This document shows, in pieces, positions 1 to 64,000 of a stretch of 64,000 nt of DNA; positions within the stretch are counted from its first letter, which is position 1, and each line of letters begins with the position of its first letter. The translations under genes and the position numbers were made by a program. Source of the DNA: Planctomycetaceae bacterium (lineage in GTDB: Bacteria > Planctomycetota > Planctomycetia > Pirellulales > Pirellulaceae); NCBI GenBank assembly GCA_018660825.1, contig JABJJO010000014.1:1-64000 (forward strand). Reading direction: 5' to 3'. The notes below the pieces were generated by a model. The model saw only the letters and a list, made by a program, of their open reading frames with translations. It made no database searches and was not told where the DNA came from.

Positions 1-116
1 CAGCTAAGAAGGCGGCTGAGGAAGCGGCAGCTAAGAAGGCGGCTGAGGAAGCGGCAGCTAAGAAGGCGGCTGAGGAAGCAGCAGCGAAGAAGGCGGCTGA
101 AGAGAAAAAGTCTGAG
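1..116 (+). repeat. 27-bp in-frame tandem repeat
   Basis: About four copies of a 27-bp unit lie head to tail. The first three are nearly identical (one third-position change at the end of the third) and the last is degenerate and truncated. Each unit encodes nine residues. Near-identity at silent positions points to recent duplication or slippage. The array extends beyond the left edge. Confidence 0.85.
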
Positions 117-119
117 TAA
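1..119 (+). CDS. C-terminal end of a Lys/Ala/Glu repeat protein (partial)
   Basis: The window opens inside a reading frame that ends at TAA 117-119. The visible residues are a nine-residue repeat of the form AKKAAEEAA, closing with the charged tail EEKKSE. Such Ala/Lys/Glu repeats form long charged helices, as in TolA-like spacers or histone-H1-like basic tails, but nothing of the N-terminal part is visible, so no function can be given. A hairpin terminator follows 18 bases after the stop. The frame is supported by the perfect repeat and by the absence of stops; the start lies outside the window. Confidence 0.75.
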   Translation, partial: AKKAAEEAAAKKAAEEAAAKKAAEEAAAKKAAEEKKSE

Positions 120-137
120 TGACGTTTGTAATAAAAT

Positions 138-174
138 CGCAGTGGCCTCTTTGTCGGTGCCGCTGCGTTTTTTT
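138..174 (+). terminator. Rho-independent terminator after the repeat protein
   Basis: A nine-base stem (CGCAGTGGC pairing with GCCGCTGCG, one G-U pair) with a 12-base loop is followed directly by seven T residues at 168-174. It sits 18 bases after the upstream stop codon and separates that gene from the SDR gene. Confidence 0.8.
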
Positions 175-241
175 ATGAACTAGCGTTATTAAATTCATTG
201 AATAGTGTGTTGAATCTGATTTACAACAAGAGGGAGTCGTA

Positions 242-1018
242 ATGGTATTACCGGGTATTAAACAGTTTGACTTGCATAATCGAGTGGCGATTGTTACCGG
301 AGGGTCAAAGGGTTTAGGCAAAGCGATGGCCGCTGGTCTAGCATCCGTTGGTGCCAATTTAGTTCTGGTTAGTCGCAATCAAGCTGAGGTTGAAGCGGCA
401 GCAGCCGAAATTAGCCGCGATTACGGTGTACAAGCAATTGGTTTGCAAGCGGATGTGTCGTCGGAAGATCAGGTGCAGGGTGTTGTCGATACTTGCCTAG
501 AAGAATTTGGCAAGATAGATATTTTAATCAACAATGCTGGAATCAATATTCGCGGCCCGATTGATGAATTGTCGTTGGAGGAGTTCAAGCAAGTAATGGA
601 CATCAACGTCAATGGCGTATGGTTGTTCGCTCGAGCGGTGATACCTCATATGAAAAAGGCGGCGAGTGGTCGGATTATTAACTTGGCGAGTACGTTAGGG
701 TTAGTTGGTTTGTCGGATCGTACACCTTATACATCAAGCAAAGGCGCCGTTGTTCAAATGACTCGTGCTTTGGGATTAGAGTTGGCTCCGTTTGGCATTA
801 CATGCAATGCCATTTGTCCAGGACCATTTCTGACTCCGATGAATATTCCCATTAAGGATGATGAACAAACGATCAAATTTATTGTTGGGGCGGTTGCCTT
901 GGCGAGGTGGGGCGAGATGCGAGAGATTCAGGGCCCAGCGATATTTTTAGCTAGCGATGCTTCGAGTTTTATGACGGGAAGTATGCTGACCGTTGATGGC
1001 GGCTGGACAGCGAGATAA
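242..1018 (+). CDS. SDR-family NAD(P)-dependent oxidoreductase
   Basis: A 258-residue classical short-chain dehydrogenase. The nucleotide-binding motif TGGSKGLG is at residues 19-26, the NNAG motif at 97-100, and the catalytic Ser near 150 with Tyr163 and Lys167 (YxxxK). The C-terminal FLASDASSFMTGSMLTVDGG segment is typical of the family. Length and motifs fit cytoplasmic gluconate 5-dehydrogenase or 3-oxoacyl reductase-like members; the substrate cannot be read from sequence. A purine-rich AGGGAG lies just before the ATG. Two secreted hydrolases follow on the same strand with short gaps, so a catabolic operon acting on a sugar or ester is possible. Confidence 0.93.
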   Translation: MVLPGIKQFDLHNRVAIVTGGSKGLGKAMAAGLASVGANLVLVSRNQAEVEAAAAEISRDYGVQAIGLQADVSSEDQVQGVVDTCLEEFGKIDILINNAGINIRGPIDELSLEEFKQVMDINVNGVWLFARAVIPHMKKAASGRIINLASTLGLVGLSDRTPYTSSKGAVVQMTRALGLELAPFGITCNAICPGPFLTPMNIPIKDDEQTIKFIVGAVALARWGEMREIQGPAIFLASDASSFMTGSMLTVDGGWTAR

Positions 1019-1048
1019 TGTTTTTTGCTTCTTTTGAGGATCATGGAT

Positions 1049-1927
1049 ATGAGAACGATGCTTGCGGTATTGTCGTGTTTATTGCTTTACCAAATATCGA
1101 ACGGTGCCAGCGCTGCAGAGGGTGAATACAAAACTTGTGTGATGATTTACAAAAAAGTTGGCGATGTTGAGCTAAAGTCATACGTCTATTTTCCCAAGAA
1201 CCACCAAGTATCAGACAACCGAGCCGCCGTTGTGTTTTTCTTTGGGGGCGGTTGGAACAACGGCACACCGACTCAATTTGAAGAGCATTGCAAGTATCTG
1301 GCAGCGCGAGGTATGGTTGCCGCGACGGTTGATTATCGCGTGAAAACACGCCACGGTACGACGGCAGATTGTTGTGTCATGGATGCCAAAAGTGCGATTC
1401 GCTGGTTGCGCATGTCTGCTGGGAAACTTGGAGTTGATCCGGATCGCATTGTCGCCGCTGGGGGATCCGCCGGCGGACATATTGCTGCCTGTACAGGTGT
1501 TGTATCGGGATGGGAAGAAAAAGGAGAGGATTTAAAGGTGAGTTCACAACCAAACGCGATGGTGTTGTTTAATCCGGCGTTAGTTTTGGCTGATATTCCA
1601 GGTGAATTTGCGATGGGCGACAAAATAAAAAATCTAGCAAATCGCATGAATACTAATCCAATGAACCTTTCGCCCTTTCACCAAGTGAATCGTGAAACGC
1701 CTCCGACGATTATTTTTCACGGTAAGGCGGATGATGTAGTGCATTATAAAACGGCTGAATTGTTTGCAGCTAAGGCGGGAGCTTGGGGACGGGTTGAATT
1801 ACATGGATATGCAGGCCAGAGTCACGGGTTTTTTAATTTCAAAAAGAGCAACGGTGAGTTTTATAGAAAAACGGTAGCCAAGATGGATGCGTTTTTTGTT
1901 TCGTTGAAGTACTTGGATCCCCAGTAA
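1049..1927 (+). CDS. Secreted alpha/beta hydrolase (esterase/lipase-like)
   Basis: An exported alpha/beta-hydrolase of about 292 residues. The ATG at 1049 is chosen because GAGGA at 1036-1040 is correctly spaced for it and the protein then begins with a clean signal peptide (MRTMLAVLSCLLL..., cleavage after a GASA-like site). An FGGGW segment resembles the HGGGW oxyanion motif of the BD-FAE/esterase group, with Phe in place of His. The nucleophile elbow is GGSAGG, followed by an HGKADD acid motif and a terminal SHGF histidine, completing Ser-Asp-His. Substrate unknown; related proteins deacylate sugars or short esters. It begins 30 bases after the SDR gene, suggesting co-transcription. Confidence 0.88.
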   Translation: MRTMLAVLSCLLLYQISNGASAAEGEYKTCVMIYKKVGDVELKSYVYFPKNHQVSDNRAAVVFFFGGGWNNGTPTQFEEHCKYLAARGMVAATVDYRVKTRHGTTADCCVMDAKSAIRWLRMSAGKLGVDPDRIVAAGGSAGGHIAACTGVVSGWEEKGEDLKVSSQPNAMVLFNPALVLADIPGEFAMGDKIKNLANRMNTNPMNLSPFHQVNRETPPTIIFHGKADDVVHYKTAELFAAKAGAWGRVELHGYAGQSHGFFNFKKSNGEFYRKTVAKMDAFFVSLKYLDPQ

Positions 1928-1991
1928 ACCACGGCACAACAGTTGGTACAGGTATTGCAGAAAATTGAATCGGGCGAAAGGGAATCTCACC

Positions 1992-3095
1992 ATGCGTCAT
2001 TTGAAATGGTTTTTATTTGGGGCGTGTTTCAGTGGTTGCCTAATAGCAATAGTTCAAACGGTTGATGCTGTGGAACCGATGACGATCCAGCAGACGATTC
2101 GTCGTCAATTGTCGAACGTGGAATTGTCACAGGTGTTCTCTGGGGAAACCCAAGGCCAAGTGCAAGAGTGGCAGTCCAGTTTCGGTGCGAATTTACAGAA
2201 ACTGCTGGGATCGACCGAACCGCCAAAACGGTGGGAAACGGTTGTTGAGAATGGCAAACGATTTGATGATCACATTCGATACCAAATTACTCTAAAAGCG
2301 GAGGGTGCCCCAGCATTGCCGCTGTATTTGTTAATCCCAAGCAATGGAAACTTGAAACCAAAGGCAGCCATTGTTGCTGTGCATGGGCACGGACCGTATG
2401 GACATCATACAGTCGCTGGGCGCGATGATTTACCGGGCGTTGCGGCAGCTATTACAAAAGCAAACTATGACTATGGCCGTCAATTTGTTCGCCGCGGATA
2501 TGTTGTAGCCGTGCCATGCATGATTCCTTTTGGTGATCGAGTGGACGCTCAAAAGTATAGCTCGGATCCGTGTGCCGTTTCACTTGTTCGTTTACTAGCT
2601 CTGGGGAAACTACCGATTGCTGAAAACGTACGCGATTTGCGGTGGGCCGTCAGTTTTTTACAAAGCCGCTCAGAAGTAGATGCAAAATTAATTGGCTGTG
2701 CAGGATTATCATATGGCGGGCGGATGACGATGCTCGTAACGGCCGTCGACAAACGCATCAAAGTGGCTGCAGTCAGTGGGGCGTTGAACTTGATGCAGGA
2801 AAGGTTGTCGCAGCGTTATAGTTGTGGCGCACAAATAATCCCTGGGTTATTGCAATACGGTGACTACAGCGAAATCGGAGGTCTCATTGCGCCTCGACCC
2901 TGTATCTGGCAAATGGGTTCGGAAGACGCATTGGTTGTCAAAAATGGCTGGGATACGAAATTTAAACAGAGGTTGCAGCGAGTGTACAAGGCGGCGGGAG
3001 TATCAGCCAATCTGCACTTTGATCATTTTCAAGGTGGCCACCGCTGGAATGGCGACATTTCATTTAAAGTCTTTGATGCAATCCTGCAGAAGTAG
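1992..3095 (+). CDS. Secreted alpha/beta hydrolase (dienelactone hydrolase/acetyl xylan esterase-like)
   Basis: A secreted hydrolase of about 367 residues. The start at 1992 gives a typical signal peptide (MRHLKWFLFG followed by a hydrophobic run). Visible elements are an AVHGHGPYGHH oxyanion region, a nucleophile elbow GLSYGG, and a late acid/His segment with HRWNGD near the C-terminus. The arrangement resembles the dienelactone-hydrolase and acetyl-xylan-esterase superfamilies common in planctomycetes. It follows the previous hydrolase by 64 bases and ends 19 bases before the convergent glycosyltransferase gene, with no obvious terminator between. The specific ester cleaved is not evident. 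Confidence 0.85.
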   Translation: MRHLKWFLFGACFSGCLIAIVQTVDAVEPMTIQQTIRRQLSNVELSQVFSGETQGQVQEWQSSFGANLQKLLGSTEPPKRWETVVENGKRFDDHIRYQITLKAEGAPALPLYLLIPSNGNLKPKAAIVAVHGHGPYGHHTVAGRDDLPGVAAAITKANYDYGRQFVRRGYVVAVPCMIPFGDRVDAQKYSSDPCAVSLVRLLALGKLPIAENVRDLRWAVSFLQSRSEVDAKLIGCAGLSYGGRMTMLVTAVDKRIKVAAVSGALNLMQERLSQRYSCGAQIIPGLLQYGDYSEIGGLIAPRPCIWQMGSEDALVVKNGWDTKFKQRLQRVYKAAGVSANLHFDHFQGGHRWNGDISFKVFDAILQK

Positions 3096-3114
3096 CCAGG
3101 CCAGGTGCAGATGA

Positions 3115-4773
3115 TCAGTTATCCTGTGCAGCATTGTTGGCTTCTTTGCGCTGATAATACATTAACATTCGTAGCACTCCAGAAGCCCCGCGGAATGTTT
3201 CTTTTCGCAGTTGATAGTTTTTATGGAATTCGTCATTTTCTGTTAGTTCGAGGTCGGACAGAAACCAAATGACGTCTTGTGAATCCACGAATTCAGGATT
3301 ACTGGGTAGACCTTGAGCAGGTCCCAAAATGATGTAATCGGGCTTACGTTTAAGTACATATTGACCATCTCCTTTGCCATGACCAGGGAATTGTTGCATC
3401 CAAGTCCGTCGCTCCTTTATCTGTCGATGTGCAATGTGCCTATCGTTGAGACCCAGCATGTCGATAAAGCGATGTTGTGGGGCAAAGAACGGAGTTGACC
3501 CCGCGGTGTTTAAAGCAATGGTGCTGTCTGCGGGCAGGTTCTGCTGAATCCATATGCCGACGTCGCGTCCAACACTGGCAGCAGGGTCGATGCGTTGAGC
3601 AGTGCGCATTTTTTGATTGCTGCATACGGTTTGCATACAAATCAGACCCATACAACAAACATACAGAATCCTAGTGTGACGATTAACGAGCGAGGGGATG
3701 ATAATCGGCAATGATTGGGCGAGTAGCCATCCGTAGATTGGGATCAAGGGGACGAAGAATCGATACGCAGGCATATGGTCGCCACCGGTGTAGCAGACAT
3801 AGAGCGTTCCCACACCGGCAATAGACAGCATATAGAAAAGCGATTGGTTCCGGTGATGGCGTGCTTGCTTCTTGGTTCGAATCTGTATCAACGCTAGCAA
3901 CCCGGTCATGATTCCTAGCGGTAATATAAACGGTGCAATTCTTGAATAAGTATGTAAGTAATGGAAACCATTGCGCAATCGCGTCATTAAATCGGTATCC
4001 ATTTTGACGTAATAGGTGTTAGGAAACGGGTCGCCGTAGTAGTTCCAACGCCAGAGGAAGTAGGGCAACCAAATTGCTAGAAAACTAAGAGTCAGAATGG
4101 ATAACGATTTCCAACGCGGCGACTTGAATCCATGTGGCGTTAGTAAAAATAGACCCGTAATACCCACAAACAGTATTGCCTCTGGACGCGTCATGGTGAT
4201 GATCGCCAAGAGAATCCCCAGACAAAATATTTTTTTGGCTGTGAAACGTGAGGAATCCGGTGTATTGCTGAATTGATAGGTTAGCAGCATCAGCAGCGCC
4301 GTGTAGAGAGTCGTTTCGAGTCCACCGAGGGACCACGCAATTAACGCGAGGTTTGTTGGCACGAGCAACAATAAAAGAGCTCGCGATGAGTAGTTCGACT
4401 GGTTGGTTGCTGGTTTGAATACGAATGCGATGATTGCACAGATTCCACCGAAGGCAACAATTCCGATTCCCTGAGCGATGAGAGGTAGAAAATCTTCTCC
4501 GCCGATAAGCTTTGCGGTACCACTGATTAGGGCCAGATGAAAAAAACTTGTATAACCTTCAACACGTTCAGTTGCGTTGAAAACAATCCCGTCGCCACGT
4601 AACCAATGCTGAGCATACCGCAGTGTGATGTAGGCATCATCATGGAAGAACTGAAGATGTAACATGAAACCAGCGATCGCCATCACCGCAGCAAAAACAC
4701 TACAGATGACAAACCAGCGGGATAGATTTGGTGATGGTGTTTGTTGATCAGTGACTGGCATTATCTTATTCAT
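3115..4773 (-). CDS. Polytopic GT-C-like glycosyltransferase
   Basis: A membrane protein of about 552 residues with around ten hydrophobic segments. After the first membrane span comes FFHDDAYITLRYAQHWLRG, the acidic Asp-Asp motif in the first extracytoplasmic loop typical of GT-C transferases that use polyprenyl-phosphate sugars (ArnT/PMT/GT39-like). A soluble C-terminal part follows the last spans. The ATG at 4773 overlaps the end of the upstream paralogue (stop 4766-4768) by eight bases, implying translational coupling; a TTG at 4803 and an ATG at 4761 are alternatives. It probably transfers a sugar to a lipid, glycan or protein on the outer face of the cytoplasmic membrane; donor and acceptor are unknown. 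Confidence 0.82.
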   Translation of the reverse strand: MNKIMPVTDQQTPSPNLSRWFVICSVFAAVMAIAGFMLHLQFFHDDAYITLRYAQHWLRGDGIVFNATERVEGYTSFFHLALISGTAKLIGGEDFLPLIAQGIGIVAFGGICAIIAFVFKPATNQSNYSSRALLLLLVPTNLALIAWSLGGLETTLYTALLMLLTYQFSNTPDSSRFTAKKIFCLGILLAIITMTRPEAILFVGITGLFLLTPHGFKSPRWKSLSILTLSFLAIWLPYFLWRWNYYGDPFPNTYYVKMDTDLMTRLRNGFHYLHTYSRIAPFILPLGIMTGLLALIQIRTKKQARHHRNQSLFYMLSIAGVGTLYVCYTGGDHMPAYRFFVPLIPIYGWLLAQSLPIIIPSLVNRHTRILYVCCMGLICMQTVCSNQKMRTAQRIDPAASVGRDVGIWIQQNLPADSTIALNTAGSTPFFAPQHRFIDMLGLNDRHIAHRQIKERRTWMQQFPGHGKGDGQYVLKRKPDYIILGPAQGLPSNPEFVDSQDVIWFLSDLELTENDEFHKNYQLRKETFRGASGVLRMLMYYQRKEANNAAQDN

Positions 4774-6367
4774 TGATTTTTGGTGGGATGCGGTTACGCG
4801 CAAGCCCGTCGACGTAGTTGGGTAATCGATACGTTATTGGTGTTGGATTAAAGTACACGCCTAGTGTCTCGGATTTTCCATCAAAGCTGATCGTTTTTTC
4901 GTCGACAACAATCAATGCATCGGTTTCTTGTTGTAATTGATAACGCGTAGGATAATGTCTAGGTGTAAGTGTGATTATGTAATCAGAACTATAAAGCAAT
5001 CCGGTTTGCACCATATCAACGTGCACCTTTTTACGGTAGGACACTAATCCCCAGTCGACAATTTTTGCTTGCGGTAATTTGTAGGGTAATATGCCAGCGG
5101 CATAGACATGAATCTGCGGTTGCCTTGAATTTCCTGAGTCACGCCAATGTTGGGAAATCTTGGTGGCTTGATCATCGAGTGTCTGCATGAACGTTATGTA
5201 AGATTGTCGTGAGAGTTTTGTGTATTCTCCGTAACGTCCGGGGTTAATTGAAACTTGATCGATGTAATAAAACAGGGTTGTTTGTACAGTGATTGCTAGC
5301 ACGACAACGATTGGCCAACTCTTGCTGCCAAATCGCCCTCCGCGCCAAACAGCCATGCTGCTGTGGTTAATGCGCGGTAAGAAGTCAATGAGAAGCAAAG
5401 TAGTTACGGGCAGATAGGGTAGAAGCATTCGGTTGCTAAACATCATGTGTGCCAAGCAGGTCACACTGGCATAGCATCCGAAAATAGATAACCCGATAAA
5501 TACACCGAGGTGTGTTTTAGCGGTGTTGATCGTAGCAGCGAGCAATTCGGATTTGTTTTGACTGAATTGGTCGACAGCAAACCAGCCGAGTGTTGGCAGG
5601 ATGCCACAAAACAGACCAAATTGAATCATATAACCAACAGCAGCTCTTTGCGTGTCCCACTGCAGAGGTTTGTGGTAGACAGAGGTGGGGAATACGTCGT
5701 GATAATAGTTGAAACTGAAAACGAGCCAACTACAGGCAATCAATAACCCTGGCAGCAGCAGCGTTGCGAGTGAGAGTCCGAATTTTTTGGGGAAGTACTG
5801 ATATTGTTTAAACGTCACGTGAAACCAAATTGGTAGCGTAACTAAACAGCTGTCATAACGCGTCAAAAACGCGAGGCCGAGACAGATTGAGAAAACCCAC
5901 TGGTGTTTGGTTGTATGATGTTTAAGGCATTTGACAGCCGCGGCAAATGCAATTGTGATGAAACTTGATAGGTAGATGGTTTCTAATCCACCGGCGGTCC
6001 AGAAAATAACAAATGGTGAACACCAAACGATTAAACCGAATAGAATCTTTCCTTGCAGATCTTTAACGGCTTGTAGCGCGTAGCAAGTCGCTGAAAAATG
6101 CAAGACAAGTACAAACAGTCGGTTGGCCCACAGGGATGAATTGGTAATACCATACAGCGCGCTGACTATCAAAGCATGAAGTGGCGAGGTAAGAGCGGAG
6201 ACGAATTCACCCGAGTTAAAGACGAGGCCGTTACCATGAATGAGGTTTTCGCTGTATCGATAAACGATGAAGGCATCTTCAGCTGTATAGCTACTAAACC
6301 ATGCAAATAAACAGCAATGGACTACGGCAAAACCAGCGATTAGGAGAGTAGATTTTTTCTGAGGCAC
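4766..6367 (-). CDS. Polytopic GT-C-like glycosyltransferase, paralogue of downstream gene
   Basis: A 533-residue polytopic membrane protein with the same plan as its downstream neighbour: a first span, then a loop with TAEDAFIVYRYSENLIHGNG. The aligned FxxDDAYITLRY / YTAEDAFIVYRY segments and the following GxVFN stretch show that the two are diverged paralogues. Here the first acidic residue is Glu rather than Asp. Ten or more hydrophobic segments precede a soluble C-terminal domain of about 140 residues. The start codon is GTG at 6365-6367, without a strong ribosome-binding site. The pair is an operon for envelope glycosylation; donor and acceptor are not evident. Confidence 0.82.
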   Translation of the reverse strand: MPQKKSTLLIAGFAVVHCCLFAWFSSYTAEDAFIVYRYSENLIHGNGLVFNSGEFVSALTSPLHALIVSALYGITNSSLWANRLFVLVLHFSATCYALQAVKDLQGKILFGLIVWCSPFVIFWTAGGLETIYLSSFITIAFAAAVKCLKHHTTKHQWVFSICLGLAFLTRYDSCLVTLPIWFHVTFKQYQYFPKKFGLSLATLLLPGLLIACSWLVFSFNYYHDVFPTSVYHKPLQWDTQRAAVGYMIQFGLFCGILPTLGWFAVDQFSQNKSELLAATINTAKTHLGVFIGLSIFGCYASVTCLAHMMFSNRMLLPYLPVTTLLLIDFLPRINHSSMAVWRGGRFGSKSWPIVVVLAITVQTTLFYYIDQVSINPGRYGEYTKLSRQSYITFMQTLDDQATKISQHWRDSGNSRQPQIHVYAAGILPYKLPQAKIVDWGLVSYRKKVHVDMVQTGLLYSSDYIITLTPRHYPTRYQLQQETDALIVVDEKTISFDGKSETLGVYFNPTPITYRLPNYVDGLARNRIPPKINE

Positions 6368-6592
6368 GTTGCATCTCGGAAGAGTGAAAGTGTGATGATA
6401 ATTTGTGCAAAGGATCTATTGTTATGCTATGCAATAGAGAGGGTTTAGCTCAAGACCGTCCCCGAGATTGTCAGTTTTATAGTTTCACCACAAATTTATA
6501 CGAATGTGAAATTTGGGCAATACAATCCTCATTGTCATGTTTGATTATTTCATACGTGAGCGGGGTTTGCCTAGTCGCAGAGTTTTGAAGTC

Positions 6593-7837
6593 CTAAATGT
6601 TTAGTCCCGCTAGGAATCCGGTGCTAAAAGCGGCTTGAAAATTATAACCGCCGATAGGTCCATCAAGATCGAGAATCTCACCAGCGAAGAACAGACCGGA
6701 TTGAAGCTTGCTTTGCATGGTTGACGAATTGACTTCGTCGAGGGCAACGCCGCCAGCAGTCACCTCCGCTTTTTTGTATCCGAGCGTCCGATCAATGGTG
6801 ACTGAAAGCTGATGTAAAGAAGTGGCTATCATTAATGTTTGCTGTTTTGATACTTCTCCCGATTTTTGGCTGTGCGCGATGCTCGATTGATCAAGGAGTA
6901 CTTCTGCGACTCGTTGGGGCAGAAGTTGGCACATAACGGTGAGTGCTTGTTTCTTGGGTGTCCGCCGAAACATTGTTGCGAGTTGTTGCTGTTTCTGAAT
7001 CAATGATGATTCGGGGAGGAAGTTTATTTCTAGTTGTAGTTCTTCGATCCTAGGGGCTGCAGTGAAAATGCCACTGAGATTCATCGCGGTTGGTCCGGAG
7101 ATGCCAAAGTGAGTGAACAGAGTTGAGCCTCGTTGTGCTCCTAGTTGTTTGCCAGTGGAATTGCGGACTATCAATTCGATGTCAGGTAAGGTGATGCCTT
7201 GCAGTTGAGTGGGCCAAGCGTCGGTAGCAGCCACTAGTGGCACTAATGCGGGTCGCGTAGGTACAATTCGATGACCGAAATGTGTTGACCACGGATATCC
7301 GTCACCGGTTGTACCACATCCTGGAAAGGATTTACCGCCGGTGGTGATAACTACTTGTGCGGCAGCAAAAGTTCCGTTGTTAGTAGCGATACGGAATCCG
7401 GAAGAATCCGCCTTAATACTCGTTACCGCATGTTTCAATTTCAAATCAATTCGAGTCTGGTCGAGGCTATCGAGTAGTGCGTGCAACACATCCTGTGCTC
7501 GGTCTGATTGCGGGAAGACTTTACCTGAAGGTTCACATTTCGTGGGGACCCCGCGTTCGTTAAAAAAGTCGATGAGTTGCTCAGGTCCCAGCGCCGCTAG
7601 TGCTGAATGCAAGAAACGTCCAGGTTTTCCGTAGGCTGAGATGATTCCTTGAATATCGGTGTTTTGGGTTAGGTTACAGCGAGTGCCTCCGGACATGAGG
7701 ATTTTAGCGCCGGGTTTCGAGTTTTTTTCGAGCAGCAACACGTTGCGGCTTTGTGCAGCAGCGCTGATAGCCGTCATCAGCCCAGCGGCTCCAGCGCCAA
7801 TTACAATCGCGTCGTATTGTTGTGAGCGACTCGGCAT
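6593..7837 (-). CDS. HI0933/BaiN-type FAD-dependent oxidoreductase
   Basis: A 414-residue flavoprotein. The dinucleotide-binding motif GAGAAGL is at residues 14-20, followed by LLLEKNSKPGAKILMSGG and the family signature GTRCNLT, which define the HI0933/YhiN (BaiN, 'aminoacetone oxidase family') group. A second FAD-contact segment GPIGGYNFQAAFSTG lies at the C-terminus. Members bind FAD and probably NAD(P)H in the cytoplasm; the physiological substrate is unresolved for most. It starts three bases after the stop of the upstream membrane-protein gene, so the two are probably co-transcribed. Confidence 0.93.
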   Translation of the reverse strand: MPSRSQQYDAIVIGAGAAGLMTAISAAAQSRNVLLLEKNSKPGAKILMSGGTRCNLTQNTDIQGIISAYGKPGRFLHSALAALGPEQLIDFFNERGVPTKCEPSGKVFPQSDRAQDVLHALLDSLDQTRIDLKLKHAVTSIKADSSGFRIATNNGTFAAAQVVITTGGKSFPGCGTTGDGYPWSTHFGHRIVPTRPALVPLVAATDAWPTQLQGITLPDIELIVRNSTGKQLGAQRGSTLFTHFGISGPTAMNLSGIFTAAPRIEELQLEINFLPESSLIQKQQQLATMFRRTPKKQALTVMCQLLPQRVAEVLLDQSSIAHSQKSGEVSKQQTLMIATSLHQLSVTIDRTLGYKKAEVTAGGVALDEVNSSTMQSKLQSGLFFAGEILDLDGPIGGYNFQAAFSTGFLAGLNI

Positions 7838-7840
7838 AAC

Positions 7841-8446
7841 CTAGTGCCCTTGTGACCGTGTGGAACGTTTTTTGCGATGATTGGCAACTGCCAAACCAAT
7901 TGCGATTATGAAAATGATTAATGTGATCGGTGGCAGATATCTAGGCCACTGTGACCATTGGGTCCAAGTGCGAAATCCGATCAATGAGACATGTGCTGCG
8001 GCGAGTAGCAATAAGATTCGGCCAAGGCCGTTGATTAAACTCGGGCTGGAATTTGGTGCTGTGTTCATCGAGCGGCGCCAGAGGACAGCTTGCCCCAGCA
8101 TGCCTAATGCCCCGCACAACAGAGCGAAACCACCGATGGCGGTAAATGTATTGTCAGTGGCTTGAAAAAATTTACCACCAAAATTGGATGGTGACAGTAG
8201 CATTAAGGACAACAAGCAATGTAAGCCGAGGCAAGCGGACGCAAACAGGCCGAGTCGATGGCGATTTTCGACAGAATTGTTGATTCCTGCAAGCCCCAGT
8301 AGAATGACTCCGCTACAGGCTGTTGCTTTATTGACAATGAAGATGGGGAACTGGCCCCAGGGGATGTCTCCGGCAATGTTATAGCGGATGACAGCATAGA
8401 GCAATGAAATAATTGTTGTAACAAGTGCAGTGCGAGTAGGTGTCAT
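7841..8446 (-). CDS. Hypothetical integral membrane protein
   Basis: A 201-residue protein of about five or six predicted membrane helices ending in a strongly basic tail (HRKKRSTRSQGH), which predicts a cytoplasmic C-terminus by the positive-inside rule. No family motif was recognised. The four-helix core with Gly-rich helices is reminiscent of small planctomycete membrane proteins of unknown role. The gene begins at ATG 8446 and its stop is immediately before the flavoprotein start, so it heads a two-gene operon. It could anchor or support a membrane redox step with that flavoprotein, but only the gene order suggests this. Confidence 0.75.
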   Translation of the reverse strand: MTPTRTALVTTIISLLYAVIRYNIAGDIPWGQFPIFIVNKATACSGVILLGLAGINNSVENRHRLGLFASACLGLHCLLSLMLLSPSNFGGKFFQATDNTFTAIGGFALLCGALGMLGQAVLWRRSMNTAPNSSPSLINGLGRILLLLAAAHVSLIGFRTWTQWSQWPRYLPPITLIIFIIAIGLAVANHRKKRSTRSQGH

Positions 8447-8638
8447 GGGGATCGTTTGCGTGGGTGATGATGACAGAACTTGTTATCTTGGCACAGTTGG
8501 TTCGATGATTCAACTAGCGTAGATAATGTAAGATCAAACGTATGGTAGGATACGGCTTGCGTAAAAATATTTTTGATGTGGCTGTAGACTGTTGTAGGTA
8601 TTTACAGTGAACGTTGTATTGTGAGTTGAGAAGAATCG

Positions 8639-9142
8639 ATGACAGAACCATTTCGGATAGCAATTTCTTCTTGTTTGCTAGGTGAGCGTGTGCGGTACGA
8701 CGGTGAAAGTAAGCTTCAGAGTTGGTTAGTTGATTGTGGGGATGTGGTGTGGGTGCCGGTTTGCCCCGAGGTTGAAGTTGGCATGTCGATTCCTCGTGAG
8801 TCGATTCAGATTGAAGAATCGTGCGATGGGATCAAGTTGTTGGGAGTGGAATCTCGGCAAGACTGGACCGAGCAAATGAACAATTTTGCGCGGCAGCGAG
8901 TGTGGCAATTACAAGCTGCGGACATCGTAGGTTATGTCTTTAAAGCAAGATCTCCAAGTTGTGGGATCGGTGATGTTCCGCTGATGGGAGCATTGGGGCA
9001 AGCGGTAGTAGGTAAAACAAATGGCAGATTTTGCGATGTGTTAATGGAGATGTGGCCCGAGTTGTCTATTGCGAACGAGGTCATGATGTCGGATGCCAAG
9101 CAGCGGGTGGAATTTTTACAACGAGTGCAGCAAACACGGTGA
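8639..9142 (+). CDS. DUF523 domain protein
   Basis: A 167-residue protein matching the DUF523 family over its full length: ISSCLLGERVRYDGESK at the N-terminus, CPEVEVGMSIPRE in the middle and FKARSPSCGIGDVP near residues 101-114. Conserved cysteines (SSCLLG, VCPEVE, SPSCG) suggest metal or Fe-S binding, but this is inferred from their conservation. Related sequences are often fused to DUF1722 (YbgA). Function is unknown; a cytoplasmic protein is expected since no signal peptide is present. It stands alone, between a divergent membrane-protein gene and a 319-bp gap. Confidence 0.9.
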   Translation: MTEPFRIAISSCLLGERVRYDGESKLQSWLVDCGDVVWVPVCPEVEVGMSIPRESIQIEESCDGIKLLGVESRQDWTEQMNNFARQRVWQLQAADIVGYVFKARSPSCGIGDVPLMGALGQAVVGKTNGRFCDVLMEMWPELSIANEVMMSDAKQRVEFLQRVQQTR

Positions 9143-9461
9143 CGGAGACTCACCGGCGCTCAGTTCTTCCATGCCACACCGGTTTTCAATATGGAAAAAC
9201 AAGTGGCAAAGGGATATAGTTACAATAGGTTTGGAAATGATATTTTTGCTCGATTGAGGCGTAATAGTGAAAAGTCGATGAGGATTTTCACTATTTATGG
9301 ATGTTTTACAGTGTAATGTAAAAGAAAAGTGCGTAGGATAGAATTCTAGTCCTGCTTGACGCCTATTTGAGTCGAAAAATATAAGAGAAGCGAAAACGAG
9401 AGATGCTTGTACCAGGCAAGCATATTTGATTTAAACAGCTCATAAAACAAAGGGGACAGTC
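9143..9461 (+). other. Intergenic region, 319 bp
   Basis: No gene is supported here. Directly after the DUF523 stop is a small hairpin (CGGTGA and TCACCG at 9137-9155) without a T tract. The remainder is AT-rich and holds the promoter and leader of the gene starting at 9462, whose ribosome-binding site AGGGG lies at about 9451. Confidence 0.5.
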
Positions 9462-11099
9462 GTGCTGTTTCGAAGCTTTTTATTGAACAGAATTTTAGGT
9501 ATTGTTGGAAGTTTGACAACTTTGGCGATGGTGATGCTCTTTACTATCAGCCTCGCGGCTCAACAGCCAGAGTCAATACCAACGGTTTACGAAAAAATTG
9601 ATGTAGCGTTAATCTTTGACGCTAATACTGAAGCAGTTTTGGCAGACACACGCTTGCAATCAACCATACGCCGAAACGTGAGTTTTGCGAAAGCGCGAGT
9701 GTACGAAGTGTTGCGTGGCGGAAGTGGCTTGAATGAAACTTTTATTATCGCTGAAGGAACACCGGGTGAGAATACAATTACCAATCAACAACTTCTCAGC
9801 GGATGGTATCAAAAATATCACTTTGCTTTAATGACGCAAGCCGACAATATGGGAGATATTGACCTCCGCCGATTAGAGTTTATCAAAGAGTTAACAACGT
9901 TTTGTACAGATAATGATATTCATAGCTATGTTGTGGACCAAATTGTCTTCCCACAAATGAAATTGTTTCTGCAGGAAAACTTTCATCCAGCTGTTAAATA
10001 CAATGCAATGTTGATCATCGGTCAACTCAATAGCCAAGTCGTTGTTACCAATGAAGGGCGTAGTGTTCCTGCACCATTACCCGCTGCTTTGACATTGATG
10101 GTTGACGCAATCAAAGCTGGCACGGAAACCGATGCGATATTGCTCGCAAGTTGGATCGGAGTGTTACGACATGTGCGCTTGGATAGAATAAACCAGCAGA
10201 TTGCTACAAACGATATTGTCGCGATTGCCGGCGAAGCTATGAAGTTGTTAAATCAAGCGACTCCACCTGCCAACCGTAGTGCTGGAGGCCAAGTCTGGTT
10301 GCAACGCCGTGCGATTGATGTCTTGGCGATGATTGGCCAAGACGACCAAAAGATCCTGCCTAAGATTTTGAGCATTATGCAAGATGAAAAAATAGCGATG
10401 TCGTTAAGACTAACAGCCGCTAGAGCCTTGAAGTATTTCAATTATAGTCCTTCAACTCAAGTTCCGGTTGAATCAACCTCAAATGCATTAGGGGCTTTAA
10501 TTGTTCGCATTTGCCGCAATGAAATAGATCGTGTTGACCAAGAAAAAGCATTAGTGGCACTACAAAATGCATCCGGCGTAAGTGTTGGCGAAGGCGACAT
10601 GGGCGACATGGGCGACATGGGCGGAGCGCTGGGCGGCATGGGCGACATGGGCGGAGCGCTGGGCGGCATGGGCGACATGGGCGGATCCGACGAAGGTGAA
10701 TCGAAGTTAGAGAAGATAGATAAAAGGCAAGTTGATTATACGAGACGAATTTTGGTTTATCAGTTATTCCATGTTTACGAAGCTATTGGTGAAAAACAGG
10801 TGCGTACAACACCACCTATCGGCATGTACGCCGCGGTCGTTCAAGATGCTGCTGGGCAAGTAGCTTTAGACCGTATTGAAGATGCCATGACGAAATTGAT
10901 TGAAATCTTACGTATCCCAGAGGTAGATGATTCGTCGGAGGAATCTGAGGCCGAACCAAACCGAGATATACTATTGGAACGTATTGCTGCGGAGATTCGC
11001 AAACTTGAGAGCTTTGTGATCCCCGAGGAAACGACCCCGGAAACAGTAACCGCTGATGCTCCAGCGGCAGGTGCCCCGGCCGCGTTGCCAGGGTTATAA
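9462..11099 (+). CDS. Secreted hypothetical protein with Gly-Asp-Met repeat
   Basis: A 545-residue protein beginning at GTG 9462, preceded by AGGGGA at good spacing. The N-terminus is a signal peptide (hydrophobic run near residues 11-30, then SLAAQQ). Residues 35-370 are mostly helical with spaced repeats such as VWLQRRAIDVLAMIGQ and LRLTAARALKYF, reminiscent of HEAT/ARM solenoids, though no domain is certain. Residues 378-408 form a low-complexity Gly/Asp/Met/Ala-Leu repeat. An acidic linker and an Ala/Pro-rich tail (AGAPAALPGL) close the protein. No catalytic motif was recognised. It is probably periplasmic or surface-located, and might act as a binding scaffold. Confidence 0.82.
   Translation: MLFRSFLLNRILGIVGSLTTLAMVMLFTISLAAQQPESIPTVYEKIDVALIFDANTEAVLADTRLQSTIRRNVSFAKARVYEVLRGGSGLNETFIIAEGTPGENTITNQQLLSGWYQKYHFALMTQADNMGDIDLRRLEFIKELTTFCTDNDIHSYVVDQIVFPQMKLFLQENFHPAVKYNAMLIIGQLNSQVVVTNEGRSVPAPLPAALTLMVDAIKAGTETDAILLASWIGVLRHVRLDRINQQIATNDIVAIAGEAMKLLNQATPPANRSAGGQVWLQRRAIDVLAMIGQDDQKILPKILSIMQDEKIAMSLRLTAARALKYFNYSPSTQVPVESTSNALGALIVRICRNEIDRVDQEKALVALQNASGVSVGEGDMGDMGDMGGALGGMGDMGGALGGMGDMGGSDEGESKLEKIDKRQVDYTRRILVYQLFHVYEAIGEKQVRTTPPIGMYAAVVQDAAGQVALDRIEDAMTKLIEILRIPEVDDSSEESEAEPNRDILLERIAAEIRKLESFVIPEETTPETVTADAPAAGAPAALPGL
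10593..10685 (+). repeat. In-frame 9-bp/30-bp minisatellite
   Basis: Three short units (each encoding Gly-Asp-Met) lead into two copies of a 30-bp unit encoding GDMGGALGGM and a partial third. The DNA copies are identical, so the array probably changes length by slippage without breaking the frame (all units are multiples of three). The opposite strand is also open through it, which is a by-product of the repeat. Confidence 0.88.
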
Positions 11100-11147
11100 A
11101 TCTTCTCTGAAATTGTATACAATCATAATCAATACTTATCGAGAACC

Positions 11148-11744
11148 ATGACTAATAAATTGACTTACCGTGATGCGTCCCTATTTTGTTTGTTGGTTAT
11201 CTGCGGTGTTTTACTGCGATTGTGGCTGCGAGATTATCCCAACGTAACACCCGTTGCTGCTTTGGCTTTGTTGAGTGGCTGTTTGTTCAGGCAGCGGTCA
11301 ATCGCAATCGCTGTGCCTTTGTCGATAATGGTGGTCAGTGATCTCAAATTTGGCGGGTATGATTTTTTCATCATGATGAGTGTCTACACTTGCCTGATGT
11401 TGCCAGCCTTAGCCGGGCCATGGTTGAAATCGCGGTTGCAGACGTCTCGGAAAGTTGTCAAATCCGGTCTGACGATTGGAGCCAGCGGCCTACTCTGTTC
11501 AATAGCATTTTTTGTTGTTACAAATTTCACCGTGTGGTGGTGCGGGTCGATGTATCCAAATAACATGAGTGGATTACTGCTGTGTTATAGTCAAGCGATA
11601 CCTTTCTTTCGTCATACCCTGATGGGTGACCTATTTTTCGCTTTTGCATTTTTAGGAAGCTACGCAGTGGCACTGCAGTGGATATCTTATCGCAAGAGCT
11701 TGCTGGCGGGAATTTTGACTACCAGCGAAGCGAAATTCAATTAG
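11148..11744 (+). CDS. DUF6580-family membrane protein (ECF S-component-like)
   Basis: A 198-residue protein with about five or six membrane helices. The conserved features YPNVTPVAALALLSGCLF, a VVSDLKFGGYD turn, and VWWCGSMYPNNMSGLLLCYSQAIPFFRHTLMGDL match what I recall of the DUF6580 family, which resembles substrate-binding S components of ECF transporters. The ATG at 11148 lacks a strong Shine-Dalgarno. Its stop is only seven bases from that of the convergent DUF4430 gene. DUF4430 proteins elsewhere accompany ECF-type vitamin transporters, so a role in cobalamin or corrinoid uptake is a reasonable hypothesis, not a demonstrated one. No ECF ATPase genes are in this window. Confidence 0.78.
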   Translation: MTNKLTYRDASLFCLLVICGVLLRLWLRDYPNVTPVAALALLSGCLFRQRSIAIAVPLSIMVVSDLKFGGYDFFIMMSVYTCLMLPALAGPWLKSRLQTSRKVVKSGLTIGASGLLCSIAFFVVTNFTVWWCGSMYPNNMSGLLLCYSQAIPFFRHTLMGDLFFAFAFLGSYAVALQWISYRKSLLAGILTTSEAKFN

Positions 11745-11751
11745 CGAGTTT

Positions 11752-12219
11752 CTACTCGTACGCTTCGAACTTCCAGCGGACGATGTCTCGAGCGCGGAGA
11801 GTTTTTGTGCCGATACCCTCAGTCGCACGCTTTGCATTCACATAATAGATCCAGTTTTTTGCAGCTCCTTGGTTGGCAATAGAATCTAATTCATAAAGAA
11901 ACGTTAGCGTTCCGGATCCGCGAACTTTAAATGGTGTGGTCTGTGGATGTTTTTGCATTTGTTGCATCATTTGTAGCACAGTCATGCCGCTACGATATTT
12001 GATTTGCGTATAGTGTTTCTCAAATCCACTTTCATGTTCTATGACCAATCGCACTTTGTCGACGATTGCCTCTTTCTTTTCAAAAGCGTGCAACGAATTG
12101 GGCGTGAACTTCCATACTAGTGTGCTGACCACAGCGAACACCACAAACAATAAAAAGTATGCCTGCAAACGCTTCATCGACTTTGGTTTGTAACTTATAT
12201 TTATGCGTGTATGAACCAT
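11752..12219 (-). CDS. DUF4430 domain protein, membrane-anchored or secreted
   Basis: A 155-residue protein with one N-terminal hydrophobic segment (residues 15-36, LQAYFLLFVVFAVVSTLVW), then a domain ending FKVRGSGTLTFLYELDSIANQGAAKNWIYYVNAKRATEGIGTKTLRARDIVRWKFEAYE-type sequence, here recognised as DUF4430. That domain has the beta-grasp fold of the transcobalamin C-terminal cap, and the NWIYYVNAK and 'D.V.W.F' positions are its hallmark. It is expected outside the cytoplasmic membrane. The start is ATG 12219; ATG 12177 is an alternative that begins at the anchor. It is convergent with the DUF6580 gene and divergent from the acyl-CoA ligase gene 84 bases upstream. Confidence 0.82.
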   Translation of the reverse strand: MVHTRINISYKPKSMKRLQAYFLLFVVFAVVSTLVWKFTPNSLHAFEKKEAIVDKVRLVIEHESGFEKHYTQIKYRSGMTVLQMMQQMQKHPQTTPFKVRGSGTLTFLYELDSIANQGAAKNWIYYVNAKRATEGIGTKTLRARDIVRWKFEAYE

Positions 12220-12303
12220 AAAAAATACTCTGGTTAAATGGGTTGCACGTTATTATAGATGGGCAGTGGATTGAAGGGTTAGGTTTTTAGGGCTTTTCTG
12301 TTT

Positions 12304-13917
12304 ATGTTGTTAATCAAGAAACTGTTAGAACACGTAAAGCAACGTGGCGATTGCCCAGCGTTGCAAGTCTTTCAACATGAACGGTGGACGTGGTTCACAT
12401 GGCAGGAATTGTGGCAACAAGTCTCCACATTGGCGAATGGGCTGCAAAACCTCGGTGTCTGTGATGGCAATCGAGTGGGGATTTATGCGGAAAACTGTTG
12501 GCAATGGATCATCGCAGACCTAGCGTGTCATTACCTGCGAGCGGTGAGTGTTCCCCTGAGCACGCAATTAAGTTCACAACAACTGCAATCACAAATGCTA
12601 CATGCGGGCCTGAGTTTATTGATTGTCGATAATCTTGAACGGCTGGGCGCTGTGCCAGTTACAATTGATGTCTTGACCATGTTTGACGAACCGCGGATTA
12701 CGGATGATAACGCCCACTGTACCGTATTGGGATCGTGGGACGAGATCATTGGCTTGGTCAAAATAAATGCAAAGGAGGAATTGCCGACTGAGTGTGATTC
12801 CGATCGAATAGCTACAATTATCTATACCTCGGGGACCACGGGGGCGCCAAAAGGTGTCATGTTGAGTACAGACAGTTTGGCTTTCGATGCTGAGCAGACT
12901 TTGCATCGATACGGGTTTGACCAAGCGGATCATCAATATTGCTTTTTACCGTTGTTCCATGCATTTGCTCGCACATGTGACTTGTATACGTGGATTGTTG
13001 GTGGGCATCGCTTAACACTTGCCTCAGATAGGAAAAACACGATCTCGGACTTATCACATGTCCAGCCGACGCACATCAATGGAGTGCCGTTGTACTTTCA
13101 ACGGTTGCGTGAGGCAGCAGGTTTAATGGACAAGACAAATTCGAGCGTGTGGGGTGGTCGGTTAAATCAAGTAAATTCTGGTGGGGCGGCATTGGACGAT
13201 GCCACGTTTCATTTTTATCAGAAACGCGGTATCACAATGCTCGAAGGATATGGCCTGACAGAAACCTCCCCAGTGGCAACGCTAAATAGCCGCACGATGC
13301 AACGCATTGGGTCTGTTGGGAAGCCACTGCCGGAGACGGATGTACGGATCAGCAAAGTCGGCGAGATTCAAATTACGGGTCCGCATGTTTTTACAGGATA
13401 TTTTCGAGATGCTGTTCTAACGTCAGAAAGTTTCGAAGATGGTTGGTTCAAAACCGGGGATTTAGGTCGAATTGACGATGATGGATTTTTGTTTGTTACC
13501 GGACGACTCGACGAGATGATCGTGACAACCAGTGGAGAGAATATTTGGCCAGAGTTGTTGGAAATGGAATTGCAAGAGCATGCGACCATAGAACAAGTGA
13601 TGGTGTATGGTCACGGCTTTGATTATTTAGTGGCATTGATCCATCCAAATTGGCAACAATTTATAAATCGGTTAGACTTGTCGGGCGATCCTGCTGTTTG
13701 GGTGGATAGTCCTAACGTAGAGCAATGGTTCTATAGAGTTGTTGAGCAACAATTGCACGATTTTGCTCCCCACGAGCAAATTCGAAAAGTGGCATTGGTG
13801 CAGTCACCTTGGACAACGGAAAATGATATGCTGACTCCTAAAGGGACATTACGACGCTCTCAGGTTGCAGCAAAATTTGATTCAATATTACAAGCGATGT
13901 ACGAAAGAAATGATTGA
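12304..13917 (+). CDS. AMP-dependent acyl-CoA synthetase (long-chain fatty acid type)
   Basis: A 537-residue ANL-family adenylate-forming enzyme. The P-loop-like motif TIIYTSGTTGAPKGVML is at residues 171-187, the adenine-binding motif GYGLTETSP near 316-324, and TGDLGRID with the following TGRLDEMI hinge region near residues 385-405. The layout agrees best with long-chain fatty acid-CoA ligases (FadD/FAA-like), activating a carboxylate via acyl-AMP and then forming the CoA thioester. The C-terminal Lys region (LTPKGTLRRSQV) is present. It is a soluble, cytoplasmic enzyme. ispD follows after 11 bases, so the two are probably one transcript although the pathways differ. Confidence 0.92.
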   Translation: MLLIKKLLEHVKQRGDCPALQVFQHERWTWFTWQELWQQVSTLANGLQNLGVCDGNRVGIYAENCWQWIIADLACHYLRAVSVPLSTQLSSQQLQSQMLHAGLSLLIVDNLERLGAVPVTIDVLTMFDEPRITDDNAHCTVLGSWDEIIGLVKINAKEELPTECDSDRIATIIYTSGTTGAPKGVMLSTDSLAFDAEQTLHRYGFDQADHQYCFLPLFHAFARTCDLYTWIVGGHRLTLASDRKNTISDLSHVQPTHINGVPLYFQRLREAAGLMDKTNSSVWGGRLNQVNSGGAALDDATFHFYQKRGITMLEGYGLTETSPVATLNSRTMQRIGSVGKPLPETDVRISKVGEIQITGPHVFTGYFRDAVLTSESFEDGWFKTGDLGRIDDDGFLFVTGRLDEMIVTTSGENIWPELLEMELQEHATIEQVMVYGHGFDYLVALIHPNWQQFINRLDLSGDPAVWVDSPNVEQWFYRVVEQQLHDFAPHEQIRKVALVQSPWTTENDMLTPKGTLRRSQVAAKFDSILQAMYERND

Positions 13918-13928
13918 GGTGGAATTAG

Positions 13929-14699
13929 ATGGAACAACAGGAATCCACAGGACTGACGGGGCACTCAGGACATGTTGCGGTCATAATTGTGGCTGCGGGC
14001 AAGAGCAGTCGCTTCCGTGATGAGCATTACAAGAAGCCGTTTGCACCGCTAAAGAATCGTGCGGTGTGGTTGCATTGCGTGGATCGGTTTATCAATCGTA
14101 GTGACGTAAAACAAGTGATACTGGTTATTGCTGAAGAAGACCGAGAGGATTTCAGCATTCGGTTTGGTGCGGAAACGGCAATATTGGGTGTGGATGTGAC
14201 CATCGGTGGCGCGACTCGATCCGATTCCGTCCAAAAAGGTCTCGCAAAAGTTCAAGTCGGAATTGAATTGATTGCAGTTCATGATGCTGCCCGTCCTTGC
14301 ATCTCAGAGATTTGGATTGATGAGTTGTTTATGGAAGCACAACGCAGTGGTGCGGCAATCCTGGGGATGCCAATTGTTTCTACGGTCAAGCGAGTGGTGG
14401 ATGGCAAGGTTTTGGAAACTGTCGAACGTGAAGGGCTATGGGAAGCTCAAACGCCTCAAGTTTGCAAGCGTGCGTTCTTAGAAACGGCGTATACCAACGT
14501 TGAAAACTACTCTGACGCAACTGACGAAGCGCAATTACTGGAGTGGGCAGGCTACGACGTTCAAATCGTAAAAGGTTCTCCGCTCAACCGAAAAATTACG
14601 ACCCAGGCTGATATCCGCTTTGTTGAAATGGCGATGCGTGCTTTGCCGAAACCAAAATTAGACACGCCTACCAATCCACTCGATGATATGTGGCGATAG
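13929..14699 (+). CDS. ispD: 2-C-methyl-D-erythritol 4-phosphate cytidylyltransferase
   Basis: A 256-residue IspD: the N-terminal nucleotide-binding motif AAGKSSRF at residues 22-29 with Lys36 (KKPFAPL), a GATRSDSVQKGL segment, the VHDAARPCIS motif and a late TDEAQLLEWAG segment. It makes CDP-methylerythritol from CTP and methylerythritol phosphate, third step of the non-mevalonate isoprenoid pathway, in the cytoplasm. The extra 15 N-terminal residues are hydrophilic and may be dispensable. It follows the acyl-CoA ligase by 11 bases; IspF is not adjacent. A 126-base gap separates it from tyrS. Confidence 0.96.
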   Translation: MEQQESTGLTGHSGHVAVIIVAAGKSSRFRDEHYKKPFAPLKNRAVWLHCVDRFINRSDVKQVILVIAEEDREDFSIRFGAETAILGVDVTIGGATRSDSVQKGLAKVQVGIELIAVHDAARPCISEIWIDELFMEAQRSGAAILGMPIVSTVKRVVDGKVLETVEREGLWEAQTPQVCKRAFLETAYTNVENYSDATDEAQLLEWAGYDVQIVKGSPLNRKITTQADIRFVEMAMRALPKPKLDTPTNPLDDMWR

Positions 14700-14825
14700 C
14701 TATTTCTCGTCGCGGCTTAAAAGCCTGTGTTTTTTGCTAATAGCGGGTGAACTTTTGGAATGCGTCGTATCCACAAACGTCGTGATTTGACATAATCAAA
14801 ACATAACAACCAATGCTTTGAAGAC

Positions 14826-16151
14826 GTGCATGAAGTAAATGATGTGACTGCTATGAATGATATCAACACGACGACCATGGGAATGGCTGATTTCTCGGAA
14901 CGAGGCTTAATCCATCAAACAACGGATGAACTTGAACCTTGGCTCCGAGAAAAATCACGGACGATGTATATCGGCTTTGATCCCACTGCAGACAGCATGC
15001 ACATTGGGCATCTGATGCAAGTGATGACACTGCGGCGTTTTCAACAAGCGGGACATCGACCGATTGCATTGATCGGCGGCGCCACTGGGATGATTGGTGA
15101 CCCCAGTGGTAAAAGCCAGGAACGTAATCTGTTAACGGTTGAACAATTGTCGGCCAACACGGCGGCACTCAAAGGCCAAATGGAGAGTTTTCTTGATTTC
15201 GAAGAATCTGGTGGCGATGCAATTCTGGCGAACAATTTGGATTGGATGCAGTCCTTTACTTTTTTAGAATTCTTGCGTGATATTGGAAAGAACTTTCCAA
15301 TCAATGTGATGCTTGGCAAGGATTCTGTTAAAAGCCGTCTTGATGGTGAGAGCGGTTTAAGCTTTACCGAATTCAGTTATATGTTATTACAAGCCTACGA
15401 TTTCGTGCACTTACACCAAGCATATGGTTGTGAATTACAAGTGGGCGGCAGTGATCAATGGGGAAACATCACAGCTGGGATTGATCTCGGACGTCGCATG
15501 CACGGACTTGCTCTCAAAGGTATGACTTGCCCATTGTTGACTCGATCCGACGGAACAAAAATGGGAAAAACAGAATCAGGTGCAATCTGGCTCGATCCCA
15601 AACGGACAAGCCCATACAAATTCTATCAATACTGGGTTAACATTGCCGATGACGATGCAGGCAAGTGTTTGCGTTTTTTGACCGAGTTGGAAATGGCAGA
15701 GATTCAAGCATTAGACGAATCTCGTCAAGCTGAGCCACATTTACGATCGAGCCAAAAGTGTCTAGCAGAACAAGTGACACGCAATGTTCATGGTGCAGCG
15801 GGATTGGCCACGGCTCTACAAGCGACGGCGATATTCTTTGGATCGGAAATTCATGATTTAGATGACACTCAGTTGTTGGATATCTTTGCGGACGTGCCCA
15901 GCGTATCCGCTAGTCGAGATCGGTTAGGTAGCAGTGAATTTACAATGATTGATGCCTTAGTTGAATCTGGGTTGTGCACAAGTCGGAGTGATGCGCGGCG
16001 AGCAATTGAACAGGGCGGTGGCTATGTGAACAATCGCCGCATCGATTCATTGGGTTATGTGCTAACAGCTAGCGACCTAGCGAGCGAAACAGTGATTGTC
16101 CTGCGGCGTGGAAAAAAGAAATACGCGTTGATACAATTTGCAAATGCGTAG
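14826..16151 (+). CDS. tyrS: Tyrosyl-tRNA synthetase
   Basis: A class I aminoacyl-tRNA synthetase charging tRNA-Tyr. The HIGH signature (MHIGHLM) is at residues 59-62 counted from the GTG at 14826, and the KMSKS equivalent is DGTKMGKTESG. The tyrosine-binding region is typical (FTEFSYMLLQAYDF, GGSDQWGNI). The C-terminal S4 RNA-binding domain (residues about 370-435) contains GLCTSRSDARRAIEQGGGYVN. Several in-frame starts exist (GTG 14826, ATG 14853, 14877, 14883); family alignment would favour a start at 14877 or 14883, where MADFSERGLI begins, but none has a clear Shine-Dalgarno. Length agrees with bacterial TyrS. Confidence 0.96.
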   Translation: MHEVNDVTAMNDINTTTMGMADFSERGLIHQTTDELEPWLREKSRTMYIGFDPTADSMHIGHLMQVMTLRRFQQAGHRPIALIGGATGMIGDPSGKSQERNLLTVEQLSANTAALKGQMESFLDFEESGGDAILANNLDWMQSFTFLEFLRDIGKNFPINVMLGKDSVKSRLDGESGLSFTEFSYMLLQAYDFVHLHQAYGCELQVGGSDQWGNITAGIDLGRRMHGLALKGMTCPLLTRSDGTKMGKTESGAIWLDPKRTSPYKFYQYWVNIADDDAGKCLRFLTELEMAEIQALDESRQAEPHLRSSQKCLAEQVTRNVHGAAGLATALQATAIFFGSEIHDLDDTQLLDIFADVPSVSASRDRLGSSEFTMIDALVESGLCTSRSDARRAIEQGGGYVNNRRIDSLGYVLTASDLASETVIVLRRGKKKYALIQFANA

Positions 16152-16192
16152 ACAACTCTCGTCTCACGGTTTTAAAGGCTCTGTAGTAAGTC

Positions 16193-16876
16193 ATGCAACG
16201 TATCAAAAAACGATGGAGGCGGATCTTACACATATTTCTCGCAGTGTCCGTGTTGATATTGTTGGTTTGCTTATTGATTCTTTGGTTATTGCAGACCGTA
16301 CCTTTAAGTTACCAAATTGCCTTGGCTGTCGAAGATAAAGTGCAGCACCCGCATTTGGTAGCACTGCAAGAAACCGTGGACAACATCAAAGATGATATAT
16401 GGCATCGCGATAAATTGGTTCTTGAGGTGAGTGAGCTGCAAATCAATGCGTGGCTGGCAACGGAATTGGGGCCGCAATCGAGGAGGGCCTTGCCCGCAGG
16501 CATTAAACAGCCGCGCATAGAGTTGGGAAACCAACAACAGACGTTGTATTTTACGATTGAACGTTCGCGGTTTACCGTGGTGATTTCGATCGTTGTGCAG
16601 ACCGAACTTGGAGATGATCCGAATACGGTCGAGATTCGTATCGTGAGTGTCCACGCCGGTAGTTTACCGATTCGTATGAAACGAGCGTTCGATGAAATTC
16701 AGTCGGCCATGGCCCGTCAGGGAGTGGATTTTCAATGGAAGCCGGGGACCAATCGTGAGGTAGGTGTCGTGACGATACCGAATCAGATACGGATTAAGCA
16801 CAAGCAAAAGAAGATATCAGTCAATAAACTATCTATTGGCGATGGTGTTGTCGAAGTCATCGCAGATTTGGATTGA
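16193..16876 (+). CDS. Membrane-anchored hypothetical protein (DUF2140/YpmS-like)
   Basis: A 227-residue protein with a basic N-terminus (MQRIKKRWRR) followed by a single membrane helix at about residues 12-34 and a soluble domain. The domain carries LEVSELQINAWLATEL, a beta-rich YFTIERSRFTVVISIVV segment and SVHAGSLPIRMKRAFDEI, which resemble YpmS/DUF2140-type anchored proteins of unknown function; the match is weak. The domain should face the periplasm. It follows tyrS by 41 bases and may be co-transcribed. It ends 21 bases before a convergent gene. Confidence 0.72.
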   Translation: MQRIKKRWRRILHIFLAVSVLILLVCLLILWLLQTVPLSYQIALAVEDKVQHPHLVALQETVDNIKDDIWHRDKLVLEVSELQINAWLATELGPQSRRALPAGIKQPRIELGNQQQTLYFTIERSRFTVVISIVVQTELGDDPNTVEIRIVSVHAGSLPIRMKRAFDEIQSAMARQGVDFQWKPGTNREVGVVTIPNQIRIKHKQKKISVNKLSIGDGVVEVIADLD

Positions 16877-16897
16877 TAGGGTCTCGGCAGATTGTTT

Positions 16898-17269
16898 TTA
16901 CGGGTTCTTGGGAAGAAAACGGAATTCCCATTGTTCGTCTGCCAGCATATGGGCCACAAGTTCACCTTGAAGTTTGGTGGTTTGTATTAGAATCGAAAAC
17001 TGCTGTGGAGTGTTTTCAATGGGTGGCTCAAAGGTTCCGTGGTCGATGCGTGTGACGGTTCCTCGGTTACCAGAAAGCGTGCCTTCTAATGTCAAGTATT
17101 CAACGCGGTGATTGGCAAGGCGCGAGACGACGAATACCTGGTTGTCCTGCGGAATTTCCCCCCACCTCCATGTAAGTAGTTCATCGTTGGCTTCGAGCAT
17201 GAAATCCAAGTGAGAATCTGCAGTCGCGTCGTCTGGTGTTTCATGATAAAGAATGACACAACGCGGCAT
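16898..17269 (-). CDS. Stand-alone LigD-type 3-prime-phosphoesterase domain protein
   Basis: A 123-residue protein matching the N-terminal phosphoesterase (PE) domain of LigD. Visible elements: MPRCVILYHE, SHLDFMLE at residues 19-26, an ANHRVEYLTLEG segment, SGNRGTVTRIDHGTF at 66-80 and a C-terminal WEFRFL. LigD PE domains trim 3-prime ribonucleotides and phosphates at breaks during non-homologous end joining. Here the His-x-Asp pair is kept (His20, Asp22), but the position where LigD has a catalytic Arg appears to be Met24. No ligase or polymerase domain and no Ku gene are in the window, so it may act independently or have lost activity. It follows the DUF11 gene by 51 bases. Confidence 0.85.
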   Translation of the reverse strand: MPRCVILYHETPDDATADSHLDFMLEANDELLTWRWGEIPQDNQVFVVSRLANHRVEYLTLEGTLSGNRGTVTRIDHGTFEPPIENTPQQFSILIQTTKLQGELVAHMLADEQWEFRFLPKNP

Positions 17270-17320
17270 GTTTCAACAAGTCTTCCTGTAAACAGAATAT
17301 GTGTGGGTATTGAGTACGAG

Positions 17321-20032
17321 CTAATTAGGTGCGAGGATGCGAGTGGTGTCACTTACCGTAAGCGGTGTGGCGAGTTCAGTTGCGGAAACGGTCACGGTGA
17401 GTTTATGGATTCCAGTTGCAACTGCTTTGACATGTATCTTATATGGAATGATTTTTTGGTTAGGTTCCAGCGATTTAATAACGGGTAACGTCGCACTGAG
17501 ATGATTTTTGGCAACGGACTCACTGAGTTGTTGTTCCGTCACAGTTGAGTGTTCAATCGCAGTAATAATCATTCCTGTGGGTGCGGAAACTTTGATTTCG
17601 ATATTGGAAGCGGATGAGTTACCGGTGTTCTGTAAATACAGAAAAAATGTATTTGGACTTCCTTTTTCAATGGGTTCACTAAGAACCGCTAATTTCAGTT
17701 GCAGTTTTGGTGGTGCTGCCGACTCTGGCGGAATGACGGGTTCATTAAGGTGACCGAGATCAGCAGCAGGGTCGAGCGATGGTTTTTCCTCGGCAGGTTC
17801 GCTGCCGTCGGGTGAGAGATCCAGTGGATTGATTTCCGGTGTCGCTGTGATTTGAATTGGAATCTGTTTTTTGATCGCTTCAAGTCCATCCCCAATAACT
17901 CGCAATTGAATCTTCTCGCCATCGCTTTTTTGCGTAGCTAAGCTCTGAATTATGAGCGTGTGAGATTGAGCGGGTGCCAGCGTGGGGATATCTAAAATAA
18001 TAGCTTGGCCCCGACGATGGTGCCCTTCGCTGGCCAACTGAGATTTCAAAGAAGCAGGTAACAAAACGTCGATAGCGATGTTTGTGATGGGGTTGTTAGA
18101 TTGGTTTGTGACGCGGAAACGATGTGTGTTTGTCGAGTTGTTGGCGAACTGCAGGGGACCTTTCATGGTTACGGCGAGGCTATCGGTGCTTGCTTTGGGC
18201 AGATTGTCCGATGTGCCGTTGTGAGGTGTTACCTGTACGCAAGTTTCCTTATCGATGGTGAGCCCGGTTGCGAGCGTTGCCCGCAATTGATGACATAGTG
18301 TACCGGATTGTGTGATACGTAGAGATAGTTTCTTAACCATCGTTTGACCTGGTTGGATATTAGTCGCTTGAAAACCGACCTTACGAATGGTTGGGTTACC
18401 CTGTGGGTTGGTTCGTGAGACATGAATGAACCCAGGACCAAGTGTTTGTACGAGTTGGACTCGGTCAATGGGTCGGTTCGATCGATTGTGCATCAATATT
18501 TGATATTCGGCTATCTCGTTGAGGTGTGCAGTTTCGGGACCTGTTATCTTAATTTCTAATGGAGATTGAATTATTTTAGTGACCGTTTGTGATGATGATT
18601 CGAGTCCCTCTTGGCAGGTCACCGCAAGTACTTGTTCAATCGAACCAACTTCATTAGCCTGATATTCGATGGTCATTTGCTTTTGTGTGCGGGGTGGGAT
18701 GTCCCCGAGATTCCAGGAAGCTTGGCGGCCAATGATGTTTGCAAGGGGGTTACTCGATACTACGTTGACAGCAAATGGTAAGGTCTGAGTCAGCGTGACG
18801 TTTGTAGCTGTTTGGTTCCCAGGATTAGTGACGGAAACTTGTAACCGGATCGGTTTTCCAATCTCAGCAGCTGTTGGTCCCGTGGCTGAAATATTCAGAG
18901 CGGGGGCGTTCCACATAACGTGTGCTGAAGATGCGCCGATTACCATATCTGGGGTTTGTTGCGTTGTATTGGCTGGACGGATGATCTCGATGAGCACTTG
19001 GACGCTACCCGCTTGAGTTTGGTTAGATGTGACGCGAACAGCAGCTTGGCCAAGGTCATTGCTATGGACGTCGATTGAATCGAGCTGTTCGTTGTTTTGT
19101 GCCGTTGATAGTGTGGCTTGGCGGTTACTGATGATGCGATAGCGCACGATGTAATCTGTAAGTGGTGTGTTGTCAGATTTTCGCATCACCGATGTCGTCA
19201 GTATTGGCTGTGTACCTACGGGAATTGAAAGCGATGTAGGGAATTTCCATTGAACATCGACCCAATGCACGTGGATGTCTCGATATTGTTTATCCCATTC
19301 TGTTTCGGTCGAAGCTCCCACTAGGATTTTTGTCGTGCCGACCTGTTCAGCACTTATTGTGATCCAACTTTCTCCACGTGATACGGTGACATCGTCCATA
19401 AGAGTCGTGGTGTCATTGTGGACAAGTTCAGCGCGTTCCGCGGAGATCGTGTGGGCGTAGGTGTCCGTTACTTGGTTACCATATTTTGGGAATAACCAGC
19501 GAAAGCCATTGGGATTACCACCGCCGGCAGATTCAAATCTTGCCTGACTACCCGCGGGTTCTGGTGCAATCGTCCATTCCAACTTTCGCCCAATTCGTAG
19601 CTTGCCTTCTCGACCTCGTAGACCTGCTTTAAGAACAACGGCGCTGCCCACGGGTGCGGTTATTGCTTTTGACGATATCCACAAACTGCCTGGGCGTGTT
19701 GCTTGGTTTGCTACTGCTGATGGTGTTTGTTGTGATTTGAATTTATTTTCAGAATCTGCAAATGACGCCGGTGGCGCAGGTTTTTCAAAGGCGGGCTTCG
19801 GGAACGGGTTGGGGAAGTTTCCTACTTGTTCGGTATCGCGGAAGGGATGTGTAATCGTGGTCGATTGTTCTGGTTGAAATAATCGAGCACCACTGGGATC
19901 AATTTTTGGAAAACGCCACGGTGAACATCCAGCAAACACAGTAAGACAAACCACTAACGCTAAACAGCAGATGTTGTTCAAGAGTAACCGCAAAGGTATA
20001 TTTTCAGTTTTGGATGGTGTTGCCTGGCACAT
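17321..20032 (-). CDS. Large exported DUF11-repeat surface protein (putative lipoprotein)
   Basis: A 903-residue exported protein. The N-terminus has a hydrophobic stretch (LLLNNICCLALVVCLTVFAGCSPW) with a lipobox-like FAGC, so lipid anchoring is possible though Phe at -3 is atypical. From about residue 385 there are at least four domains of about 110 residues of the DUF11/CARDB type, each with a 'VTNPGNQTATNVTLTQTLP' pattern (around 400, 510, 640, 790). The part at 110-370 is beta-rich and Ig-like. Acidic, Pro-rich linkers (EPAEEKPSLDPAAD) separate the last units. Such proteins are extracellular stalks or adhesins; no enzymatic domain was seen. It is divergent from the gene at 20378 across a 345-bp region. 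Confidence 0.85.
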   Translation of the reverse strand: MCQATPSKTENIPLRLLLNNICCLALVVCLTVFAGCSPWRFPKIDPSGARLFQPEQSTTITHPFRDTEQVGNFPNPFPKPAFEKPAPPASFADSENKFKSQQTPSAVANQATRPGSLWISSKAITAPVGSAVVLKAGLRGREGKLRIGRKLEWTIAPEPAGSQARFESAGGGNPNGFRWLFPKYGNQVTDTYAHTISAERAELVHNDTTTLMDDVTVSRGESWITISAEQVGTTKILVGASTETEWDKQYRDIHVHWVDVQWKFPTSLSIPVGTQPILTTSVMRKSDNTPLTDYIVRYRIISNRQATLSTAQNNEQLDSIDVHSNDLGQAAVRVTSNQTQAGSVQVLIEIIRPANTTQQTPDMVIGASSAHVMWNAPALNISATGPTAAEIGKPIRLQVSVTNPGNQTATNVTLTQTLPFAVNVVSSNPLANIIGRQASWNLGDIPPRTQKQMTIEYQANEVGSIEQVLAVTCQEGLESSSQTVTKIIQSPLEIKITGPETAHLNEIAEYQILMHNRSNRPIDRVQLVQTLGPGFIHVSRTNPQGNPTIRKVGFQATNIQPGQTMVKKLSLRITQSGTLCHQLRATLATGLTIDKETCVQVTPHNGTSDNLPKASTDSLAVTMKGPLQFANNSTNTHRFRVTNQSNNPITNIAIDVLLPASLKSQLASEGHHRRGQAIILDIPTLAPAQSHTLIIQSLATQKSDGEKIQLRVIGDGLEAIKKQIPIQITATPEINPLDLSPDGSEPAEEKPSLDPAADLGHLNEPVIPPESAAPPKLQLKLAVLSEPIEKGSPNTFFLYLQNTGNSSASNIEIKVSAPTGMIITAIEHSTVTEQQLSESVAKNHLSATLPVIKSLEPNQKIIPYKIHVKAVATGIHKLTVTVSATELATPLTVSDTTRILAPN

Positions 20033-20377
20033 TGCGTTGTGTTGGTGGAGGAGAGGAAAAAATAAAGAAAAACAGCATTCGTATTATTCGTGAAAAGGGC
20101 ATTGGGAGGTAAGACGAGTTTTAGGCGAATTCGCCTTATTATCAAATAAAATAAGGAAAACAGTTAGTTCAGGGGGATTTGATAGCTAAGTTGAACTTGT
20201 GGAAATCGGTAATCTGGGAAAGAATACTGTGCGGTTTGGTGTTGAATTGTTTGTAGATGACAGATTCACAGCCAAACGAGCGTTACATGTTGAAATTTCA
20301 ATGTGTTGGATGTAATGAACGAGAGCCGATCGATCTTTTATAGGGTCATATACAAAAAGGATTTTGGGAGTATAAGA
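20033..20377. other. Divergent promoter region, 345 bp
   Basis: This AT-rich spacer separates the minus-strand DUF11 gene and the plus-strand gene starting at 20378. It holds the promoters for both and a perfect palindrome (next entry). A GGGAG at about 20366-20370 serves the start at 20378. No gene of its own is supported. Confidence 0.55.
20123..20136. promoter_or_regulatory. Perfect palindrome, candidate operator
   Basis: The 14-base palindrome AGGCGAATTCGCCT lies about 90 bases from the minus-strand start and 240 bases from the plus-strand start. It is an uninterrupted dyad in an otherwise AT-rich divergent promoter region. A dimeric regulator site is possible; no family is assigned. Confidence 0.4.
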
Positions 20378-22495
20378 ATGACGCGTAGAGTAGTTGAGAA
20401 AATATCGTATGGTTTGATACTGTTAGTGGTGGGTCTTGTCGGTCCACAAAGTGCGACAGGGGATGATCTTGCTGACGCCATCAAGCAAACAGAATCAACT
20501 TCACGGCGGTTAATCGACGTGCAAAAAAAGGACCGTTGGAGAGATGAATTAAAGTCTGCGCTGGATTACGATCAGCTCAGCGCTGTTTTAAGTAAAGGTA
20601 AGGCAGCTCGAAAATCAGAAATCATTGCTATTCGCGATCATTATATTAGTGCTCTTCCAGGGCTGTCTAAAAAGCATAAGTTATTGGCAGAACAGACACG
20701 ACAAGGGTTGGAGAGTTGGGTTCAGGCGCTGCCTTCTTTGAATTTGCAGCAGATACTGACGAAGCTCAAATCTAATCCACCTAAATATGTAGCGTTAACA
20801 TCACAACAGGTTTCCGCTCATCGGCAGGCACTTGATACAGCAGTTGGAAAGCTAACTTCCTATTTAAAGACCAAGGGTGGAGATTTTGATTGGAATTCCC
20901 AAATCCATTGGGACGGATTATTGGCAGAATTAGCCAAGACTGATCCTAATTTAGAGATATTGGATCGGTCGTTAAAGGGATTCTTTGGGCCGGATGTCGA
21001 AGGACTAGAGCAATCGGAGTTTATTCAGCTACGTACGACATTGCGGGCATATATGAATGCAATTTACTTTACCAATAACACCAAGAGTGAGCAGATGTTT
21101 GAAGTCCAAGTTACTCGTCTCGTTGAGAGCTTGACAAACTATTTGGAAACACCGGACAACGAAAATGCGTGGAAAATAGGGCGAGTTATTGGCTGGCTCG
21201 AACGAGCGGAACAGGTAGCAAATCTACGTAATGAAGTTCGTTACCATTTTTTCCAACCCAATATTTTCTTGCATATATCTCAACATCTAATATCTTCCGG
21301 TGAAAAACGAATCGTCGATCAGACTCAGAATATTTCACAGGTCGTAAAGGGTGTGCCTGTAAAGGGAGTGGCAACGATGAAGGGGCAAGTCTCATTTGCG
21401 TTAGCAGAGAACAGTCAGCGGGCAACGATTAACGTGATGATGGATGGCACGATTTTAAGCAAAAATGTAGCAGAAAAATCAGGTGTGACTGTGAACACGA
21501 ACGGAACAACGACAGTTCATGCAGAAAAAAGAATATCGTTTGATAAGAACGGATTCACAAATTCTCCGGCAACAGCGAAAGCAACAACCAAGCTTGAATT
21601 AGGTAGTATTGATGCTCCTTCATCGGCCTATGAGTCCATTGCCAAAACGAAGTTTATTAAAGGTCGGTCGGATAATGAAGAGGCAGCATCTCAGTTGTCG
21701 GTGGATTCCGTGACCAAGGAAATGGATGCCAATGTATTAGAAATGCTTAGTGATATCATCGACGGATACAAAACCAAAATCCGTGATCCGTTGCTCCGGC
21801 GAGGTGGATTTCCCGAGCAGTTCAATACATCGTCGACTAAAGAGCTTGTCAATTTACAACTGTTACAGACTGGTCGTTATCAGCTTGCTGCGTCCTCAGA
21901 ACCGCCGGCGCTGAATAAGAATACAGATGTGTCGTTGAGGTTACACGAGTCGTTTGTGCGCAACTTTACCGAAGTTGTACTTGGTGGTGTAGAGTTGACC
22001 GACGAGAAATTGGTTGAACATATGACTCGATTTGGAGCGGAAATTCCGGATGAATTGAAAACCGGATCGGGCAAAAAGAGTTGGGCTATAACATTCTCTA
22101 GTACACAACCGATTAGCGTTGGATTTCGCAATCAGCAAATTGTAATCGCTATTCAAGGGCAGCAGTTTCGTGACGGTAAACGATTGATTAAGGAGCCTAT
22201 TCGAATTGCTGCGACATATAATGTCGAAAAGACGGAGACTGGAATGCGGTTACAACGTGATGGTGATGTGGCAGTTGACTTTCTTGCCCGCAAAACATTG
22301 ACGGCCATTCAAGTTGCTACAAAAACCGTAATGAGCAAGAAATTCAATGCTCTGTTTAAAGATGACATTGTTGGCCAAGGTGGAATCAAACTACCGGGAC
22401 AATGGGAGAATGCTGGAAATCTTATTTTACAGCAACTCGGCGCAAATAATGGTTGGCTAATGTTGTCTTACAATCTAGGTAAGCCGAGCGAATAG
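20378..22495 (+). CDS. Secreted hypothetical protein
   Basis: About 705 residues from ATG 20378, selected because GGGAG precedes it and a signal peptide then begins directly (MTRRVVEKISYGLILLVVGLVG, cleavage near GDD). The N-terminal third is charged and helical; the middle has a beta-rich stretch with repeated short Thr/Val strands (residues about 330-420); the C-terminal half includes a VEKTETGMRLQRDGDVAVDFL strand region. No known domain was recognised. Length and context look like a planctomycete-specific exported protein. A small cytoplasmic-type gene follows after about 160 bases; nothing clearly indicates a shared role. Confidence 0.75.
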   Translation: MTRRVVEKISYGLILLVVGLVGPQSATGDDLADAIKQTESTSRRLIDVQKKDRWRDELKSALDYDQLSAVLSKGKAARKSEIIAIRDHYISALPGLSKKHKLLAEQTRQGLESWVQALPSLNLQQILTKLKSNPPKYVALTSQQVSAHRQALDTAVGKLTSYLKTKGGDFDWNSQIHWDGLLAELAKTDPNLEILDRSLKGFFGPDVEGLEQSEFIQLRTTLRAYMNAIYFTNNTKSEQMFEVQVTRLVESLTNYLETPDNENAWKIGRVIGWLERAEQVANLRNEVRYHFFQPNIFLHISQHLISSGEKRIVDQTQNISQVVKGVPVKGVATMKGQVSFALAENSQRATINVMMDGTILSKNVAEKSGVTVNTNGTTTVHAEKRISFDKNGFTNSPATAKATTKLELGSIDAPSSAYESIAKTKFIKGRSDNEEAASQLSVDSVTKEMDANVLEMLSDIIDGYKTKIRDPLLRRGGFPEQFNTSSTKELVNLQLLQTGRYQLAASSEPPALNKNTDVSLRLHESFVRNFTEVVLGGVELTDEKLVEHMTRFGAEIPDELKTGSGKKSWAITFSSTQPISVGFRNQQIVIAIQGQQFRDGKRLIKEPIRIAATYNVEKTETGMRLQRDGDVAVDFLARKTLTAIQVATKTVMSKKFNALFKDDIVGQGGIKLPGQWENAGNLILQQLGANNGWLMLSYNLGKPSE

Positions 22496-22654
22496 GGTTA
22501 GGAGTTTGTTTCCGAATGTTAGCTAGGCCGCGGTGCGGGTAGTATTTCAATCCGGAATGCATATGTTTTGTGCCGGTCTTATGTGGCGAACATGTATCGC
22601 TAGTGGTATCTTAACGGTCACAGGTACTCTCTTTAGATATAGGTTGCGAGTGTG

Positions 22655-23131
22655 ATGGACAGATGGGTTGAAATATCGTTCGATTGTCTCCCGTTGCGTA
22701 GCGTTGGGCGTGTGGATGCTCCGTTAGACGCCTCACCCAAGTATCAGCGTCGCTGTGAGCTAGTGAAATTGGCTATTGAGCGGCATGGTGCATTTAATAC
22801 CTATTATTTGTACGCGGGGCAAGCCGTTTACCACCTAACCAATGACGCACAACTTGGAATGCTACAATTCTCATTTGAGGGAACCGTGCTCACCAACCCA
22901 AGTGATGATCAAACGAAACGAGTTGATTTACAGGTTCAATTAGAGGGTGACGTTTGTGATTGGTTAACCCAGCCAATTGTGCAATGGTTTGAGAAATGTG
23001 TGCGAGAAGCTGTGAAAATCGAGTTTGATCGCTATATCGCTGCTGGAGACTTACAAGAAACGCGTGACCGCATTGAAAAAATCACTTCTGAATCGGATGA
23101 AGCAGGCGGTTTTCTCGGAATGTATCTCTAA
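22655..23131 (+). CDS. Conserved hypothetical protein
   Basis: A protein of about 158 residues with no signal peptide or membrane segment; a GTG three bases earlier (22652) is an alternative start. The sequence is compact and well mixed (MDRWVEISFDCLPLRSVGRVDAPLDASPKY..., an LYAGQAVYHLTNDAQLGMLQFSFEG strand region and an acidic C-terminal helix). Its composition and lack of low complexity suggest a folded soluble protein. I recognise no domain. AGGTTGCGAG just before the start may serve as a ribosome-binding site. The gap to the following TolC-family gene is 212 bases. Confidence 0.75.
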   Translation: MDRWVEISFDCLPLRSVGRVDAPLDASPKYQRRCELVKLAIERHGAFNTYYLYAGQAVYHLTNDAQLGMLQFSFEGTVLTNPSDDQTKRVDLQVQLEGDVCDWLTQPIVQWFEKCVREAVKIEFDRYIAAGDLQETRDRIEKITSESDEAGGFLGMYL

Positions 23132-23343
23132 AATTCTGTGGCAATCAAATACCAAAAACTAAGCTCTATCAGTGTTTTGGTACAAGTTTCTCAATATCAC
23201 GGACGATTTCAGCTCTACCATTTAACGCAAAACTGTTACGGATTGCATATTTTGCACCTGTTTTACAGTAGATGGTTATGCAGGGGGGGCATATATCAAC
23301 TGATTCGGTATGTCGAATCAGAAAATAATGGAACCTTATATTT

Positions 23344-25434
23344 GTGCTGTTATCGCTAGGTAAAATTGTGCCCTCGACTGTCAAACATCAATTTAGCCCC
23401 ACATTATGGCTACTATTCGTAATTAGTATGCTGACTGGGTGCACTGCATCACAAACGTCATATTTACGTGAACGTGGCGAATTGTCCCACTACGTCGATA
23501 GTGAGCTTAAAATTGAATATCCGGATCTTGACCATCAACCAATTACAGAAGTCGCTCAGACGCGTGCGCCTATTTCGCTAAGTAAACCAGATTTTGATAA
23601 ACCGTGGGAGTTATCGCTTCAGGAAGTGGTACAAACCGCACTCAAGAACAGCAAAGTTATTCGCAACCTAGGTTCCGTTACACCTTTTGGCTTTGCCGAT
23701 GGTTTGTCAGGTCGAACAGCAGGTGCCGCGACAGTATACGATCCAGCGATTTTTGAGACGGATCCGCAAAGCGGCGTACAAGCGGCTCTTTCCGCATTCG
23801 ACGCTCAATTCACAACGAGTATGTTTTGGCAGAAGACGGACCGACCTCAGAATGTGAATGATAGCGATTTCGGATTTTCACCGGTCAATTTCAAGCAAGA
23901 TTTAGGCACCATTGATGTCGCCTTGACCAAGCGGGCCGCCACAGGCACTCAGTTTACACTTAGAAACCAAACAATCTATGATGCCAACAATCGAGGGTTT
24001 GGGCGAGCGTTGCCTTCAGATTGGTTTACCGCAATTGAAGGCGAGATTACGCAACCGTTACTGCGAGGTAATGGAACGATGGTGAATCGTATTCCAGTCA
24101 TGATTTCCAGAATAAACACTGATGTGAGCCTTACTATATTCGAAACAAGTGTTCGCAATATGGTGATGGATGTCGAGAATACCTATTGGGATTTGTATAC
24201 AGCTTACCGCAATCTCGAAGCCAGTCGTATTGCTCGAGATAGTGCACAGGTCACATGGAAAATAGCCTACGAAAAGTTCGTGGGTGGTATTGAAACAGCC
24301 CAAGCTGAAGCCCAGTCTCAGGAGCAATATTTTTTCTTCCAAGCTCAGGTTGAAACAGCTTGGAATGATTTGATGCGGGCAGAACAAAGTTTACGTTGGT
24401 TGATGGGACTTACGGCATCCGACGGACGCGTCATTCGGCCATCTCAAGAGCCAACCCAAGCTAAGGTAGTGTTTGATTGGCAAGAATCGCATGAAGAAGC
24501 GTTATTGCGAAGTGTGGAATTACGACAGCAAAAATGGGCCATTAAACGTCGCCAATTGGAGTTAAAGCTCGCACGACATAATACCTTACCACAAGTTAAC
24601 TTAGTTGCCTTATATCGTTGGTTAGGTTATGGCGACGAACTCATTAGCGCGGAACCAAATGGTTTGAAATTTGTTGCTCCGGGTTCAACGGCATGGGAGG
24701 GATTAACCGATGGCAATCACCAAGAACTGCGAATTGGAATTGATATTAGGCCACCTCGAATTGGTGCTCGCCAAGAACTCGCCGCTGTCCGCAACGCTCA
24801 ACTTAATCTGAAACGTGATATGGTTCGCTTGGATGATATGGAGCTCAATACATCACACTTATTAGCAACGGCTATGAAAAATTTGGACTACAATCATCGC
24901 CAAGCTCAATTGCATTACAATCGTTGGTCAATTTCACAGAAAGAAGTTGATTCAGCTGTGGCCCTTTACAAAGGCGGTAAGACAACGCTTGATCAGGTCT
25001 TGCAAGCACAACGACGACACGCTCAAGCTCAAACAGATTATTACCGAGTATTGGGTGCTTACACCAAAGCGATCGCTGACGTTCATTTCCGCAAGGGAAC
25101 ACTACTGGAGTATAACGATATTCAGCTATCCGAAGGTGCCTGGCCTGGTAAAGCATATGCGGATGCGATGGATCGTGCCCGCCAACGTGATGCGAGCCGA
25201 TATTTAGATTATGGATTTACTCGTCCCGGTGTGATTAGCCGCGGAACGTTGGAAACACTTGCGACGCAAGATTTAGCAGATGCAGTGGAACCCGCTGCTG
25301 ATGCTATTGACGATGCTGGTGGAAGTGAAGGTGAGGACAAATCTGATAAGCCCACATTGCCTTCTGCACCGGTATTAGATTTTAGCCCCGCGCTACCAAC
25401 GCCGGCGAAACCGACCTCAGAATCTGATATTTAG
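23344..25434 (+). CDS. TolC-family outer-membrane efflux lipoprotein
   Basis: A 696-residue TolC-family (OEP) protein. Residues about 18-35 are a lipoprotein signal (LLFVISMLTGC, lipobox LTGC), so the mature form is probably acylated. Two OEP-type helical repeats are visible, including VENTYWDLYTAYRNLEASRIA and a later VDSAVALYKGGKTTLDQVLQAQRR with FRKGTLLEYN. These build the trimeric outer-membrane and periplasmic tunnel of RND or type I export systems. The GTG at 23344 is used; GTG 23368 has a closer AGGT and may be the true start. The C-terminal 70 residues are acidic and Pro-rich. No inner-membrane pump gene is adjacent. Confidence 0.9.
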   Translation: MLLSLGKIVPSTVKHQFSPTLWLLFVISMLTGCTASQTSYLRERGELSHYVDSELKIEYPDLDHQPITEVAQTRAPISLSKPDFDKPWELSLQEVVQTALKNSKVIRNLGSVTPFGFADGLSGRTAGAATVYDPAIFETDPQSGVQAALSAFDAQFTTSMFWQKTDRPQNVNDSDFGFSPVNFKQDLGTIDVALTKRAATGTQFTLRNQTIYDANNRGFGRALPSDWFTAIEGEITQPLLRGNGTMVNRIPVMISRINTDVSLTIFETSVRNMVMDVENTYWDLYTAYRNLEASRIARDSAQVTWKIAYEKFVGGIETAQAEAQSQEQYFFFQAQVETAWNDLMRAEQSLRWLMGLTASDGRVIRPSQEPTQAKVVFDWQESHEEALLRSVELRQQKWAIKRRQLELKLARHNTLPQVNLVALYRWLGYGDELISAEPNGLKFVAPGSTAWEGLTDGNHQELRIGIDIRPPRIGARQELAAVRNAQLNLKRDMVRLDDMELNTSHLLATAMKNLDYNHRQAQLHYNRWSISQKEVDSAVALYKGGKTTLDQVLQAQRRHAQAQTDYYRVLGAYTKAIADVHFRKGTLLEYNDIQLSEGAWPGKAYADAMDRARQRDASRYLDYGFTRPGVISRGTLETLATQDLADAVEPAADAIDDAGGSEGEDKSDKPTLPSAPVLDFSPALPTPAKPTSESDI

Positions 25435-25560
25435 ACAAGTGGCGTACGTTGTGCGTTTTTCCTTTTAAACGTGAATGCTCGTAGATAGTTCTCATGGCGC
25501 CCTAGATGTGTTAAAACAGTGTTGGTTTATGCACGCATGCAACAGGGGATTAACTAATAC

Positions 25561-26184
25561 ATGTTTGTTAGTTTTGATGGTACTGACGGGGTTGGGAAAT
25601 CTACTCAGATCGAACTTTTTACACAATGGCTGAGCAGCCTGGGGTGTGAATACGTCTTTTGCCGAGATCCAGGAAGCACAGCCCTTGGCGATGCATTGCG
25701 TGATATATTATTGCAAAAACATGATATGGCGATCGACCGTCGCAGCGAAATGTTTCTGTATATGACAGCTCGTACTCAGTTGGTTGAGGAGATTATTAAG
25801 CCGGCACTGGCTGAGGAAAAGTTAGTGGTGTGTGATCGGTATTTATTAGCAAATATTGTTTATCAAGGCCATGCTGGTGGATTGGACCCTGAGTTGGTAC
25901 GCCGAGTTGGCGAAGTGGCAACACAAGGCATTCGGCCAGCACTAACATTTGTACTCGACATGGATGTGACAGCGGCGCGCCATAGAATGGATCGCGAATT
26001 AGACCGTATTGAGTCCCAGGGGTTAGGCTATATGGAACGCGTACGGCAGGGGTTTCTTCAGGAAGCGGCACGTTATCCTGACGAGATTCAGGTAATTGAT
26101 GCGAATCGAACGATCGACGAAATTCAGGCGGAAATCCAACAGGTTGCCGCAGCACGATTGAACTTACCATCACGGAGCATTTGA
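25561..26184 (+). CDS. tmk: Thymidylate kinase
   Basis: A 207-residue dTMP kinase: P-loop DGTDGVGKST at residues 6-15, RDPGST at 35-40 (the usual REPGGT with changes), and DRYLLANIVYQG at 92-103 (the DRY...YQG motif). It phosphorylates dTMP to dTDP in the cytoplasm, an essential step of DNA precursor synthesis. holB begins five bases after the stop, a common pairing in bacteria. The preceding 126-bp gap probably carries the promoter. Confidence 0.95.
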   Translation: MFVSFDGTDGVGKSTQIELFTQWLSSLGCEYVFCRDPGSTALGDALRDILLQKHDMAIDRRSEMFLYMTARTQLVEEIIKPALAEEKLVVCDRYLLANIVYQGHAGGLDPELVRRVGEVATQGIRPALTFVLDMDVTAARHRMDRELDRIESQGLGYMERVRQGFLQEAARYPDEIQVIDANRTIDEIQAEIQQVAAARLNLPSRSI

Positions 26185-26189
26185 TTTAG

Positions 26190-27377
26190 ATGAGTTGGCA
26201 GGGAATTGTCGGACATGACAAACAAGCTGATTTTTTTCGCTGCAACCTTGAACAGGGCAGGTTGGGTTCAAGTTTTTTGTTCTTAGGATCTACCGGAATT
26301 GGCAAACGCAAGTTCGCTTTAAAGTTAGCACAATCGCTTTTCTGCCAACAGAACGATACGGCCCAGTTGCAACCGTGTGGTGATTGTCCGGCGTGCCGAC
26401 AAGTTCTTGCCGACACGCATCCAGATTTGCATCTAATTGGCGTGGATCGAGCTCATGGAAAACGATCTATTATCAAGGCACAGTTGGTTGGTGGGAAGAA
26501 ATCTACTGCTCATGAAAGCAATCAAGACTTGGAGCAGCACCCGTCACCACCTTCAAGAGCAGATCCAACAGCGATGACACCGGGTTTTGATATTCAATCG
26601 AGTGATTTATCGACGCACTATCAGGGGCTGTGCTATCAGTTGAATTTGAAACCGGCTCAAGCGAGTCGTCAAATTGCCATAATCGACGATGCCGATTGTA
26701 TGCAAGACGAAGCGGCTAATGCATTATTGAAGACACTAGAAGAGCCACCGGCAGGTTCGGTATTGATTCTGATTGCCAGCAATCCTCAACAAATCCTGAC
26801 AACCATTCACTCCCGCTGCCAAATCATACTATTTCAAACACTCTCAGATGAACAAGTTAAGCAAGTGTTGCTCGATAACGGCGCTGTCGAGACAGAGGAC
26901 CAAGCAAGGGTGTTGGCAAGTCTTGCGGGCGGGAGTGTTGAAGTCGCCTTAGGTGCAGTGGATGGCAAGTTGGTGGAGTTGCGGCAAGAGGTGTGTGATT
27001 TGCTGCCAGTGTTTTCTCAAACACCCCAGCGTTTAGCCTCTGTGGTGGAATCGTACGTTAGTGCCCCCAAAGACAGTTCCGCGCAACGTGAGTGTTTTCA
27101 ACAAGCCGCAGACGTTATTCTGAAAGTGTTCCATCTGATGTTGTTGCAACGAACGGGAGTTGAATATTCAGCAGACCAGATCGCTCAATCGACTGTGACA
27201 ACGATGCTGCAGAATTGGAGAGGTGACGAAGAAACAATTATTGCCTGTATTGACCGTACACTTGATGCTGTGACACAACTCAATGCGAATGCAAATATCA
27301 AAACACTAGTAGATGCCTGGATTGATGACTTAGCTCAAATTCACATATGTGGTGGATATATGGTACCGGATTTGTAG
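26190..27377 (+). CDS. holB: DNA polymerase III delta-prime subunit
   Basis: A 395-residue AAA+ clamp-loader subunit. Features: LFLGSTGIGKRKFALKLAQSLFC (degenerate Walker A at residues about 33-41), a zinc module with Cys52, Cys63, Cys66 and Cys69, a Walker B-like IIDDADCMQDEAANALLKTLEEPP at 165-188 and SRCQ sensor 1. Delta-prime opens the sliding clamp in the clamp loader together with delta and tau/gamma. Between residues about 101 and 143 lies a Ser/His/Pro-rich insertion absent in typical members, just before the YQLNLKPAQASRQIAIIDDAD block. The gene starts five bases after tmk and ends at the strong terminator at 27399. Confidence 0.93.
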   Translation: MSWQGIVGHDKQADFFRCNLEQGRLGSSFLFLGSTGIGKRKFALKLAQSLFCQQNDTAQLQPCGDCPACRQVLADTHPDLHLIGVDRAHGKRSIIKAQLVGGKKSTAHESNQDLEQHPSPPSRADPTAMTPGFDIQSSDLSTHYQGLCYQLNLKPAQASRQIAIIDDADCMQDEAANALLKTLEEPPAGSVLILIASNPQQILTTIHSRCQIILFQTLSDEQVKQVLLDNGAVETEDQARVLASLAGGSVEVALGAVDGKLVELRQEVCDLLPVFSQTPQRLASVVESYVSAPKDSSAQRECFQQAADVILKVFHLMLLQRTGVEYSADQIAQSTVTTMLQNWRGDEETIIACIDRTLDAVTQLNANANIKTLVDAWIDDLAQIHICGGYMVPDL

Positions 27378-27398
27378 TGGTTCTAATTAACTCAATAA

Positions 27399-27434
27399 AA
27401 ACCCCCTGTTCGCAATTGTACGAACAGGGGGTTT
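27399..27434. terminator. Bidirectional Rho-independent terminator
   Basis: A perfect 14-base stem (AAACCCCCTGTTCG and its complement CGAACAGGGGGTTT) with an eight-base loop lies between the convergent holB and the small minus-strand gene ending at 27463. A-run on one side and T-run on the other allow termination from both directions. Confidence 0.92.
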
Positions 27435-27462
27435 ATTGTTTGTGATGACAAATATGCCAGCA

Positions 27463-27687
27463 TTATTCGCGTGGGCGAATGGCTCCCGTTAGACCACTAT
27501 AATCATGGCGATCATTAAGGTGCCACAGGGGTGTACCCTGTTCTACACGCCGCCGCAAGATCGCGATTTTTTCATCTGATCCAGCTGGTGCATTGGTTGC
27601 TTCGAATTCATCGCCTTCAATAGGAGCGAAATCTTCATCATGTCCGTACTTGAGGATCGCCTCAAATACATTTCGTACTTCTGACAT
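27463..27687 (-). CDS. Small conserved planctomycete protein
   Basis: A 74-residue soluble protein: an acidic N-terminal part (YGHDEDFAPIEGDEFEA) followed by SDEKIAILRRRVEQGTPLWHLNDRHDYSGL. The 'EKI..LRRRVE.G.PLWH..D' segment resembles short planctomycete proteins of unknown function that I recall, but no named domain applies. The length and single frame are supported by the conserved C-terminal block, the stop at the far side of a terminator and a 475-bp upstream spacer. Confidence 0.65.
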   Translation of the reverse strand: MSEVRNVFEAILKYGHDEDFAPIEGDEFEATNAPAGSDEKIAILRRRVEQGTPLWHLNDRHDYSGLTGAIRPRE

Positions 27688-28162
27688 CTGCTTAATACCT
27701 TATTTCAAAAAAAGTGTTAAATGACAACAAACAAAGGGTAGCTTCCATTTGGCTTGACGCACGTTAATATTACGTAGAATAACAACGATTCGTTCAAGTA
27801 AATGGAAAACAGTGCGTTTGATAGCTGTCGAGTTGTTGGAGAATAGACGTAGCGTCAATGCTAGCGAACTAAGTGGAGAGTATTTAATCTTCTTATCTAT
27901 TTTTTCGGATTCGGTACAAGTGGTAGAGGGTACCACGCACTAAACCGCTCACTCAAAGTTTACTATTCTCGTGGAGTGTCCTATTATTAGCTTTACTGCT
28001 ATTAAGTCAATAAAAAAAATGTTTTTTTTAACAGATAATGCGAAAACTACTGATATTTGATTGGTATTGGGTGAATTGTGAGGGAAAAAGACGTCAATTG
28101 GCTATGATTTAGCAAACAACCACCAACGAGCGACGAGTCTTAGAAATGAATAGGAGATGGTA
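27688..28162. other. Intergenic region, 475 bp
   Basis: No gene is supported. The sequence is AT-rich with a poly-A/poly-T stretch (28012-28030). It must hold promoters for the divergent genes at 27687 (minus) and 28163 (plus). AGGAG at 28152-28156 is the ribosome-binding site of the plus-strand gene. Confidence 0.5.
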
Positions 28163-28588
28163 ATGATTTGGGTACAACGAAAGATAACGATACCTGCTAA
28201 ACATCGTGGATTTCATCTGATCACAAACTTGATTGAGCAAGAGATTGAGGAGTTAGGTCGAATCGATATTGGTGTATTGCACGTGTTTATTCAGCACACA
28301 TCGGCCTCTTTAACGATCAATGAAAATGCGGACCCTGATGTTCAAGTTGATTTGGAATCTTCGATCAACGCGATTGCCCCAGAAAATTTCCCATATATTC
28401 ATACGCTCGAAGGACCTGATGATATGCCCGCCCACGTAAAAGCATCTTTGCTCGGAGCCAGCGTGTCGGTGCCAATTTGCAAGGGGCGATTGCTACTGGG
28501 CACATGGCAAGGCATCTACCTAGCAGAGCACCGTGATCGTGCGGGCGGTAGGAATTTGGTTCTGACGCTACAAGGGACGATGGATTAG
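28163..28588 (+). CDS. yjbQ: YjbQ/UPF0047 family protein
   Basis: A protein of about 141 residues matching UPF0047 in full: LHVFIQHTSASLTINENADPDV, EGPDDMPAHVKASLLGASV and GRLLLGTWQGIYLAEHRDR. The family includes E. coli YjbQ, described as a secondary thiamine-phosphate synthase; a conserved His/Asp/Glu cluster (IQHTSAS, HTLEG..DDMPAH, EHRDR) probably binds a metal. The start at 28163 is favoured because AGGAG at 28152-28156 abuts an earlier ATG at 28157 and is correctly spaced only for 28163. It is cytoplasmic. The convergent PSCyt1-WD40 gene ends 49 bases downstream. Confidence 0.93.
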   Translation: MIWVQRKITIPAKHRGFHLITNLIEQEIEELGRIDIGVLHVFIQHTSASLTINENADPDVQVDLESSINAIAPENFPYIHTLEGPDDMPAHVKASLLGASVSVPICKGRLLLGTWQGIYLAEHRDRAGGRNLVLTLQGTMD

Positions 28589-28637
28589 CACCAATTGACA
28601 CGAATGACTTTTGATCGCTAACGTGTTATCACGGTGC

Positions 28638-31358
28638 CTATTTAGCTGTTTGTAGGGTTACCACTTGTTGGTGGATTTGGTCGATACCTGTGGTGGAATC
28701 AGCAACCACCTTAGCAGCAGCGGCTAGTGCGACCTTGGCTTTAGCTAAGGCGTCTGCGGGAGGCTTTCTCGCAGCAATCGCTTCCGTTTGAACCTTCTTT
28801 GCAGCGGCCAAGGCGGTTTGTGCATCGACGACAGCTTTCTGAGATGCAGCGTACGCTTGTTGTGCTACTGTTAATTCAGCTTTGAGAGTTACAATTAGTT
28901 TCTCGGCAACCGGTAATTCAGCAGTTTTCTTGTCGGTAAGCGTTTTCAACACGTCAGCAGCAGCTTTTAATTCTTTATCACCGCCGGTGCTAGTGACCGC
29001 TTCGTTTGCCTTGGTAACCGCAATTCCCAATGCCACGACAGCGGTTTTTAAGTTGTTTGAATTGGTAACCGCATCTGTTTGAGATTTTTCAGCAGCTTGT
29101 TGAATCTTCAACGCGGCCGCTTGAGTTGCTGTCGCAGCGGTCACACGTTTCGTCGTGTTTGCAACTGTCGTGTCGGCCGCGGTGACTTTTGCATTGGCGG
29201 TATTGTATGTCGCTTGTGCTTCTTTGGCCGTTCCGCCAAGTTCCGCGTGAGTTTGATGTTGGGTGGCCAACGTTTCATAGGCGGCATCGAGTTTCGTGTG
29301 TAGCGTCCCAAGTTGTTTGGAGAAAGCGATTTCGCTATTCCAGTAGTCCACTTGTTGTTGGCTCGCCAAGACGATTGCTTGTGCTTCAGCGGCCAGTTTT
29401 GCGGCGGCGGTCGTTGCGTCTTCCGCCGGCTTGACGGTCGCCCCAATTGTGTCCATGTCCTTTTTGGCATTAGCCATATTCGTTGTCGAATCGACCTTAA
29501 GTTTTTGAGCGGTTGCGAGTTGTTGCTGAGCCGTAGTGAGTTCAGCTTTGGTTGTTGCCGCGGTTGATTGTGTGGTTTTCAAGTCGTTGAGTCGCGTAGT
29601 CAGTGCAGCTTCTAGTTGGGCAGTGAGTTCTCCAAGTTCTTTGTCATCGGTGTTCGTTGCGGCCGCAGCCTTAGCTTTCGCTACTGATTCAGTAAGGCCA
29701 GGAATAACGGGAGCAGTTTTGGTCGCGAGTGTCGTCAGGGTTTTGTATTTAGCATCCAACGATTTCGTCGATGTATCGTAGGTTGTGATTTGACTTTGAG
29801 CGGTTGCTAATGTTTTCTTAGCAGTTTCCATTTGCAGCATAGCTGTTGCCAAGTTCTTTTTGATTAGATCCATATTGGCTTTGGTTTTTGCGGCGTTGTC
29901 GGCTAATGGTTTATGTTTTGTTTGGGCAGCAGCGAGTGCAGTCGTTGAAGTTGCGAGTCGAGTTTCCAAAGGTTGAGGGTTCGAATCAAGTTCACCGACA
30001 AGTACACCGTCATCTGCTTTCCAGACGTTGATTTTCCCAGTCCAATCACCAGCGATAACGCGATTGGTTTCATCACAGAAAGAGCATTCCATCGCAATGT
30101 CAGAGAATGCAGGGAAGGCTCGTTGTTGAGCGCCAGCTTGGTCCCAGACTTTTGTCACACGATCGCGCCCGCAGGTCACTAGACGCCCGTCACGAGCAAA
30201 TTCAAGGCTTGAAACGCCACCCCCATGAGCCCCCCATGTTTTCACTTGGCTTCCATTTTCCATTTCCCAGAGTCGAACGCTACCGTCTTCACTACTGGTT
30301 GCCAGAATATTTGAATCCGCCCGCCAGGAGATACCTGTAATGCGTTTGGAATGACCTTTGAGTGTCAGATACTCTCGACCGGTAAACGCTTCCCAGACGT
30401 GTAGTCCGCCGTTGCGGTCGCCGGTTGCTAGCAGTACACCGTCGGGTGAAAACTCCATACGAGTAATCCATTCGGTGTGTTTTTTGATTTCGAAGAGTTG
30501 AGAACCGTCTGCTGTTGAAAAAATACGAATGAGTTTCGAAGGTCCGCCAAGTGCGATGAGAGATTGATCGGCACTAATGTCAGCCCCCATTACTGCGTCC
30601 AGTTCATCACCGATTTCAAATACTCGTTCCCCATTAGCAATATTGAAAACAATAACTTTTCCCGTTGATGAGGATGTGCCTCCACCAGCTAACAGCAGAC
30701 TACCGTTGCGGCTGAATTTCAACACATAGGCGATTCCTTCGGGATAGGGCAGTACGCCTTTGATTTGCAGAGTATTGGAATCGTAGAGCGTAATTTTCTT
30801 TTGGCCGGCGATAGCAGTAAGCGACGACCATGGATTGGTGGCGATGGCACTGACTGCTGCTGTCTTAGGCGAATACACATTTGGTTGTTTGTCGATACGA
30901 CCGGGCATTGGGGCCGTGGCCGGTTTTCCAGATGGATTGTCACTCACGGTAAATTCAAATTTTGGTTTTTCCGGAACCATGACTTTACTACCGGAATTTT
31001 CGGGGGCACCGGCGTCGATCCATTTCTTAATGGTTTCAATTTCGGGCGATGGAATGGGATCGGCATTCGGTGGCATAAAGGGTTCAGATTCATGCGTGAT
31101 TAACATGAAGAGGTAGCTATCTGCGGCAGCTCCAATTTCAATAACGTCACCAGAGGCTCCACCTAGCATAATATTGGTGTACGTTGAAAGATCGAGCCCA
31201 CCACTTTTTTTGTTAACGTTGTGGCAAGTCGCGCAGCGTTGTTTTAAGATTGCCGATACGTTATCGTCCCATGTCATACGCAGTTCTTTTTTATCTTGAG
31301 CGGATACAAATGAGGTGATGCTTATGAGCAAGGCAATGGCTAGGAATTGACGAAACAT
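28638..31358 (-). CDS. PSCyt1 cytochrome c plus WD40 plus long coiled-coil protein
   Basis: A 906-residue secreted protein with three parts. A signal peptide (MFRQFLAIALLISITSFVSA) is followed by a planctomycete cytochrome c-like domain, with CATCH at residues 42-46 and MPPNADPIPSPEIETIKKWIDAGAPE. Residues about 165-470 hold WD40 repeats (for example ITRMEFSPDGVLLATGDRNGGLHVWEAFTGRE). The C-terminal about 430 residues are almost wholly Ala/Lys/Thr-rich helix, probably a long coiled coil. It is last in a four-gene minus-strand cluster with DUF1549/1553, PPC and DUF1501 genes. Heme ligation to one CxxCH and a structural role at the envelope are expected; the reaction is unknown. The coiled-coil tail seems unusually long for a PSCyt1-WD40 protein. 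Confidence 0.88.
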   Translation of the reverse strand: MFRQFLAIALLISITSFVSAQDKKELRMTWDDNVSAILKQRCATCHNVNKKSGGLDLSTYTNIMLGGASGDVIEIGAAADSYLFMLITHESEPFMPPNADPIPSPEIETIKKWIDAGAPENSGSKVMVPEKPKFEFTVSDNPSGKPATAPMPGRIDKQPNVYSPKTAAVSAIATNPWSSLTAIAGQKKITLYDSNTLQIKGVLPYPEGIAYVLKFSRNGSLLLAGGGTSSSTGKVIVFNIANGERVFEIGDELDAVMGADISADQSLIALGGPSKLIRIFSTADGSQLFEIKKHTEWITRMEFSPDGVLLATGDRNGGLHVWEAFTGREYLTLKGHSKRITGISWRADSNILATSSEDGSVRLWEMENGSQVKTWGAHGGGVSSLEFARDGRLVTCGRDRVTKVWDQAGAQQRAFPAFSDIAMECSFCDETNRVIAGDWTGKINVWKADDGVLVGELDSNPQPLETRLATSTTALAAAQTKHKPLADNAAKTKANMDLIKKNLATAMLQMETAKKTLATAQSQITTYDTSTKSLDAKYKTLTTLATKTAPVIPGLTESVAKAKAAAATNTDDKELGELTAQLEAALTTRLNDLKTTQSTAATTKAELTTAQQQLATAQKLKVDSTTNMANAKKDMDTIGATVKPAEDATTAAAKLAAEAQAIVLASQQQVDYWNSEIAFSKQLGTLHTKLDAAYETLATQHQTHAELGGTAKEAQATYNTANAKVTAADTTVANTTKRVTAATATQAAALKIQQAAEKSQTDAVTNSNNLKTAVVALGIAVTKANEAVTSTGGDKELKAAADVLKTLTDKKTAELPVAEKLIVTLKAELTVAQQAYAASQKAVVDAQTALAAAKKVQTEAIAARKPPADALAKAKVALAAAAKVVADSTTGIDQIHQQVVTLQTAK

Positions 31359-31454
31359 GATACTTCTCCGAAGGGGCTTTCAGGGTGCTGAAAACAACTA
31401 ATGACAGTAGTAAAGGAATTTAAATGTAGGAGTGTTGGTAACATTCCTGTTGGC

Positions 31455-33878
31455 TTAGTGGTTAAATAGAAATTCGCGTGAATTCAATAGTGCCCAGAAT
31501 GTATCTTCGAGCGCTTGCTGTTTATTCTCTTCCTGAGAGATGATTTCCACGAGATTGGTAAGCTCTTTTTCGGTAGGCTTGCGGCACAGACACCGAATGT
31601 ATAATTCTTCGAGAATCTGAGGAATGGGCACTTCTTCGCCGAGTCGCGTCGGAATCAGTTTGCCTTGTTGGATTTTCGCATTAACAGTATCGCCGTTAAG
31701 CATATGCAGCGCCTGTGAAAGATTGGGTTCCATTTTTACTTCGCAGGCACAAACCGTTTCTCGTTTGGCTCGGCCAAATGTCGTTAAGAAGTAGGTACTC
31801 GTATTTCCATTTGCAATTTGCACTGCGCGGGCACCATTAGGCAGACCAGGGAACTTGTTGGAAGTCGAGGTGATCTGTGTAATGGCATCGAGCATGATTT
31901 CGGCACGCATACGGCGTAGAGCAGCGTGTGAGAAGTTGCGTGAATCCTTTTCGTTGGTTTCATTGGTTCCGGTGCTAAGTTGATATGCACGGGACGTGCA
32001 AATGTCGCGAACGATTTTCTTGAAGTCGTAGTTGTACTCGGTGAACTTAGAAGCGAGCGTATCGAGTAGTGCGACATTGACTGGAGGATTACTCACTCGA
32101 ACATCGTCTACTTCATTGATAATTCCTTGGCCAAAGAAGTGGGCCCAAACTATATTGGAAAGATTTCGAGCAAAATAAGGATTGTCATTTGACGCTAACC
32201 AGCCTGCCATTACTTGGCGACGATCTTTCCCTTGTACATCCGGAGTATCACCGCCGAGGAACTTAGGCTCCATCACTCGGTTTCCAACAGGGTGACGCAC
32301 GACGCCACTACCGCTATTAAACACAATGATTTCACGCGGGTCTTCGGCTGATTTACGTCCGATTTGGGAGAAGAACGCGGCGAAGCTATAGTAGTCATCC
32401 ATCGTCCATCGGTCGAATGGGTGATTATGGCATTGTGCACATTGGATACGCATGCCCATAAACACTTGAGCTACATTTTCAGCGACTTTAAGCGTGTCTC
32501 TTTCGTTTTGATAATAATTTGTCGCTGCATTAGCAAACGTACCGCCGTTGCTAGATAGCAAGTCTTGGACCATCACGTTCATGGGTACGTTGTTTGCAAT
32601 CTTGTCCTGCAGCCACGTGTAGTACAATAGCATCGATTTGTAACTGATTTGTTGGGTTGTTCGGATCGTTAATAGTTCAGCCCATTTCATCACCCAAAGT
32701 TCGACGAATTCTTTACGTCCTAACAGGTCGTCAACAAGTTTGTCGCGTTTCTTGGGATCCGCGTCAGCCAAGAATGCGTTGTATTCATCGACGGTTGGAA
32801 CGCGTCCAGTGATATCCAACGTGGCTCGACGGAGAAATTCCTCATCCGAGCAGAGTTCTGAAGGGATGATACGTAGCTTTTTGAATTTTTCGTTTAACAG
32901 TGTGTCAACGTAGTTGTTTTCGGGAATTTCTTTCCATGTGAAATCGAGTCCTTTGGGGAGTACGATAATGTGGGTGCCGACGGTGTGCGTGTCAAAGCGA
33001 GCCATGACGAATGCTTCGCCTCGGTTCTGAGCGGTTGTTGTACCGTCTTGATCGATAATGACCGAGTTTTCGTTGCTTGATAGGAAGAAGGCGAGATGAC
33101 TAACATCGCGATTGGTTCCATCGGAATAGAAAGCACGGACGGTTATTTTTTGTGTAGCACCTTCGCCATCGAGCACCGCGGACCTCGGGTACACTTCGAT
33201 TTTCGTGCAGGTTGGAATGTCCGCTTTGTCGGCAACAGCGCCTGCATCAATCCATTCATGCATGAGGTTGTACAGTGGGTCATCCTTACGGAATCGAGTA
33301 CCGCCAGTATGCGGTACTGCAGCAGTACTCTTGGTAAGCATTAGGCTCTCGTGTGGAAACGCGAGGTTGATTCGGCGGTTTCCAATTTCACGTGTTACCC
33401 GTTGATAATCACCAGCATGGTCAAAACCAAAAAGAGATAATCGAAAGCCATCTTTACCACTAGCAGCACCGTGACAACTTCCAGTATTACAGTTTGCTTT
33501 CATGAAGATGGGCATGATGTCTAGCTTAAAGCTAAGTTCTGGGGTCACCGTGGAATCCTTAACAACGGCAGGTAAACTTAACGTCTTACCACCAAATGTG
33601 ACGGATACAGTGGTTTCGCCGTCTGCTGCAGGAGCGAGTGTTGTTCCCTCGAGTTTGATGAGGTTCTTGTCAGCAACGGTGATGGTTGCTTCTGCCGTCA
33701 CGTCACGCGTCAGTCCATCGGCAAACACGGCTTGAACCGTGATAATTTGGCGATCGCGGGCATTGTACAATCCAATGTCACTTGGATAGGCTATGATCTC
33801 AGTCAATTCAGCCGCTGAAATAACGGTCGAGGAAATAATGAGTGCTAGACAAGCGATGTAACGTAATGTTGAAGCCAT
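31455..33878 (-). CDS. DUF1549/DUF1553 (PSCyt2/PSD1) protein with Ig-like repeats
   Basis: An 807-residue secreted protein with a signal peptide (MASTLRYIACLALIISSTVISA). Two BIG2-like Ig-fold segments (about residues 27-108 and 225-310) flank a heme-type motif C130-NTGS-C135-H136 with four intervening residues, followed by GAASGKDGFRLSLFGFD. The DUF1549 region (about 325-530) contains CAQCH at 480-484 within the sequence CAQCHNHPFDRWTMDDYY, and DUF1553 fills about 560-800 with a DVRVSNPPVNVALLDTLA segment. This is the standard planctomycete PSCyt2-PSD1 architecture, function unknown, extracytoplasmic. The 65-base gap to the PPC gene and 96 bases to the WD40 gene suggest one transcript. Confidence 0.92.
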   Translation of the reverse strand: MASTLRYIACLALIISSTVISAAELTEIIAYPSDIGLYNARDRQIITVQAVFADGLTRDVTAEATITVADKNLIKLEGTTLAPAADGETTVSVTFGGKTLSLPAVVKDSTVTPELSFKLDIMPIFMKANCNTGSCHGAASGKDGFRLSLFGFDHAGDYQRVTREIGNRRINLAFPHESLMLTKSTAAVPHTGGTRFRKDDPLYNLMHEWIDAGAVADKADIPTCTKIEVYPRSAVLDGEGATQKITVRAFYSDGTNRDVSHLAFFLSSNENSVIIDQDGTTTAQNRGEAFVMARFDTHTVGTHIIVLPKGLDFTWKEIPENNYVDTLLNEKFKKLRIIPSELCSDEEFLRRATLDITGRVPTVDEYNAFLADADPKKRDKLVDDLLGRKEFVELWVMKWAELLTIRTTQQISYKSMLLYYTWLQDKIANNVPMNVMVQDLLSSNGGTFANAATNYYQNERDTLKVAENVAQVFMGMRIQCAQCHNHPFDRWTMDDYYSFAAFFSQIGRKSAEDPREIIVFNSGSGVVRHPVGNRVMEPKFLGGDTPDVQGKDRRQVMAGWLASNDNPYFARNLSNIVWAHFFGQGIINEVDDVRVSNPPVNVALLDTLASKFTEYNYDFKKIVRDICTSRAYQLSTGTNETNEKDSRNFSHAALRRMRAEIMLDAITQITSTSNKFPGLPNGARAVQIANGNTSTYFLTTFGRAKRETVCACEVKMEPNLSQALHMLNGDTVNAKIQQGKLIPTRLGEEVPIPQILEELYIRCLCRKPTEKELTNLVEIISQEENKQQALEDTFWALLNSREFLFNH

Positions 33879-33943
33879 GATGACAAAAACCTAATGGTTG
33901 GAAAATGGTAAAACGTATGTGTTGATTATTGGTTGCAAAAGAC

Positions 33944-36451
33944 CTACTCTTCGCCGCCACCCGCTTCTGGGTTGGTTCGTTGTTGAGCAGCAAGTCGCAG
34001 TTTTTCAAGTCGTGTGAGCGGCTTAGCCATGGGTGGTTTTGGGGCGGGTTTGGGAGTCGCTGCTACAGCCATTGGCATTGGTTTAGGTTTAGGCGGAGCG
34101 TTTTTAGGCGGAGGTAATGGCTTGTCGATCTGCAACTGGGTTGTTGCTGCACGAGAAGTCATTGGTTCACCATCTTTTGTGATCGTAATTTGAGCGAACA
34201 CGTTGGTGTGCTTTCCAGCCGGACTCGTTTTATCCGTTTTAATGTTAAAAACTAATTCCTTGGTGTCTTTGTTGAACTCCATATTGGTCGTTGTAACTTT
34301 GGCGGGCAGTCCAAGTATTTGAACCGTTGCTGTACCGTCAAACGGAGTTGCATGATTTAGCTTACAGAAGATTTGCGTTTCTAAACCTTGCTCAACGGAC
34401 GCACGTTCCATGGAAAATGTTACGAACGGCTCGGTTATTTCGAGCGTGGCTAGTTGAGAGGATACCCAACCAGTGCCCCCGATATCAGCGGATCCAAGGA
34501 CGTATATAGGCCACGTACGGATTTGCGCACTTCCGGAGGCATTAAGTGGATAGATTGCTTCGTTTTTGCCTTCAGGAATGACAACGGTTGAGCGAGTTCC
34601 AAGACCTGGTGGTCTGAACGGGAACTGCAGTGTAATAGCCTTCGTGTACCCTTCTTTTCGATGGGCAATGACCTTGAGGTTCATGACGCCGGTACGAACT
34701 AGCGGTACTTTTGGCTGCACAATTTCCAAAGTAAATGGTACTTCTTCAACGACTGCGATAGGTAATTGCTCAACATCTTTAAATACATAAAGCGATTGAC
34801 CTGGTGCACTAATAACCAAGTCCGCCCGATTCTTGAAGTGGCCAGAGATGTTGGAATTTTCGGCGGTGTGTTTTGCTGAAAGCTTGATTAGAGAGCCAGC
34901 GAGTGGTGCATCAGCGGCTGCTTCAAATACAACAGGCATAACACTCATGTTGGCCGCCATGTTTTCAACGTGCATGGTGACACCTGTTGGTAGTCCATCG
35001 CTTTGCAGTTGAAGTTCACCACCGAAGTTTGTTCGCGATGCTGAAATTAGTGTTGCATAGCGATTACCCCGAGGAACAAAAATCTGTTGTCGGCTTTGTG
35101 AATAGCGAGCAACTCTAGGGATGCCTAGAGCTAATGATGGTGCGACTGGTTGAAATTCAACACGATATACAAAGGTTTCTCCACCACGACCAAGGTGATC
35201 GGCAATGCGAAGTACGTATTCTCCGTCGGCAGGGAATGTATAGCGAAAGTAGCTGTCCGGGCCACGAGAATCGTCATTACCTGCGAGAGAGCCTCCAGCG
35301 GCGTTGTACAGATTCATGACGGGGTCGAGTGGCGATCGAATACGACGTGCGAAGCATTCAATGTCAAAAACCTGGCCCTTTTTGGCAGTAAAGCGGAAGA
35401 AGTCAGCGTCTTTTTCTTCACCAATAATGCCGTTAAATGCGTTGGGCAGTTCAGCAGCACACGCTTCGGCGACTGCATTGTTTGGTTCGGTTTCTAGAGA
35501 GTTTCCGTGTTCGAATAAACGAAAGGTGTTTCCGGATGGAGCGATTCCGTGTTCGTCCTGAGGGAATAAAGCAAATTGCGGGTCGAAGATCGTGGGCAGC
35601 TGAACGGTTTGTGTTGTTGTTCCCGCTGGGTCACCGAGGAATTTCACTTCGGTGGCTTCTCCTAATTTTCCGCCGGCAGGGTAGACCGCGAGTGGTCGCG
35701 GGAAGGTACCGATATGGAGGTTGTAACGACAGTTGCCATTTCCAGCGTAACTGCTTTCGCGAATCATGACATAATAAGTACCGTCTTCTTTAGCGACGGT
35801 AGAAGCGACAGCGTCTTGTTTGGCAAGAGGTGTGTCATCGTCTGCAGAGAGTTCAAATCGTTTAGCATCTAAGATGGCGATATAGGGATCAAACAGCGTT
35901 GTCCCCAATCGCATGGCTTCAACTTCAGCAGAGATACGCTGTCCAGCTTTGGCTTCGACAGCGTAATAATCAATGTCTTCGTTGGTGACGATACCCTGCA
36001 CTGTTGTGTTCAATGTGATTTTTTGAGGTTCTTCAAAGCTGCTATTTGGTTCCACTTCCGCTGTTGCTGCGAAGGGTCCCACCCAAAATGTGCGGAATTC
36101 GGTGATGCCGCTACGAGTGCGGACTTGAGCAACGTGTTCTCCCATCCGGCAATCGGCAGCAATATTGACAGTAGCCACAGCCGCGCTGGCTGAAGGTTCA
36201 ATTTTAGTGACCTCGAAGCCGGGCGAATAGAAAAATATTTCTTCGGCATCGTCTAAGCGTGCACCACGGAATGATATTTTGTTTTCGACGCCTCGCTGCA
36301 CGCCTCGTGGCAAGATCAGACTTAGCGACGGTGAGGCGGCTTGCACACAGGTCGCGAGGATCAGGCAACAGAGGGTTGCGGCAAGCACCATCCATGATTT
36401 TGAATGTGCCCTTGAGGCGAGGTTGATGGGGGTGGGGGTGGATCGGAACAT
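33944..36451 (-). CDS. PPC-domain secreted protein with Pro-rich tail
   Basis: About 835 residues from ATG 36451, chosen so that the signal peptide (WMVLAATLCCLILATCVQA) follows a short N-terminal extension; ATG 36469 is an alternative with an upstream GGAG. Two bacterial pre-peptidase C-terminal (PPC) domains are visible: EVEPNSSFEEPQKITLNTTVQG...DIDYYAVEAKAGQRISAEVEA and later ETEPNNAVAEACAAELPNAFNGIIGEEKDADFFRFTAKKGQ. Further beta-sandwich domains follow. The C-terminal 60 residues are Pro/Lys/Ala-rich (KPLPPPKNAPPKPKPMP). PPC domains are calcium-binding-like modules found in exported proteins. It sits between DUF1501 and DUF1549/1553 genes, the usual company in planctomycetes. Confidence 0.87.
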   Translation of the reverse strand: MFRSTPTPINLASRAHSKSWMVLAATLCCLILATCVQAASPSLSLILPRGVQRGVENKISFRGARLDDAEEIFFYSPGFEVTKIEPSASAAVATVNIAADCRMGEHVAQVRTRSGITEFRTFWVGPFAATAEVEPNSSFEEPQKITLNTTVQGIVTNEDIDYYAVEAKAGQRISAEVEAMRLGTTLFDPYIAILDAKRFELSADDDTPLAKQDAVASTVAKEDGTYYVMIRESSYAGNGNCRYNLHIGTFPRPLAVYPAGGKLGEATEVKFLGDPAGTTTQTVQLPTIFDPQFALFPQDEHGIAPSGNTFRLFEHGNSLETEPNNAVAEACAAELPNAFNGIIGEEKDADFFRFTAKKGQVFDIECFARRIRSPLDPVMNLYNAAGGSLAGNDDSRGPDSYFRYTFPADGEYVLRIADHLGRGGETFVYRVEFQPVAPSLALGIPRVARYSQSRQQIFVPRGNRYATLISASRTNFGGELQLQSDGLPTGVTMHVENMAANMSVMPVVFEAAADAPLAGSLIKLSAKHTAENSNISGHFKNRADLVISAPGQSLYVFKDVEQLPIAVVEEVPFTLEIVQPKVPLVRTGVMNLKVIAHRKEGYTKAITLQFPFRPPGLGTRSTVVIPEGKNEAIYPLNASGSAQIRTWPIYVLGSADIGGTGWVSSQLATLEITEPFVTFSMERASVEQGLETQIFCKLNHATPFDGTATVQILGLPAKVTTTNMEFNKDTKELVFNIKTDKTSPAGKHTNVFAQITITKDGEPMTSRAATTQLQIDKPLPPPKNAPPKPKPMPMAVAATPKPAPKPPMAKPLTRLEKLRLAAQQRTNPEAGGGEE

Positions 36452-36617
36452 TTTTTCACAGAGCTCCATACGCTTTAAATTATTGGTTGTGCGATGTGTT
36501 TGAATAGTTGAGTTTTTGAGTTGCACCCTAAACAGTACGGGTAACATCAGATTGCGACCTGATGTCACCCGCATAGTTACTTAATCAATTTGGGATAAAA
36601 TCCATTGGTCTCATTCG

Positions 36618-37931
36618 TTATACGATTAACTCTTGTCGGACTTTACCACCATTGACGATTTCGATTGGACGGTCGCCAGGAGCCATTAACTCCTTGTCGG
36701 CCGTGATTCCTAGACGGTTGTAAATGGTAGTGGCCCAGTCTTCAACGGTCAGTGCATCTTCTTCAGGCTCACTGGCTGTCGCATTGGACTTTCCGTAAAC
36801 AATGCCTTGTTTAATACCGCCACCTGCCATGACAACACTGAAAACTTTAGGCCAATGGTCACGCCCAGCGCTGGCGTTGATTTTTGGTGTGCGGCCAAAT
36901 TCAGAACCGACAAGCACTAACGTTGAGTCCAGTAGTCCGCGATCTGATAGGTCTTGGATCAATGCAGCGTAGGCTTGATCTAAGGCCGGCACTTGGCCTT
37001 TGATGGCGCCATCAATGTTGGTGTGCATGTCCCAACCACCGTAGGTGAGGGTGACAAAGCGAACACCAGATTCAACGAGTCGACGCGCTAGTAGCATCCG
37101 AGCACCGGCCGTGTTGCGACCGTACTTGTCGCGAGTAGCAGCATCTTCTTTGTTGATGTCAAACGCTTCACGTGCTTTTTGACTGCTGATCAGGCTGTAA
37201 GCTCGATTGTAAAAAGTATCGACTGCATCGAGCGAATCAGTTTTCTCTTTCGAGGCAAAGTAGTCATTGACCGTTGAAAGCATCTTGCGACGTTTTGTGA
37301 AACGATTGTCGTCCACTCCACCAGGTAGCTTGAGATCGCGTACTTGGAAGTTGCCACTGGCTGGGTCGGCACCAAGGCTGAATCCAGCATATGAACTGCT
37401 GAGGTAACCGGTTCCAGCAAATCGGTTGGGCTGGTTTGGAATGCAGACGTACGGAGGCAGGTTTTCGCGAGGGCCAAATTCGTGCGATACGACAGAACCC
37501 ATACTTGGGAATTCCAAGGCTGGGCTAGGGCGATAGCCGGTGAACATGTTATGGGTTCCGCGTTCGTGAGCGGCTTCACCGTGTGTCATAGAACGACAGA
37601 TCGCAATCTTGTCAGCGATCTTCGAAGTATTCTTCATCATTTCATTGAGGCGAGTTCCGGGTACATTGGTTTCAATGCTATCCATCGGTCCACGATATTC
37701 AATTGGAGCGAAGGGTTTGGGATCCCAAGTCTCTTGGTGAGCACAGCCACCAGGGAGATAGATATAGATGACCGATTTGGCTGGACCTTCTTTACTCTCG
37801 TAAAATTTTTGGTCCCCACGAGCTTCTTCCATTCGTAAGTAGTCTGAAAGGCTAAGCCCCAGTCCACCTAAGAATCCAACTTGCATAAAGGATCGACGCC
37901 CAATACTGCTGCCCTTGCACTTGTTAACCAT
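36618..37931 (-). CDS. DUF1501 protein with Tat signal
   Basis: A protein of about 437 residues. The ATG at 37931 has GGAG six bases upstream and starts a Tat-type signal: RRSFMQVGFLGGLGLSL with twin arginines. The DUF1501 body includes AKSVIYIYLPGGCAHQETWDPKP, HERGTHNMFTGYRPS and VLVGSEFGRTPKINASAGRDHWPKVFSVVMAGGG, the sulfatase/alkaline-phosphatase-superfamily-like motif region of DUF1501. Tat export implies folding, possibly with a metal cofactor, before export. Function is unknown, though it is invariably found with PSCyt-type genes. It is the first gene of the four-gene cluster; a 505-bp spacer lies upstream. Confidence 0.92.
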   Translation of the reverse strand: MVNKCKGSSIGRRSFMQVGFLGGLGLSLSDYLRMEEARGDQKFYESKEGPAKSVIYIYLPGGCAHQETWDPKPFAPIEYRGPMDSIETNVPGTRLNEMMKNTSKIADKIAICRSMTHGEAAHERGTHNMFTGYRPSPALEFPSMGSVVSHEFGPRENLPPYVCIPNQPNRFAGTGYLSSSYAGFSLGADPASGNFQVRDLKLPGGVDDNRFTKRRKMLSTVNDYFASKEKTDSLDAVDTFYNRAYSLISSQKAREAFDINKEDAATRDKYGRNTAGARMLLARRLVESGVRFVTLTYGGWDMHTNIDGAIKGQVPALDQAYAALIQDLSDRGLLDSTLVLVGSEFGRTPKINASAGRDHWPKVFSVVMAGGGIKQGIVYGKSNATASEPEEDALTVEDWATTIYNRLGITADKELMAPGDRPIEIVNGGKVRQELIV

Positions 37932-38436
37932 CGGTTTCTCCGCGTGTGGTTGTAATGATGTTGCGACAGTTAATCTGTGCACAAATCAAATAATTAAAAT
38001 TGACTTCGAAATAAACGGTTTCTCAATCAAGGTGATTTGAAAACGTATAAAATATAGGTTTGTTTAACAATTTATTGTAACGAATTGAGGACAACAAATG
38101 TTGAATTTCGAGAAGTTACAACTGTTAATATTAAAGGTAGGTGCGTCGACGTTTTTGGGCCTGAGGGGGGGAGGGTTGGTGGGTTGTTAATTACGCGACG
38201 TTCATCAATCGCAAAAAGCATCAAATAGATGAAGTCACTGGTTTATTAGAAAACGCAGACGTACCGTAAACCTTATATTTAAGTCAATTATAAGTCAATC
38301 ATTCCAACGGGGGGGATGCGAGTATTAGCGTGTTTAATAGTGTTTTCGCACTGTTAAAACGTTAGGTTTGATGGTTGTTGTTGGATTGGACCTTTGTTTT
38401 GGTCAGTATTTGCAAGTTAAGTGTGATGCGGATGCT
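37932..38436. other. Upstream region of the DUF1501 cluster, 505 bp
   Basis: No gene is supported here. The region separates the csrA stop from the DUF1501 start and holds the cluster promoter. It is AT-rich except for two G tracts: a four-run G-rich element at 38165-38183 and an isolated run of seven G at 38309-38315. Confidence 0.5.
38165..38183 (+). other. G-rich element, possible G-quadruplex
   Basis: Four runs of at least three G (38165-38167, 38169-38171, 38173-38175, 38181-38183) with loops of one, one and five bases fit a parallel G-quadruplex pattern. It lies on the plus strand about 235 bases upstream of the DUF1501 start, in the template strand orientation for that cluster. Homopolymer slippage is the plainer explanation. 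Confidence 0.35.
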
Positions 38437-38667
38437 CTATGATGCCAGTGGCAGTGCTCTTAGATCCGCTTCGATTAGTAGTTTACTTGGATGCTGTAGC
38501 GTATGAGGTTCATCTGGATATCGCTCCAGTTCATCACGTAGCACTTTAACGTCGGCAGGGGCTTCAATTCCCAAGCGGACCTTGTCTCCACTGACCTTTA
38601 CAATTGTTAATGTTATCGAATCACCAAGTTTAATTTTTTCGCAAACCTTGCGTGATAGTACCAGCAT
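38437..38667 (-). CDS. csrA: Carbon storage regulator CsrA
   Basis: A 76-residue CsrA/RsmA: MLVLSRKVCEKIKLGDSITLTIVKVSGDKVRLGIEAPADVKVLRDEL, including the conserved LxLSRK start and the R-x-G-I-E-A segment with the RNA-binding Arg. It binds GGA motifs in mRNA leaders to control translation and stability. The start has GGAGG at nine bases upstream. The C-terminal extension (about 20 residues) is hydrophilic. It is followed upstream by a small conserved planctomycete gene on the same strand, 168 bases away. Confidence 0.96.
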   Translation of the reverse strand: MLVLSRKVCEKIKLGDSITLTIVKVSGDKVRLGIEAPADVKVLRDELERYPDEPHTLQHPSKLLIEADLRALPLAS

Positions 38668-38835
38668 ATTTCTAATGCCTCCGATTTTATAAATAATATA
38701 TTTGAGCTTTACCGAGATTCTCTGTTTCGCGTTCCCAGGCTTCTAATGATTCAAGCGTTGAACGTGTTTTCAGTGCGATTACTTTTGTTCTGGTAAAGAA
38801 TAATGACTTTAAATAATTAAGGGCTTGTGACCGTG

Positions 38836-39147
38836 CTAGCTAGCAAGTGCCAGTTGTTCACAGGGTTCATTCATGTCAACAGCTAGCTTCTGGCGACGTT
38901 GACCTGTTGAATCATAGAACAGCACGGTATTAGAGATTGTTTCCCAAACGGCAGTCAGCTTAACGCTTCGTGGGCCGTGTAGGCAGAATAGCATTCCGCA
39001 GGGAGTTCCCTGTTTTGTTAAGACCCGCTCCGAAAGGGGGAATGCTCCAGGTTGTAAATGATAAAACTCACATAAGACGTTTTGGATTTTTGTCCGAAGG
39101 TCCAGCAGGTCCATGACCCGCACTCGCTGGGAGTTCTTTTCTTGCAT
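38836..39147 (-). CDS. Small conserved planctomycete protein beside csrA
   Basis: A 103-residue soluble protein: VMDLLDLRTKIQNVLCEFYHLQPGAFPLSERVLTKQGTPCGMLFCLHGPRSVKLTAVWETISNTVLFYDSTGQRRQ. The 'CGM.FCL.GPR.V.LTAVW...NTVLFYDS.G' block looks like a conserved core, and I recall similar short proteins in planctomycete genomes, but there is no assigned domain. No signal peptide or membrane span. It is on the same strand upstream of csrA and may be functionally linked with it, for example as a translation-related protein; this is inferred only from position. Confidence 0.68.
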   Translation of the reverse strand: MQEKNSQRVRVMDLLDLRTKIQNVLCEFYHLQPGAFPLSERVLTKQGTPCGMLFCLHGPRSVKLTAVWETISNTVLFYDSTGQRRQKLAVDMNEPCEQLALAS

Positions 39148-39532
39148 AGCGCTCTTTTCAATCCATAGCCAATCAAGCTAATGACGCCGATTGGCCATGT
39201 CTTAATATAGGGTGAATGGGAATAAAAGGTGATATGGAGACTATCGGGAGTTAGTGCAAGATTAATTGATTAGGGAATTGGTTTCTTTCAAAAAGCTCAA
39301 AAAGAATGGGTCTGCTATTCCGGACAAGTAGGGTGTAACGGTTATACGGTTTTCAGGTGTTCATTGGTGTAGCAGAGACTCACCGCGGAGACTTAAATAG
39401 GCATTTATCGATCCTGTAAGCAATACTTAACGTACTATGGTTTGACTGCCCGAAATATGTTCTGTGTGGATTGGGATAAAATCGGTTTACTGTGGTTACC
39501 TATTATAATCAAGCGATAAATAAAGGGATTCG
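39148..39532. other. Intergenic region, 385 bp
   Basis: This spacer between divergent genes (38836-39147 minus and 39533 plus) holds no supported gene, tRNA or clear hairpin. It presumably carries both promoters. An AGGG just before 39533 is the ribosome-binding site of the following gene. Confidence 0.5.
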
Positions 39533-40507
39533 ATGTCTATTAAGAAGCGAGTTTTAATCACTGGGGGAGCTGGTTTTTTGGGCTCTTTTCTATGCGAGAG
39601 TATGGTTGAGCGTGGCCATGACGTGATTTGCTTGGACAACTTTTTCACTAGCCAAAAGATGAATGTTCAGCATTTATTGAGCCACAGCAATTTTGAGCTT
39701 GTGCGGCATGATATCACGATGCCGATTTGGTTAGAGGTCGACGAGATATATAACTTGGCTTGTCCGGCTGCGCCAGGCCATTATCAGTTCAATCCCATTA
39801 AGACGCTGAAGACATCAGTGCTTGGTGCGATTCATGTTCTGGGAATGGCTAAACGGTGTCGTGCTCGAGTGTTACAAGCATCGACGAGTGAAGTTTATGG
39901 AGATCCAAGTGAGCATCCACAAACTGAATCTTATCGAGGGAGTGTCAATCCGGTGGGACCGCGGGCATGTTACGACGAGGGTAAGCGAGCCGCGGAGACC
40001 TTGTTTATGGATTACTACCGCAGCCATGATATTGATATTCGCATCGTGCGGATTTTTAATACGTATGGTCCTCGGATGCACCCATTTGATGGCCGTGTTG
40101 TTTCCAACTTTATCCGACAAGCACTACAACACGAACCGATTACGATTTTTGGCGACGGATCTCAAACTAGATCCTTTTGCTATCGAGATGACCTTGTTCG
40201 CGGATTAATTGCCATGATGGACAATGCAGAAGGTTTCTGTGGTCCCGTGAATATTGGGAATCCAGGTGAGTTTACGATTTTGGAACTAGCTGAAAAAATC
40301 ATCGCGATCACAGACAGTCGCAGTGAAATTGTTCACGAAGAATTACCGACGGACGATCCGGTGCGTCGACAGCCGGATATTTCTCTAGCGCAAGAAAAAC
40401 TCGACTGGGAACCTACTATCGACTTAGCAACGGGATTGGCAGAAACAGTGGAATGGTTTCGCAGTATTGATATGAGCGACTACCGTCCCCCGACGCCAAA
40501 TTACTAA
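39533..40507 (+). CDS. uxs: UDP-glucuronate decarboxylase (UDP-xylose synthase)
   Basis: A 324-residue extended SDR. The NAD-binding motif GGAGFLG is at residues 11-17, the [15 protein letters not shown] segment is typical of UXS, catalytic Ser/Thr lie in [10 protein letters not shown], and the YxxxK motif YDEGK is at 147-151 with Lys151. It converts UDP-glucuronate to UDP-xylose in the cytoplasm for surface glycans. ATG 39533 follows AAGGGATTCG. It ends 26 bases from the convergent DUF6807 gene. Other nucleotide-sugar epimerases share the fold; the PxxPGHY segment and YDEGK are the reasons for naming UXS. Confidence 0.93.
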
Positions 40508-40533
40508 ATCACTGCCGTCGATTCTACGCCTGC

Positions 40534-41484
40534 TTACTTCTTGGCGCTACTGTAGATTTTGAATTGCTTGGCGATTTCTGCTTCTTGCGTTGTCCCTTTG
40601 TGAATATACACTCGGTAGCGCAAAGTAATCGTCTCACCTTTGGCTAGTGTATGGGAACCATCGATGTTGTTGTCCCCTTTGAAATGGTGCAGGCCAAAAG
40701 GGTTAGCGGTAAAGAGGCCATAAGTTCTGACATGCCAATACGTTGGAAAACGAAAACTACTGGGGTGGTTCATAATAGCGATACCAACCGTGTTGTCTTT
40801 AACCGGTCCAACATAATCAACCCACGGAGCGGCTTTGCCCCACGCAGCGCCATCTTTGTCACCATTGGCATTGAGAACGGTACCACCTAAGTCAGCAGTA
40901 ATTTTCATGCTGCCGGCAGTGCGGACTCCAAAGGAACCTTCTTTCGTATCGCCAAATTTAACGGGTCCATCGCTAGCCGTGACGGTCGTGTCAAAGTCGA
41001 TCCAGTAGGCGGTTTTGTTAGCGCCAAACGTGAGTCGGCGAATGTCTTGGCACTGTCGTTTGCCGTTGGGCCCGATCCAATCATTTGTTGTTTCGATAAC
41101 AGCTGCGTTGCCACTTTTAAGAGTCGTGAATTTTTGGTGGATGATGTTCCCGTGCCCTTCTACTTCACTCCAGAAATCAATACCATTGACGTCACCATGG
41201 GTGAACCAAAAAGAGCGGTGGTGAATATGGTCATTTCGTTCATGTTCACCGGCCTCACGCATTGGATAGGCACGAGTGATTTCATTGCCGTGTGGCCCAA
41301 TGAGTGGCCACAATATCGGTTTGGCGCCCGATTTGATGAGGTAGTGTGTTAGTAGCTTGCCATTGCGAGTAACTTTGACACCGGCATCAGTTTTAGTAAT
41401 CTGAAAGTCATCTGCAGTGGTAACGTTTGACAAGGCAAACAACAGAGTGAGGCAAAGTAGAATCTTGGTTGTTCGGGCAATCAT
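40534..41484 (-). CDS. Secreted DUF6807 (PmoA-like) family protein
   Basis: A 316-residue secreted protein with a signal peptide (MIARTTKILLCLTLLFALSNVTTA). The body carries GKLLTHYLIKSGAKPILWPLIGPHGNEITRAYPM and ERNDHIHHRSFWFTHGDVNG, matching what I recall as the DUF6807 family (labelled 'PmoA family' in some annotations); it has a beta-sandwich look and conserved His residues (DHIHHRS). Function is unproven; related proteins are associated with carbohydrate-utilisation clusters in planctomycetes. It starts 50 bases... convergent with uxs on its 3-prime side; upstream is a 128-bp gap to the receptor gene on the same strand. Confidence 0.85.
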   Translation of the reverse strand: MIARTTKILLCLTLLFALSNVTTADDFQITKTDAGVKVTRNGKLLTHYLIKSGAKPILWPLIGPHGNEITRAYPMREAGEHERNDHIHHRSFWFTHGDVNGIDFWSEVEGHGNIIHQKFTTLKSGNAAVIETTNDWIGPNGKRQCQDIRRLTFGANKTAYWIDFDTTVTASDGPVKFGDTKEGSFGVRTAGSMKITADLGGTVLNANGDKDGAAWGKAAPWVDYVGPVKDNTVGIAIMNHPSSFRFPTYWHVRTYGLFTANPFGLHHFKGDNNIDGSHTLAKGETITLRYRVYIHKGTTQEAEIAKQFKIYSSAKK

Positions 41485-41612
41485 GGCGGTTGTTATCCGT
41501 TGCTAGTGAAGTGGTAACTATCAACGAATTGTAACACTCTATAATTGCGTGTGCAAACTGGACACAAGGCCGACAATGCCATGGCAAGGCAGCCACAATG
41601 TTCAATGCAACA

Positions 41613-44339
41613 TTAATACAATGCTTCAACGCCAACGTAGACGAATGCTGGCGGGCCAGTGCGGGGGCCGTAGGGATGCCGTGTGACCACGTATTTTTCA
41701 TTGAATATATTTTGAGCTCCACCGAATATTTTCCAATTTTCGTTAAACATATAGTATGCCGACATGTCCCAGATGAAGTAGGCGCTGGTGGTACCATAGC
41801 GAGCGTCGGTGGAAACCCCGTCAACAAACGTTTCGTTGCTGGCTGTGGTATAGGTCGCATCGGCGTAGGTTCCAGTGATATCGAACCCGCTCTTGTCAAA
41901 ATGCCACCCTGCCCCCAAGGTCAGCGTAAACTCTGGGATGTAAGGAACTAGTGCGCCGGCTTGTCCTCCAGCAAAAATCGACTCGGCATTATGCGACAAC
42001 GTATCGGTTAGCAATGCAGCATCGGTGTAGGTGGCACTGACAAACAACGGATTGTTAAAGTCAAGGTTTTTATCAATTCCGCGGTCGTATTGCAGTGTGA
42101 ATTCAAGTCCGTTGGCATAAAGAGAACCGACTTGGTCGTTGGATTCTGGGTCGGCTCCGGAACCAACATTATCCAGAACGATGAGATCGTTGAAGTGGGA
42201 ATAAAAGTATAGTAACTGACCAACTACTGCTCGGTCCGGATTTGTATAACGCCAGCCAAATTCGCTGGCGATCACTTCTTCTTCACTCAAACCACTCGTC
42301 AACTTCTTAGGATCTGGCGGAGAAACTCCTCGATTGATACTTGCTAGGAAACTTAAATTCTCGGTTTTCTTATAGGTCAAGCCAAAGCCGCCGCTGGTCA
42401 TGGTCAAGCTTCCGGTGTTATCCTGAGGCGTATTCTCATTGGCAAAGCGTTGGTACCGCATGTCCATCTTTTCTACTCGGATGCCAGGCGTTAACGTCCA
42501 CTTACCGCGACTCATCCTATCCATTGCCCAGAACGCAGTTGCATTGGTTGTCTGGCGACGGTCACCGGCTGCTCCCCAAGTTCCTGCATTAAATCCCGAA
42601 ACGCCTCCGACTGAATTGGTTTCATAGAAATCTTGCCGTTGGAAACGGCGAATGCGATCTGCGTTGAAACGTAGTCCCAGTTGAATGTCATGATCCCACT
42701 TAGACCCTTGCATTGCTAAGTTCATGACGCCCTGATAACCCCATGAATAATAGTCGCGATTATTATGCTTAACACCGAGGACTCCGGCTTGCGTACCATT
42801 GAGCACTCCATACCCCGCTGCGTTGCCAATGGGGTCGCCGAGCACATTAGAGACACCATAGCTGGTACCCATGCTCGCGAGATCGCCATCGTAGAGCTTG
42901 TTGAGTTTGTACCAGTCGCGGTGGAATTTGTTGTAATACACTGTTTGGGCAATTGTCATCCAATCGACTTCTTGATCGCCAATGATCCACCGCAAGTAGT
43001 TACGAGCGCCATAGGTTTGCATGTTGTCAAAACGAGTACCGCTATAACGAGCATAGGGGTCGGCATTGAAGTCAGCCATTGTTTGTCCCACGTAGCCGTC
43101 ATTGGCTTGGAAGGAAGTGTATCCAGTTTTCACTTCAAAGCGTTGATACGTGTCGACGTCACCAGGTTCCCAAAACATCTTGAACATAGGTTCTTGCTTG
43201 GTGAACCCGGTGTCTTGAGCGTTTTGGATGGGGTAATTTACGCCGTCGATTTTTCGGAATCCGTCTGTTTCCCGAAAATATCCTTCGATCAACCACCCCA
43301 CTCTGCCACCATCAGGCGTTTCCATGGTATTGCCGAGCCACGTATGCATGCGCATTTCATTGTTCGTGCCAAACAAGAAATTCGTGTAAATAGTTTTGCG
43401 ATCGGGAATGGGAGTGGAGAGGAAGTTAATCGCGCCACCGGTACTGTGTGGACCAAATTGTATCTGGCTACTGCCCTTAAATACTTCCACGGCACTCATG
43501 CGTCCGACTGTCGGGAAGAAGTAGGCTGAAGGTGCGGAGTAGGGCGCGGGAGCGACTAGGATACCATCTTCCATCAGGGAGATTTTGGCACTACGCCCCA
43601 TGTCCGCACCGCGTAGGGAAATATTGGGGAAATTACCGAATCCGTCTTCTTCGCGTAGATAGACGCCGGGCACGTTATTTAGGATACGGTTGGGATTGTC
43701 GTAAGCTTTACTCTTGAGAGGTCCAAGTTCCAAAAAAGCTCCGGAACCACCCGCATCAAATGCACCTTCGAGGTTGCCAAAAATTGTGCCTGATCCCAGC
43801 ACAGGGGCAAAGGCCGGTTGGTGTCCTTCTACGGTGACCCCAGGAACGGTTGGTGGTTCGTCGTCATCGTCACCGTTTGCTTCCACTGTATCTGCAGTTT
43901 TATCAGGTTCTTCAGCGTCAGTCGCTGTACCTTGGGCGATTTGTGTCTCACCGCTAGGTTCATCATCGAGTTGTATTGGGCTTTCGGTTTCGAACAATTC
44001 ATCAAGCAGTTGTTTTGGCGCCACAAGCAACGGTTTATTTAATAGTTTTTGCAGCGGCTTTTCTTTTGCTTTTTCTTCAGGTTGACGCGGCTCATTTTCT
44101 TCTGACACATCAGCTTGAATTGCTACATCTTTAGCAGGTAGGGGTGTCGGCAGTAGTTCAGCTTCTCCTGAAGCAATCGTCGGCGCTGTTGGAACATCGG
44201 TTGACGAAAGCGTGGGAGATTTGGAAGAAGGTGATGTGTTCTCTGCAGCGGCTAGATACGTTAGGCCGAATGCGAAGATGCTGGCGACAACCCATCGCAG
44301 TGATCGATGATAATTGATGATGGTTTGTTTTTTTCGCAT
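41613..44339 (-). CDS. TonB-dependent receptor (FecA-like)
   Basis: A 908-residue outer-membrane receptor. After an N-terminal signal-like segment (WVVASIFAFGLTYLAAA) comes a Ser/Pro/Glu-rich extension of about 130 residues, then a TonB-box-like TVPGVTVEG, a plug domain (NNVPGVYLREEDGFGNFPNISLRG...) and a beta-barrel ending in FGGAQNIFNEKYVVTRHPYG...VYVGVEALY. The plug and C-terminal pattern resemble FecA-type ferric-siderophore/dicitrate receptors, so iron or heme complexes are likely ligands. It lies in a cluster with exbB/exbD, tonB and hemP. The long acidic/Pro-rich N-terminal extension is unusual and could be a periplasmic linker. Confidence 0.93.
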   Translation of the reverse strand: MRKKQTIINYHRSLRWVVASIFAFGLTYLAAAENTSPSSKSPTLSSTDVPTAPTIASGEAELLPTPLPAKDVAIQADVSEENEPRQPEEKAKEKPLQKLLNKPLLVAPKQLLDELFETESPIQLDDEPSGETQIAQGTATDAEEPDKTADTVEANGDDDDEPPTVPGVTVEGHQPAFAPVLGSGTIFGNLEGAFDAGGSGAFLELGPLKSKAYDNPNRILNNVPGVYLREEDGFGNFPNISLRGADMGRSAKISLMEDGILVAPAPYSAPSAYFFPTVGRMSAVEVFKGSSQIQFGPHSTGGAINFLSTPIPDRKTIYTNFLFGTNNEMRMHTWLGNTMETPDGGRVGWLIEGYFRETDGFRKIDGVNYPIQNAQDTGFTKQEPMFKMFWEPGDVDTYQRFEVKTGYTSFQANDGYVGQTMADFNADPYARYSGTRFDNMQTYGARNYLRWIIGDQEVDWMTIAQTVYYNKFHRDWYKLNKLYDGDLASMGTSYGVSNVLGDPIGNAAGYGVLNGTQAGVLGVKHNNRDYYSWGYQGVMNLAMQGSKWDHDIQLGLRFNADRIRRFQRQDFYETNSVGGVSGFNAGTWGAAGDRRQTTNATAFWAMDRMSRGKWTLTPGIRVEKMDMRYQRFANENTPQDNTGSLTMTSGGFGLTYKKTENLSFLASINRGVSPPDPKKLTSGLSEEEVIASEFGWRYTNPDRAVVGQLLYFYSHFNDLIVLDNVGSGADPESNDQVGSLYANGLEFTLQYDRGIDKNLDFNNPLFVSATYTDAALLTDTLSHNAESIFAGGQAGALVPYIPEFTLTLGAGWHFDKSGFDITGTYADATYTTASNETFVDGVSTDARYGTTSAYFIWDMSAYYMFNENWKIFGGAQNIFNEKYVVTRHPYGPRTGPPAFVYVGVEALY

Positions 44340-44617
44340 AATTAAAATCCAGAATGTGTAAGTAACGAGAAAACGAACTTAAATAGCCGTTCTTGTTGTA
44401 TATTTGCCTGGATTGGAGCATTGCATGATCGCGCAAATGAATGCGTACCATGTCTTTACAATCTGGGTACGTGCCTATGTGTTTGGTAGTTTTTGCTACG
44501 GTTTAAAAGAAAACCTGCAGCGCAAATCGTCTACAAAGAGGCAAACCTTAAAGAAAAACGAAGAAATATTTGAACCCTCTGCTTGCGGTTTTGGGCCGCA
44601 GCAAAGGTCTACAGAAG

Positions 44618-45415
44618 CTATCGGTTGCTTTGGGCGGCTTGGATTTTCAATTGCCAGAATTCGTCAGCAGAGACCTCTTTGAAGCTCGCTATTTGATCAC
44701 CAGTTTTGCTGATTCGTTTGCGGTCGGTATTGGTGAGTTGCCAGTTGATCGTATGTTCCGAGCGTACGATTTGTTTGCGTAGACCAACTTCATCGAGCAT
44801 CAAAGTTCGTTTGATTGATTTAGGCATTAGTTTTTGTTTCGCCATGAGTCGATTGAGTTCAAATCGCGAGTAGGGTGGCAGATTGCCGATGCGAGTGCTA
44901 TTTAGGCGAGCAGCCCAGTCAGCGAAATGTCGGTACCGTTGAATTGCGGAATCGAATTTAGGCGCTATCCCAGTTGCTTGATACGTCAGATGGTCACTAG
45001 TCACGCGAACCGTCTTTGTAGAGAGGTTAAACTCATGTTGGAGTTTGGGCTGAACGTATTTTGTTAACGCTGTGCTGCTGGTTTGCGAGAGTACTTGATC
45101 CAGAAATTGGACTAGGAAATCTTTAGTGAGTATTGTTTTAACTTTTCGTTGTGGGTCGAGTAGTACGAACCGACCGCGTTTTACGTCAAATACAGTGATC
45201 TCACCGAACTCGGATTCATTTTCAATAAAATCATAGATCGTTGTGCCGTTGAACATGGTTAAGCTATTCACTGCAGGCGCGGAATTGTTGCCTACAAAGA
45301 CGGAAGTCTGCATGCGAAAATCTTCGCTTTGGCCATGAGTTGCCGAGGCGACGGCCAACATGACAGCGAGTGCAAGGAGAGCCGGAAAACGATGACGAAT
45401 GCTTGTATATTTCAT
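44618..45415 (-). CDS. Secreted hypothetical protein next to exbD
   Basis: A 265-residue protein with a signal peptide (MKYTSIRHRFPALLALAVMLAVASATHG). The mature part starts SEDFRMQTSVFVGNNSAPAVNSLTMFNGTTIYDFIENESEFGEITVFDVKRGRF, with alternating beta strands, then a helical C-terminal half. No family was recognised. It lies downstream of exbB-exbD on the same strand (277-bp gap) and 278 bp upstream of the receptor start, so it may belong to the uptake function as a periplasmic partner; this is position-based inference only. Confidence 0.72.
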   Translation of the reverse strand: MKYTSIRHRFPALLALAVMLAVASATHGQSEDFRMQTSVFVGNNSAPAVNSLTMFNGTTIYDFIENESEFGEITVFDVKRGRFVLLDPQRKVKTILTKDFLVQFLDQVLSQTSSTALTKYVQPKLQHEFNLSTKTVRVTSDHLTYQATGIAPKFDSAIQRYRHFADWAARLNSTRIGNLPPYSRFELNRLMAKQKLMPKSIKRTLMLDEVGLRKQIVRSEHTINWQLTNTDRKRISKTGDQIASFKEVSADEFWQLKIQAAQSNR

Positions 45416-45692
45416 GAATGCGTAGGCCTTAGATTGATGAGAATAGTATCAATTTGGCGCAATGATCTATATGCGACAGGTGCGGATTTTACCGCAAAAA
45501 GCGAACTCGTGTAAATGTTAATCTGGGTGGCGGATGCCCGTCAAACGGTACAGGTGATGGTGCTTAAAATGCAAAAGAGAGCTTTATCTAACGGTGGGGT
45601 CGAATCAAGGCAACCCGATACTGCGTTTGTGTCGGCGGACAAGCTAGGCCGTGAATTATTAGGACTGGAGATGGTAGCCGTGAGAGACGGGG

Positions 45693-46091
45693 CTAATCGG
45701 TTTGGTGGGCGATGTTGACGTTGACGGCGCCGTTTTGTTTGGCGATGTCGAGAGCGCGAACGAAGGCAGAAAATTTAATGTCTGAGTCACCTCGGATGGT
45801 GATTACCTTTTTGTCAGTATCTTTCAGGAGCTGGCGAATTTCGGGGCCGAGTGTTTCAAATGTGACTTGCTGCTTGTTTATGTGGATAGTGTCGTCACTT
45901 GAAAGTGTGACCATAATCTGATCGGTGGATGAGACGCTGCCAGCTTCAGCTGTTGGCAACGTGAGCTTGATCGATGGAGTGAGGAAGGTTGAGGAGAGCA
46001 TGAAGAAAATGAGCAATTGAAAGATGCAGTCAATCAGTGGGCTCAGTTCCATCCGTAATCCTGGGCGTCGTTGTCGCTGGATTGGTTTCAT
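45693..46091 (-). CDS. exbD: ExbD/TolR-family biopolymer transport protein
   Basis: A 132-residue protein with one N-terminal membrane helix (MELSPLIDCIFQLLIFFMLSSTF, with the essential Asp in PLIDCIFQLLIFF) and a periplasmic domain ending SDIKFSAFVRALDIAKQNGAVNVNIAHQTD. ExbD with ExbB forms the proton-driven motor powering TonB. It overlaps the stop of exbB by four bases (ATGA at 46088-46091), showing translational coupling. The basic N-terminus (MKPIQRQRRPGLR) is usual for the family. Confidence 0.95.
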   Translation of the reverse strand: MKPIQRQRRPGLRMELSPLIDCIFQLLIFFMLSSTFLTPSIKLTLPTAEAGSVSSTDQIMVTLSSDDTIHINKQQVTFETLGPEIRQLLKDTDKKVITIRGDSDIKFSAFVRALDIAKQNGAVNVNIAHQTD

Positions 46092-46720
46092 TGCTCAGTT
46101 CCCTTGGCGTACCACTCATTGAGCCTGGATGAAACCCAACTCATTTGTAATGTAAGTGCGGCAATACGGTTGTCGAGGAAATGGTAGATTGCCAAGGTTG
46201 GTAGGGCAACGATGAGGCCGAAGACAGTCGTTAATAAAGCAGTCCAGATTCCTGATGCGAGATCACTGGGTTGCACATAGCCGCGCGCTTGTTCGATCGC
46301 ATAGAACGCATCGACGAGACCACACACTGTTCCTAAGAGACCAATCATGGGGGCTAATGTGCCTATGACGGAAAGCCAGTTAATACGTCGCTCGAGAAAC
46401 GTGATTTGTTCAGATGCTTCTCGACCGACGATTTCGTCTCGCAATTCCTGTGACACATCGCCGTGTTGTAGTGCACAGCGGGCAATTGTTGCCAGCGGGA
46501 AGTTGATGGATTTGAGCCAGTGGATAATGTCTGCCGGTGATTGTGTGGCGAGGCGCCGTTCGAGCTTGGCGGTAAAATTATGGTAGTTTCCGCGGCGATA
46601 AACAAGCACGATCGTCCGCTCGATGGTCACGCAGACAGCAACGATGGAACAGAGTAGCAGCGGGTACATGACGAAACCACCCTGCTCAAACAATTGAAAA
46701 AGTGTTTTACCCCAAAACAT
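46088..46720 (-). CDS. exbB: ExbB/TolQ/MotA-family proton channel protein
   Basis: A 210-residue membrane protein with three helices: a first one near residues 12-33, and a pair in the second half (VIGTLAPMIGLLGTVCGLVDAF, then GIWTALLTTVFGLIVALPTLAIYHFL). The signature GTLAPMIGLLGTV and the Thr of the third helix fit TolQ/ExbB. It provides the pentameric scaffold around ExbD. It is divergent from tonB across a 458-bp region. Confidence 0.95.
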   Translation of the reverse strand: MFWGKTLFQLFEQGGFVMYPLLLCSIVAVCVTIERTIVLVYRRGNYHNFTAKLERRLATQSPADIIHWLKSINFPLATIARCALQHGDVSQELRDEIVGREASEQITFLERRINWLSVIGTLAPMIGLLGTVCGLVDAFYAIEQARGYVQPSDLASGIWTALLTTVFGLIVALPTLAIYHFLDNRIAALTLQMSWVSSRLNEWYAKGTEQ

Positions 46721-47178
46721 GCTCTTGTACTTCCTAGTCTTTTTTTCGTCCGCGTTTTTTTATGGTAAGTTGCTTGCGAGAAACGCGCTGACTCGCAAGC
46801 CTTGCATTGCTAGTGCTCATCAAAAGTGTACGTCCCGCCCGCGGAAATGCTCTTTTTGATTAGATTTTGTTCGTGGTATCAAAAAATATCCCAAAAGGAA
46901 ACGTTCTTATTGAGACTTAGTATCGAATCTTATAGGTTATGTCCGAATATGGTAGTAAATCGCTGGAATGTCAAGTGATTGATATAGTATTGCAGTGTTT
47001 AAAGGTATTTTGTGCTGAATATATGGGATACATTCATGTAGGTCATTGACATTGTGTCTCAATAGTATTATTTTGTGCCTGTAGACGCATTCGGGTGTGT
47101 ATTTATAATGTTCTGTTGGTGCTGCCCGCAATAGTTGTCGCGGGCAATGTTTCACGAATAGTACGTAAGGAATAGGTT
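46721..47178. other. Divergent exbB/tonB promoter region, 458 bp
   Basis: Between the minus-strand exbB and plus-strand tonB. No gene is supported. It contains a nine-base inverted repeat at 46772-46800 (next entry) and is otherwise AT-rich. A consensus Fur box was not found by eye, although an iron regulator would be expected here. Confidence 0.5.
46772..46800. repeat. Nine-base inverted repeat with 11-base loop
   Basis: GCTTGCGAG (46772-46780) and its complement CTCGCAAGC (46792-46800) form a perfect dyad. It lies 52 bases upstream of the exbB start in its leader or promoter. No T tract adjoins on the exbB strand in terminator position, so it could be an operator or an RNA hairpin in the exbB leader. 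Confidence 0.45.
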
Positions 47179-48006
47179 TTGGCCAAGCGAATAGTACAAC
47201 AGGACAGTTTGTTTTGCGTATTGCTCTTATTGAGCGCATTCGGCCATTTTGCGATAGGGTATATCGGATCTTCTGAAGATGTTACGCCGCCAAAAGTATT
47301 GGCTCGCGAGCAAGGTGAAAACGCGGTGCGAGTGCAGTTGGTATCGACTGTAAAACCAGCAGTGATGCCTGAGTTGCCGGAATTGCCACCGCAACCGAAA
47401 GTTTTGGTCGAGCCTCTTGATTCCGAAATAACTGATCGATCTGAGCAGCTGGATCGCCAGGATTTAGTCGACCGTCTTTCGTTGCCGCCTCAAAGTGCCG
47501 TCTCGGAATTCAGAGTGCCTGAGTCAAAGCCACAGCAGCGACACAATCCGGTGCAACAAAATTTGCTAGAGGAATCTCAACAAGCAAAGTTGGTACAGCG
47601 TGATGTGCAACTGCTCGATATTCCAATGGAACAGGCTGAAATGGTACCTATGGTGGAGCTTCGAGAAGGCAATGCCGAGACAGATTTGATCAATGAAGGG
47701 TCCCGTGGGGCAAAGGTTCCCCCTCAACTACACGCTGAAAACAAAGACCCAGCCTATCCGCCAGCACTGCTTGGTCGCAAGGTCGAGGGCCGTGTTGTAT
47801 TGCTGGTTACCGTGCTGCAGAGCGGTCGAGTTGGCAAGATTGTTGTCCATGAATCCTCAGGGCATAAAGAACTCGATGCCGCAGCTGGCACCGCAGTAGC
47901 TGATTGGCGATTTTCGCCAGGTACTCAAGGCGGCAAGGTTCAGGAAATGGCCGTGCTTGTCCCTGTTACCTTCAAGGTCGTAGAAGATAAACGCCGTCGT
48001 AAGTAA
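47179..48006 (+). CDS. tonB: TonB family protein
   Basis: A 275-residue protein starting at TTG 47179, preceded by AATAGG. It has an N-terminal membrane helix (LLLLSAFGHFAIGYIG), a Pro/Glu-rich spacer (VLVEPLDSEITDRSEQL and a later AEMVPMVELRE), and a C-terminal TonB_C domain with DPAYPPALLGRKVEGRVVLLVTVLQSGRVGKIVV and DWRFSPGTQGG. It transmits motor energy to TonB-dependent receptors by binding their TonB boxes. It is divergent from exbB and precedes hemP on the same strand by 142 bases. Confidence 0.92.
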   Translation: MAKRIVQQDSLFCVLLLLSAFGHFAIGYIGSSEDVTPPKVLAREQGENAVRVQLVSTVKPAVMPELPELPPQPKVLVEPLDSEITDRSEQLDRQDLVDRLSLPPQSAVSEFRVPESKPQQRHNPVQQNLLEESQQAKLVQRDVQLLDIPMEQAEMVPMVELREGNAETDLINEGSRGAKVPPQLHAENKDPAYPPALLGRKVEGRVVLLVTVLQSGRVGKIVVHESSGHKELDAAAGTAVADWRFSPGTQGGKVQEMAVLVPVTFKVVEDKRRRK

Positions 48007-48093
48007 AGGATGCTAGAAAAAACCCAATATTTATTTCCCTCCTTATTGATGCCTATAGTGTTGAATCAACACGAGATTAGAAAAAGACTCGAG

Positions 48094-48115
48094 GATAGTT
48101 CGTTATTGTACTATC
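48094..48115 (+). repeat. Six-base inverted repeat upstream of hemP
   Basis: GATAGT (48094-48099) and ACTATC (48110-48115) form a perfect dyad with a 10-base spacer, about 35 bases ahead of the hemP start. It could be a metal-regulator operator half-site pair or part of the tonB transcript tail. A Fur consensus is not matched. Confidence 0.35.
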
Positions 48116-48148
48116 TTTGAAAAACTAGGAATTATAGGTAATTATTTG

Positions 48149-48349
48149 ATGAACACAGCAGACGCATCCAAAAGCGACTCTAGCCCTTCTGAGCAGCGCC
48201 CCAGTGAGGATCAATCTGAGCAAGCAAAATCGCTTATTATAGAGTCACGTGATCTATTCCAAGGCAACAGTGTGATCCAAATTCGACATGGCGATAAAAT
48301 TTATACTTTACGCCAAACCCGCCTTGGAAAACTCATTCTAAACAAGTAA
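48149..48349 (+). CDS. hemP: Hemin uptake protein HemP
   Basis: A 66-residue protein with a polar, Ser/Glu-rich N-terminal half and the HemP core SRDLFQGNSVIQIRHGDKIYTLRQTRLGKLILNK. HemP is a small cytoplasmic protein common beside heme/iron receptors, whose activity in heme uptake regulation is incompletely understood. The ATG at 48149 follows a TTG one codon earlier at 48146. It is downstream of tonB, ahead of a bidirectional terminator. Confidence 0.93.
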   Translation: MNTADASKSDSSPSEQRPSEDQSEQAKSLIIESRDLFQGNSVIQIRHGDKIYTLRQTRLGKLILNK

Positions 48350-48433
48350 CCGATAGTGGGGCATAACAACACCTTCAGGTTGCGGTCTTCTTAATCGCCG
48401 TATTCTCACGTGCGGAAGCGGAAGTGTGACAAA

Positions 48434-48484
48434 AAAACCTGTGGAATTTATGCTGCCAAAGGCCGCGTTCATTCCACAGGTTTT
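48434..48484. terminator. Bidirectional terminator between hemP and the DUF1559 gene
   Basis: A perfect 14-base stem (AAAACCTGTGGAAT at 48434-48447 and ATTCCACAGGTTTT at 48471-48484) with a 23-base loop lies between convergent genes. A-run and T-run flank the two arms, serving both directions. Confidence 0.85.
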
Positions 48485-48550
48485 ATAAGAGTCGCTGCTA
48501 GCAAATGCTCAAAGCAAGCACCCAAATAGCAGTGTAACTTGAATTGTTAC

Positions 48551-49717
48551 TTAGGGCGTACCGTAATCACTTCCTTTAAGGATGTAATTTCTATTTGGCA
48601 TATTTGAATTCGGAGTATCTGGAGTCATGAGAGCTTGGTATATCGTGTACTCAATGTCTTCATTTAGGAATTGAGTATGACCATCCGCAAAGACTGCATT
48701 GACACCACCAGTGTGCATACTTGAAGGTCGAGCCATCACGCCATTTCGAAAGAAAGGAATTATGTTCGGATATTTTTGTGCTAGGTAAGCTGCACTTAAG
48801 TCGTCTTGGTTGACGGTTTCATCATCTAAGGCCCCGTGTCCATTAATCAAATGTGTATGAATTGAATTTAACGGTTCGGTCGAATCCATTTCGTTAATTG
48901 GTTGCCAGTACATTACATTGTCAAATTTCGCTGTCGGACCTGTCATTCGACCGTTAGCAATATTTTGTACTGTACTTAGAGTTGTGGGCATGTCTTTAAA
49001 AGTATCAATAACAGAAGGTCCAAATCCAGACTTGCAATAGTAAGTGGCCTGCATGTTTTCGCTCAGTAGCAATGTTTGGGTGGCTCCATCAAAGAGATCC
49101 GTTGCCCGAAATGACAAGGTTGGCTTTAAAACCAAATCGAGGAAAATGCCATCCGCTTTGCGCTGATTAGTACCGTAAAAGGGCATTCCTGCATTTGCAA
49201 CGTAAGACGTTTCCGGCAACGGTAGGCCAGACGGGGAGATACCGTTTCCCAGCGATACATCAGATGGACAAAGCAAGTTGTTGATACCGGGTATGTCATT
49301 AGAGCTTGATATTCCATTCCGGAGCAATGGATTCTTCAGCGATTCTTTATACACTCTTTTATTGGGACTATTCCATTGCTTATAAACAGCTGACTGATCT
49401 ATATATGGCATTAAAACGGTCGTCCAAGATACTGGTCTATTTACCACTCCAGATGTTCCACTGCCGAAGCGGTTTTTAGCGATAATCTCGGAACTACCTG
49501 GAAAGCGCGACTTGGATTGTTGAAAAGCTAAGGTCGCCAATCCTAATTGACGTAAGTTATTCGCACACTGGGCAGTGCGAGCACTTGCACGGACCATTCC
49601 AATAGCCGGAAGTAATAGCCCAGCTAGGACAGCAATAATTGAAATTACTACTAACAATTCGATTAACGTAAAACCACCAGTGGATTTTTTACGATTGAGT
49701 CTCGATGATAATAACAT
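48551..49717 (-). CDS. DUF1559 prepilin-like protein
   Basis: A 388-residue type IV pilin-like protein. The N-terminus has the prepilin cleavage/methylation motif GGFTLIELLVVISIIAVLAGLLLPA after a short basic leader (MLLSSRLNRKKST), cleaved before Phe by prepilin peptidase. The body is the planctomycete DUF1559 domain, with CANNLRQLGLATLAFQQS and a C-terminal NAVFADGHTQFLNED. These are very numerous in planctomycetes, probably surface pseudopilins. The stop is 66 bases from the terminator. A 342-bp region lies upstream. Confidence 0.94.
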   Translation of the reverse strand: MLLSSRLNRKKSTGGFTLIELLVVISIIAVLAGLLLPAIGMVRASARTAQCANNLRQLGLATLAFQQSKSRFPGSSEIIAKNRFGSGTSGVVNRPVSWTTVLMPYIDQSAVYKQWNSPNKRVYKESLKNPLLRNGISSSNDIPGINNLLCPSDVSLGNGISPSGLPLPETSYVANAGMPFYGTNQRKADGIFLDLVLKPTLSFRATDLFDGATQTLLLSENMQATYYCKSGFGPSVIDTFKDMPTTLSTVQNIANGRMTGPTAKFDNVMYWQPINEMDSTEPLNSIHTHLINGHGALDDETVNQDDLSAAYLAQKYPNIIPFFRNGVMARPSSMHTGGVNAVFADGHTQFLNEDIEYTIYQALMTPDTPNSNMPNRNYILKGSDYGTP

Positions 49718-50059
49718 TTTGCTAAGCGATCCAAAAAAAGTGTTGTTTATATGTACGTTATAAATCTAACCTGATTATTATAAGTTCGATTAAATTATAG
49801 GTTGTAGTATCGACATAGGAAAGATAAATACTAAGATTCTTTTTTCTGTGTTGTCGTCAGAAGGCGTTTGTGCTTGGTAAAAAAACACAAAACACCTTTG
49901 ACAACCGAATCTATAAATATAATCGGCGAATTAGAGCCTCCACTATCTTGTAACTAAGAAAAACATCTCCTTACCCGCCAATTTGAGAGCACAAAAATAG
50001 AACATTTATCAAATTCTTTTTGTTTATATAGAGTCGCTTTGTTGAAAACAACTCGCCCG
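49718..50059. other. Intergenic region, 342 bp
   Basis: No gene is supported between the tadA stop and the DUF1559 start (both on the minus strand). An imperfect hairpin (GTTGTC with GACAAC, near 49853-49904) surrounds an A-rich loop; its T run on the minus strand is inside the loop, so it is not a normal terminator. The region is strongly AT-rich and carries the DUF1559 promoter. Confidence 0.45.
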
Positions 50060-50581
50060 CTAGTTATCTAGCTTTCGCAGTGCTCGAAAAAAGTCGGTAA
50101 GAATAGCACCACATGGCTCGGCAAGTACTCCGCGGACGATTGCTGCTTGATGATTCAAGCGACTGTCATTGAGCAATTGATACATCGACTCGACGGCTCC
50201 ACCTTTAGGGTCCACAGCGCCATACACAACCAACGGTATTCGGGACTGAAGAATTGCTCCGCTACACATCGTACACGGCTCTAGCGTCACATACATCGTG
50301 CAGTCTTCTAGACGCCAATCGCCGACCGCCTCGGCTGCCTGGGTAATCGCGATCATCTCAGCATGAGCCGTCGCATCATGCAACTGTTCGCATTGGTTAT
50401 GAGCCGCTGCAATGACACTACCTTGCTTCACAATAACAGCGCCAACAGGTACTTCTTTAAGTTCACCCGCATAGTGTGCTTGCTGTAGCGCCAACTGCAT
50501 GAAGTGTTCGTGTGTTACCCAAGCCGCGAGCTCATCATCGGTAAGCACCTTGTTTTCGGCGTTGGGGTTATCCTGAATCAC
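50060..50581 (-). CDS. tadA: tRNA adenosine deaminase
   Basis: A 173-residue deaminase of the TadA group. The zinc-binding motif HAE is at residues 73-75 and the second motif PCTMC at 102-106 (Cys103, Cys106), with the VPVGAVIVKQGSVIAAAHNQ region before them. It deaminates adenosine-34 to inosine in tRNA-Arg(ACG). An N-terminal extension of about 25 residues precedes the catalytic domain; a later ATG (residue 28) gives a length nearer to the family. It follows the DUF1080 gene by 17 bases on the same strand. Confidence 0.95.
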   Translation of the reverse strand: MIQDNPNAENKVLTDDELAAWVTHEHFMQLALQQAHYAGELKEVPVGAVIVKQGSVIAAAHNQCEQLHDATAHAEMIAITQAAEAVGDWRLEDCTMYVTLEPCTMCSGAILQSRIPLVVYGAVDPKGGAVESMYQLLNDSRLNHQAAIVRGVLAEPCGAILTDFFRALRKLDN

Positions 50582-50598
50582 AACAAATCCTTTGTTGA

Positions 50599-51258
50599 CT
50601 ACTTTGGTTGTTTAACTTTGAGTTCACGAAGGCGGATGTTCTTAAGCGCCGCTCGTGTCTCCCATGTCGCAAAACCAAGTGGTTGGTTTAGATTGACTTC
50701 ATTACGCGTCGTTATTGTTCGTCCTTCAATGTCTTGATAAACCACGAGTTTGCGATTGATCCAGCAGCGAATCTGATGAGGTTCAACCCGTACTCGGACT
50801 CGATACCACTTGTTGTTATCGAACGTCATATAACGAGTCGTTTCGTTTTCAGAGGCATCGAGCCCATCTAGACTTGAAAGGCCTACCACAGCGCCACCCC
50901 ACCCACCGACAATAAAACTGCAGTAGGAGTCGGCGACGGGAAACGTCATGCCGCAAAAGAAATCATTACCGTCGAGTTTGATGGCATCTACACGTATCTC
51001 GTAGTTTGTTTTGGGTAAGGCCTTGCCGGTATAGGTAACGCCAGACATGGAATAACCGAATTCCATTAAAATTTGCCCCTTTGTTACTTGGACATCTCCC
51101 TCGCCACCATAGTTCGTCTTCTTCCAGTTCTTCATTGTCTTGCCATCAAACAAACTGCGCCACTTTTGGGAACCTTGTTCGCCTTGCCCCTGCGCGGAAA
51201 TTGGAGCAATACATAACAAGAACAAGAGCCATTTGATGCTGGTATTTAATCGAAGCAT
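50599..51258 (-). CDS. Secreted DUF1080 protein
   Basis: A 219-residue secreted protein with a signal peptide (MLRLNTSIKWLLFLLCIAPISAQ). DUF1080 (3-keto-disaccharide hydrolase domain) features are present: FDGKTMKNWKK, an AIKLDGNDFFCGMTFPV core, and WYRVRVRVEPHQIRCWINRK and ALKNIRLREL at the end. The domain has a concanavalin-like beta-sandwich and is abundant in planctomycetes; some members act on 3-keto-sugars. It is 91 bases downstream of btuB on the same strand and 17 bases ahead of tadA, so partial co-transcription is possible. Confidence 0.92.
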   Translation of the reverse strand: MLRLNTSIKWLLFLLCIAPISAQGQGEQGSQKWRSLFDGKTMKNWKKTNYGGEGDVQVTKGQILMEFGYSMSGVTYTGKALPKTNYEIRVDAIKLDGNDFFCGMTFPVADSYCSFIVGGWGGAVVGLSSLDGLDASENETTRYMTFDNNKWYRVRVRVEPHQIRCWINRKLVVYQDIEGRTITTRNEVNLNQPLGFATWETRAALKNIRLRELKVKQPK

Positions 51259-51349
51259 GGGGAACCGTAGGGGGTGTGCGGAAGTTGCGGTTATATCGTG
51301 CCTATATTCTAAGGCAAAACGACGACGGATGACATTACAACGTGCGCGC

Positions 51350-53320
51350 TTATCTAGTCAACGTCAGGCCGGCTTGAACGGTAGCGCCGGGAGTGCCGAA
51401 GCCGTAGATTTCTTCGTACGATTCGTTGGTGATATTCTGCGCTCGGACAAAAAACAACCATTGCTCGTCAATTTGATGATTCGCATGCAGATTAAGTAAC
51501 ATGAAATGTTCTAGCTGCGTTTGAGCCAGTCCAGGGGGATTATCCAAGCGGCTGCCGTTGTACCCCAGCGAGAAACCGATTTCAGTTTTGTTGTTGCTGA
51601 GAGCACGCGTCAAAGCAATATGGGCTCGGTGCCTAGGTCGTCGCAGCAGTTCTGCACCAGTACTACGGTCAATGGTGTCGGTGAGGGTATAGTTGGCATC
51701 GATGCGCGTTTGCTCATTGAATTGCCAAGCTAGAGAAACTTCGACTCCGGCTGAACGCGCCTGCCCAACATTGTCCAAAATAAACAAACTTGGATTCCAG
51801 ACAATTAAATCCTCAAAGTCATTACGAAAATAAGTAACATCAGCCAGTACGGTTTCGTCAAACAGCGAGCGTGTGTAGCCAACTTCCCAACCCTTGCTGG
51901 TCTCGGGTCGCAAATCAGGATTGCCAAACGCGAAGAGGTTTTCGGCTAATGCCGGAGCTCGAAATCCGCTGCCTAGTGAGGCATGCAACTTATCGATTTC
52001 GTTTAAATAGTAGACGCTATTAAGACGATAGGTGTTGGCTTGTCCGGCTGTGCTGTAGTCGTCCCAACGGACACCCACTGTGGCGTGCCAATTATCTCGC
52101 AGGGTCATCTGGTTTTGTAGAAACACGGCCGCGTTGGTTTGGTTGTCCAATGGGTTGTGTTCACTTTCAGCCTCTTCATGTTCATAGATTGACCCGACGG
52201 TTAATAAATTGTAATCGTTGACAACGTAATTTGCTTGATAGTCTACCGTGCGACGTTGACCTTGAAAGAAGGAGTCAAAGAACGCATTGGGCACAGCCGT
52301 ATCAATGCGTTGATAATCTGTCAAACTAAATCCAATTCGGTGTTCTAAACGGCCCGCCATTGCTGTCTTGGAAATCTGAATGCGATTCGAGAAATTCCGA
52401 GTGAGGTTCGCTCGTATTAGATTGTCCACTGGGTTCGGTTCACCAAAGGTCCAGTCATCGACTTCGACATCGGCAGAAGTATAGCGAAAGACATAATCGA
52501 TATTCAGTGTTTCCGATGGGTTCCATCCGAAACGTCCTGATAGGGTGCCGACGTCAAAGTCGTCACGCTCGTTGTTTCCAAACCGAGCGGCAGCTTGAGA
52601 GACACTATGCGTGTCGAGGTAGGAGCCACCGATGCTGTAGTATGAGTCGTCATCGCCACCACTGTAGCGTAGGCTCTGAAAGCTCGTCCCCAGACTGCCA
52701 CCGTAAGCCGATAGTCTCATTTTCTGAGGCCCGTTGCCACGTTTGGTGATGATATTTATGACGCCGCCAATCGCATCGCTTCCATACAGAACACTTTGTG
52801 GTCCGCGTAGTATTTCAATCCGTTCAATGTTATCTGTGGTGAGGTTGCCAAAATCAAAAGCTCGCGAAGCGCTCGATGGATCATTTAAAGGAATACCGTC
52901 TAGCAATACTTTGGTGTGGGCAGAATTAGATCCACGGAGAAAAAGCGAAGTCAGTGAACCGTTGCCACCACTGCGAGCCGTCGTAATGCCTAGCTGGTTT
53001 CGCAATGCCTCTAAAGCAGTCGTATGTCCAGACCTTTCGAGATCGTCAGACCCGATAATGGTAATTGAGTTACCGTTAGTGCGTTGACTAGTGGCTAACC
53101 CTCCGGGCGACAATATTGTATTGCTGTTTAAGGGCTTACGAGGAAATGAACCAGGACGTCCTATAACAACGGTTTCCGGAAGCATCTCGGGAGCGGTTTC
53201 ACTTGGTACCGTTGGAGGTGCGGTAGCATCCTGTGAAAATGCGTTGACATGGATTGTGATGATGATTCCGAGGACGGTACATATCGACCTCAGTAAACCG
53301 GTAAGCTGGTTTTTACGCAT
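51350..53320 (-). CDS. btuB: TonB-dependent cobalamin receptor (BtuB-like)
   Basis: An outer-membrane receptor of about 656 residues. The ATG at 53320 is preferred over an in-frame GTG/other start at 53407 because that earlier start lies inside the riboswitch aptamer. From 53320 the protein begins with a signal peptide (MRKNQLTGLLRSICTVLGIIITIHVNA). A TonB box-like PETVVIGRP follows, then a plug (RSGGNGSLTSLFLRGSNSAHTKVLLDGIPLNDPS) and a 22-strand-type barrel ending NITNESYEEIYGFGTPG. The plug and C-terminus resemble BtuB, and the upstream riboswitch supports a cobalamin ligand. TonB/ExbBD needed for uptake are encoded at 45.7-48.0 kb. Confidence 0.93.
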   Translation of the reverse strand: MRKNQLTGLLRSICTVLGIIITIHVNAFSQDATAPPTVPSETAPEMLPETVVIGRPGSFPRKPLNSNTILSPGGLATSQRTNGNSITIIGSDDLERSGHTTALEALRNQLGITTARSGGNGSLTSLFLRGSNSAHTKVLLDGIPLNDPSSASRAFDFGNLTTDNIERIEILRGPQSVLYGSDAIGGVINIITKRGNGPQKMRLSAYGGSLGTSFQSLRYSGGDDDSYYSIGGSYLDTHSVSQAAARFGNNERDDFDVGTLSGRFGWNPSETLNIDYVFRYTSADVEVDDWTFGEPNPVDNLIRANLTRNFSNRIQISKTAMAGRLEHRIGFSLTDYQRIDTAVPNAFFDSFFQGQRRTVDYQANYVVNDYNLLTVGSIYEHEEAESEHNPLDNQTNAAVFLQNQMTLRDNWHATVGVRWDDYSTAGQANTYRLNSVYYLNEIDKLHASLGSGFRAPALAENLFAFGNPDLRPETSKGWEVGYTRSLFDETVLADVTYFRNDFEDLIVWNPSLFILDNVGQARSAGVEVSLAWQFNEQTRIDANYTLTDTIDRSTGAELLRRPRHRAHIALTRALSNNKTEIGFSLGYNGSRLDNPPGLAQTQLEHFMLLNLHANHQIDEQWLFFVRAQNITNESYEEIYGFGTPGATVQAGLTLTR

Positions 53321-53330
53321 AATATTAGCT

Positions 53331-53348
53331 CGCTGTATTCCCGCAGCG
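53331..53348 (-). promoter_or_regulatory. Hairpin between riboswitch and btuB start
   Basis: CGCTG and CAGCG (53331-53335, 53344-53348) can pair with an eight-base loop, ending about ten bases before the btuB ATG. No T run follows, so this could be part of an expression platform that sequesters the ribosome-binding region rather than a terminator. This is inference from position. Confidence 0.45.
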
Positions 53349-53369
53349 CCTTTACCGTTATTGATGCAA

Positions 53370-53520
53370 TCCAAAACAGCAGATATCCTGACTTCCGGTT
53401 TCACCAATGCCCGGCCCCTTCCCAGCGTTACGCCAGTGGGCTAATTGCAGAAATTGTTGCCGGTTACAGTCGCGGGAACGGTGGGAGAATTGCACTCCGC
53501 TTCCCTGCTGTGAATTGATG
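53370..53520 (-). promoter_or_regulatory. Cobalamin riboswitch
   Basis: Read on the minus strand, the leader of btuB contains the conserved cobalamin-aptamer elements in order: GGGAAGCGGAGTG with ATTCTCCCAC (53484-53506), CCCGCGACTGTAA (53464-53476), a GCCCACTGG...TGGGAAGG arm (about 53415-53440), and the B12 box AGTCAGGATATCTGCTG (53377-53393, usually AGCCAGGAGACCTGCC). The aptamer binds adenosylcobalamin or a related corrinoid and lowers btuB expression when B12 is plentiful. The 5-prime limit is approximate and may extend toward 53560. Confidence 0.95.
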
Positions 53521-53663
53521 TAGTTATGTAAGAACGATCATGTTGTCCCTGGTTCTCAATACATTTAAAACATGTAATGCACTGAGTATTGAAACTATTG
53601 AAACATCGACTCGTTTTGGCGTGTTGCTGCAGTTTATTTAGGCAGACTGTGAAGGAACGTTGA

Positions 53664-54848
53664 TTACCGCTCAGTGGCAGTTAGGTTTTTCCAGCTCTTA
53701 ATCAGTTCGGTTGCACCAGCAAGAACTTCGGCGGGCGTTGTAAACCAACCAAGACTCAAACGGACCGTCCCTTGGGCCACATTGGCTGGGAGCCCGATCG
53801 CACGTAGCGTGTCGGACATTTTCGTTTGTCCACTATGGCAGGCTGCCCCTGTCGATGCGCAGACATGCGGGGTTGCTGCCAGAAGCTGTTCACCTGTTAC
53901 GCCAGGGAAATTGACACTGAGCGTATTCGGCAAACGTTTCATTCGGTCTTCGCTGGGGTCATCATATTGCCCATTGACGCTAATGGTTCCATGGGTGCCC
54001 AACGTCAGCAGACTCAATAAGTCATCGCGCATCTCGGCGATTGTATTTTGATGTCCACGCGGGTTAACCATGAGCATTTCACAAGCAGCACCTAAGCCAA
54101 TCCAATAGGGAGTATTCTCTGTTCCAGCGCGAACGCCATTCTCATGATTCGCACCATGAATCAATGATTCTAGTTTGATTCCATTACGAATAAACAATGC
54201 GCCGACACCTTTGGGTGCATATAGTTTGTGTCCAGCGAGTGTTAGAAAATCGACTTGTAGTTCATTCACATCGACATCGATTTTCCCCAGACTCTGAGCG
54301 GCATCGGAATGGCACAAAACTTCGTGGTGATGGCAGAGGTCAGCGATTTCTCGGATCGGTTGAATAGCTCCGATCTCGTTGTTTGCATGCATGATACTAA
54401 CAAGTCGAGTATCATCACACATCGCTTGTTCAATAACACTTGGGTCGATGACGCCTTTGGCATTACAGCCAACTCGTGTAACGCGGACCCCTAAATCCTC
54501 TAGGTACGCTGCTGGTTGCTGAATCGCAGGGTGTTCAAACTCGGAAATGATCAGATGACCAGAGAGCAGTCCTGCACGACCTAATTGACGATCGAGAAAG
54601 ATTCCTTTGAGGACATGGTTATTACTTTCACTACCACCGGAAGTAAACGTAATTTCGTGTGGAGCTGCGCCCAAAAATGAGGCGACGTGGCCTCGAGCGG
54701 TATCAATAACATCACCGAGTTGAGTCCCTTTGATGTGTGAGCTTGAAGGGTTCCCAAAATACTCGGTCAAGAACGGCAGCATTGCTTCATAAACAACTGG
54801 CGCGATAGGTGTTGTGGCATTGTTATCTAAATAAGCCACTTCAGTCAT
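53664..54848 (-). CDS. Cysteine desulfurase (NifS/IscS family)
   Basis: A 394-residue PLP enzyme with YLDNNATTP at residues 6-14, a TSGGSESNNHVLKG block, HANNEIG, SDAAQSLGKIDVDV and the PLP Lys208 in AGHKLYAPKGVG. The active-site Cys337 lies in STGAACHSG, the short loop of NifS/IscS group I. It transfers sulfane sulfur from cysteine for Fe-S clusters or tRNA thiolation. It is downstream of a TPR gene (58 bases) and ppdK on the same strand; no iscU/sufB is adjacent, so its target pathway is open. Confidence 0.94.
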   Translation of the reverse strand: MTEVAYLDNNATTPIAPVVYEAMLPFLTEYFGNPSSSHIKGTQLGDVIDTARGHVASFLGAAPHEITFTSGGSESNNHVLKGIFLDRQLGRAGLLSGHLIISEFEHPAIQQPAAYLEDLGVRVTRVGCNAKGVIDPSVIEQAMCDDTRLVSIMHANNEIGAIQPIREIADLCHHHEVLCHSDAAQSLGKIDVDVNELQVDFLTLAGHKLYAPKGVGALFIRNGIKLESLIHGANHENGVRAGTENTPYWIGLGAACEMLMVNPRGHQNTIAEMRDDLLSLLTLGTHGTISVNGQYDDPSEDRMKRLPNTLSVNFPGVTGEQLLAATPHVCASTGAACHSGQTKMSDTLRAIGLPANVAQGTVRLSLGWFTTPAEVLAGATELIKSWKNLTATER

Positions 54849-54906
54849 AGCAATTCCGATCTATGGATTCATCGTGTTTTATCACGATCGAACGCAACAA
54901 TGAACG

Positions 54907-55272
54907 TTAACAGGATGGACCTTGGCCAGGGACCTGTTGTTGCTGGGCAACCAGCCGACTTTTTTCCATCGCCTCTTCTGCTTTGGTAATATAGCTATGG
55001 TCATCGGTACCCGCATAAGCGCGTTGGTAAGTGACACTCATCGCCGTGTAGCTAAACGGGTCGGTGGGGTCGAGATCCACGGCAGTTTCGCCATGTTCAA
55101 CCGCTTTGGCGTGCTGGTCTACTTTGCCGTAGAGCACTGCTAGGGTGAAGTGGCAGATTGCATGCTGCGGGTCTTCTTCAAGAATCTCTAACAATAAAGA
55201 AATGGACTCGTCGAACTTACCTTCGTCTTTTAACGCTTCTGCTTGAGAAAGTTTGTCATTGATTTCAGACAT
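54907..55272 (-). CDS. Small TPR-repeat protein
   Basis: A 121-residue soluble helical protein: LSQAEALKDEGKFDESISLLLEILEEDPQHAICHFTLAVLYGKVDQHAKAVEHGETAVDLDPTDPFSYTAMSVTYQRAYAG, which are about three TPR-type helix-turn-helix repeats with D-P caps. It ends in VPGQGPSC. TPRs mediate protein contacts; the partner is unknown. It lies between ppdK and the cysteine desulfurase on the same strand with gaps of 48 and 58 bases, suggesting a three-gene operon. Confidence 0.85.
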   Translation of the reverse strand: MSEINDKLSQAEALKDEGKFDESISLLLEILEEDPQHAICHFTLAVLYGKVDQHAKAVEHGETAVDLDPTDPFSYTAMSVTYQRAYAGTDDHSYITKAEEAMEKSRLVAQQQQVPGQGPSC

Positions 55273-55320
55273 TCTATATTGTTCCTATATTAAAGCTGCA
55301 GGTAGGGGTGTTATAAAACT

Positions 55321-57987
55321 TTATCGAGACAATGCTGCTTGCGCTGCGGCGAGTCGAGCAATTGGTACTCGGAACGGTGAACAGCTAACATAGTTCAAAC
55401 CAACGCTATCACAAAATTTAATAGAAGCGGGGTCGCCGCCATGTTCACCACAAATCCCGATTTTCAAGTTTGGTTTTGTCGCTCGACCTTTGGCAACACC
55501 CGCTTCGACCAATTGTCCAACACCGGTTGTGTCGAGTGATTGGAATGGATCAACGGGAAGGATTTCTTGCGACAAGTAATCCGGCAAGAAGCTGTTGATA
55601 TCATCACGGCTATAACCAAACGTCATTTGCGTAAGGTCGTTCGTTCCAAAACTAAAAAACTCGGCATGCTCAGCAACTTCATCAGCAGTTAGGCAAGCCC
55701 GAGGAATTTCTAGCATAGTACCAATCAGGATATTTAAATTACCATTAAATTTTCGGCGAGCTTTGGTGGCTGCGATCGTTTCAGCGACTTTACCACGCAA
55801 TAATTTCAATTCGCGGGCAGTACCTACGAGTGGAATCATGATTTCGGCAACCGCTTTGACGCGTTTCTTTTTACACAAGATGGCTGCTTCGACAATCGCA
55901 GTAACTTGCATTTCAAGGATTTCTGGATAAGTCACACTCAGTCGACAACCACGGTGTCCCAACATTGGGTTGGCCTCGTGCAGTTGCTCGACACGTTCTT
56001 GGATCGCTGCAACTTTTACGCCCATTTTTTTAGCGAGTTGTTTTTGGCTTTTTTCATCGTGTGGTACAAATTCGTGTAGCGGTGGATCCAGTAAGCGAAC
56101 GGTGACCGGCAAGCCCTTCATCGCGGTGAAGATCCCAACGAAGTCTCGTCGTTGGTAAGGTAATAATTTTCTAAGTGCCTTGCGTCGGTCCTTTACGTTT
56201 TCCGCAAGGATCATTTCTCGCATAGCTAGAATACGATCCCCTTCGAAGAACATATGTTCGGTGCGGCACAAACCAATACCTTGAGCTCCAAACTCTCGAG
56301 CTCTTTGTGCATCGGCGGGAGTGTCGGCATTGGTGCGAACATCGAGTCGACGGGATTTATCCGACCAACGCATGATTCGTGAGAAGTCACCTGACAGTGA
56401 CGGTTGGGATGTTTCCACTGCACCTCGCATTACTTCACCGGTTGAACCGTCTAAGCTAATCACGTCTTTGTGGTTGAATTTGCGGCCATTAATCGTGAAC
56501 GTACGAGCGTCTGCATTGATATGGACTTCACCCGCTCCAGCAACACAGCAACGTCCCCAGCCACGAGCGACAACAGCGGCGTGACTTGTCATCCCACCGG
56601 TGCTTGTGAGAATACCAGCAGCGCTGTGCATTCCATCAATATCTTCGGGGCTGGTTTCTTTACGAACTAAGAGCACCTTTTCACCGGCAGCAGTTCGTTT
56701 GACGGCTTCCTCCGCTGAGAATGCTGGCTTGCCGACAGATGCGCCCGGCGATGCCGGCAGTCCGATGGTCAGAAGTTCAGCTTTAGCTTTGCTGACGACC
56801 GTGAAACTGGGAAGCAAAAGTTGAGTCAGATCGTTCGCTGGGATCCGCAACAGAGCTTCTTTTTCGGTGATGAGTTTTTCGCGAACCATGTCACACGCCA
56901 TTTTGACAGCAGCTGCACCGGTTCGTTTTCCATTACGAGTCTGCAGCATGAACAACTTGCCCTTCTCAATCGTGAACTCAATGTCCTGCATGTCACAATA
57001 ATTTCCTTCGAGAACGCTTTTAATGCTGATCAGTTGTTTGTAAATCGAGTCGTTCCATTTACGCATTTCAATAACGGGTTGTGGGGTTCGTATACCAGCG
57101 ACCACGTCTTCACCTTGTGCATTGATCAGAAACTCACCATAAAACTTATTCTCGCCAGTTGAAGGGTTTCTGGTAAATGCAACGCCGGTTCCAGAATCGT
57201 CGCCCATGTTACCATAAACCATCGCTTGGACATTAACAGCTGTTCCCAGTAGACCGCGAATTCCTTCGACTTCACGGTAACGCACAGCGCGGTGAGTGTT
57301 CCACGAAGAAAAGACTGCTTCGACGGCCATCTTCAGCTGTTCGATCGGGTCTTGAGGGAATTCTGAACGAGTGTGTTTTTTGTAGGCTTTTTTGTAGGCC
57401 GCGACTAATTCGACGAGTCCCTGTTCGGGGACATCGGTATCATCAGTAACTTTGTATTTCTTCTTGATGAGATCGAATTCTTTTTCGAAGTGTTCGTGGT
57501 CCATTCCCATGACAACATCGCCATACATATTGATTAGTCGGCGATAGGCATCGTAGGCAAAACGACGGTTGCCAGTGGCTGTTGCAAGTCCTTCAACTGC
57601 AACGTCGGTCAAACCAAGGTTCAAGATGGTGTTCATCATGCCTGGCATTGATACAGCCGCTCCAGAACGGACTGATACTAACAGTGGATTTTTGGAGTCA
57701 CCAAATGTCTTCTTTAGTTCTCGTTCAAGAATACGGATGTTTTTCTTGACGCTATCCATCAGTCCGGTTGGGAGATTTTGGCCTTGGTCATAGTAGCTGG
57801 CACAAACTTCTGTGGTGATCGTAAAACCTGGAGGGACTGGCAGGCCAATGTTGGTCATGCCAGCAAGGTTTTTGCCTTTGCCGCCGAGAATATCTTTTGT
57901 GACATTCTGGCCTTCAGTTTTGGTCTTACCAAAGTAGTAAACCATTTTATTAGTACGTTTAGTTGTTGTACGTTTCTTAGTTGCCAT
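55321..57987 (-). CDS. ppdK: Pyruvate, phosphate dikinase
   Basis: An 888-residue PPDK. N-terminal ATP-grasp: GGKGKNLAGMTNIGLPVPPGFTITTE; the phosphohistidine swivel contains His469 in GGMTSHAAVVARGWG; the C-terminal PEP/pyruvate barrel includes GTMLEIPRACLTADEVAEHAEFFSFGTNDLTQMTFG and the CGEHGGDP catalytic Cys region. It interconverts pyruvate, ATP and phosphate with PEP, AMP and pyrophosphate, working in gluconeogenesis or pyrophosphate-linked glycolysis. A basic tail (MATKKRTTTKRTNK) precedes a second possible start at MVYYFG. It heads a minus-strand group with TPR and cysteine desulfurase genes; AGG six bases before the ATG is its likely ribosome-binding site. Confidence 0.97.
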   Translation of the reverse strand: MATKKRTTTKRTNKMVYYFGKTKTEGQNVTKDILGGKGKNLAGMTNIGLPVPPGFTITTEVCASYYDQGQNLPTGLMDSVKKNIRILERELKKTFGDSKNPLLVSVRSGAAVSMPGMMNTILNLGLTDVAVEGLATATGNRRFAYDAYRRLINMYGDVVMGMDHEHFEKEFDLIKKKYKVTDDTDVPEQGLVELVAAYKKAYKKHTRSEFPQDPIEQLKMAVEAVFSSWNTHRAVRYREVEGIRGLLGTAVNVQAMVYGNMGDDSGTGVAFTRNPSTGENKFYGEFLINAQGEDVVAGIRTPQPVIEMRKWNDSIYKQLISIKSVLEGNYCDMQDIEFTIEKGKLFMLQTRNGKRTGAAAVKMACDMVREKLITEKEALLRIPANDLTQLLLPSFTVVSKAKAELLTIGLPASPGASVGKPAFSAEEAVKRTAAGEKVLLVRKETSPEDIDGMHSAAGILTSTGGMTSHAAVVARGWGRCCVAGAGEVHINADARTFTINGRKFNHKDVISLDGSTGEVMRGAVETSQPSLSGDFSRIMRWSDKSRRLDVRTNADTPADAQRAREFGAQGIGLCRTEHMFFEGDRILAMREMILAENVKDRRKALRKLLPYQRRDFVGIFTAMKGLPVTVRLLDPPLHEFVPHDEKSQKQLAKKMGVKVAAIQERVEQLHEANPMLGHRGCRLSVTYPEILEMQVTAIVEAAILCKKKRVKAVAEIMIPLVGTARELKLLRGKVAETIAATKARRKFNGNLNILIGTMLEIPRACLTADEVAEHAEFFSFGTNDLTQMTFGYSRDDINSFLPDYLSQEILPVDPFQSLDTTGVGQLVEAGVAKGRATKPNLKIGICGEHGGDPASIKFCDSVGLNYVSCSPFRVPIARLAAAQAALSR

Positions 57988-58166
57988 GTTGACCTAATTT
58001 AGTGGGAGTAATTTGCTTGGAATTTGATTTGTCAGAAACTTATTGACCTTCCGGACGGGCTAAACCGGTTGCCTGCGAAAGCAAACAATATTAGTACAGA
58101 GACCGCTGCGATGGGTGAAATAAGGAAGTGTCTTATTGGGAATAGCTTTTTGTTTATGTGTTGTCA

Positions 58167-58189
58167 TTTGACAAAAATAGTTTGTCAAA
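58167..58189. promoter_or_regulatory. Perfect nine-base inverted repeat, candidate operator
   Basis: TTTGACAAA (58167-58175) and its exact complement TTTGTCAAA (58181-58189) flank a five-base spacer. The dyad lies about 180 bases upstream of the ppdK start and 230 bases before the CPBP start. Such symmetrical A/T-flanked dyads are typical of dimeric repressor sites; the regulator is unknown. Confidence 0.45.
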
Positions 58190-58281
58190 CGAACGGTGGT
58201 TATTTTCTACCCTAATCAAGACCTAGTTTCCAACAAGGGGAATAAAGTCTCTTCTATACTGTTGTGCTTTTATAAAGGGAT

Positions 58282-58299
58282 GCTTAACGTTGGTTAAGC
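58282..58299. repeat. Seven-base inverted repeat with four-base loop
   Basis: GCTTAAC and GTTAAGC around GTTG form a tight hairpin, 119 bases before the CPBP start codon. It resembles a leader hairpin or a weak attenuator; no T tract follows. Confidence 0.35.
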
Positions 58300-58417
58300 A
58301 GGGGTAGCTATAAGTTGTCCAATTTACCAGTGAAATATGTATTTTGTCAATCGACTAAGAGTATGTCTCTTAATGTCAACGGCAGAGATAACTTTAACGA
58401 AGAATGGTTAATTTATT

Positions 58418-59095
58418 GTGGACGAAGTCGATGATTTAGCAGATGGAATGCCTGAGATTCTGCAAAAGGATCCTAACAGCTGGAAACGTATATTCGTACA
58501 ATTTGTAGTTGCGGAATACCTGATGGTGCCCATTGCGTTGGTCATGATGTGGGTCTGTGTTTTACCTAACGCAGATTCGATCACGGGGCAATTGCTAGGC
58601 GAGTATCATTGGAGTTGGGCAGTAGCATTTGGGCTGTTTGCTACGATTCCCATGTTGCTGTCAATCGTACTAACAGCGATGGTGCCGTGGCGACCGTTGG
58701 TAGAATTGCGTGAACTAGTGCAAACAAAAATGGCTCCACTTTTTAGGGGTATGCCAAGTTGGGCTTTGTTCTTAATAGCGATGGGTGCTGGCTTTGGGGA
58801 AGAGTGGCTGTTCCGTGGGTTTGGGGTACAGGGGGTTGGTTGGCTATTGCCGGATTCGTGGTCCCCAGAGATGGTTCAGTGGACGGCGATTCTGATTGTG
58901 GCCTTGGTGTTTGGTGGGTTGCATGCGCTAACCCCGATGTACTTTTTTTTGACTTTTGTCATGGGGATTTATTTTGGCTATTTAGTTTGGGAAACCGAGT
59001 CGCTATTGCCCGCTGTGGTTGCGCATGGACTGTACGACTACATTGCGTTGCTGTACATCATGCGGCTAGATAAAGAATTTGAGTCAGCGGAATAG
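58418..59095 (+). CDS. CPBP-family intramembrane protease
   Basis: A 225-residue integral membrane protein with about six helices, beginning at GTG 58418. CPBP/Abi (CAAX-protease-like) motifs are complete: the paired Glu in FGEEWLFRG (Glu128, Glu129, Arg133), FGGLH with His169, and the C-terminal HGLYD with His203. These proteases cleave within or near membranes and some confer bacteriocin immunity or process prenylated proteins; here the substrate is unknown. It is divergent from ppdK and convergent with the YTV gene, which begins its stop 36 bases downstream. Confidence 0.92.
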   Translation: MDEVDDLADGMPEILQKDPNSWKRIFVQFVVAEYLMVPIALVMMWVCVLPNADSITGQLLGEYHWSWAVAFGLFATIPMLLSIVLTAMVPWRPLVELRELVQTKMAPLFRGMPSWALFLIAMGAGFGEEWLFRGFGVQGVGWLLPDSWSPEMVQWTAILIVALVFGGLHALTPMYFFLTFVMGIYFGYLVWETESLLPAVVAHGLYDYIALLYIMRLDKEFESAE

Positions 59096-59131
59096 ACCAT
59101 GTCGACTGGTTCGCCTGCCCACGACCGAGTT

Positions 59132-60679
59132 TTAGTTACAGCAATCGAGGATAAAACGGCGTCTCAGTAGACTGCAAGGGTTGGGTACACAAATTGTGAC
59201 CGGCACTTGTTCACAGACAATACGTGGTACACAGCGTGTGACTGTGTATGGCACTTGCGTTGGAACAGTTTTGCATGTTTGCACAACTTTGGTATAAGTG
59301 ATCGGCTTGCGAACAGTGTAGGGAACCTGTTTGGTTTTAGTTTCCGTGACGTAGCGACAAGTCTGATAAGGTACTTGCTTGGTCTTGGCTTCTTTAACCA
59401 TGCGACAAACGCGATAGGTTTGTTGTCGAGTGACGGTTTCCGATACAATCCGCAGCACTTTGTAGTCGCAATGTCGCACCTTCTGTTCGCGAACCATGCG
59501 GCAAACGTTGTACGTCTCAGTGCGTTGTTTCGCTTCTTTCACAATTCGACAAACCGTATAAGGTATTTGCTTTGTTTTGGTTTCTGTCACCATCCGACAA
59601 ACTCGATAAGTACAAGTTTTGCTTTTTGTTTCCGGTACCATTTTGCACACTCGGTAAGTGCAAGTGCGTTGTTTCGCTTCATTGACCCAGCGGCAAACTG
59701 TATAAGGAATCTGTTTAGTTACCGTTTCACGAACGTATTTGACACAAGGGACTTCTTGCGTTGTGATTTCTGGAACCCAGGTGCGTTTGGAAATTTGACG
59801 TGGTGGACATTGGGTTTCGACGACATGACATTCGCCGGGAATATAAATTCGTCGACAAGCGCAGGGATCCCAAGTCCAACAACCAGGAGTGCGTACAACG
59901 CGGCGACGGACAGGTCCAGGGCATTCTGTGATTTCAGTTTCCCAGTGGCCCGTTTTGATTTGAATCGTTTTTGTGTAGTGCACAGGTTTGCGGATCACGT
60001 TGGAAACCGTTCGCATTTTGGTTTCCTGCACTGGCTTACGCACGGTGTAGTTAATTACACGGGTTTTGGTTTCCCACACAGGTTTGTGGATTGTGTAGTT
60101 GGTAGTGCGAGACTTCGTTTCCCATACCGGTCGCGTTACATTGTAGCTAATGGTGCGAACTTTAGATTCGTATACTGGTTTGGAAACGGTGTAGTCGATC
60201 GTGCGAGACTTGGTTTCCCAGACAGGCTTAAACACATTGTAGGTAAAAGTCTTAGTACGAGTTTCCCAAACTGGTTTGCGAACCGTGTGGTTGATCGTCC
60301 GCGTTTTGGTTTCCCATACAGGTTTCGAAGTTGTGTAGTTCACCGTTCGATATTTTGTTTCGTACACGGGTCGGCGGACTGTGTAGTTAACGTCTTTTAG
60401 TTTGGACTCGGTGATGTACTTTACGCACTCCACCTCTTTATTGTCAACGATTTTGTTGTAGATCGTTTTGTAGCACGTTACCTGTTGCTGTTCCATAACG
60501 ACTCGTCGTCGAGTACGCATAATTGTCTGTGTAAGGGGTTGAGCCTCAACAAACGTGGCTGGTTCCGCAATCCCGCAATTGCGATAACTAGCCAGACCTA
60601 AATATCCAGCTGTGGCTGTGTTGGAAAGCAGCATGCAAAGAATGACTGCAACGGTGGACACACTCCATCGGGTATTCAT
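59132..60679 (-). CDS. YTV-repeat secreted protein (cell wall-type)
   Basis: A 515-residue secreted protein with a signal peptide (MNTRWSVSTVAVILCMLLSNTATA). Two repeat arrays follow, both with an exact 16-residue period. The first (about residues 103-246) has nine units of the KPVWETKTRTINYTVR type; the second (about 329-472) has nine units of the CRMVTETKTKQIPYTV type, seven of them beginning with Cys. A Pro/Cys-rich linker (residues 247-328) lies between. The YTV motif gives the family its name (PF07639). YTV proteins have been reported in Rhodopirellula cell-wall fractions. The tail is Cys-rich, ending DCCN, which suggests disulfide cross-linking. Confidence 0.9.
   Translation of the reverse strand: MNTRWSVSTVAVILCMLLSNTATAGYLGLASYRNCGIAEPATFVEAQPLTQTIMRTRRRVVMEQQQVTCYKTIYNKIVDNKEVECVKYITESKLKDVNYTVRRPVYETKYRTVNYTTSKPVWETKTRTINHTVRKPVWETRTKTFTYNVFKPVWETKSRTIDYTVSKPVYESKVRTISYNVTRPVWETKSRTTNYTIHKPVWETKTRVINYTVRKPVQETKMRTVSNVIRKPVHYTKTIQIKTGHWETEITECPGPVRRRVVRTPGCWTWDPCACRRIYIPGECHVVETQCPPRQISKRTWVPEITTQEVPCVKYVRETVTKQIPYTVCRWVNEAKQRTCTYRVCKMVPETKSKTCTYRVCRMVTETKTKQIPYTVCRIVKEAKQRTETYNVCRMVREQKVRHCDYKVLRIVSETVTRQQTYRVCRMVKEAKTKQVPYQTCRYVTETKTKQVPYTVRKPITYTKVVQTCKTVPTQVPYTVTRCVPRIVCEQVPVTICVPNPCSLLRRRFILDCCN
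59264..60373 (-). repeat. Two 48-bp-period repeat arrays
   Basis: Within the YTV gene, 48-bp units repeat without length change in two blocks: about 59942-60373 and 59264-59695. Units are diverged at DNA level, unlike the identical repeats at 10593-10685, so these arrays are old and held by selection on the protein. Confidence 0.85.
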
Positions 60680-61299
60680 AGTAGGGGGTACTCTTTCGAA
60701 AATTCAAATTTCAAAAAATGGATTTCAATACAACTCGCATCATAGTTATTAAGAGTGCTTACCAAATACAGTGGTAAGAACTCTGCGATCGACCTTGTTC
60801 CATCAAGTGACCCAAACCGGCTCAATGCGTGATTGAGTTGAAGTTTGGAGGCCCAATTCCTACTGGCCCCAGTCATTGTGTGTCCTGGCACTAGAGTCGA
60901 CGCTTATCTTTATTATCGGATAATAAAAATAGCCGCCTTGAGGGTAGATTGGTCTATCTACCACTAGCTACATCAATAGTTACCGATAAAAGATAGGTGG
61001 TTTAAGTAAAAAGGGTTGAGTGGCAAAAACAGACTGATATAGTGTCCGGTGGTATTGATTGTCAGTACTGTAAGGTGTTGTTTACCCCTTGTGGGGTATT
61101 TAGCATCGTTTTGCCAATCGAGGTAATTAGTACAGATTAATCTGTGTATTAAGACTCTGACGGACATCCGTGAACGCAATCATTGGTTTCTAAGTCACCT
61201 TGGATCGTAATTAACAGTATGATGCGGTCTTACGGTTTTTCTTTAGGCTGTTGTTTTTGGTTGTTCAGTACGAGAGCTTTATGCGGTAGGTTTGTTTTA
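60680..61299. other. Divergent region between YTV gene and rex, 620 bp
   Basis: No gene is supported. Contains one perfect 19-base dyad (60909-60927). No clear Rex-type operator (TTGTGAANNNNTTCACAA-like) was seen. It holds the promoters of both flanking genes and the leader of rex. Confidence 0.5.
60909..60927. promoter_or_regulatory. Perfect AT-rich palindrome, candidate operator
   Basis: TTTATTATC and GATAATAAA flank a single central G, so the arms are exact complements. It is 230 bases upstream of the YTV gene start on its strand and 373 bases before rex. AT-rich dyads occur by chance in such regions, but nine-base perfect arms are notable. Confidence 0.4.
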
Positions 61300-61959
61300 A
61301 TGACGGACAAAAAAACTCAGCTTTTTAATGCAGACGGAGACCCTGCGGTGCCGCGCGCCGTCATGGGGCGTTTGAGTTTATACCTCCGTGAAGCTCAGCA
61401 TTTACTACGTGATGGGAATGAAACAACCAATAGTACGGAGTTAGGAAAACTATTGGGACTCAACGGAGCTCAAGTTCGTAAGGACCTCGCCCATTTTGGA
61501 CAATTTGGGCACCCGGGCATTGGCTACAAATGTCAAGAGTTGGTTTTTGCGATCAAACGCATCATGGGAACCGATTCGACTTGGAATGTCGCTCTCGTTG
61601 GTATTGGTAATCTTGGTCGCGCTTTGTTGCGTTACAAGGGCTTTAACCAACAAGGGTTTCGATTTGTTGCGGCGTTTGATGTCGACCCAAATTCAATTGG
61701 CACTCGGATTGAAGGCGTGCCGGTTTATAGTATGGACCAATTAAGCACGATAGCACGGGAGCACAAGATTCGTTTAGCCGCGATCGCTGTGCCGTCTCAA
61801 GTGGCTCAATCGATTGCCGACGAAGTTGTGGAAATTGGAGTCGAAGGCATTTTGAATTTCGCGCCGGTTACCATTAACGTCCCAGACAATGTACGAGTGA
61901 TCGGAGTGGACCTCGCGATGGAGTTGGAACAACTCGCTTTTACGGTTGTCAATCGTTAG
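61300..61959 (+). CDS. rex: Redox-sensing transcriptional repressor Rex
   Basis: A protein of about 219 residues from ATG 61300, chosen over an upstream start that would add a non-conserved hydrophobic leader. AGG lies nine bases before. An N-terminal winged helix (VPRAVMGRLSLYLREAQHLL...LGKLLGLNGAQVRKDLAHFGQFG) is followed by a Rossmann NAD(H)-binding domain with VALVGIGNLGRALL (GxGxxG) and the C-terminal FAPVTINVPDNVRVIGVDLAMELEQLAFTVVN. Rex senses the NADH/NAD+ ratio and represses fermentation and respiratory genes when NADH is low. tRNA-Gln lies 156 bases downstream. Confidence 0.95.
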   Translation: MTDKKTQLFNADGDPAVPRAVMGRLSLYLREAQHLLRDGNETTNSTELGKLLGLNGAQVRKDLAHFGQFGHPGIGYKCQELVFAIKRIMGTDSTWNVALVGIGNLGRALLRYKGFNQQGFRFVAAFDVDPNSIGTRIEGVPVYSMDQLSTIAREHKIRLAAIAVPSQVAQSIADEVVEIGVEGILNFAPVTINVPDNVRVIGVDLAMELEQLAFTVVNR

Positions 61960-62115
61960 TGGAGCTATTGCGGATGTCTTGCTTGAATAGCTTGACTGGA
62001 AAAAAGTCCCATTTCTATGAATTGCATGCGATACTCTGCTGGTCGTGAATCGGTTTTTTGGGTATATAATATGGGCTATTCATTAGTGGATACTTTAATT
62101 TGTTGGTGGATAAGA

Positions 62116-62186
62116 TACCCCGTAGTGTAATGGTAACACCTGGGTTTTTGGTACCCATATTCTAGGTTCAAATCCTAGCGGGGTAG
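62116..62186 (+). tRNA. trnQ: tRNA-Gln (anticodon UUG)
   Basis: Folds as a canonical cloverleaf: acceptor TACCCCG with CGGGGTA, D arm GTG...CAC with an AATGGTAA loop, anticodon stem TGGGT/ACCCA with loop TTTTGGT (anticodon TTG, reading CAA/CAG), and T arm CTAGG-TTCAAAT-CCTAG. The discriminator base is G. No CCA is encoded. A 13-base perfect stem terminator follows six bases later. Confidence 0.96.
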
Positions 62187-62191
62187 TTACT

Positions 62192-62228
62192 AGCCGCCAT
62201 AGTATGTTTGTACTATGGCGGCTTTTTC
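62192..62228 (+). terminator. Terminator after tRNA-Gln
   Basis: AGCCGCCATAGTA and TACTATGGCGGCT form a perfect 13-base stem with a six-base loop, followed by a T-rich run. It ends the tRNA transcript and lies immediately before the SpoU methyltransferase gene, whose start must therefore be inside its own downstream leader. Confidence 0.92.
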
Positions 62229-62265
62229 TTTAAAAACCTATAATTTGTGTGCGTGGAGGGTTGTT

Positions 62266-62763
62266 ATGTCGGAATTTGTTCACCAGCGTCACAAACCGGT
62301 AACGTCATTACGAGAGCCGCGGGAGTTGATCATTGCCTGTCCGGAAATGCAGAGCCACATCAATGTATCACGGATGGTACGAGCTGCTGCTTGTTGTGGA
62401 GTCACTCGATTTATTGCTTGCGGAAACGTAAAGATCGATTCCAAAATATCGCGTGGTGGGGAGCAACAGATGTCCTTTGAGGTGCGTCGCAGTCTGCGTC
62501 CGGTTTTGCAAAAATTGCAACGTGCAGGTTATCCGCTGATAGGCCTCGAACAAACAACCAATTCACAAAATATCCATCAGTTCAAATTCTCCGCTAAATG
62601 CGTTTTGATTATTGGCCATGAACGTAAAGGCATTGCCGATGATGTACTTGAAATATTAGATCAGGCGATCGAGATCCCTGTATGGGGAGAACCGTTTTCG
62701 TATAACGCTGCTACCGCCACTAGCATGGCACTCTATGAATATTGCCGCCAATTTCCGAGCTAG
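62266..62763 (+). CDS. SpoU/TrmH-family RNA methyltransferase
   Basis: A protein of about 165 residues from ATG 62266, which has GGAGGG five bases upstream; an earlier in-frame ATG at 62215 lies within the tRNA terminator and is not used. SpoU signatures include CVLIIGHERKGIADDVLEI (motif 2), VWGEPFSYNAATATSMALYEY (motif 3) and a conserved HINVSRMVRAAACCGV region. The knot-fold enzyme methylates a ribose 2-prime-O in tRNA or rRNA using SAM. The exact RNA target is not evident; TrmH/TrmL-like size fits. It is preceded by the tRNA terminator at 50 bases. Confidence 0.93.
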   Translation: MSEFVHQRHKPVTSLREPRELIIACPEMQSHINVSRMVRAAACCGVTRFIACGNVKIDSKISRGGEQQMSFEVRRSLRPVLQKLQRAGYPLIGLEQTTNSQNIHQFKFSAKCVLIIGHERKGIADDVLEILDQAIEIPVWGEPFSYNAATATSMALYEYCRQFPS

Positions 62764-62882
62764 TCGGTAGGGCAATCTGGGTGATGATGGTTTTAGTCAG
62801 TTGGTCGTTTTGAACCACGAATTGACATTCGCCTGCGGTCGGTAAACTTAGACACTAAGTAATCCACAGGTAAACATTAATG

Positions 62883-63407
62883 CTAAATTGTGTCGCGGAG
62901 ACTTGGTTTTTGTTTGGCCGTCGCAGCGTGTTCCTGCGGCAGAATGCCCTTGTCGCGTGGATGATACTCGACTTGGAATTTTGGGAATTGCAGATAGCTA
63001 GCATTGCCAACGTTGGTTTTGAAAATGTGAGCGATCACTTTTTCAATCTGCTCGGGAATAATGCGATAGTAATGAGTTTTCCCGTCGACACGGGCCGTCA
63101 CGAAATTGATTTTGCGCATCAACGACAAATGATGGCTGATCGTTGGTTGATTTTTTTTGAGTGTTTTACAGAGATCGCGGACGTTCATTTCTTTGTATTC
63201 CATTAACAGTAGGAAGATACGCAATCGAGTGATGTCCGACAAGACTTTAAATGCAGGTACAAGTTGTTGTGCGAAGTCGTCGCCCAAATTGGAGACGGTT
63301 GGTACCGGATGCGCTGGTGGATCTAAGAAAACGGTTTCTCTTGAAGGGCCTTTACTCTCAACGTCTCGGGGAGATTCATTCATAGGTGCTGGTGGGCTAA
63401 CCGTCAT
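62883..63407 (-). CDS. ArsR-family transcriptional regulator with C-terminal extension
   Basis: A 174-residue regulator. Residues about 46-120 form the winged helix-turn-helix: AFKVLSDITRLRIFLLLMEYKEMNVRDLCKTLKKNQPTISHHLSLMRKINFVTARVDGKTHYYRI. The N-terminal 45 residues are Pro/Ser-rich and the C-terminal 50 extend the domain; neither shows a clear metal-site Cys pair, so metal sensing is not supported. It presumably represses a nearby operon; the divergent gene at 63875 is a candidate target. Confidence 0.92.
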   Translation of the reverse strand: MTVSPPAPMNESPRDVESKGPSRETVFLDPPAHPVPTVSNLGDDFAQQLVPAFKVLSDITRLRIFLLLMEYKEMNVRDLCKTLKKNQPTISHHLSLMRKINFVTARVDGKTHYYRIIPEQIEKVIAHIFKTNVGNASYLQFPKFQVEYHPRDKGILPQEHAATAKQKPSLRDTI

Positions 63408-63874
63408 TTATTTCCTTTTGGGGTGTTGTTATATATCTATACGGTCGAGCGGACGTATTATTCTCGGTATATTAGATAAAAGATGACATAAACTTATATG
63501 ACAAGGTGTTGGTAGAGCGGACGGTCTGTGGGTTTAGCCCTACCGTCGTGTTTATGTTGCATATGATGTTAGGCGTGAAATGGGGTCGCAGTAGGGCGCC
63601 AAAAAATCGAAAAAAGTACCCAATTTTTCGTGTATTCGGCAACAAACAAATGTCATTATGTCGCATTCTTTACAACACTCCCCACACAGTTACTCCCGAA
63701 GCAGATAACAAAGCCGACATGATTTGGGCCGAATTTTTAAAAAAAAAGTCAAAATTGGTCGAATTCAACCGTCGGCAACCATAATCAGTCATAATCAAGC
63801 AAAAATAACCGTAACTTTGAACCTGCAAAAGAAGCACGTTTGTATCGATTGCATTGTTGCTGAGGTGCTGTAAC
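63408..63874. other. Divergent region, 467 bp
   Basis: Between the ArsR gene (minus) and the partial gene at 63875 (plus). AT-rich, no supported gene. Direct repeats of ATGACA (63482-63487 and 63499-63504) lie near the regulator start and might be an operator, but no perfect dyad was found. Confidence 0.4.
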
Positions 63875-64000
63875 ATGATTGTTATTCAATGCCCGCTATT
63901 GATAAGCGTTCGATCAAACATTTTTAGAAGATGGGTATCAAAGTTGGTACGCAAGTTTTTTCCACTATTAATTCTACTCGCATTGTTAGGGGCTGTCGTT
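63875..64000 (+). CDS. N-terminus of an exported or membrane protein (partial)
   Basis: A reading frame opens at ATG 63875, preceded by GAGGTG at 63862-63867, and runs to the window end (42 codons). The visible residues are basic (RRWVSKLVRKF) and then a hydrophobic helix (FPLLILLALLGAVV), consistent with a signal anchor or signal peptide. The function is not visible. It is divergent from the ArsR gene and may be under its control. Confidence 0.65.
   Translation, partial: MIVIQCPLLISVRSNIFRRWVSKLVRKFFPLLILLALLGAVV

Follow-up and report, generated by a model that had tools for sequence, protein, structure and literature searches.

What do four neighbouring genes for exported proteins, read as a series from one strand of a planctomycete genome, do together, and do they belong together at all? 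The series lies in a stretch of 64,000 nucleotides from contig JABJJO010000014.1 (assembly GCA_018660825.1, Planctomycetaceae bacterium), hereafter the window, and runs on the minus strand through a DUF1501 protein with a twin-arginine signal, a PPC-domain protein, a protein with PSCyt2 and PSD1 domains (DUF1549/1553) and a long-tailed PSCyt1-WD40 protein (Table 1). A preliminary description had these coordinates and domains right; DUF1501 and PSCyt1 score above their Pfam cut-offs, as do both PSCyt2 (PF07583, 158 bits) and PSD1 (PF07587, 137 bits) in the third protein. The two heme-type motifs that it counted in this protein are CNTGSCH (a CX4CH motif) and CAQCH, and the Tat and Sec signals that it placed in one cluster agree with the predicted Tat motif SIGRRSFMQVG of DUF1501 and with the hydrophobic, Sec-like N-termini of the other three proteins, judged by eye. 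The WD40 protein holds a further CxxCH, CATCH, that had been missed. It ends in a tail of about 430 residues with a coiled-coil look, also not mentioned before, whose length varies between relatives; an SMC-type match to tail residues 471-778 is weak (22.8 bits, far below the model's cut-off).

Table 1. Features of the four-gene series, with positions in the window.
Feature	Position	Strand	Evidence or conservation
DUF1501 protein, 437 aa, predicted Tat-type signal	36618..37931	-	PF07394 384 bits, cut-off 27, domain positions 1-389 of 390
Twin-arginine pair R12-R13 (putative signal)	37893..37898	-	RR in 59/60 GTDB DUF1501 proteins
H122, invariant candidate active-site residue	37566..37568	-	26/26 in A5, 30/30 beside DUF1800
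Candidate metal site D301, H303, E344, R347, D358, H359	36855..37031	-	Identical in 26/26 + 30/30
PPC-domain exported protein, 876 aa from first ATG	33944..36574	-	PF04151 50.5 bits, two stretches; start uncertain
PSCyt2/PSD1 protein, 807 aa: Ig-like domains, CX4CH cytochrome-like segment, PSCyt2 (DUF1549), PSD1 (DUF1553)	31455..33878	-	
CX4CH motif C130-H136 (CNTGSCH)	33471..33491	-	CX4CHG in 80/80
H190-G193 (HTGG), candidate distal ligand of CX4CH site	33300..33311	-	HxGG in 80/80
CxxCH motif C480-H484 (CAQCH) in PSCyt2	32427..32441	-	CxxCH in 80/80
C710-E713 (CACE) in PSD1	31740..31751	-	CxC[ED] in 80/80
PSCyt1-WD40 protein with long tail, 906 aa	28638..31358	-	PF07635 41.9 bits (cut-off 22), PF00400 98.7 bits
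CxxCH motif C42-H46 (CATCH) of PSCyt1	31221..31235	-	CxxCH in 74/75 WD proteins
WD40 propeller, residues about 183-460	29979..30812	-	Pfam match
Variable C-terminal tail, ~430 residues, coiled-coil look	28641..29948	-	

Comparing gene order between genomes, a check that the preliminary description had proposed, we find that 60 of the 80 best GTDB loci keep all four genes in this arrangement, so the series is no local accident and its order is more than chance. The other 20 consist of 18 loci cut by a contig end (one of them doubtful) and two, L129 and L131, that have no WD40 gene. The order is also kept in 10 of 14 genomes with a close relative; exceptions to it are L043 and L044, where DUF1501 and PPC are absent, and L047, which has no DUF1501 gene directly upstream. 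The PPC and PSCyt2/PSD1 genes overlap by 4 bases in L048 and L049, and in L046 they are fused into one open frame. A second apparent fusion, in L050, was rejected as an artefact of extending the frame through a stop. No fifth conserved gene appears: the ORF clusters common to at least 10 of 95 loci consist wholly of the four genes or of alternative frames within them, and the largest cluster off them occurs in 7 of the 95. A five-CxxCH protein near the operon was considered as a member and dropped, recurring in 3 loci only.

Of what had been proposed earlier, a single functional, exported and probably co-transcribed unit is well supported by gene order, the 4-base overlaps and the L046 fusion, while the assembled envelope complex stays a proposal. 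The remark that there is no clear internal terminator holds, in that nothing terminator-like was found on the minus strand from 28300 to 38900, and it says little, because the 3' end of the series yielded none either. The scan as a whole is uninformative, since it gave 8 promoter-like sites where 11.9 were expected and 9 terminator-like sites where 13.9 were expected.

The domains had been called common in planctomycetes, and the cluster is indeed not special to the window: a close relative of its PSCyt2 gene is present in 130 of the 148 genomes of the class, a figure for the prevalence of the gene and not of the order, and at the threshold used a relative is absent from the other 18. The window's genome holds 85 PSCyt2 matches, and in two of six genomes tested the unit's gene is the sole one. 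In a tree that drew on 14 of the 80 GTDB loci, a 100/100 branch has 29 unit-type proteins on one side and 16 paralogues on the other.

The counts below come from the following samples. L041, a near copy of L040, was left out of sets A1-A4; L051 and L052 were left out of A3 (PPC in two pieces), and L052 also out of A4 (a stop within its coordinates). Set A5 (26 DUF1501 proteins) combines 7 of the 12 A2 proteins with 19 of 21 paralogues, A6 consists of five sulfatases (four by the pattern CxPSR in 14 fetched loci, one from L058), and A7 of 17 out of 25 DUF1800 references. Counts for WD proteins refer to the 75 loci, out of 80, in which an ORF scored, and those for DUF1501 to 60 loci. For the wider family, 88 ORFs were collected from two genomes (the 30 best PSD1 loci of each), from another 20 stretches of the window's own genome and from five earlier loci; a copy of the unit itself (L053) is among them, and some are truncated where the fetched stretch ends. 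The same kind of truncation affects L100, the one DUF1501 protein without the twin arginine.

In profile and predicted fold, DUF1501 resembles the alkaline-phosphatase superfamily (sulfatases, NPP, iPGM). Specifically, hhalign matched it to sulfatases with a probability of 90.7 over 86 columns; a narrower DUF1501 alignment reached 73.2% only and aligned the N-terminal half differently, which counts against our reading. The 50 matches listed by VIA-align are by title all enzymes of this superfamily, the best with Z 9.6 and an rmsd of 3.8 over 158 residues, which are middling matches from a poor query model (mean pLDDT 49). No Ser, Thr or Cys is invariant among the 26 DUF1501 proteins, where H122 is invariant instead, and because a conserved nucleophile of this type is absent we do not file the family as a classical member of the superfamily.

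A second resemblance concerns PSD1, which hhalign matched to DUF1800 at 94.8% and 95.0%, against 0.3% for two unrelated control pairings. The match is confined to PSD1 and leaves PSCyt2 outside. Against the Pfam model of DUF1800 (PF08811), the window protein scores 12.4 bits, below the cut-off of 26.1, and this too counts against our reading. We also found that DUF1501 adjoins DUF1800 in all 30 loci looked at, with CxxCH in none of the 30 DUF1800 ORFs, and that the DUF1800 family model matches Caulobacter vibrioides, a laboratory organism, in the control set. PSD1 is a distant relative of DUF1800, and a putatively heme-associated one. According to the available part of PMC5122149, DUF1501 and DUF1800 are predicted to share an operon close to bacterial chitin synthases; as in the window, DUF1501 with its Tat motif neighbours a large protein whose C-terminal part is PSD1-like, but in our loci the DUF1800 ORFs have no CxxCH whereas the PSCyt2 part of the window protein has one. 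The chemistry of the cluster had been called unknown, and these two resemblances narrow it.

Our best reading, to which we give about an even chance, is that the unit is a heme-bearing planctomycete version of a wider exported pair of DUF1501 and DUF1800 type, joined by scaffold proteins. Its core would pair two proteins. One is the Tat-exported DUF1501 protein, which would be related to the alkaline-phosphatase superfamily and has a conserved candidate metal site, but in which no Ser, Thr or Cys that could be the nucleophile is invariant; the other, its partner, is the PSCyt2-PSD1 protein, in which PSD1 would be the heme-associated relative of the DUF1800 protein that adjoins DUF1501 elsewhere. 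The role of the PPC, Ig-like, WD40 and tail parts would be to keep this assembly in one piece or to anchor it to the envelope or a polymer. The target would most likely be a glycan or ester of the envelope or the extracellular space, with electrons passed through the hemes; that it is a glycan is a guess from context.

The same parts could instead serve the envelope purely for electron transfer, the hemes doing the work while DUF1501, degenerate and non-catalytic, acts as a scaffold. The three conserved heme-type motifs fit this, as does the absence from DUF1501 of any invariant Ser, Thr or Cys that could act as the superfamily's nucleophile. However, in DUF1501 proteins with either of two kinds of partner, seven charged or His residues (including the DxH, the E and the DH pair) never vary (56 of 56), and this strict identity disfavours a mere scaffold. 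DUF1501 also has CxxCH-free DUF1800 ORFs as neighbours in all 30 loci, and we regard the alternative as rather unlikely.

If the unit is the heme-bearing pair described above, three hemes would be covalently attached, at the CX4CH segment and the PSCyt2 domain of the partner and at the PSCyt1 domain of the WD40 protein. That these are heme proteins, as had been claimed, draws on two things, the conserved motifs and the cytochrome c assembly gene of the genome. The Cys-Cys-His attachment motif of c-type cytochromes is conserved in both the PSCyt2/PSD1 and the WD proteins. In A1, all 15 members of which match both PF07583 and PF07587, the C, C and H of CAQCH are invariant, as are H190, G192 and G193; across the 80 loci the PSCyt2 motif reads CAxCHNHPF in 73 and CTQCHNHPF or CAQCHDHPT in 7, and MP[PRK] follows the PSCyt1 CxxCH in 73 WD proteins. 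Cytochrom_C_asm is present in the genome with 101 bits. ResB is barely above its cut-off in the window's genome and missing in G127, a point against our reading, and a Pfam search gave no PSCyt1 match in the CX4CH segment.

Structure comparison speaks mainly to the other parts of these proteins. The AlphaFold model of the PSCyt2/PSD1 protein has a mean pLDDT of 76, with low confidence at all Cys/His motif sites, and by sequence the solved structures give clear matches to the Ig-like and PPC-type parts only. The Foldseek and VIA-align lists for the model are filled by Ig-like domains; the helical part has no match among those listed, from which novelty of its fold does not follow.

Some or all of these Cys/His motifs may bind something other than heme, with CX4CH, HTGG and the CxCE of PSD1 forming a metal or iron-sulfur site, or with the Cys residues forming disulfides. 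This would account for the distribution of CxC[ED] in the wider family, where it occurs in 11 of the 14 ORFs with CX4CH and in none of the 74 without, although shared descent may explain that co-occurrence as well. The residues between the Cys of CAQCH hardly vary, and low model confidence at the motif sites fits any missing cofactor. In contrast, the inter-Cys residues of PSCyt1 vary freely, as in c-type sites (27 CxxCH strings in 74 proteins), those of CX4CH vary in part (14 strings in 80), and a c-type assembly gene is present, so that we consider non-heme sites unlikely. A purely structural surface-layer or adhesion unit with no enzymatic role is very improbable: it would suit the long tail, the PPC and WD40 parts and the Ig-like domains, which are similar to those of LigA/LigB and S-layer proteins, but it would explain neither why the metal-type site of DUF1501 is invariant nor why the heme-type motifs are conserved.

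In the abstract that describes it, the 'DUF1501' genetic module of PVC bacteria is reportedly membrane-targeted and likely engaged in electron transport. Because this module, of which the unit may be an instance, is already in print (Kamneva et al. 2012, as cited in the accessible portions of PMC4452313, PMC4960237 and PMC5122149), the novelty of our finding is limited. As far as these citing papers convey it, the module is likewise a conserved DUF1501 gene cluster with some signal peptides, preferentially in compartmentalised PVC species; our analysis adds the strict four-gene order, the prevalence in the class, the genomes with a sole copy, and the links to DUF1800 and the alkaline-phosphatase superfamily. 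In freshwater Verrucomicrobia, PSCyt1-PSCyt2-PSD1 genes usually lie beside a gene family of unknown function (PMC5615132, available part). These too are PSCyt2 genes with a recurrent neighbour family, but the window protein differs from the proteins described there in its Ig-like domains, its CX4CH segment and its CxCE, and is accompanied by PPC and PSCyt1-WD40 genes. The main text of an essential-gene paper on Planctopirus limnophila (PMC10632474) contains neither 'cytochrome' nor 'WD40', and the DUFs that it mentions are different ones; the accessible part of a proteome paper (PMC8567305) has neither 'DUF15' nor 'PSCyt'.

A bolder proposal, which we hold only tentatively and think rather doubtful, is that the unit represents the ancestral state, in planctomycetes, of a wider bacterial machine of two exported proteins, DUF1501 and a DUF1800/PSD1-type partner. 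In it, a protein of alkaline-phosphatase fold with an invariant His but no classical nucleophile would be coupled to c-type hemes, and later multiplication would have given dozens of such pairs of paralogues per genome. If true, it would mean a redox-coupled reaction on a surface polymer, undescribed for the alkaline-phosphatase superfamily. The unit is the widespread member and the sole PSCyt2 match in two tested genomes, and it is therefore the right one to study; the link to DUF1800 extends the question to other bacteria, for example C. vibrioides.

The domain and ORF reading bears out the minus-strand series of four genes that had been noticed from the sequence alone, transcribed in the order TAT (a DUF1501 protein), PPC (a PPC-domain protein), CYT (a PSCyt2/PSD1, or DUF1549/1553, protein) and WD (a PSCyt1-WD40 protein), with intergenic gaps of 43, 65 and 96 bases if PPC is counted from its first ATG. 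The domains, which were also described as common in planctomycetes, are indeed ordinary here, since this 4.94 Mb planctomycete genome has 94 PSCyt1, 85 PSCyt2, 89 PSD1 and 124 Sulfatase matches. From its sequence, the small gene on the unit's upstream side (MLVLSRKVCEKIKLGDS...) is one that we take to be CsrA-like. An epimerase-type gene on the opposite strand separates the unit from the upstream TonB-dependent receptor and DUF6807 genes.

Features of the four-gene unit and its surroundings
Feature	Position in window	Strand	Remark
Four-gene unit	28638-37931	-	TAT, PPC, CYT, WD
CYT	within 28638-37931	-	Ig-like / CX4CH / PSCyt2 / PSD1
WD	within 28638-37931	-	PSCyt1 + WD40 + long tail
UPF0047 gene	28157-28588	+	convergent with the unit's end
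Small gene	38437-38667	-	immediately upstream of the unit
DUF6807 protein	40534-41484	-	upstream of the unit, same strand
TonB-dependent receptor	41613-44339	-	upstream of the unit, same strand

The four-gene set is a real and widely conserved unit, and in this the preliminary description was right; the comparison of gene order that it had called for finds all four genes complete, in order and on one strand in 60 of the best 80 GTDB loci, which were collected by scanning GTDB genomes with the CYT alignment and are 58-96% identical. A contig end upstream leaves CYT-WD alone in nine of these 80 and PPC-CYT-WD in eight, though one of the 17 (L137) is doubtful because 3.4 kb is present upstream; one contig stops short of WD, and two loci (L129 and L131) have no WD despite 1.6 and 1.2 kb of downstream sequence. 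At E 1e-200 or better, a CYT relative is found in 15 of 119 genomes of the phylum, the window's own counted, and in 130 of 148 genomes of the class, counting the presence of CYT irrespective of gene order. The order is complete in 10 of the 14 other phylum genomes with a relative. Elsewhere among them the unit is truncated by a contig end (L048), has a different ORF in place of DUF1501 directly upstream (L047), or consists at the locus of CYT and WD only (L043 and L044, of the same genus), and one of the two genomes behind this last pair, G105, holds a complete second copy (L053). No fifth gene is common to more than 7 of 95 unit loci. Near the unit in L040, L041 and L043 lies a protein of ~950-990 residues with five CxxCH motifs.

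In a tree of 45 proteins, a branch with 100/100 support splits 29 unit-type CYT proteins, some of them labelled Phycisphaeraceae, Gemmataceae or Isosphaeraceae, from 16 paralogues, of which 15 come from the window's own genome and several sit on long branches, where the tree tool warns of false joins among paralogues. The unit's CYT is the sole PSCyt2 match in two genomes that are 90% and 93% complete (G025 and G005), while G017 and G003 have two matches each, G127 has five and the window genome 85. The prevalence in the class, the tree split and the sole-copy genomes together argue for placing the unit at the core of the expanded PSCyt2 family, which may derive from it. Two records labelled Kuenenia (L109) and Verrucomicrobiota (L136) group with Gemmataceae and Phycisphaeraceae records in the tree, so these bins may be mislabelled.

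The two heme-type motifs originally noted in the DUF1549/1553 protein recur throughout the 80 loci. Specifically, CX4CHG, HxGG within 75 residues and CxC[ED] are all present in 80/80 loci, as is the PSCyt2 CxxCH (73 CAxCHNHPF, 6 CTQCHNHPF and 1 CAQCHDHPT). WD has CxxCH in 74 of 75 proteins, followed by MP[PRK] in 73. The x residues form 27 different strings among the 74 WD sites and 14 among the 80 CX4CH sites, whereas in the PSCyt2 CxxCH they are almost constant; the wide variability in WD and the partial one in CX4CH resemble those of c-type sites. The window genome encodes a Cytochrom_C_asm protein (101 bits) and has a marginal ResB match (24.8 bits against a cut-off of 24.6). The His of HxGG may be the distal ligand at the predicted CX4CH heme site, and the Met of MPP may be a ligand of the predicted PSCyt1 heme. 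In the wider family, sampled as 88 ORFs, CxC[ED] occurs in 11 of 14 with CX4CH but in 0 of 74 without it, and in L200 CxC is followed by G instead of [ED]; this co-occurrence may reflect shared descent, and it is possible that the two motifs form a joint site. In its AlphaFold model (mean pLDDT 76), CYT has low-confidence stretches at motif sites (122-153, 160-172, 183-193, 479-490 and 702-715) and others that hold no motif (16-21, 509-523, 590-595 and 679-695). A missing cofactor would explain, and would not be proven by, the low confidence at the motif sites.

The PPC and CYT genes share a 4-base overlap in L048 and L049, and in L046 (7337-12355) PPC and the PSCyt2/PSD1 protein are a single open frame of 1672 residues, which supports joint translation and a putative contact of the two products.

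For DUF1501, profile comparison suggests a resemblance to the alkaline-phosphatase superfamily: the broad profile matches sulfatases at 90.7% across 86 C-terminal columns, the narrower one at 73.2% with a less convincing alignment, and two unrelated pairings score 0.3%. With a poor structural model (mean pLDDT 49), all 50 Foldseek matches listed are enzymes of this superfamily by title (best E 0.0085), and VIA-align has the superfamily in the 50 rows listed, with Z up to 9.6 (rmsd 3.8, 158 residues), a range for which the tool cautions that middling Z values occur often. Seven residues (H122, D301, H303, E344, R347, D358 and H359) are identical in all 26 aligned DUF1501 proteins, unit members and paralogues, which share no strictly conserved Ser, Thr or Cys. 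H122 may stand at the nucleophile position, a reading from the motif spacing of sulfatases.

The same seven residues are identical in 30/30 DUF1501 proteins beside DUF1800 (L236-L265), in which R113, D318 and R357 are mostly replaced. In these 30 loci, from 99 phylum genomes searched, a DUF1501 match always lies within ~1.5 kb of DUF1800; the accessible text of a chitin synthase paper likewise places both in one predicted operon and describes DUF1501 with a twin-arginine motif (PMC5122149). In profile comparison, CYT itself matches DUF1800 at 94.8% (E 4.9e-8) over its PSD1 part, and the PSCyt2-PSD1 part alone at 95.0%. The Pfam DUF1800 model scores 24.6 bits on one CYT-type paralogue, from G024, rising to 26.1 with neighbours and flagged as above the cut-off; on a PSD1 gene of the window genome it stays below, at 20.6 bits, and it weakly matches 7 of 15 members of the CYT alignment (best E 0.0009). 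CxxCH is found in 0 of the 30 DUF1800 ORFs. Because DUF1501 adjoins DUF1800 in all 30 loci and PSD1 resembles DUF1800 in profile, a single kind of partner seems to go with DUF1501, and its planctomycete PSCyt2/PSD1 form carries heme-type motifs. The available text of the open-licence literature searched contains no statement of a kinship between PSD1 and DUF1800.

Tat export suits proteins that load metal in the cytoplasm. By this route DUF1501 would pass through the membrane in its folded state, in keeping with such metal uptake, and heme would be added to its Sec-exported partners outside. The working core would be the DUF1501-CYT pair, with the PPC, Ig-like, WD40 and tail parts serving its anchoring or assembly. 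Our best guess for the substrate is a glycan or glycan ester, because some freshwater Verrucomicrobia have PSCyt genes near sulfatases and some PSCyt genes carry carbohydrate-binding modules (accessible text of PMC5615132), and DUF1501-DUF1800 genes lie near chitin synthases (PMC5122149, in part). The hemes may serve a redox step or the disposal of electrons.

The abstract of the 2012 paper by Kamneva et al. is said to propose a membrane-targeted electron-transport role. Since a DUF1501 gene cluster or module is credited to Kamneva et al. 2012 in the available text of PMC4452313 and PMC4960237, the earlier suggestion of a heme-protein cluster assembled into an envelope complex is close to an idea already in print. 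In the parts available, one other paper suggests that a PSD1/PSC2 protein of Rhodopirellula has a redox role (PMC2754498), and another names DUF1501 among the annotations frequent next to planctomycete WD40 genes (PMC5587647). The unit exemplifies a known, functionally open module and is not of a new kind. It offers as new leads the missing classical nucleophile, the link to DUF1800, and its core and, in some genomes, sole-copy status.
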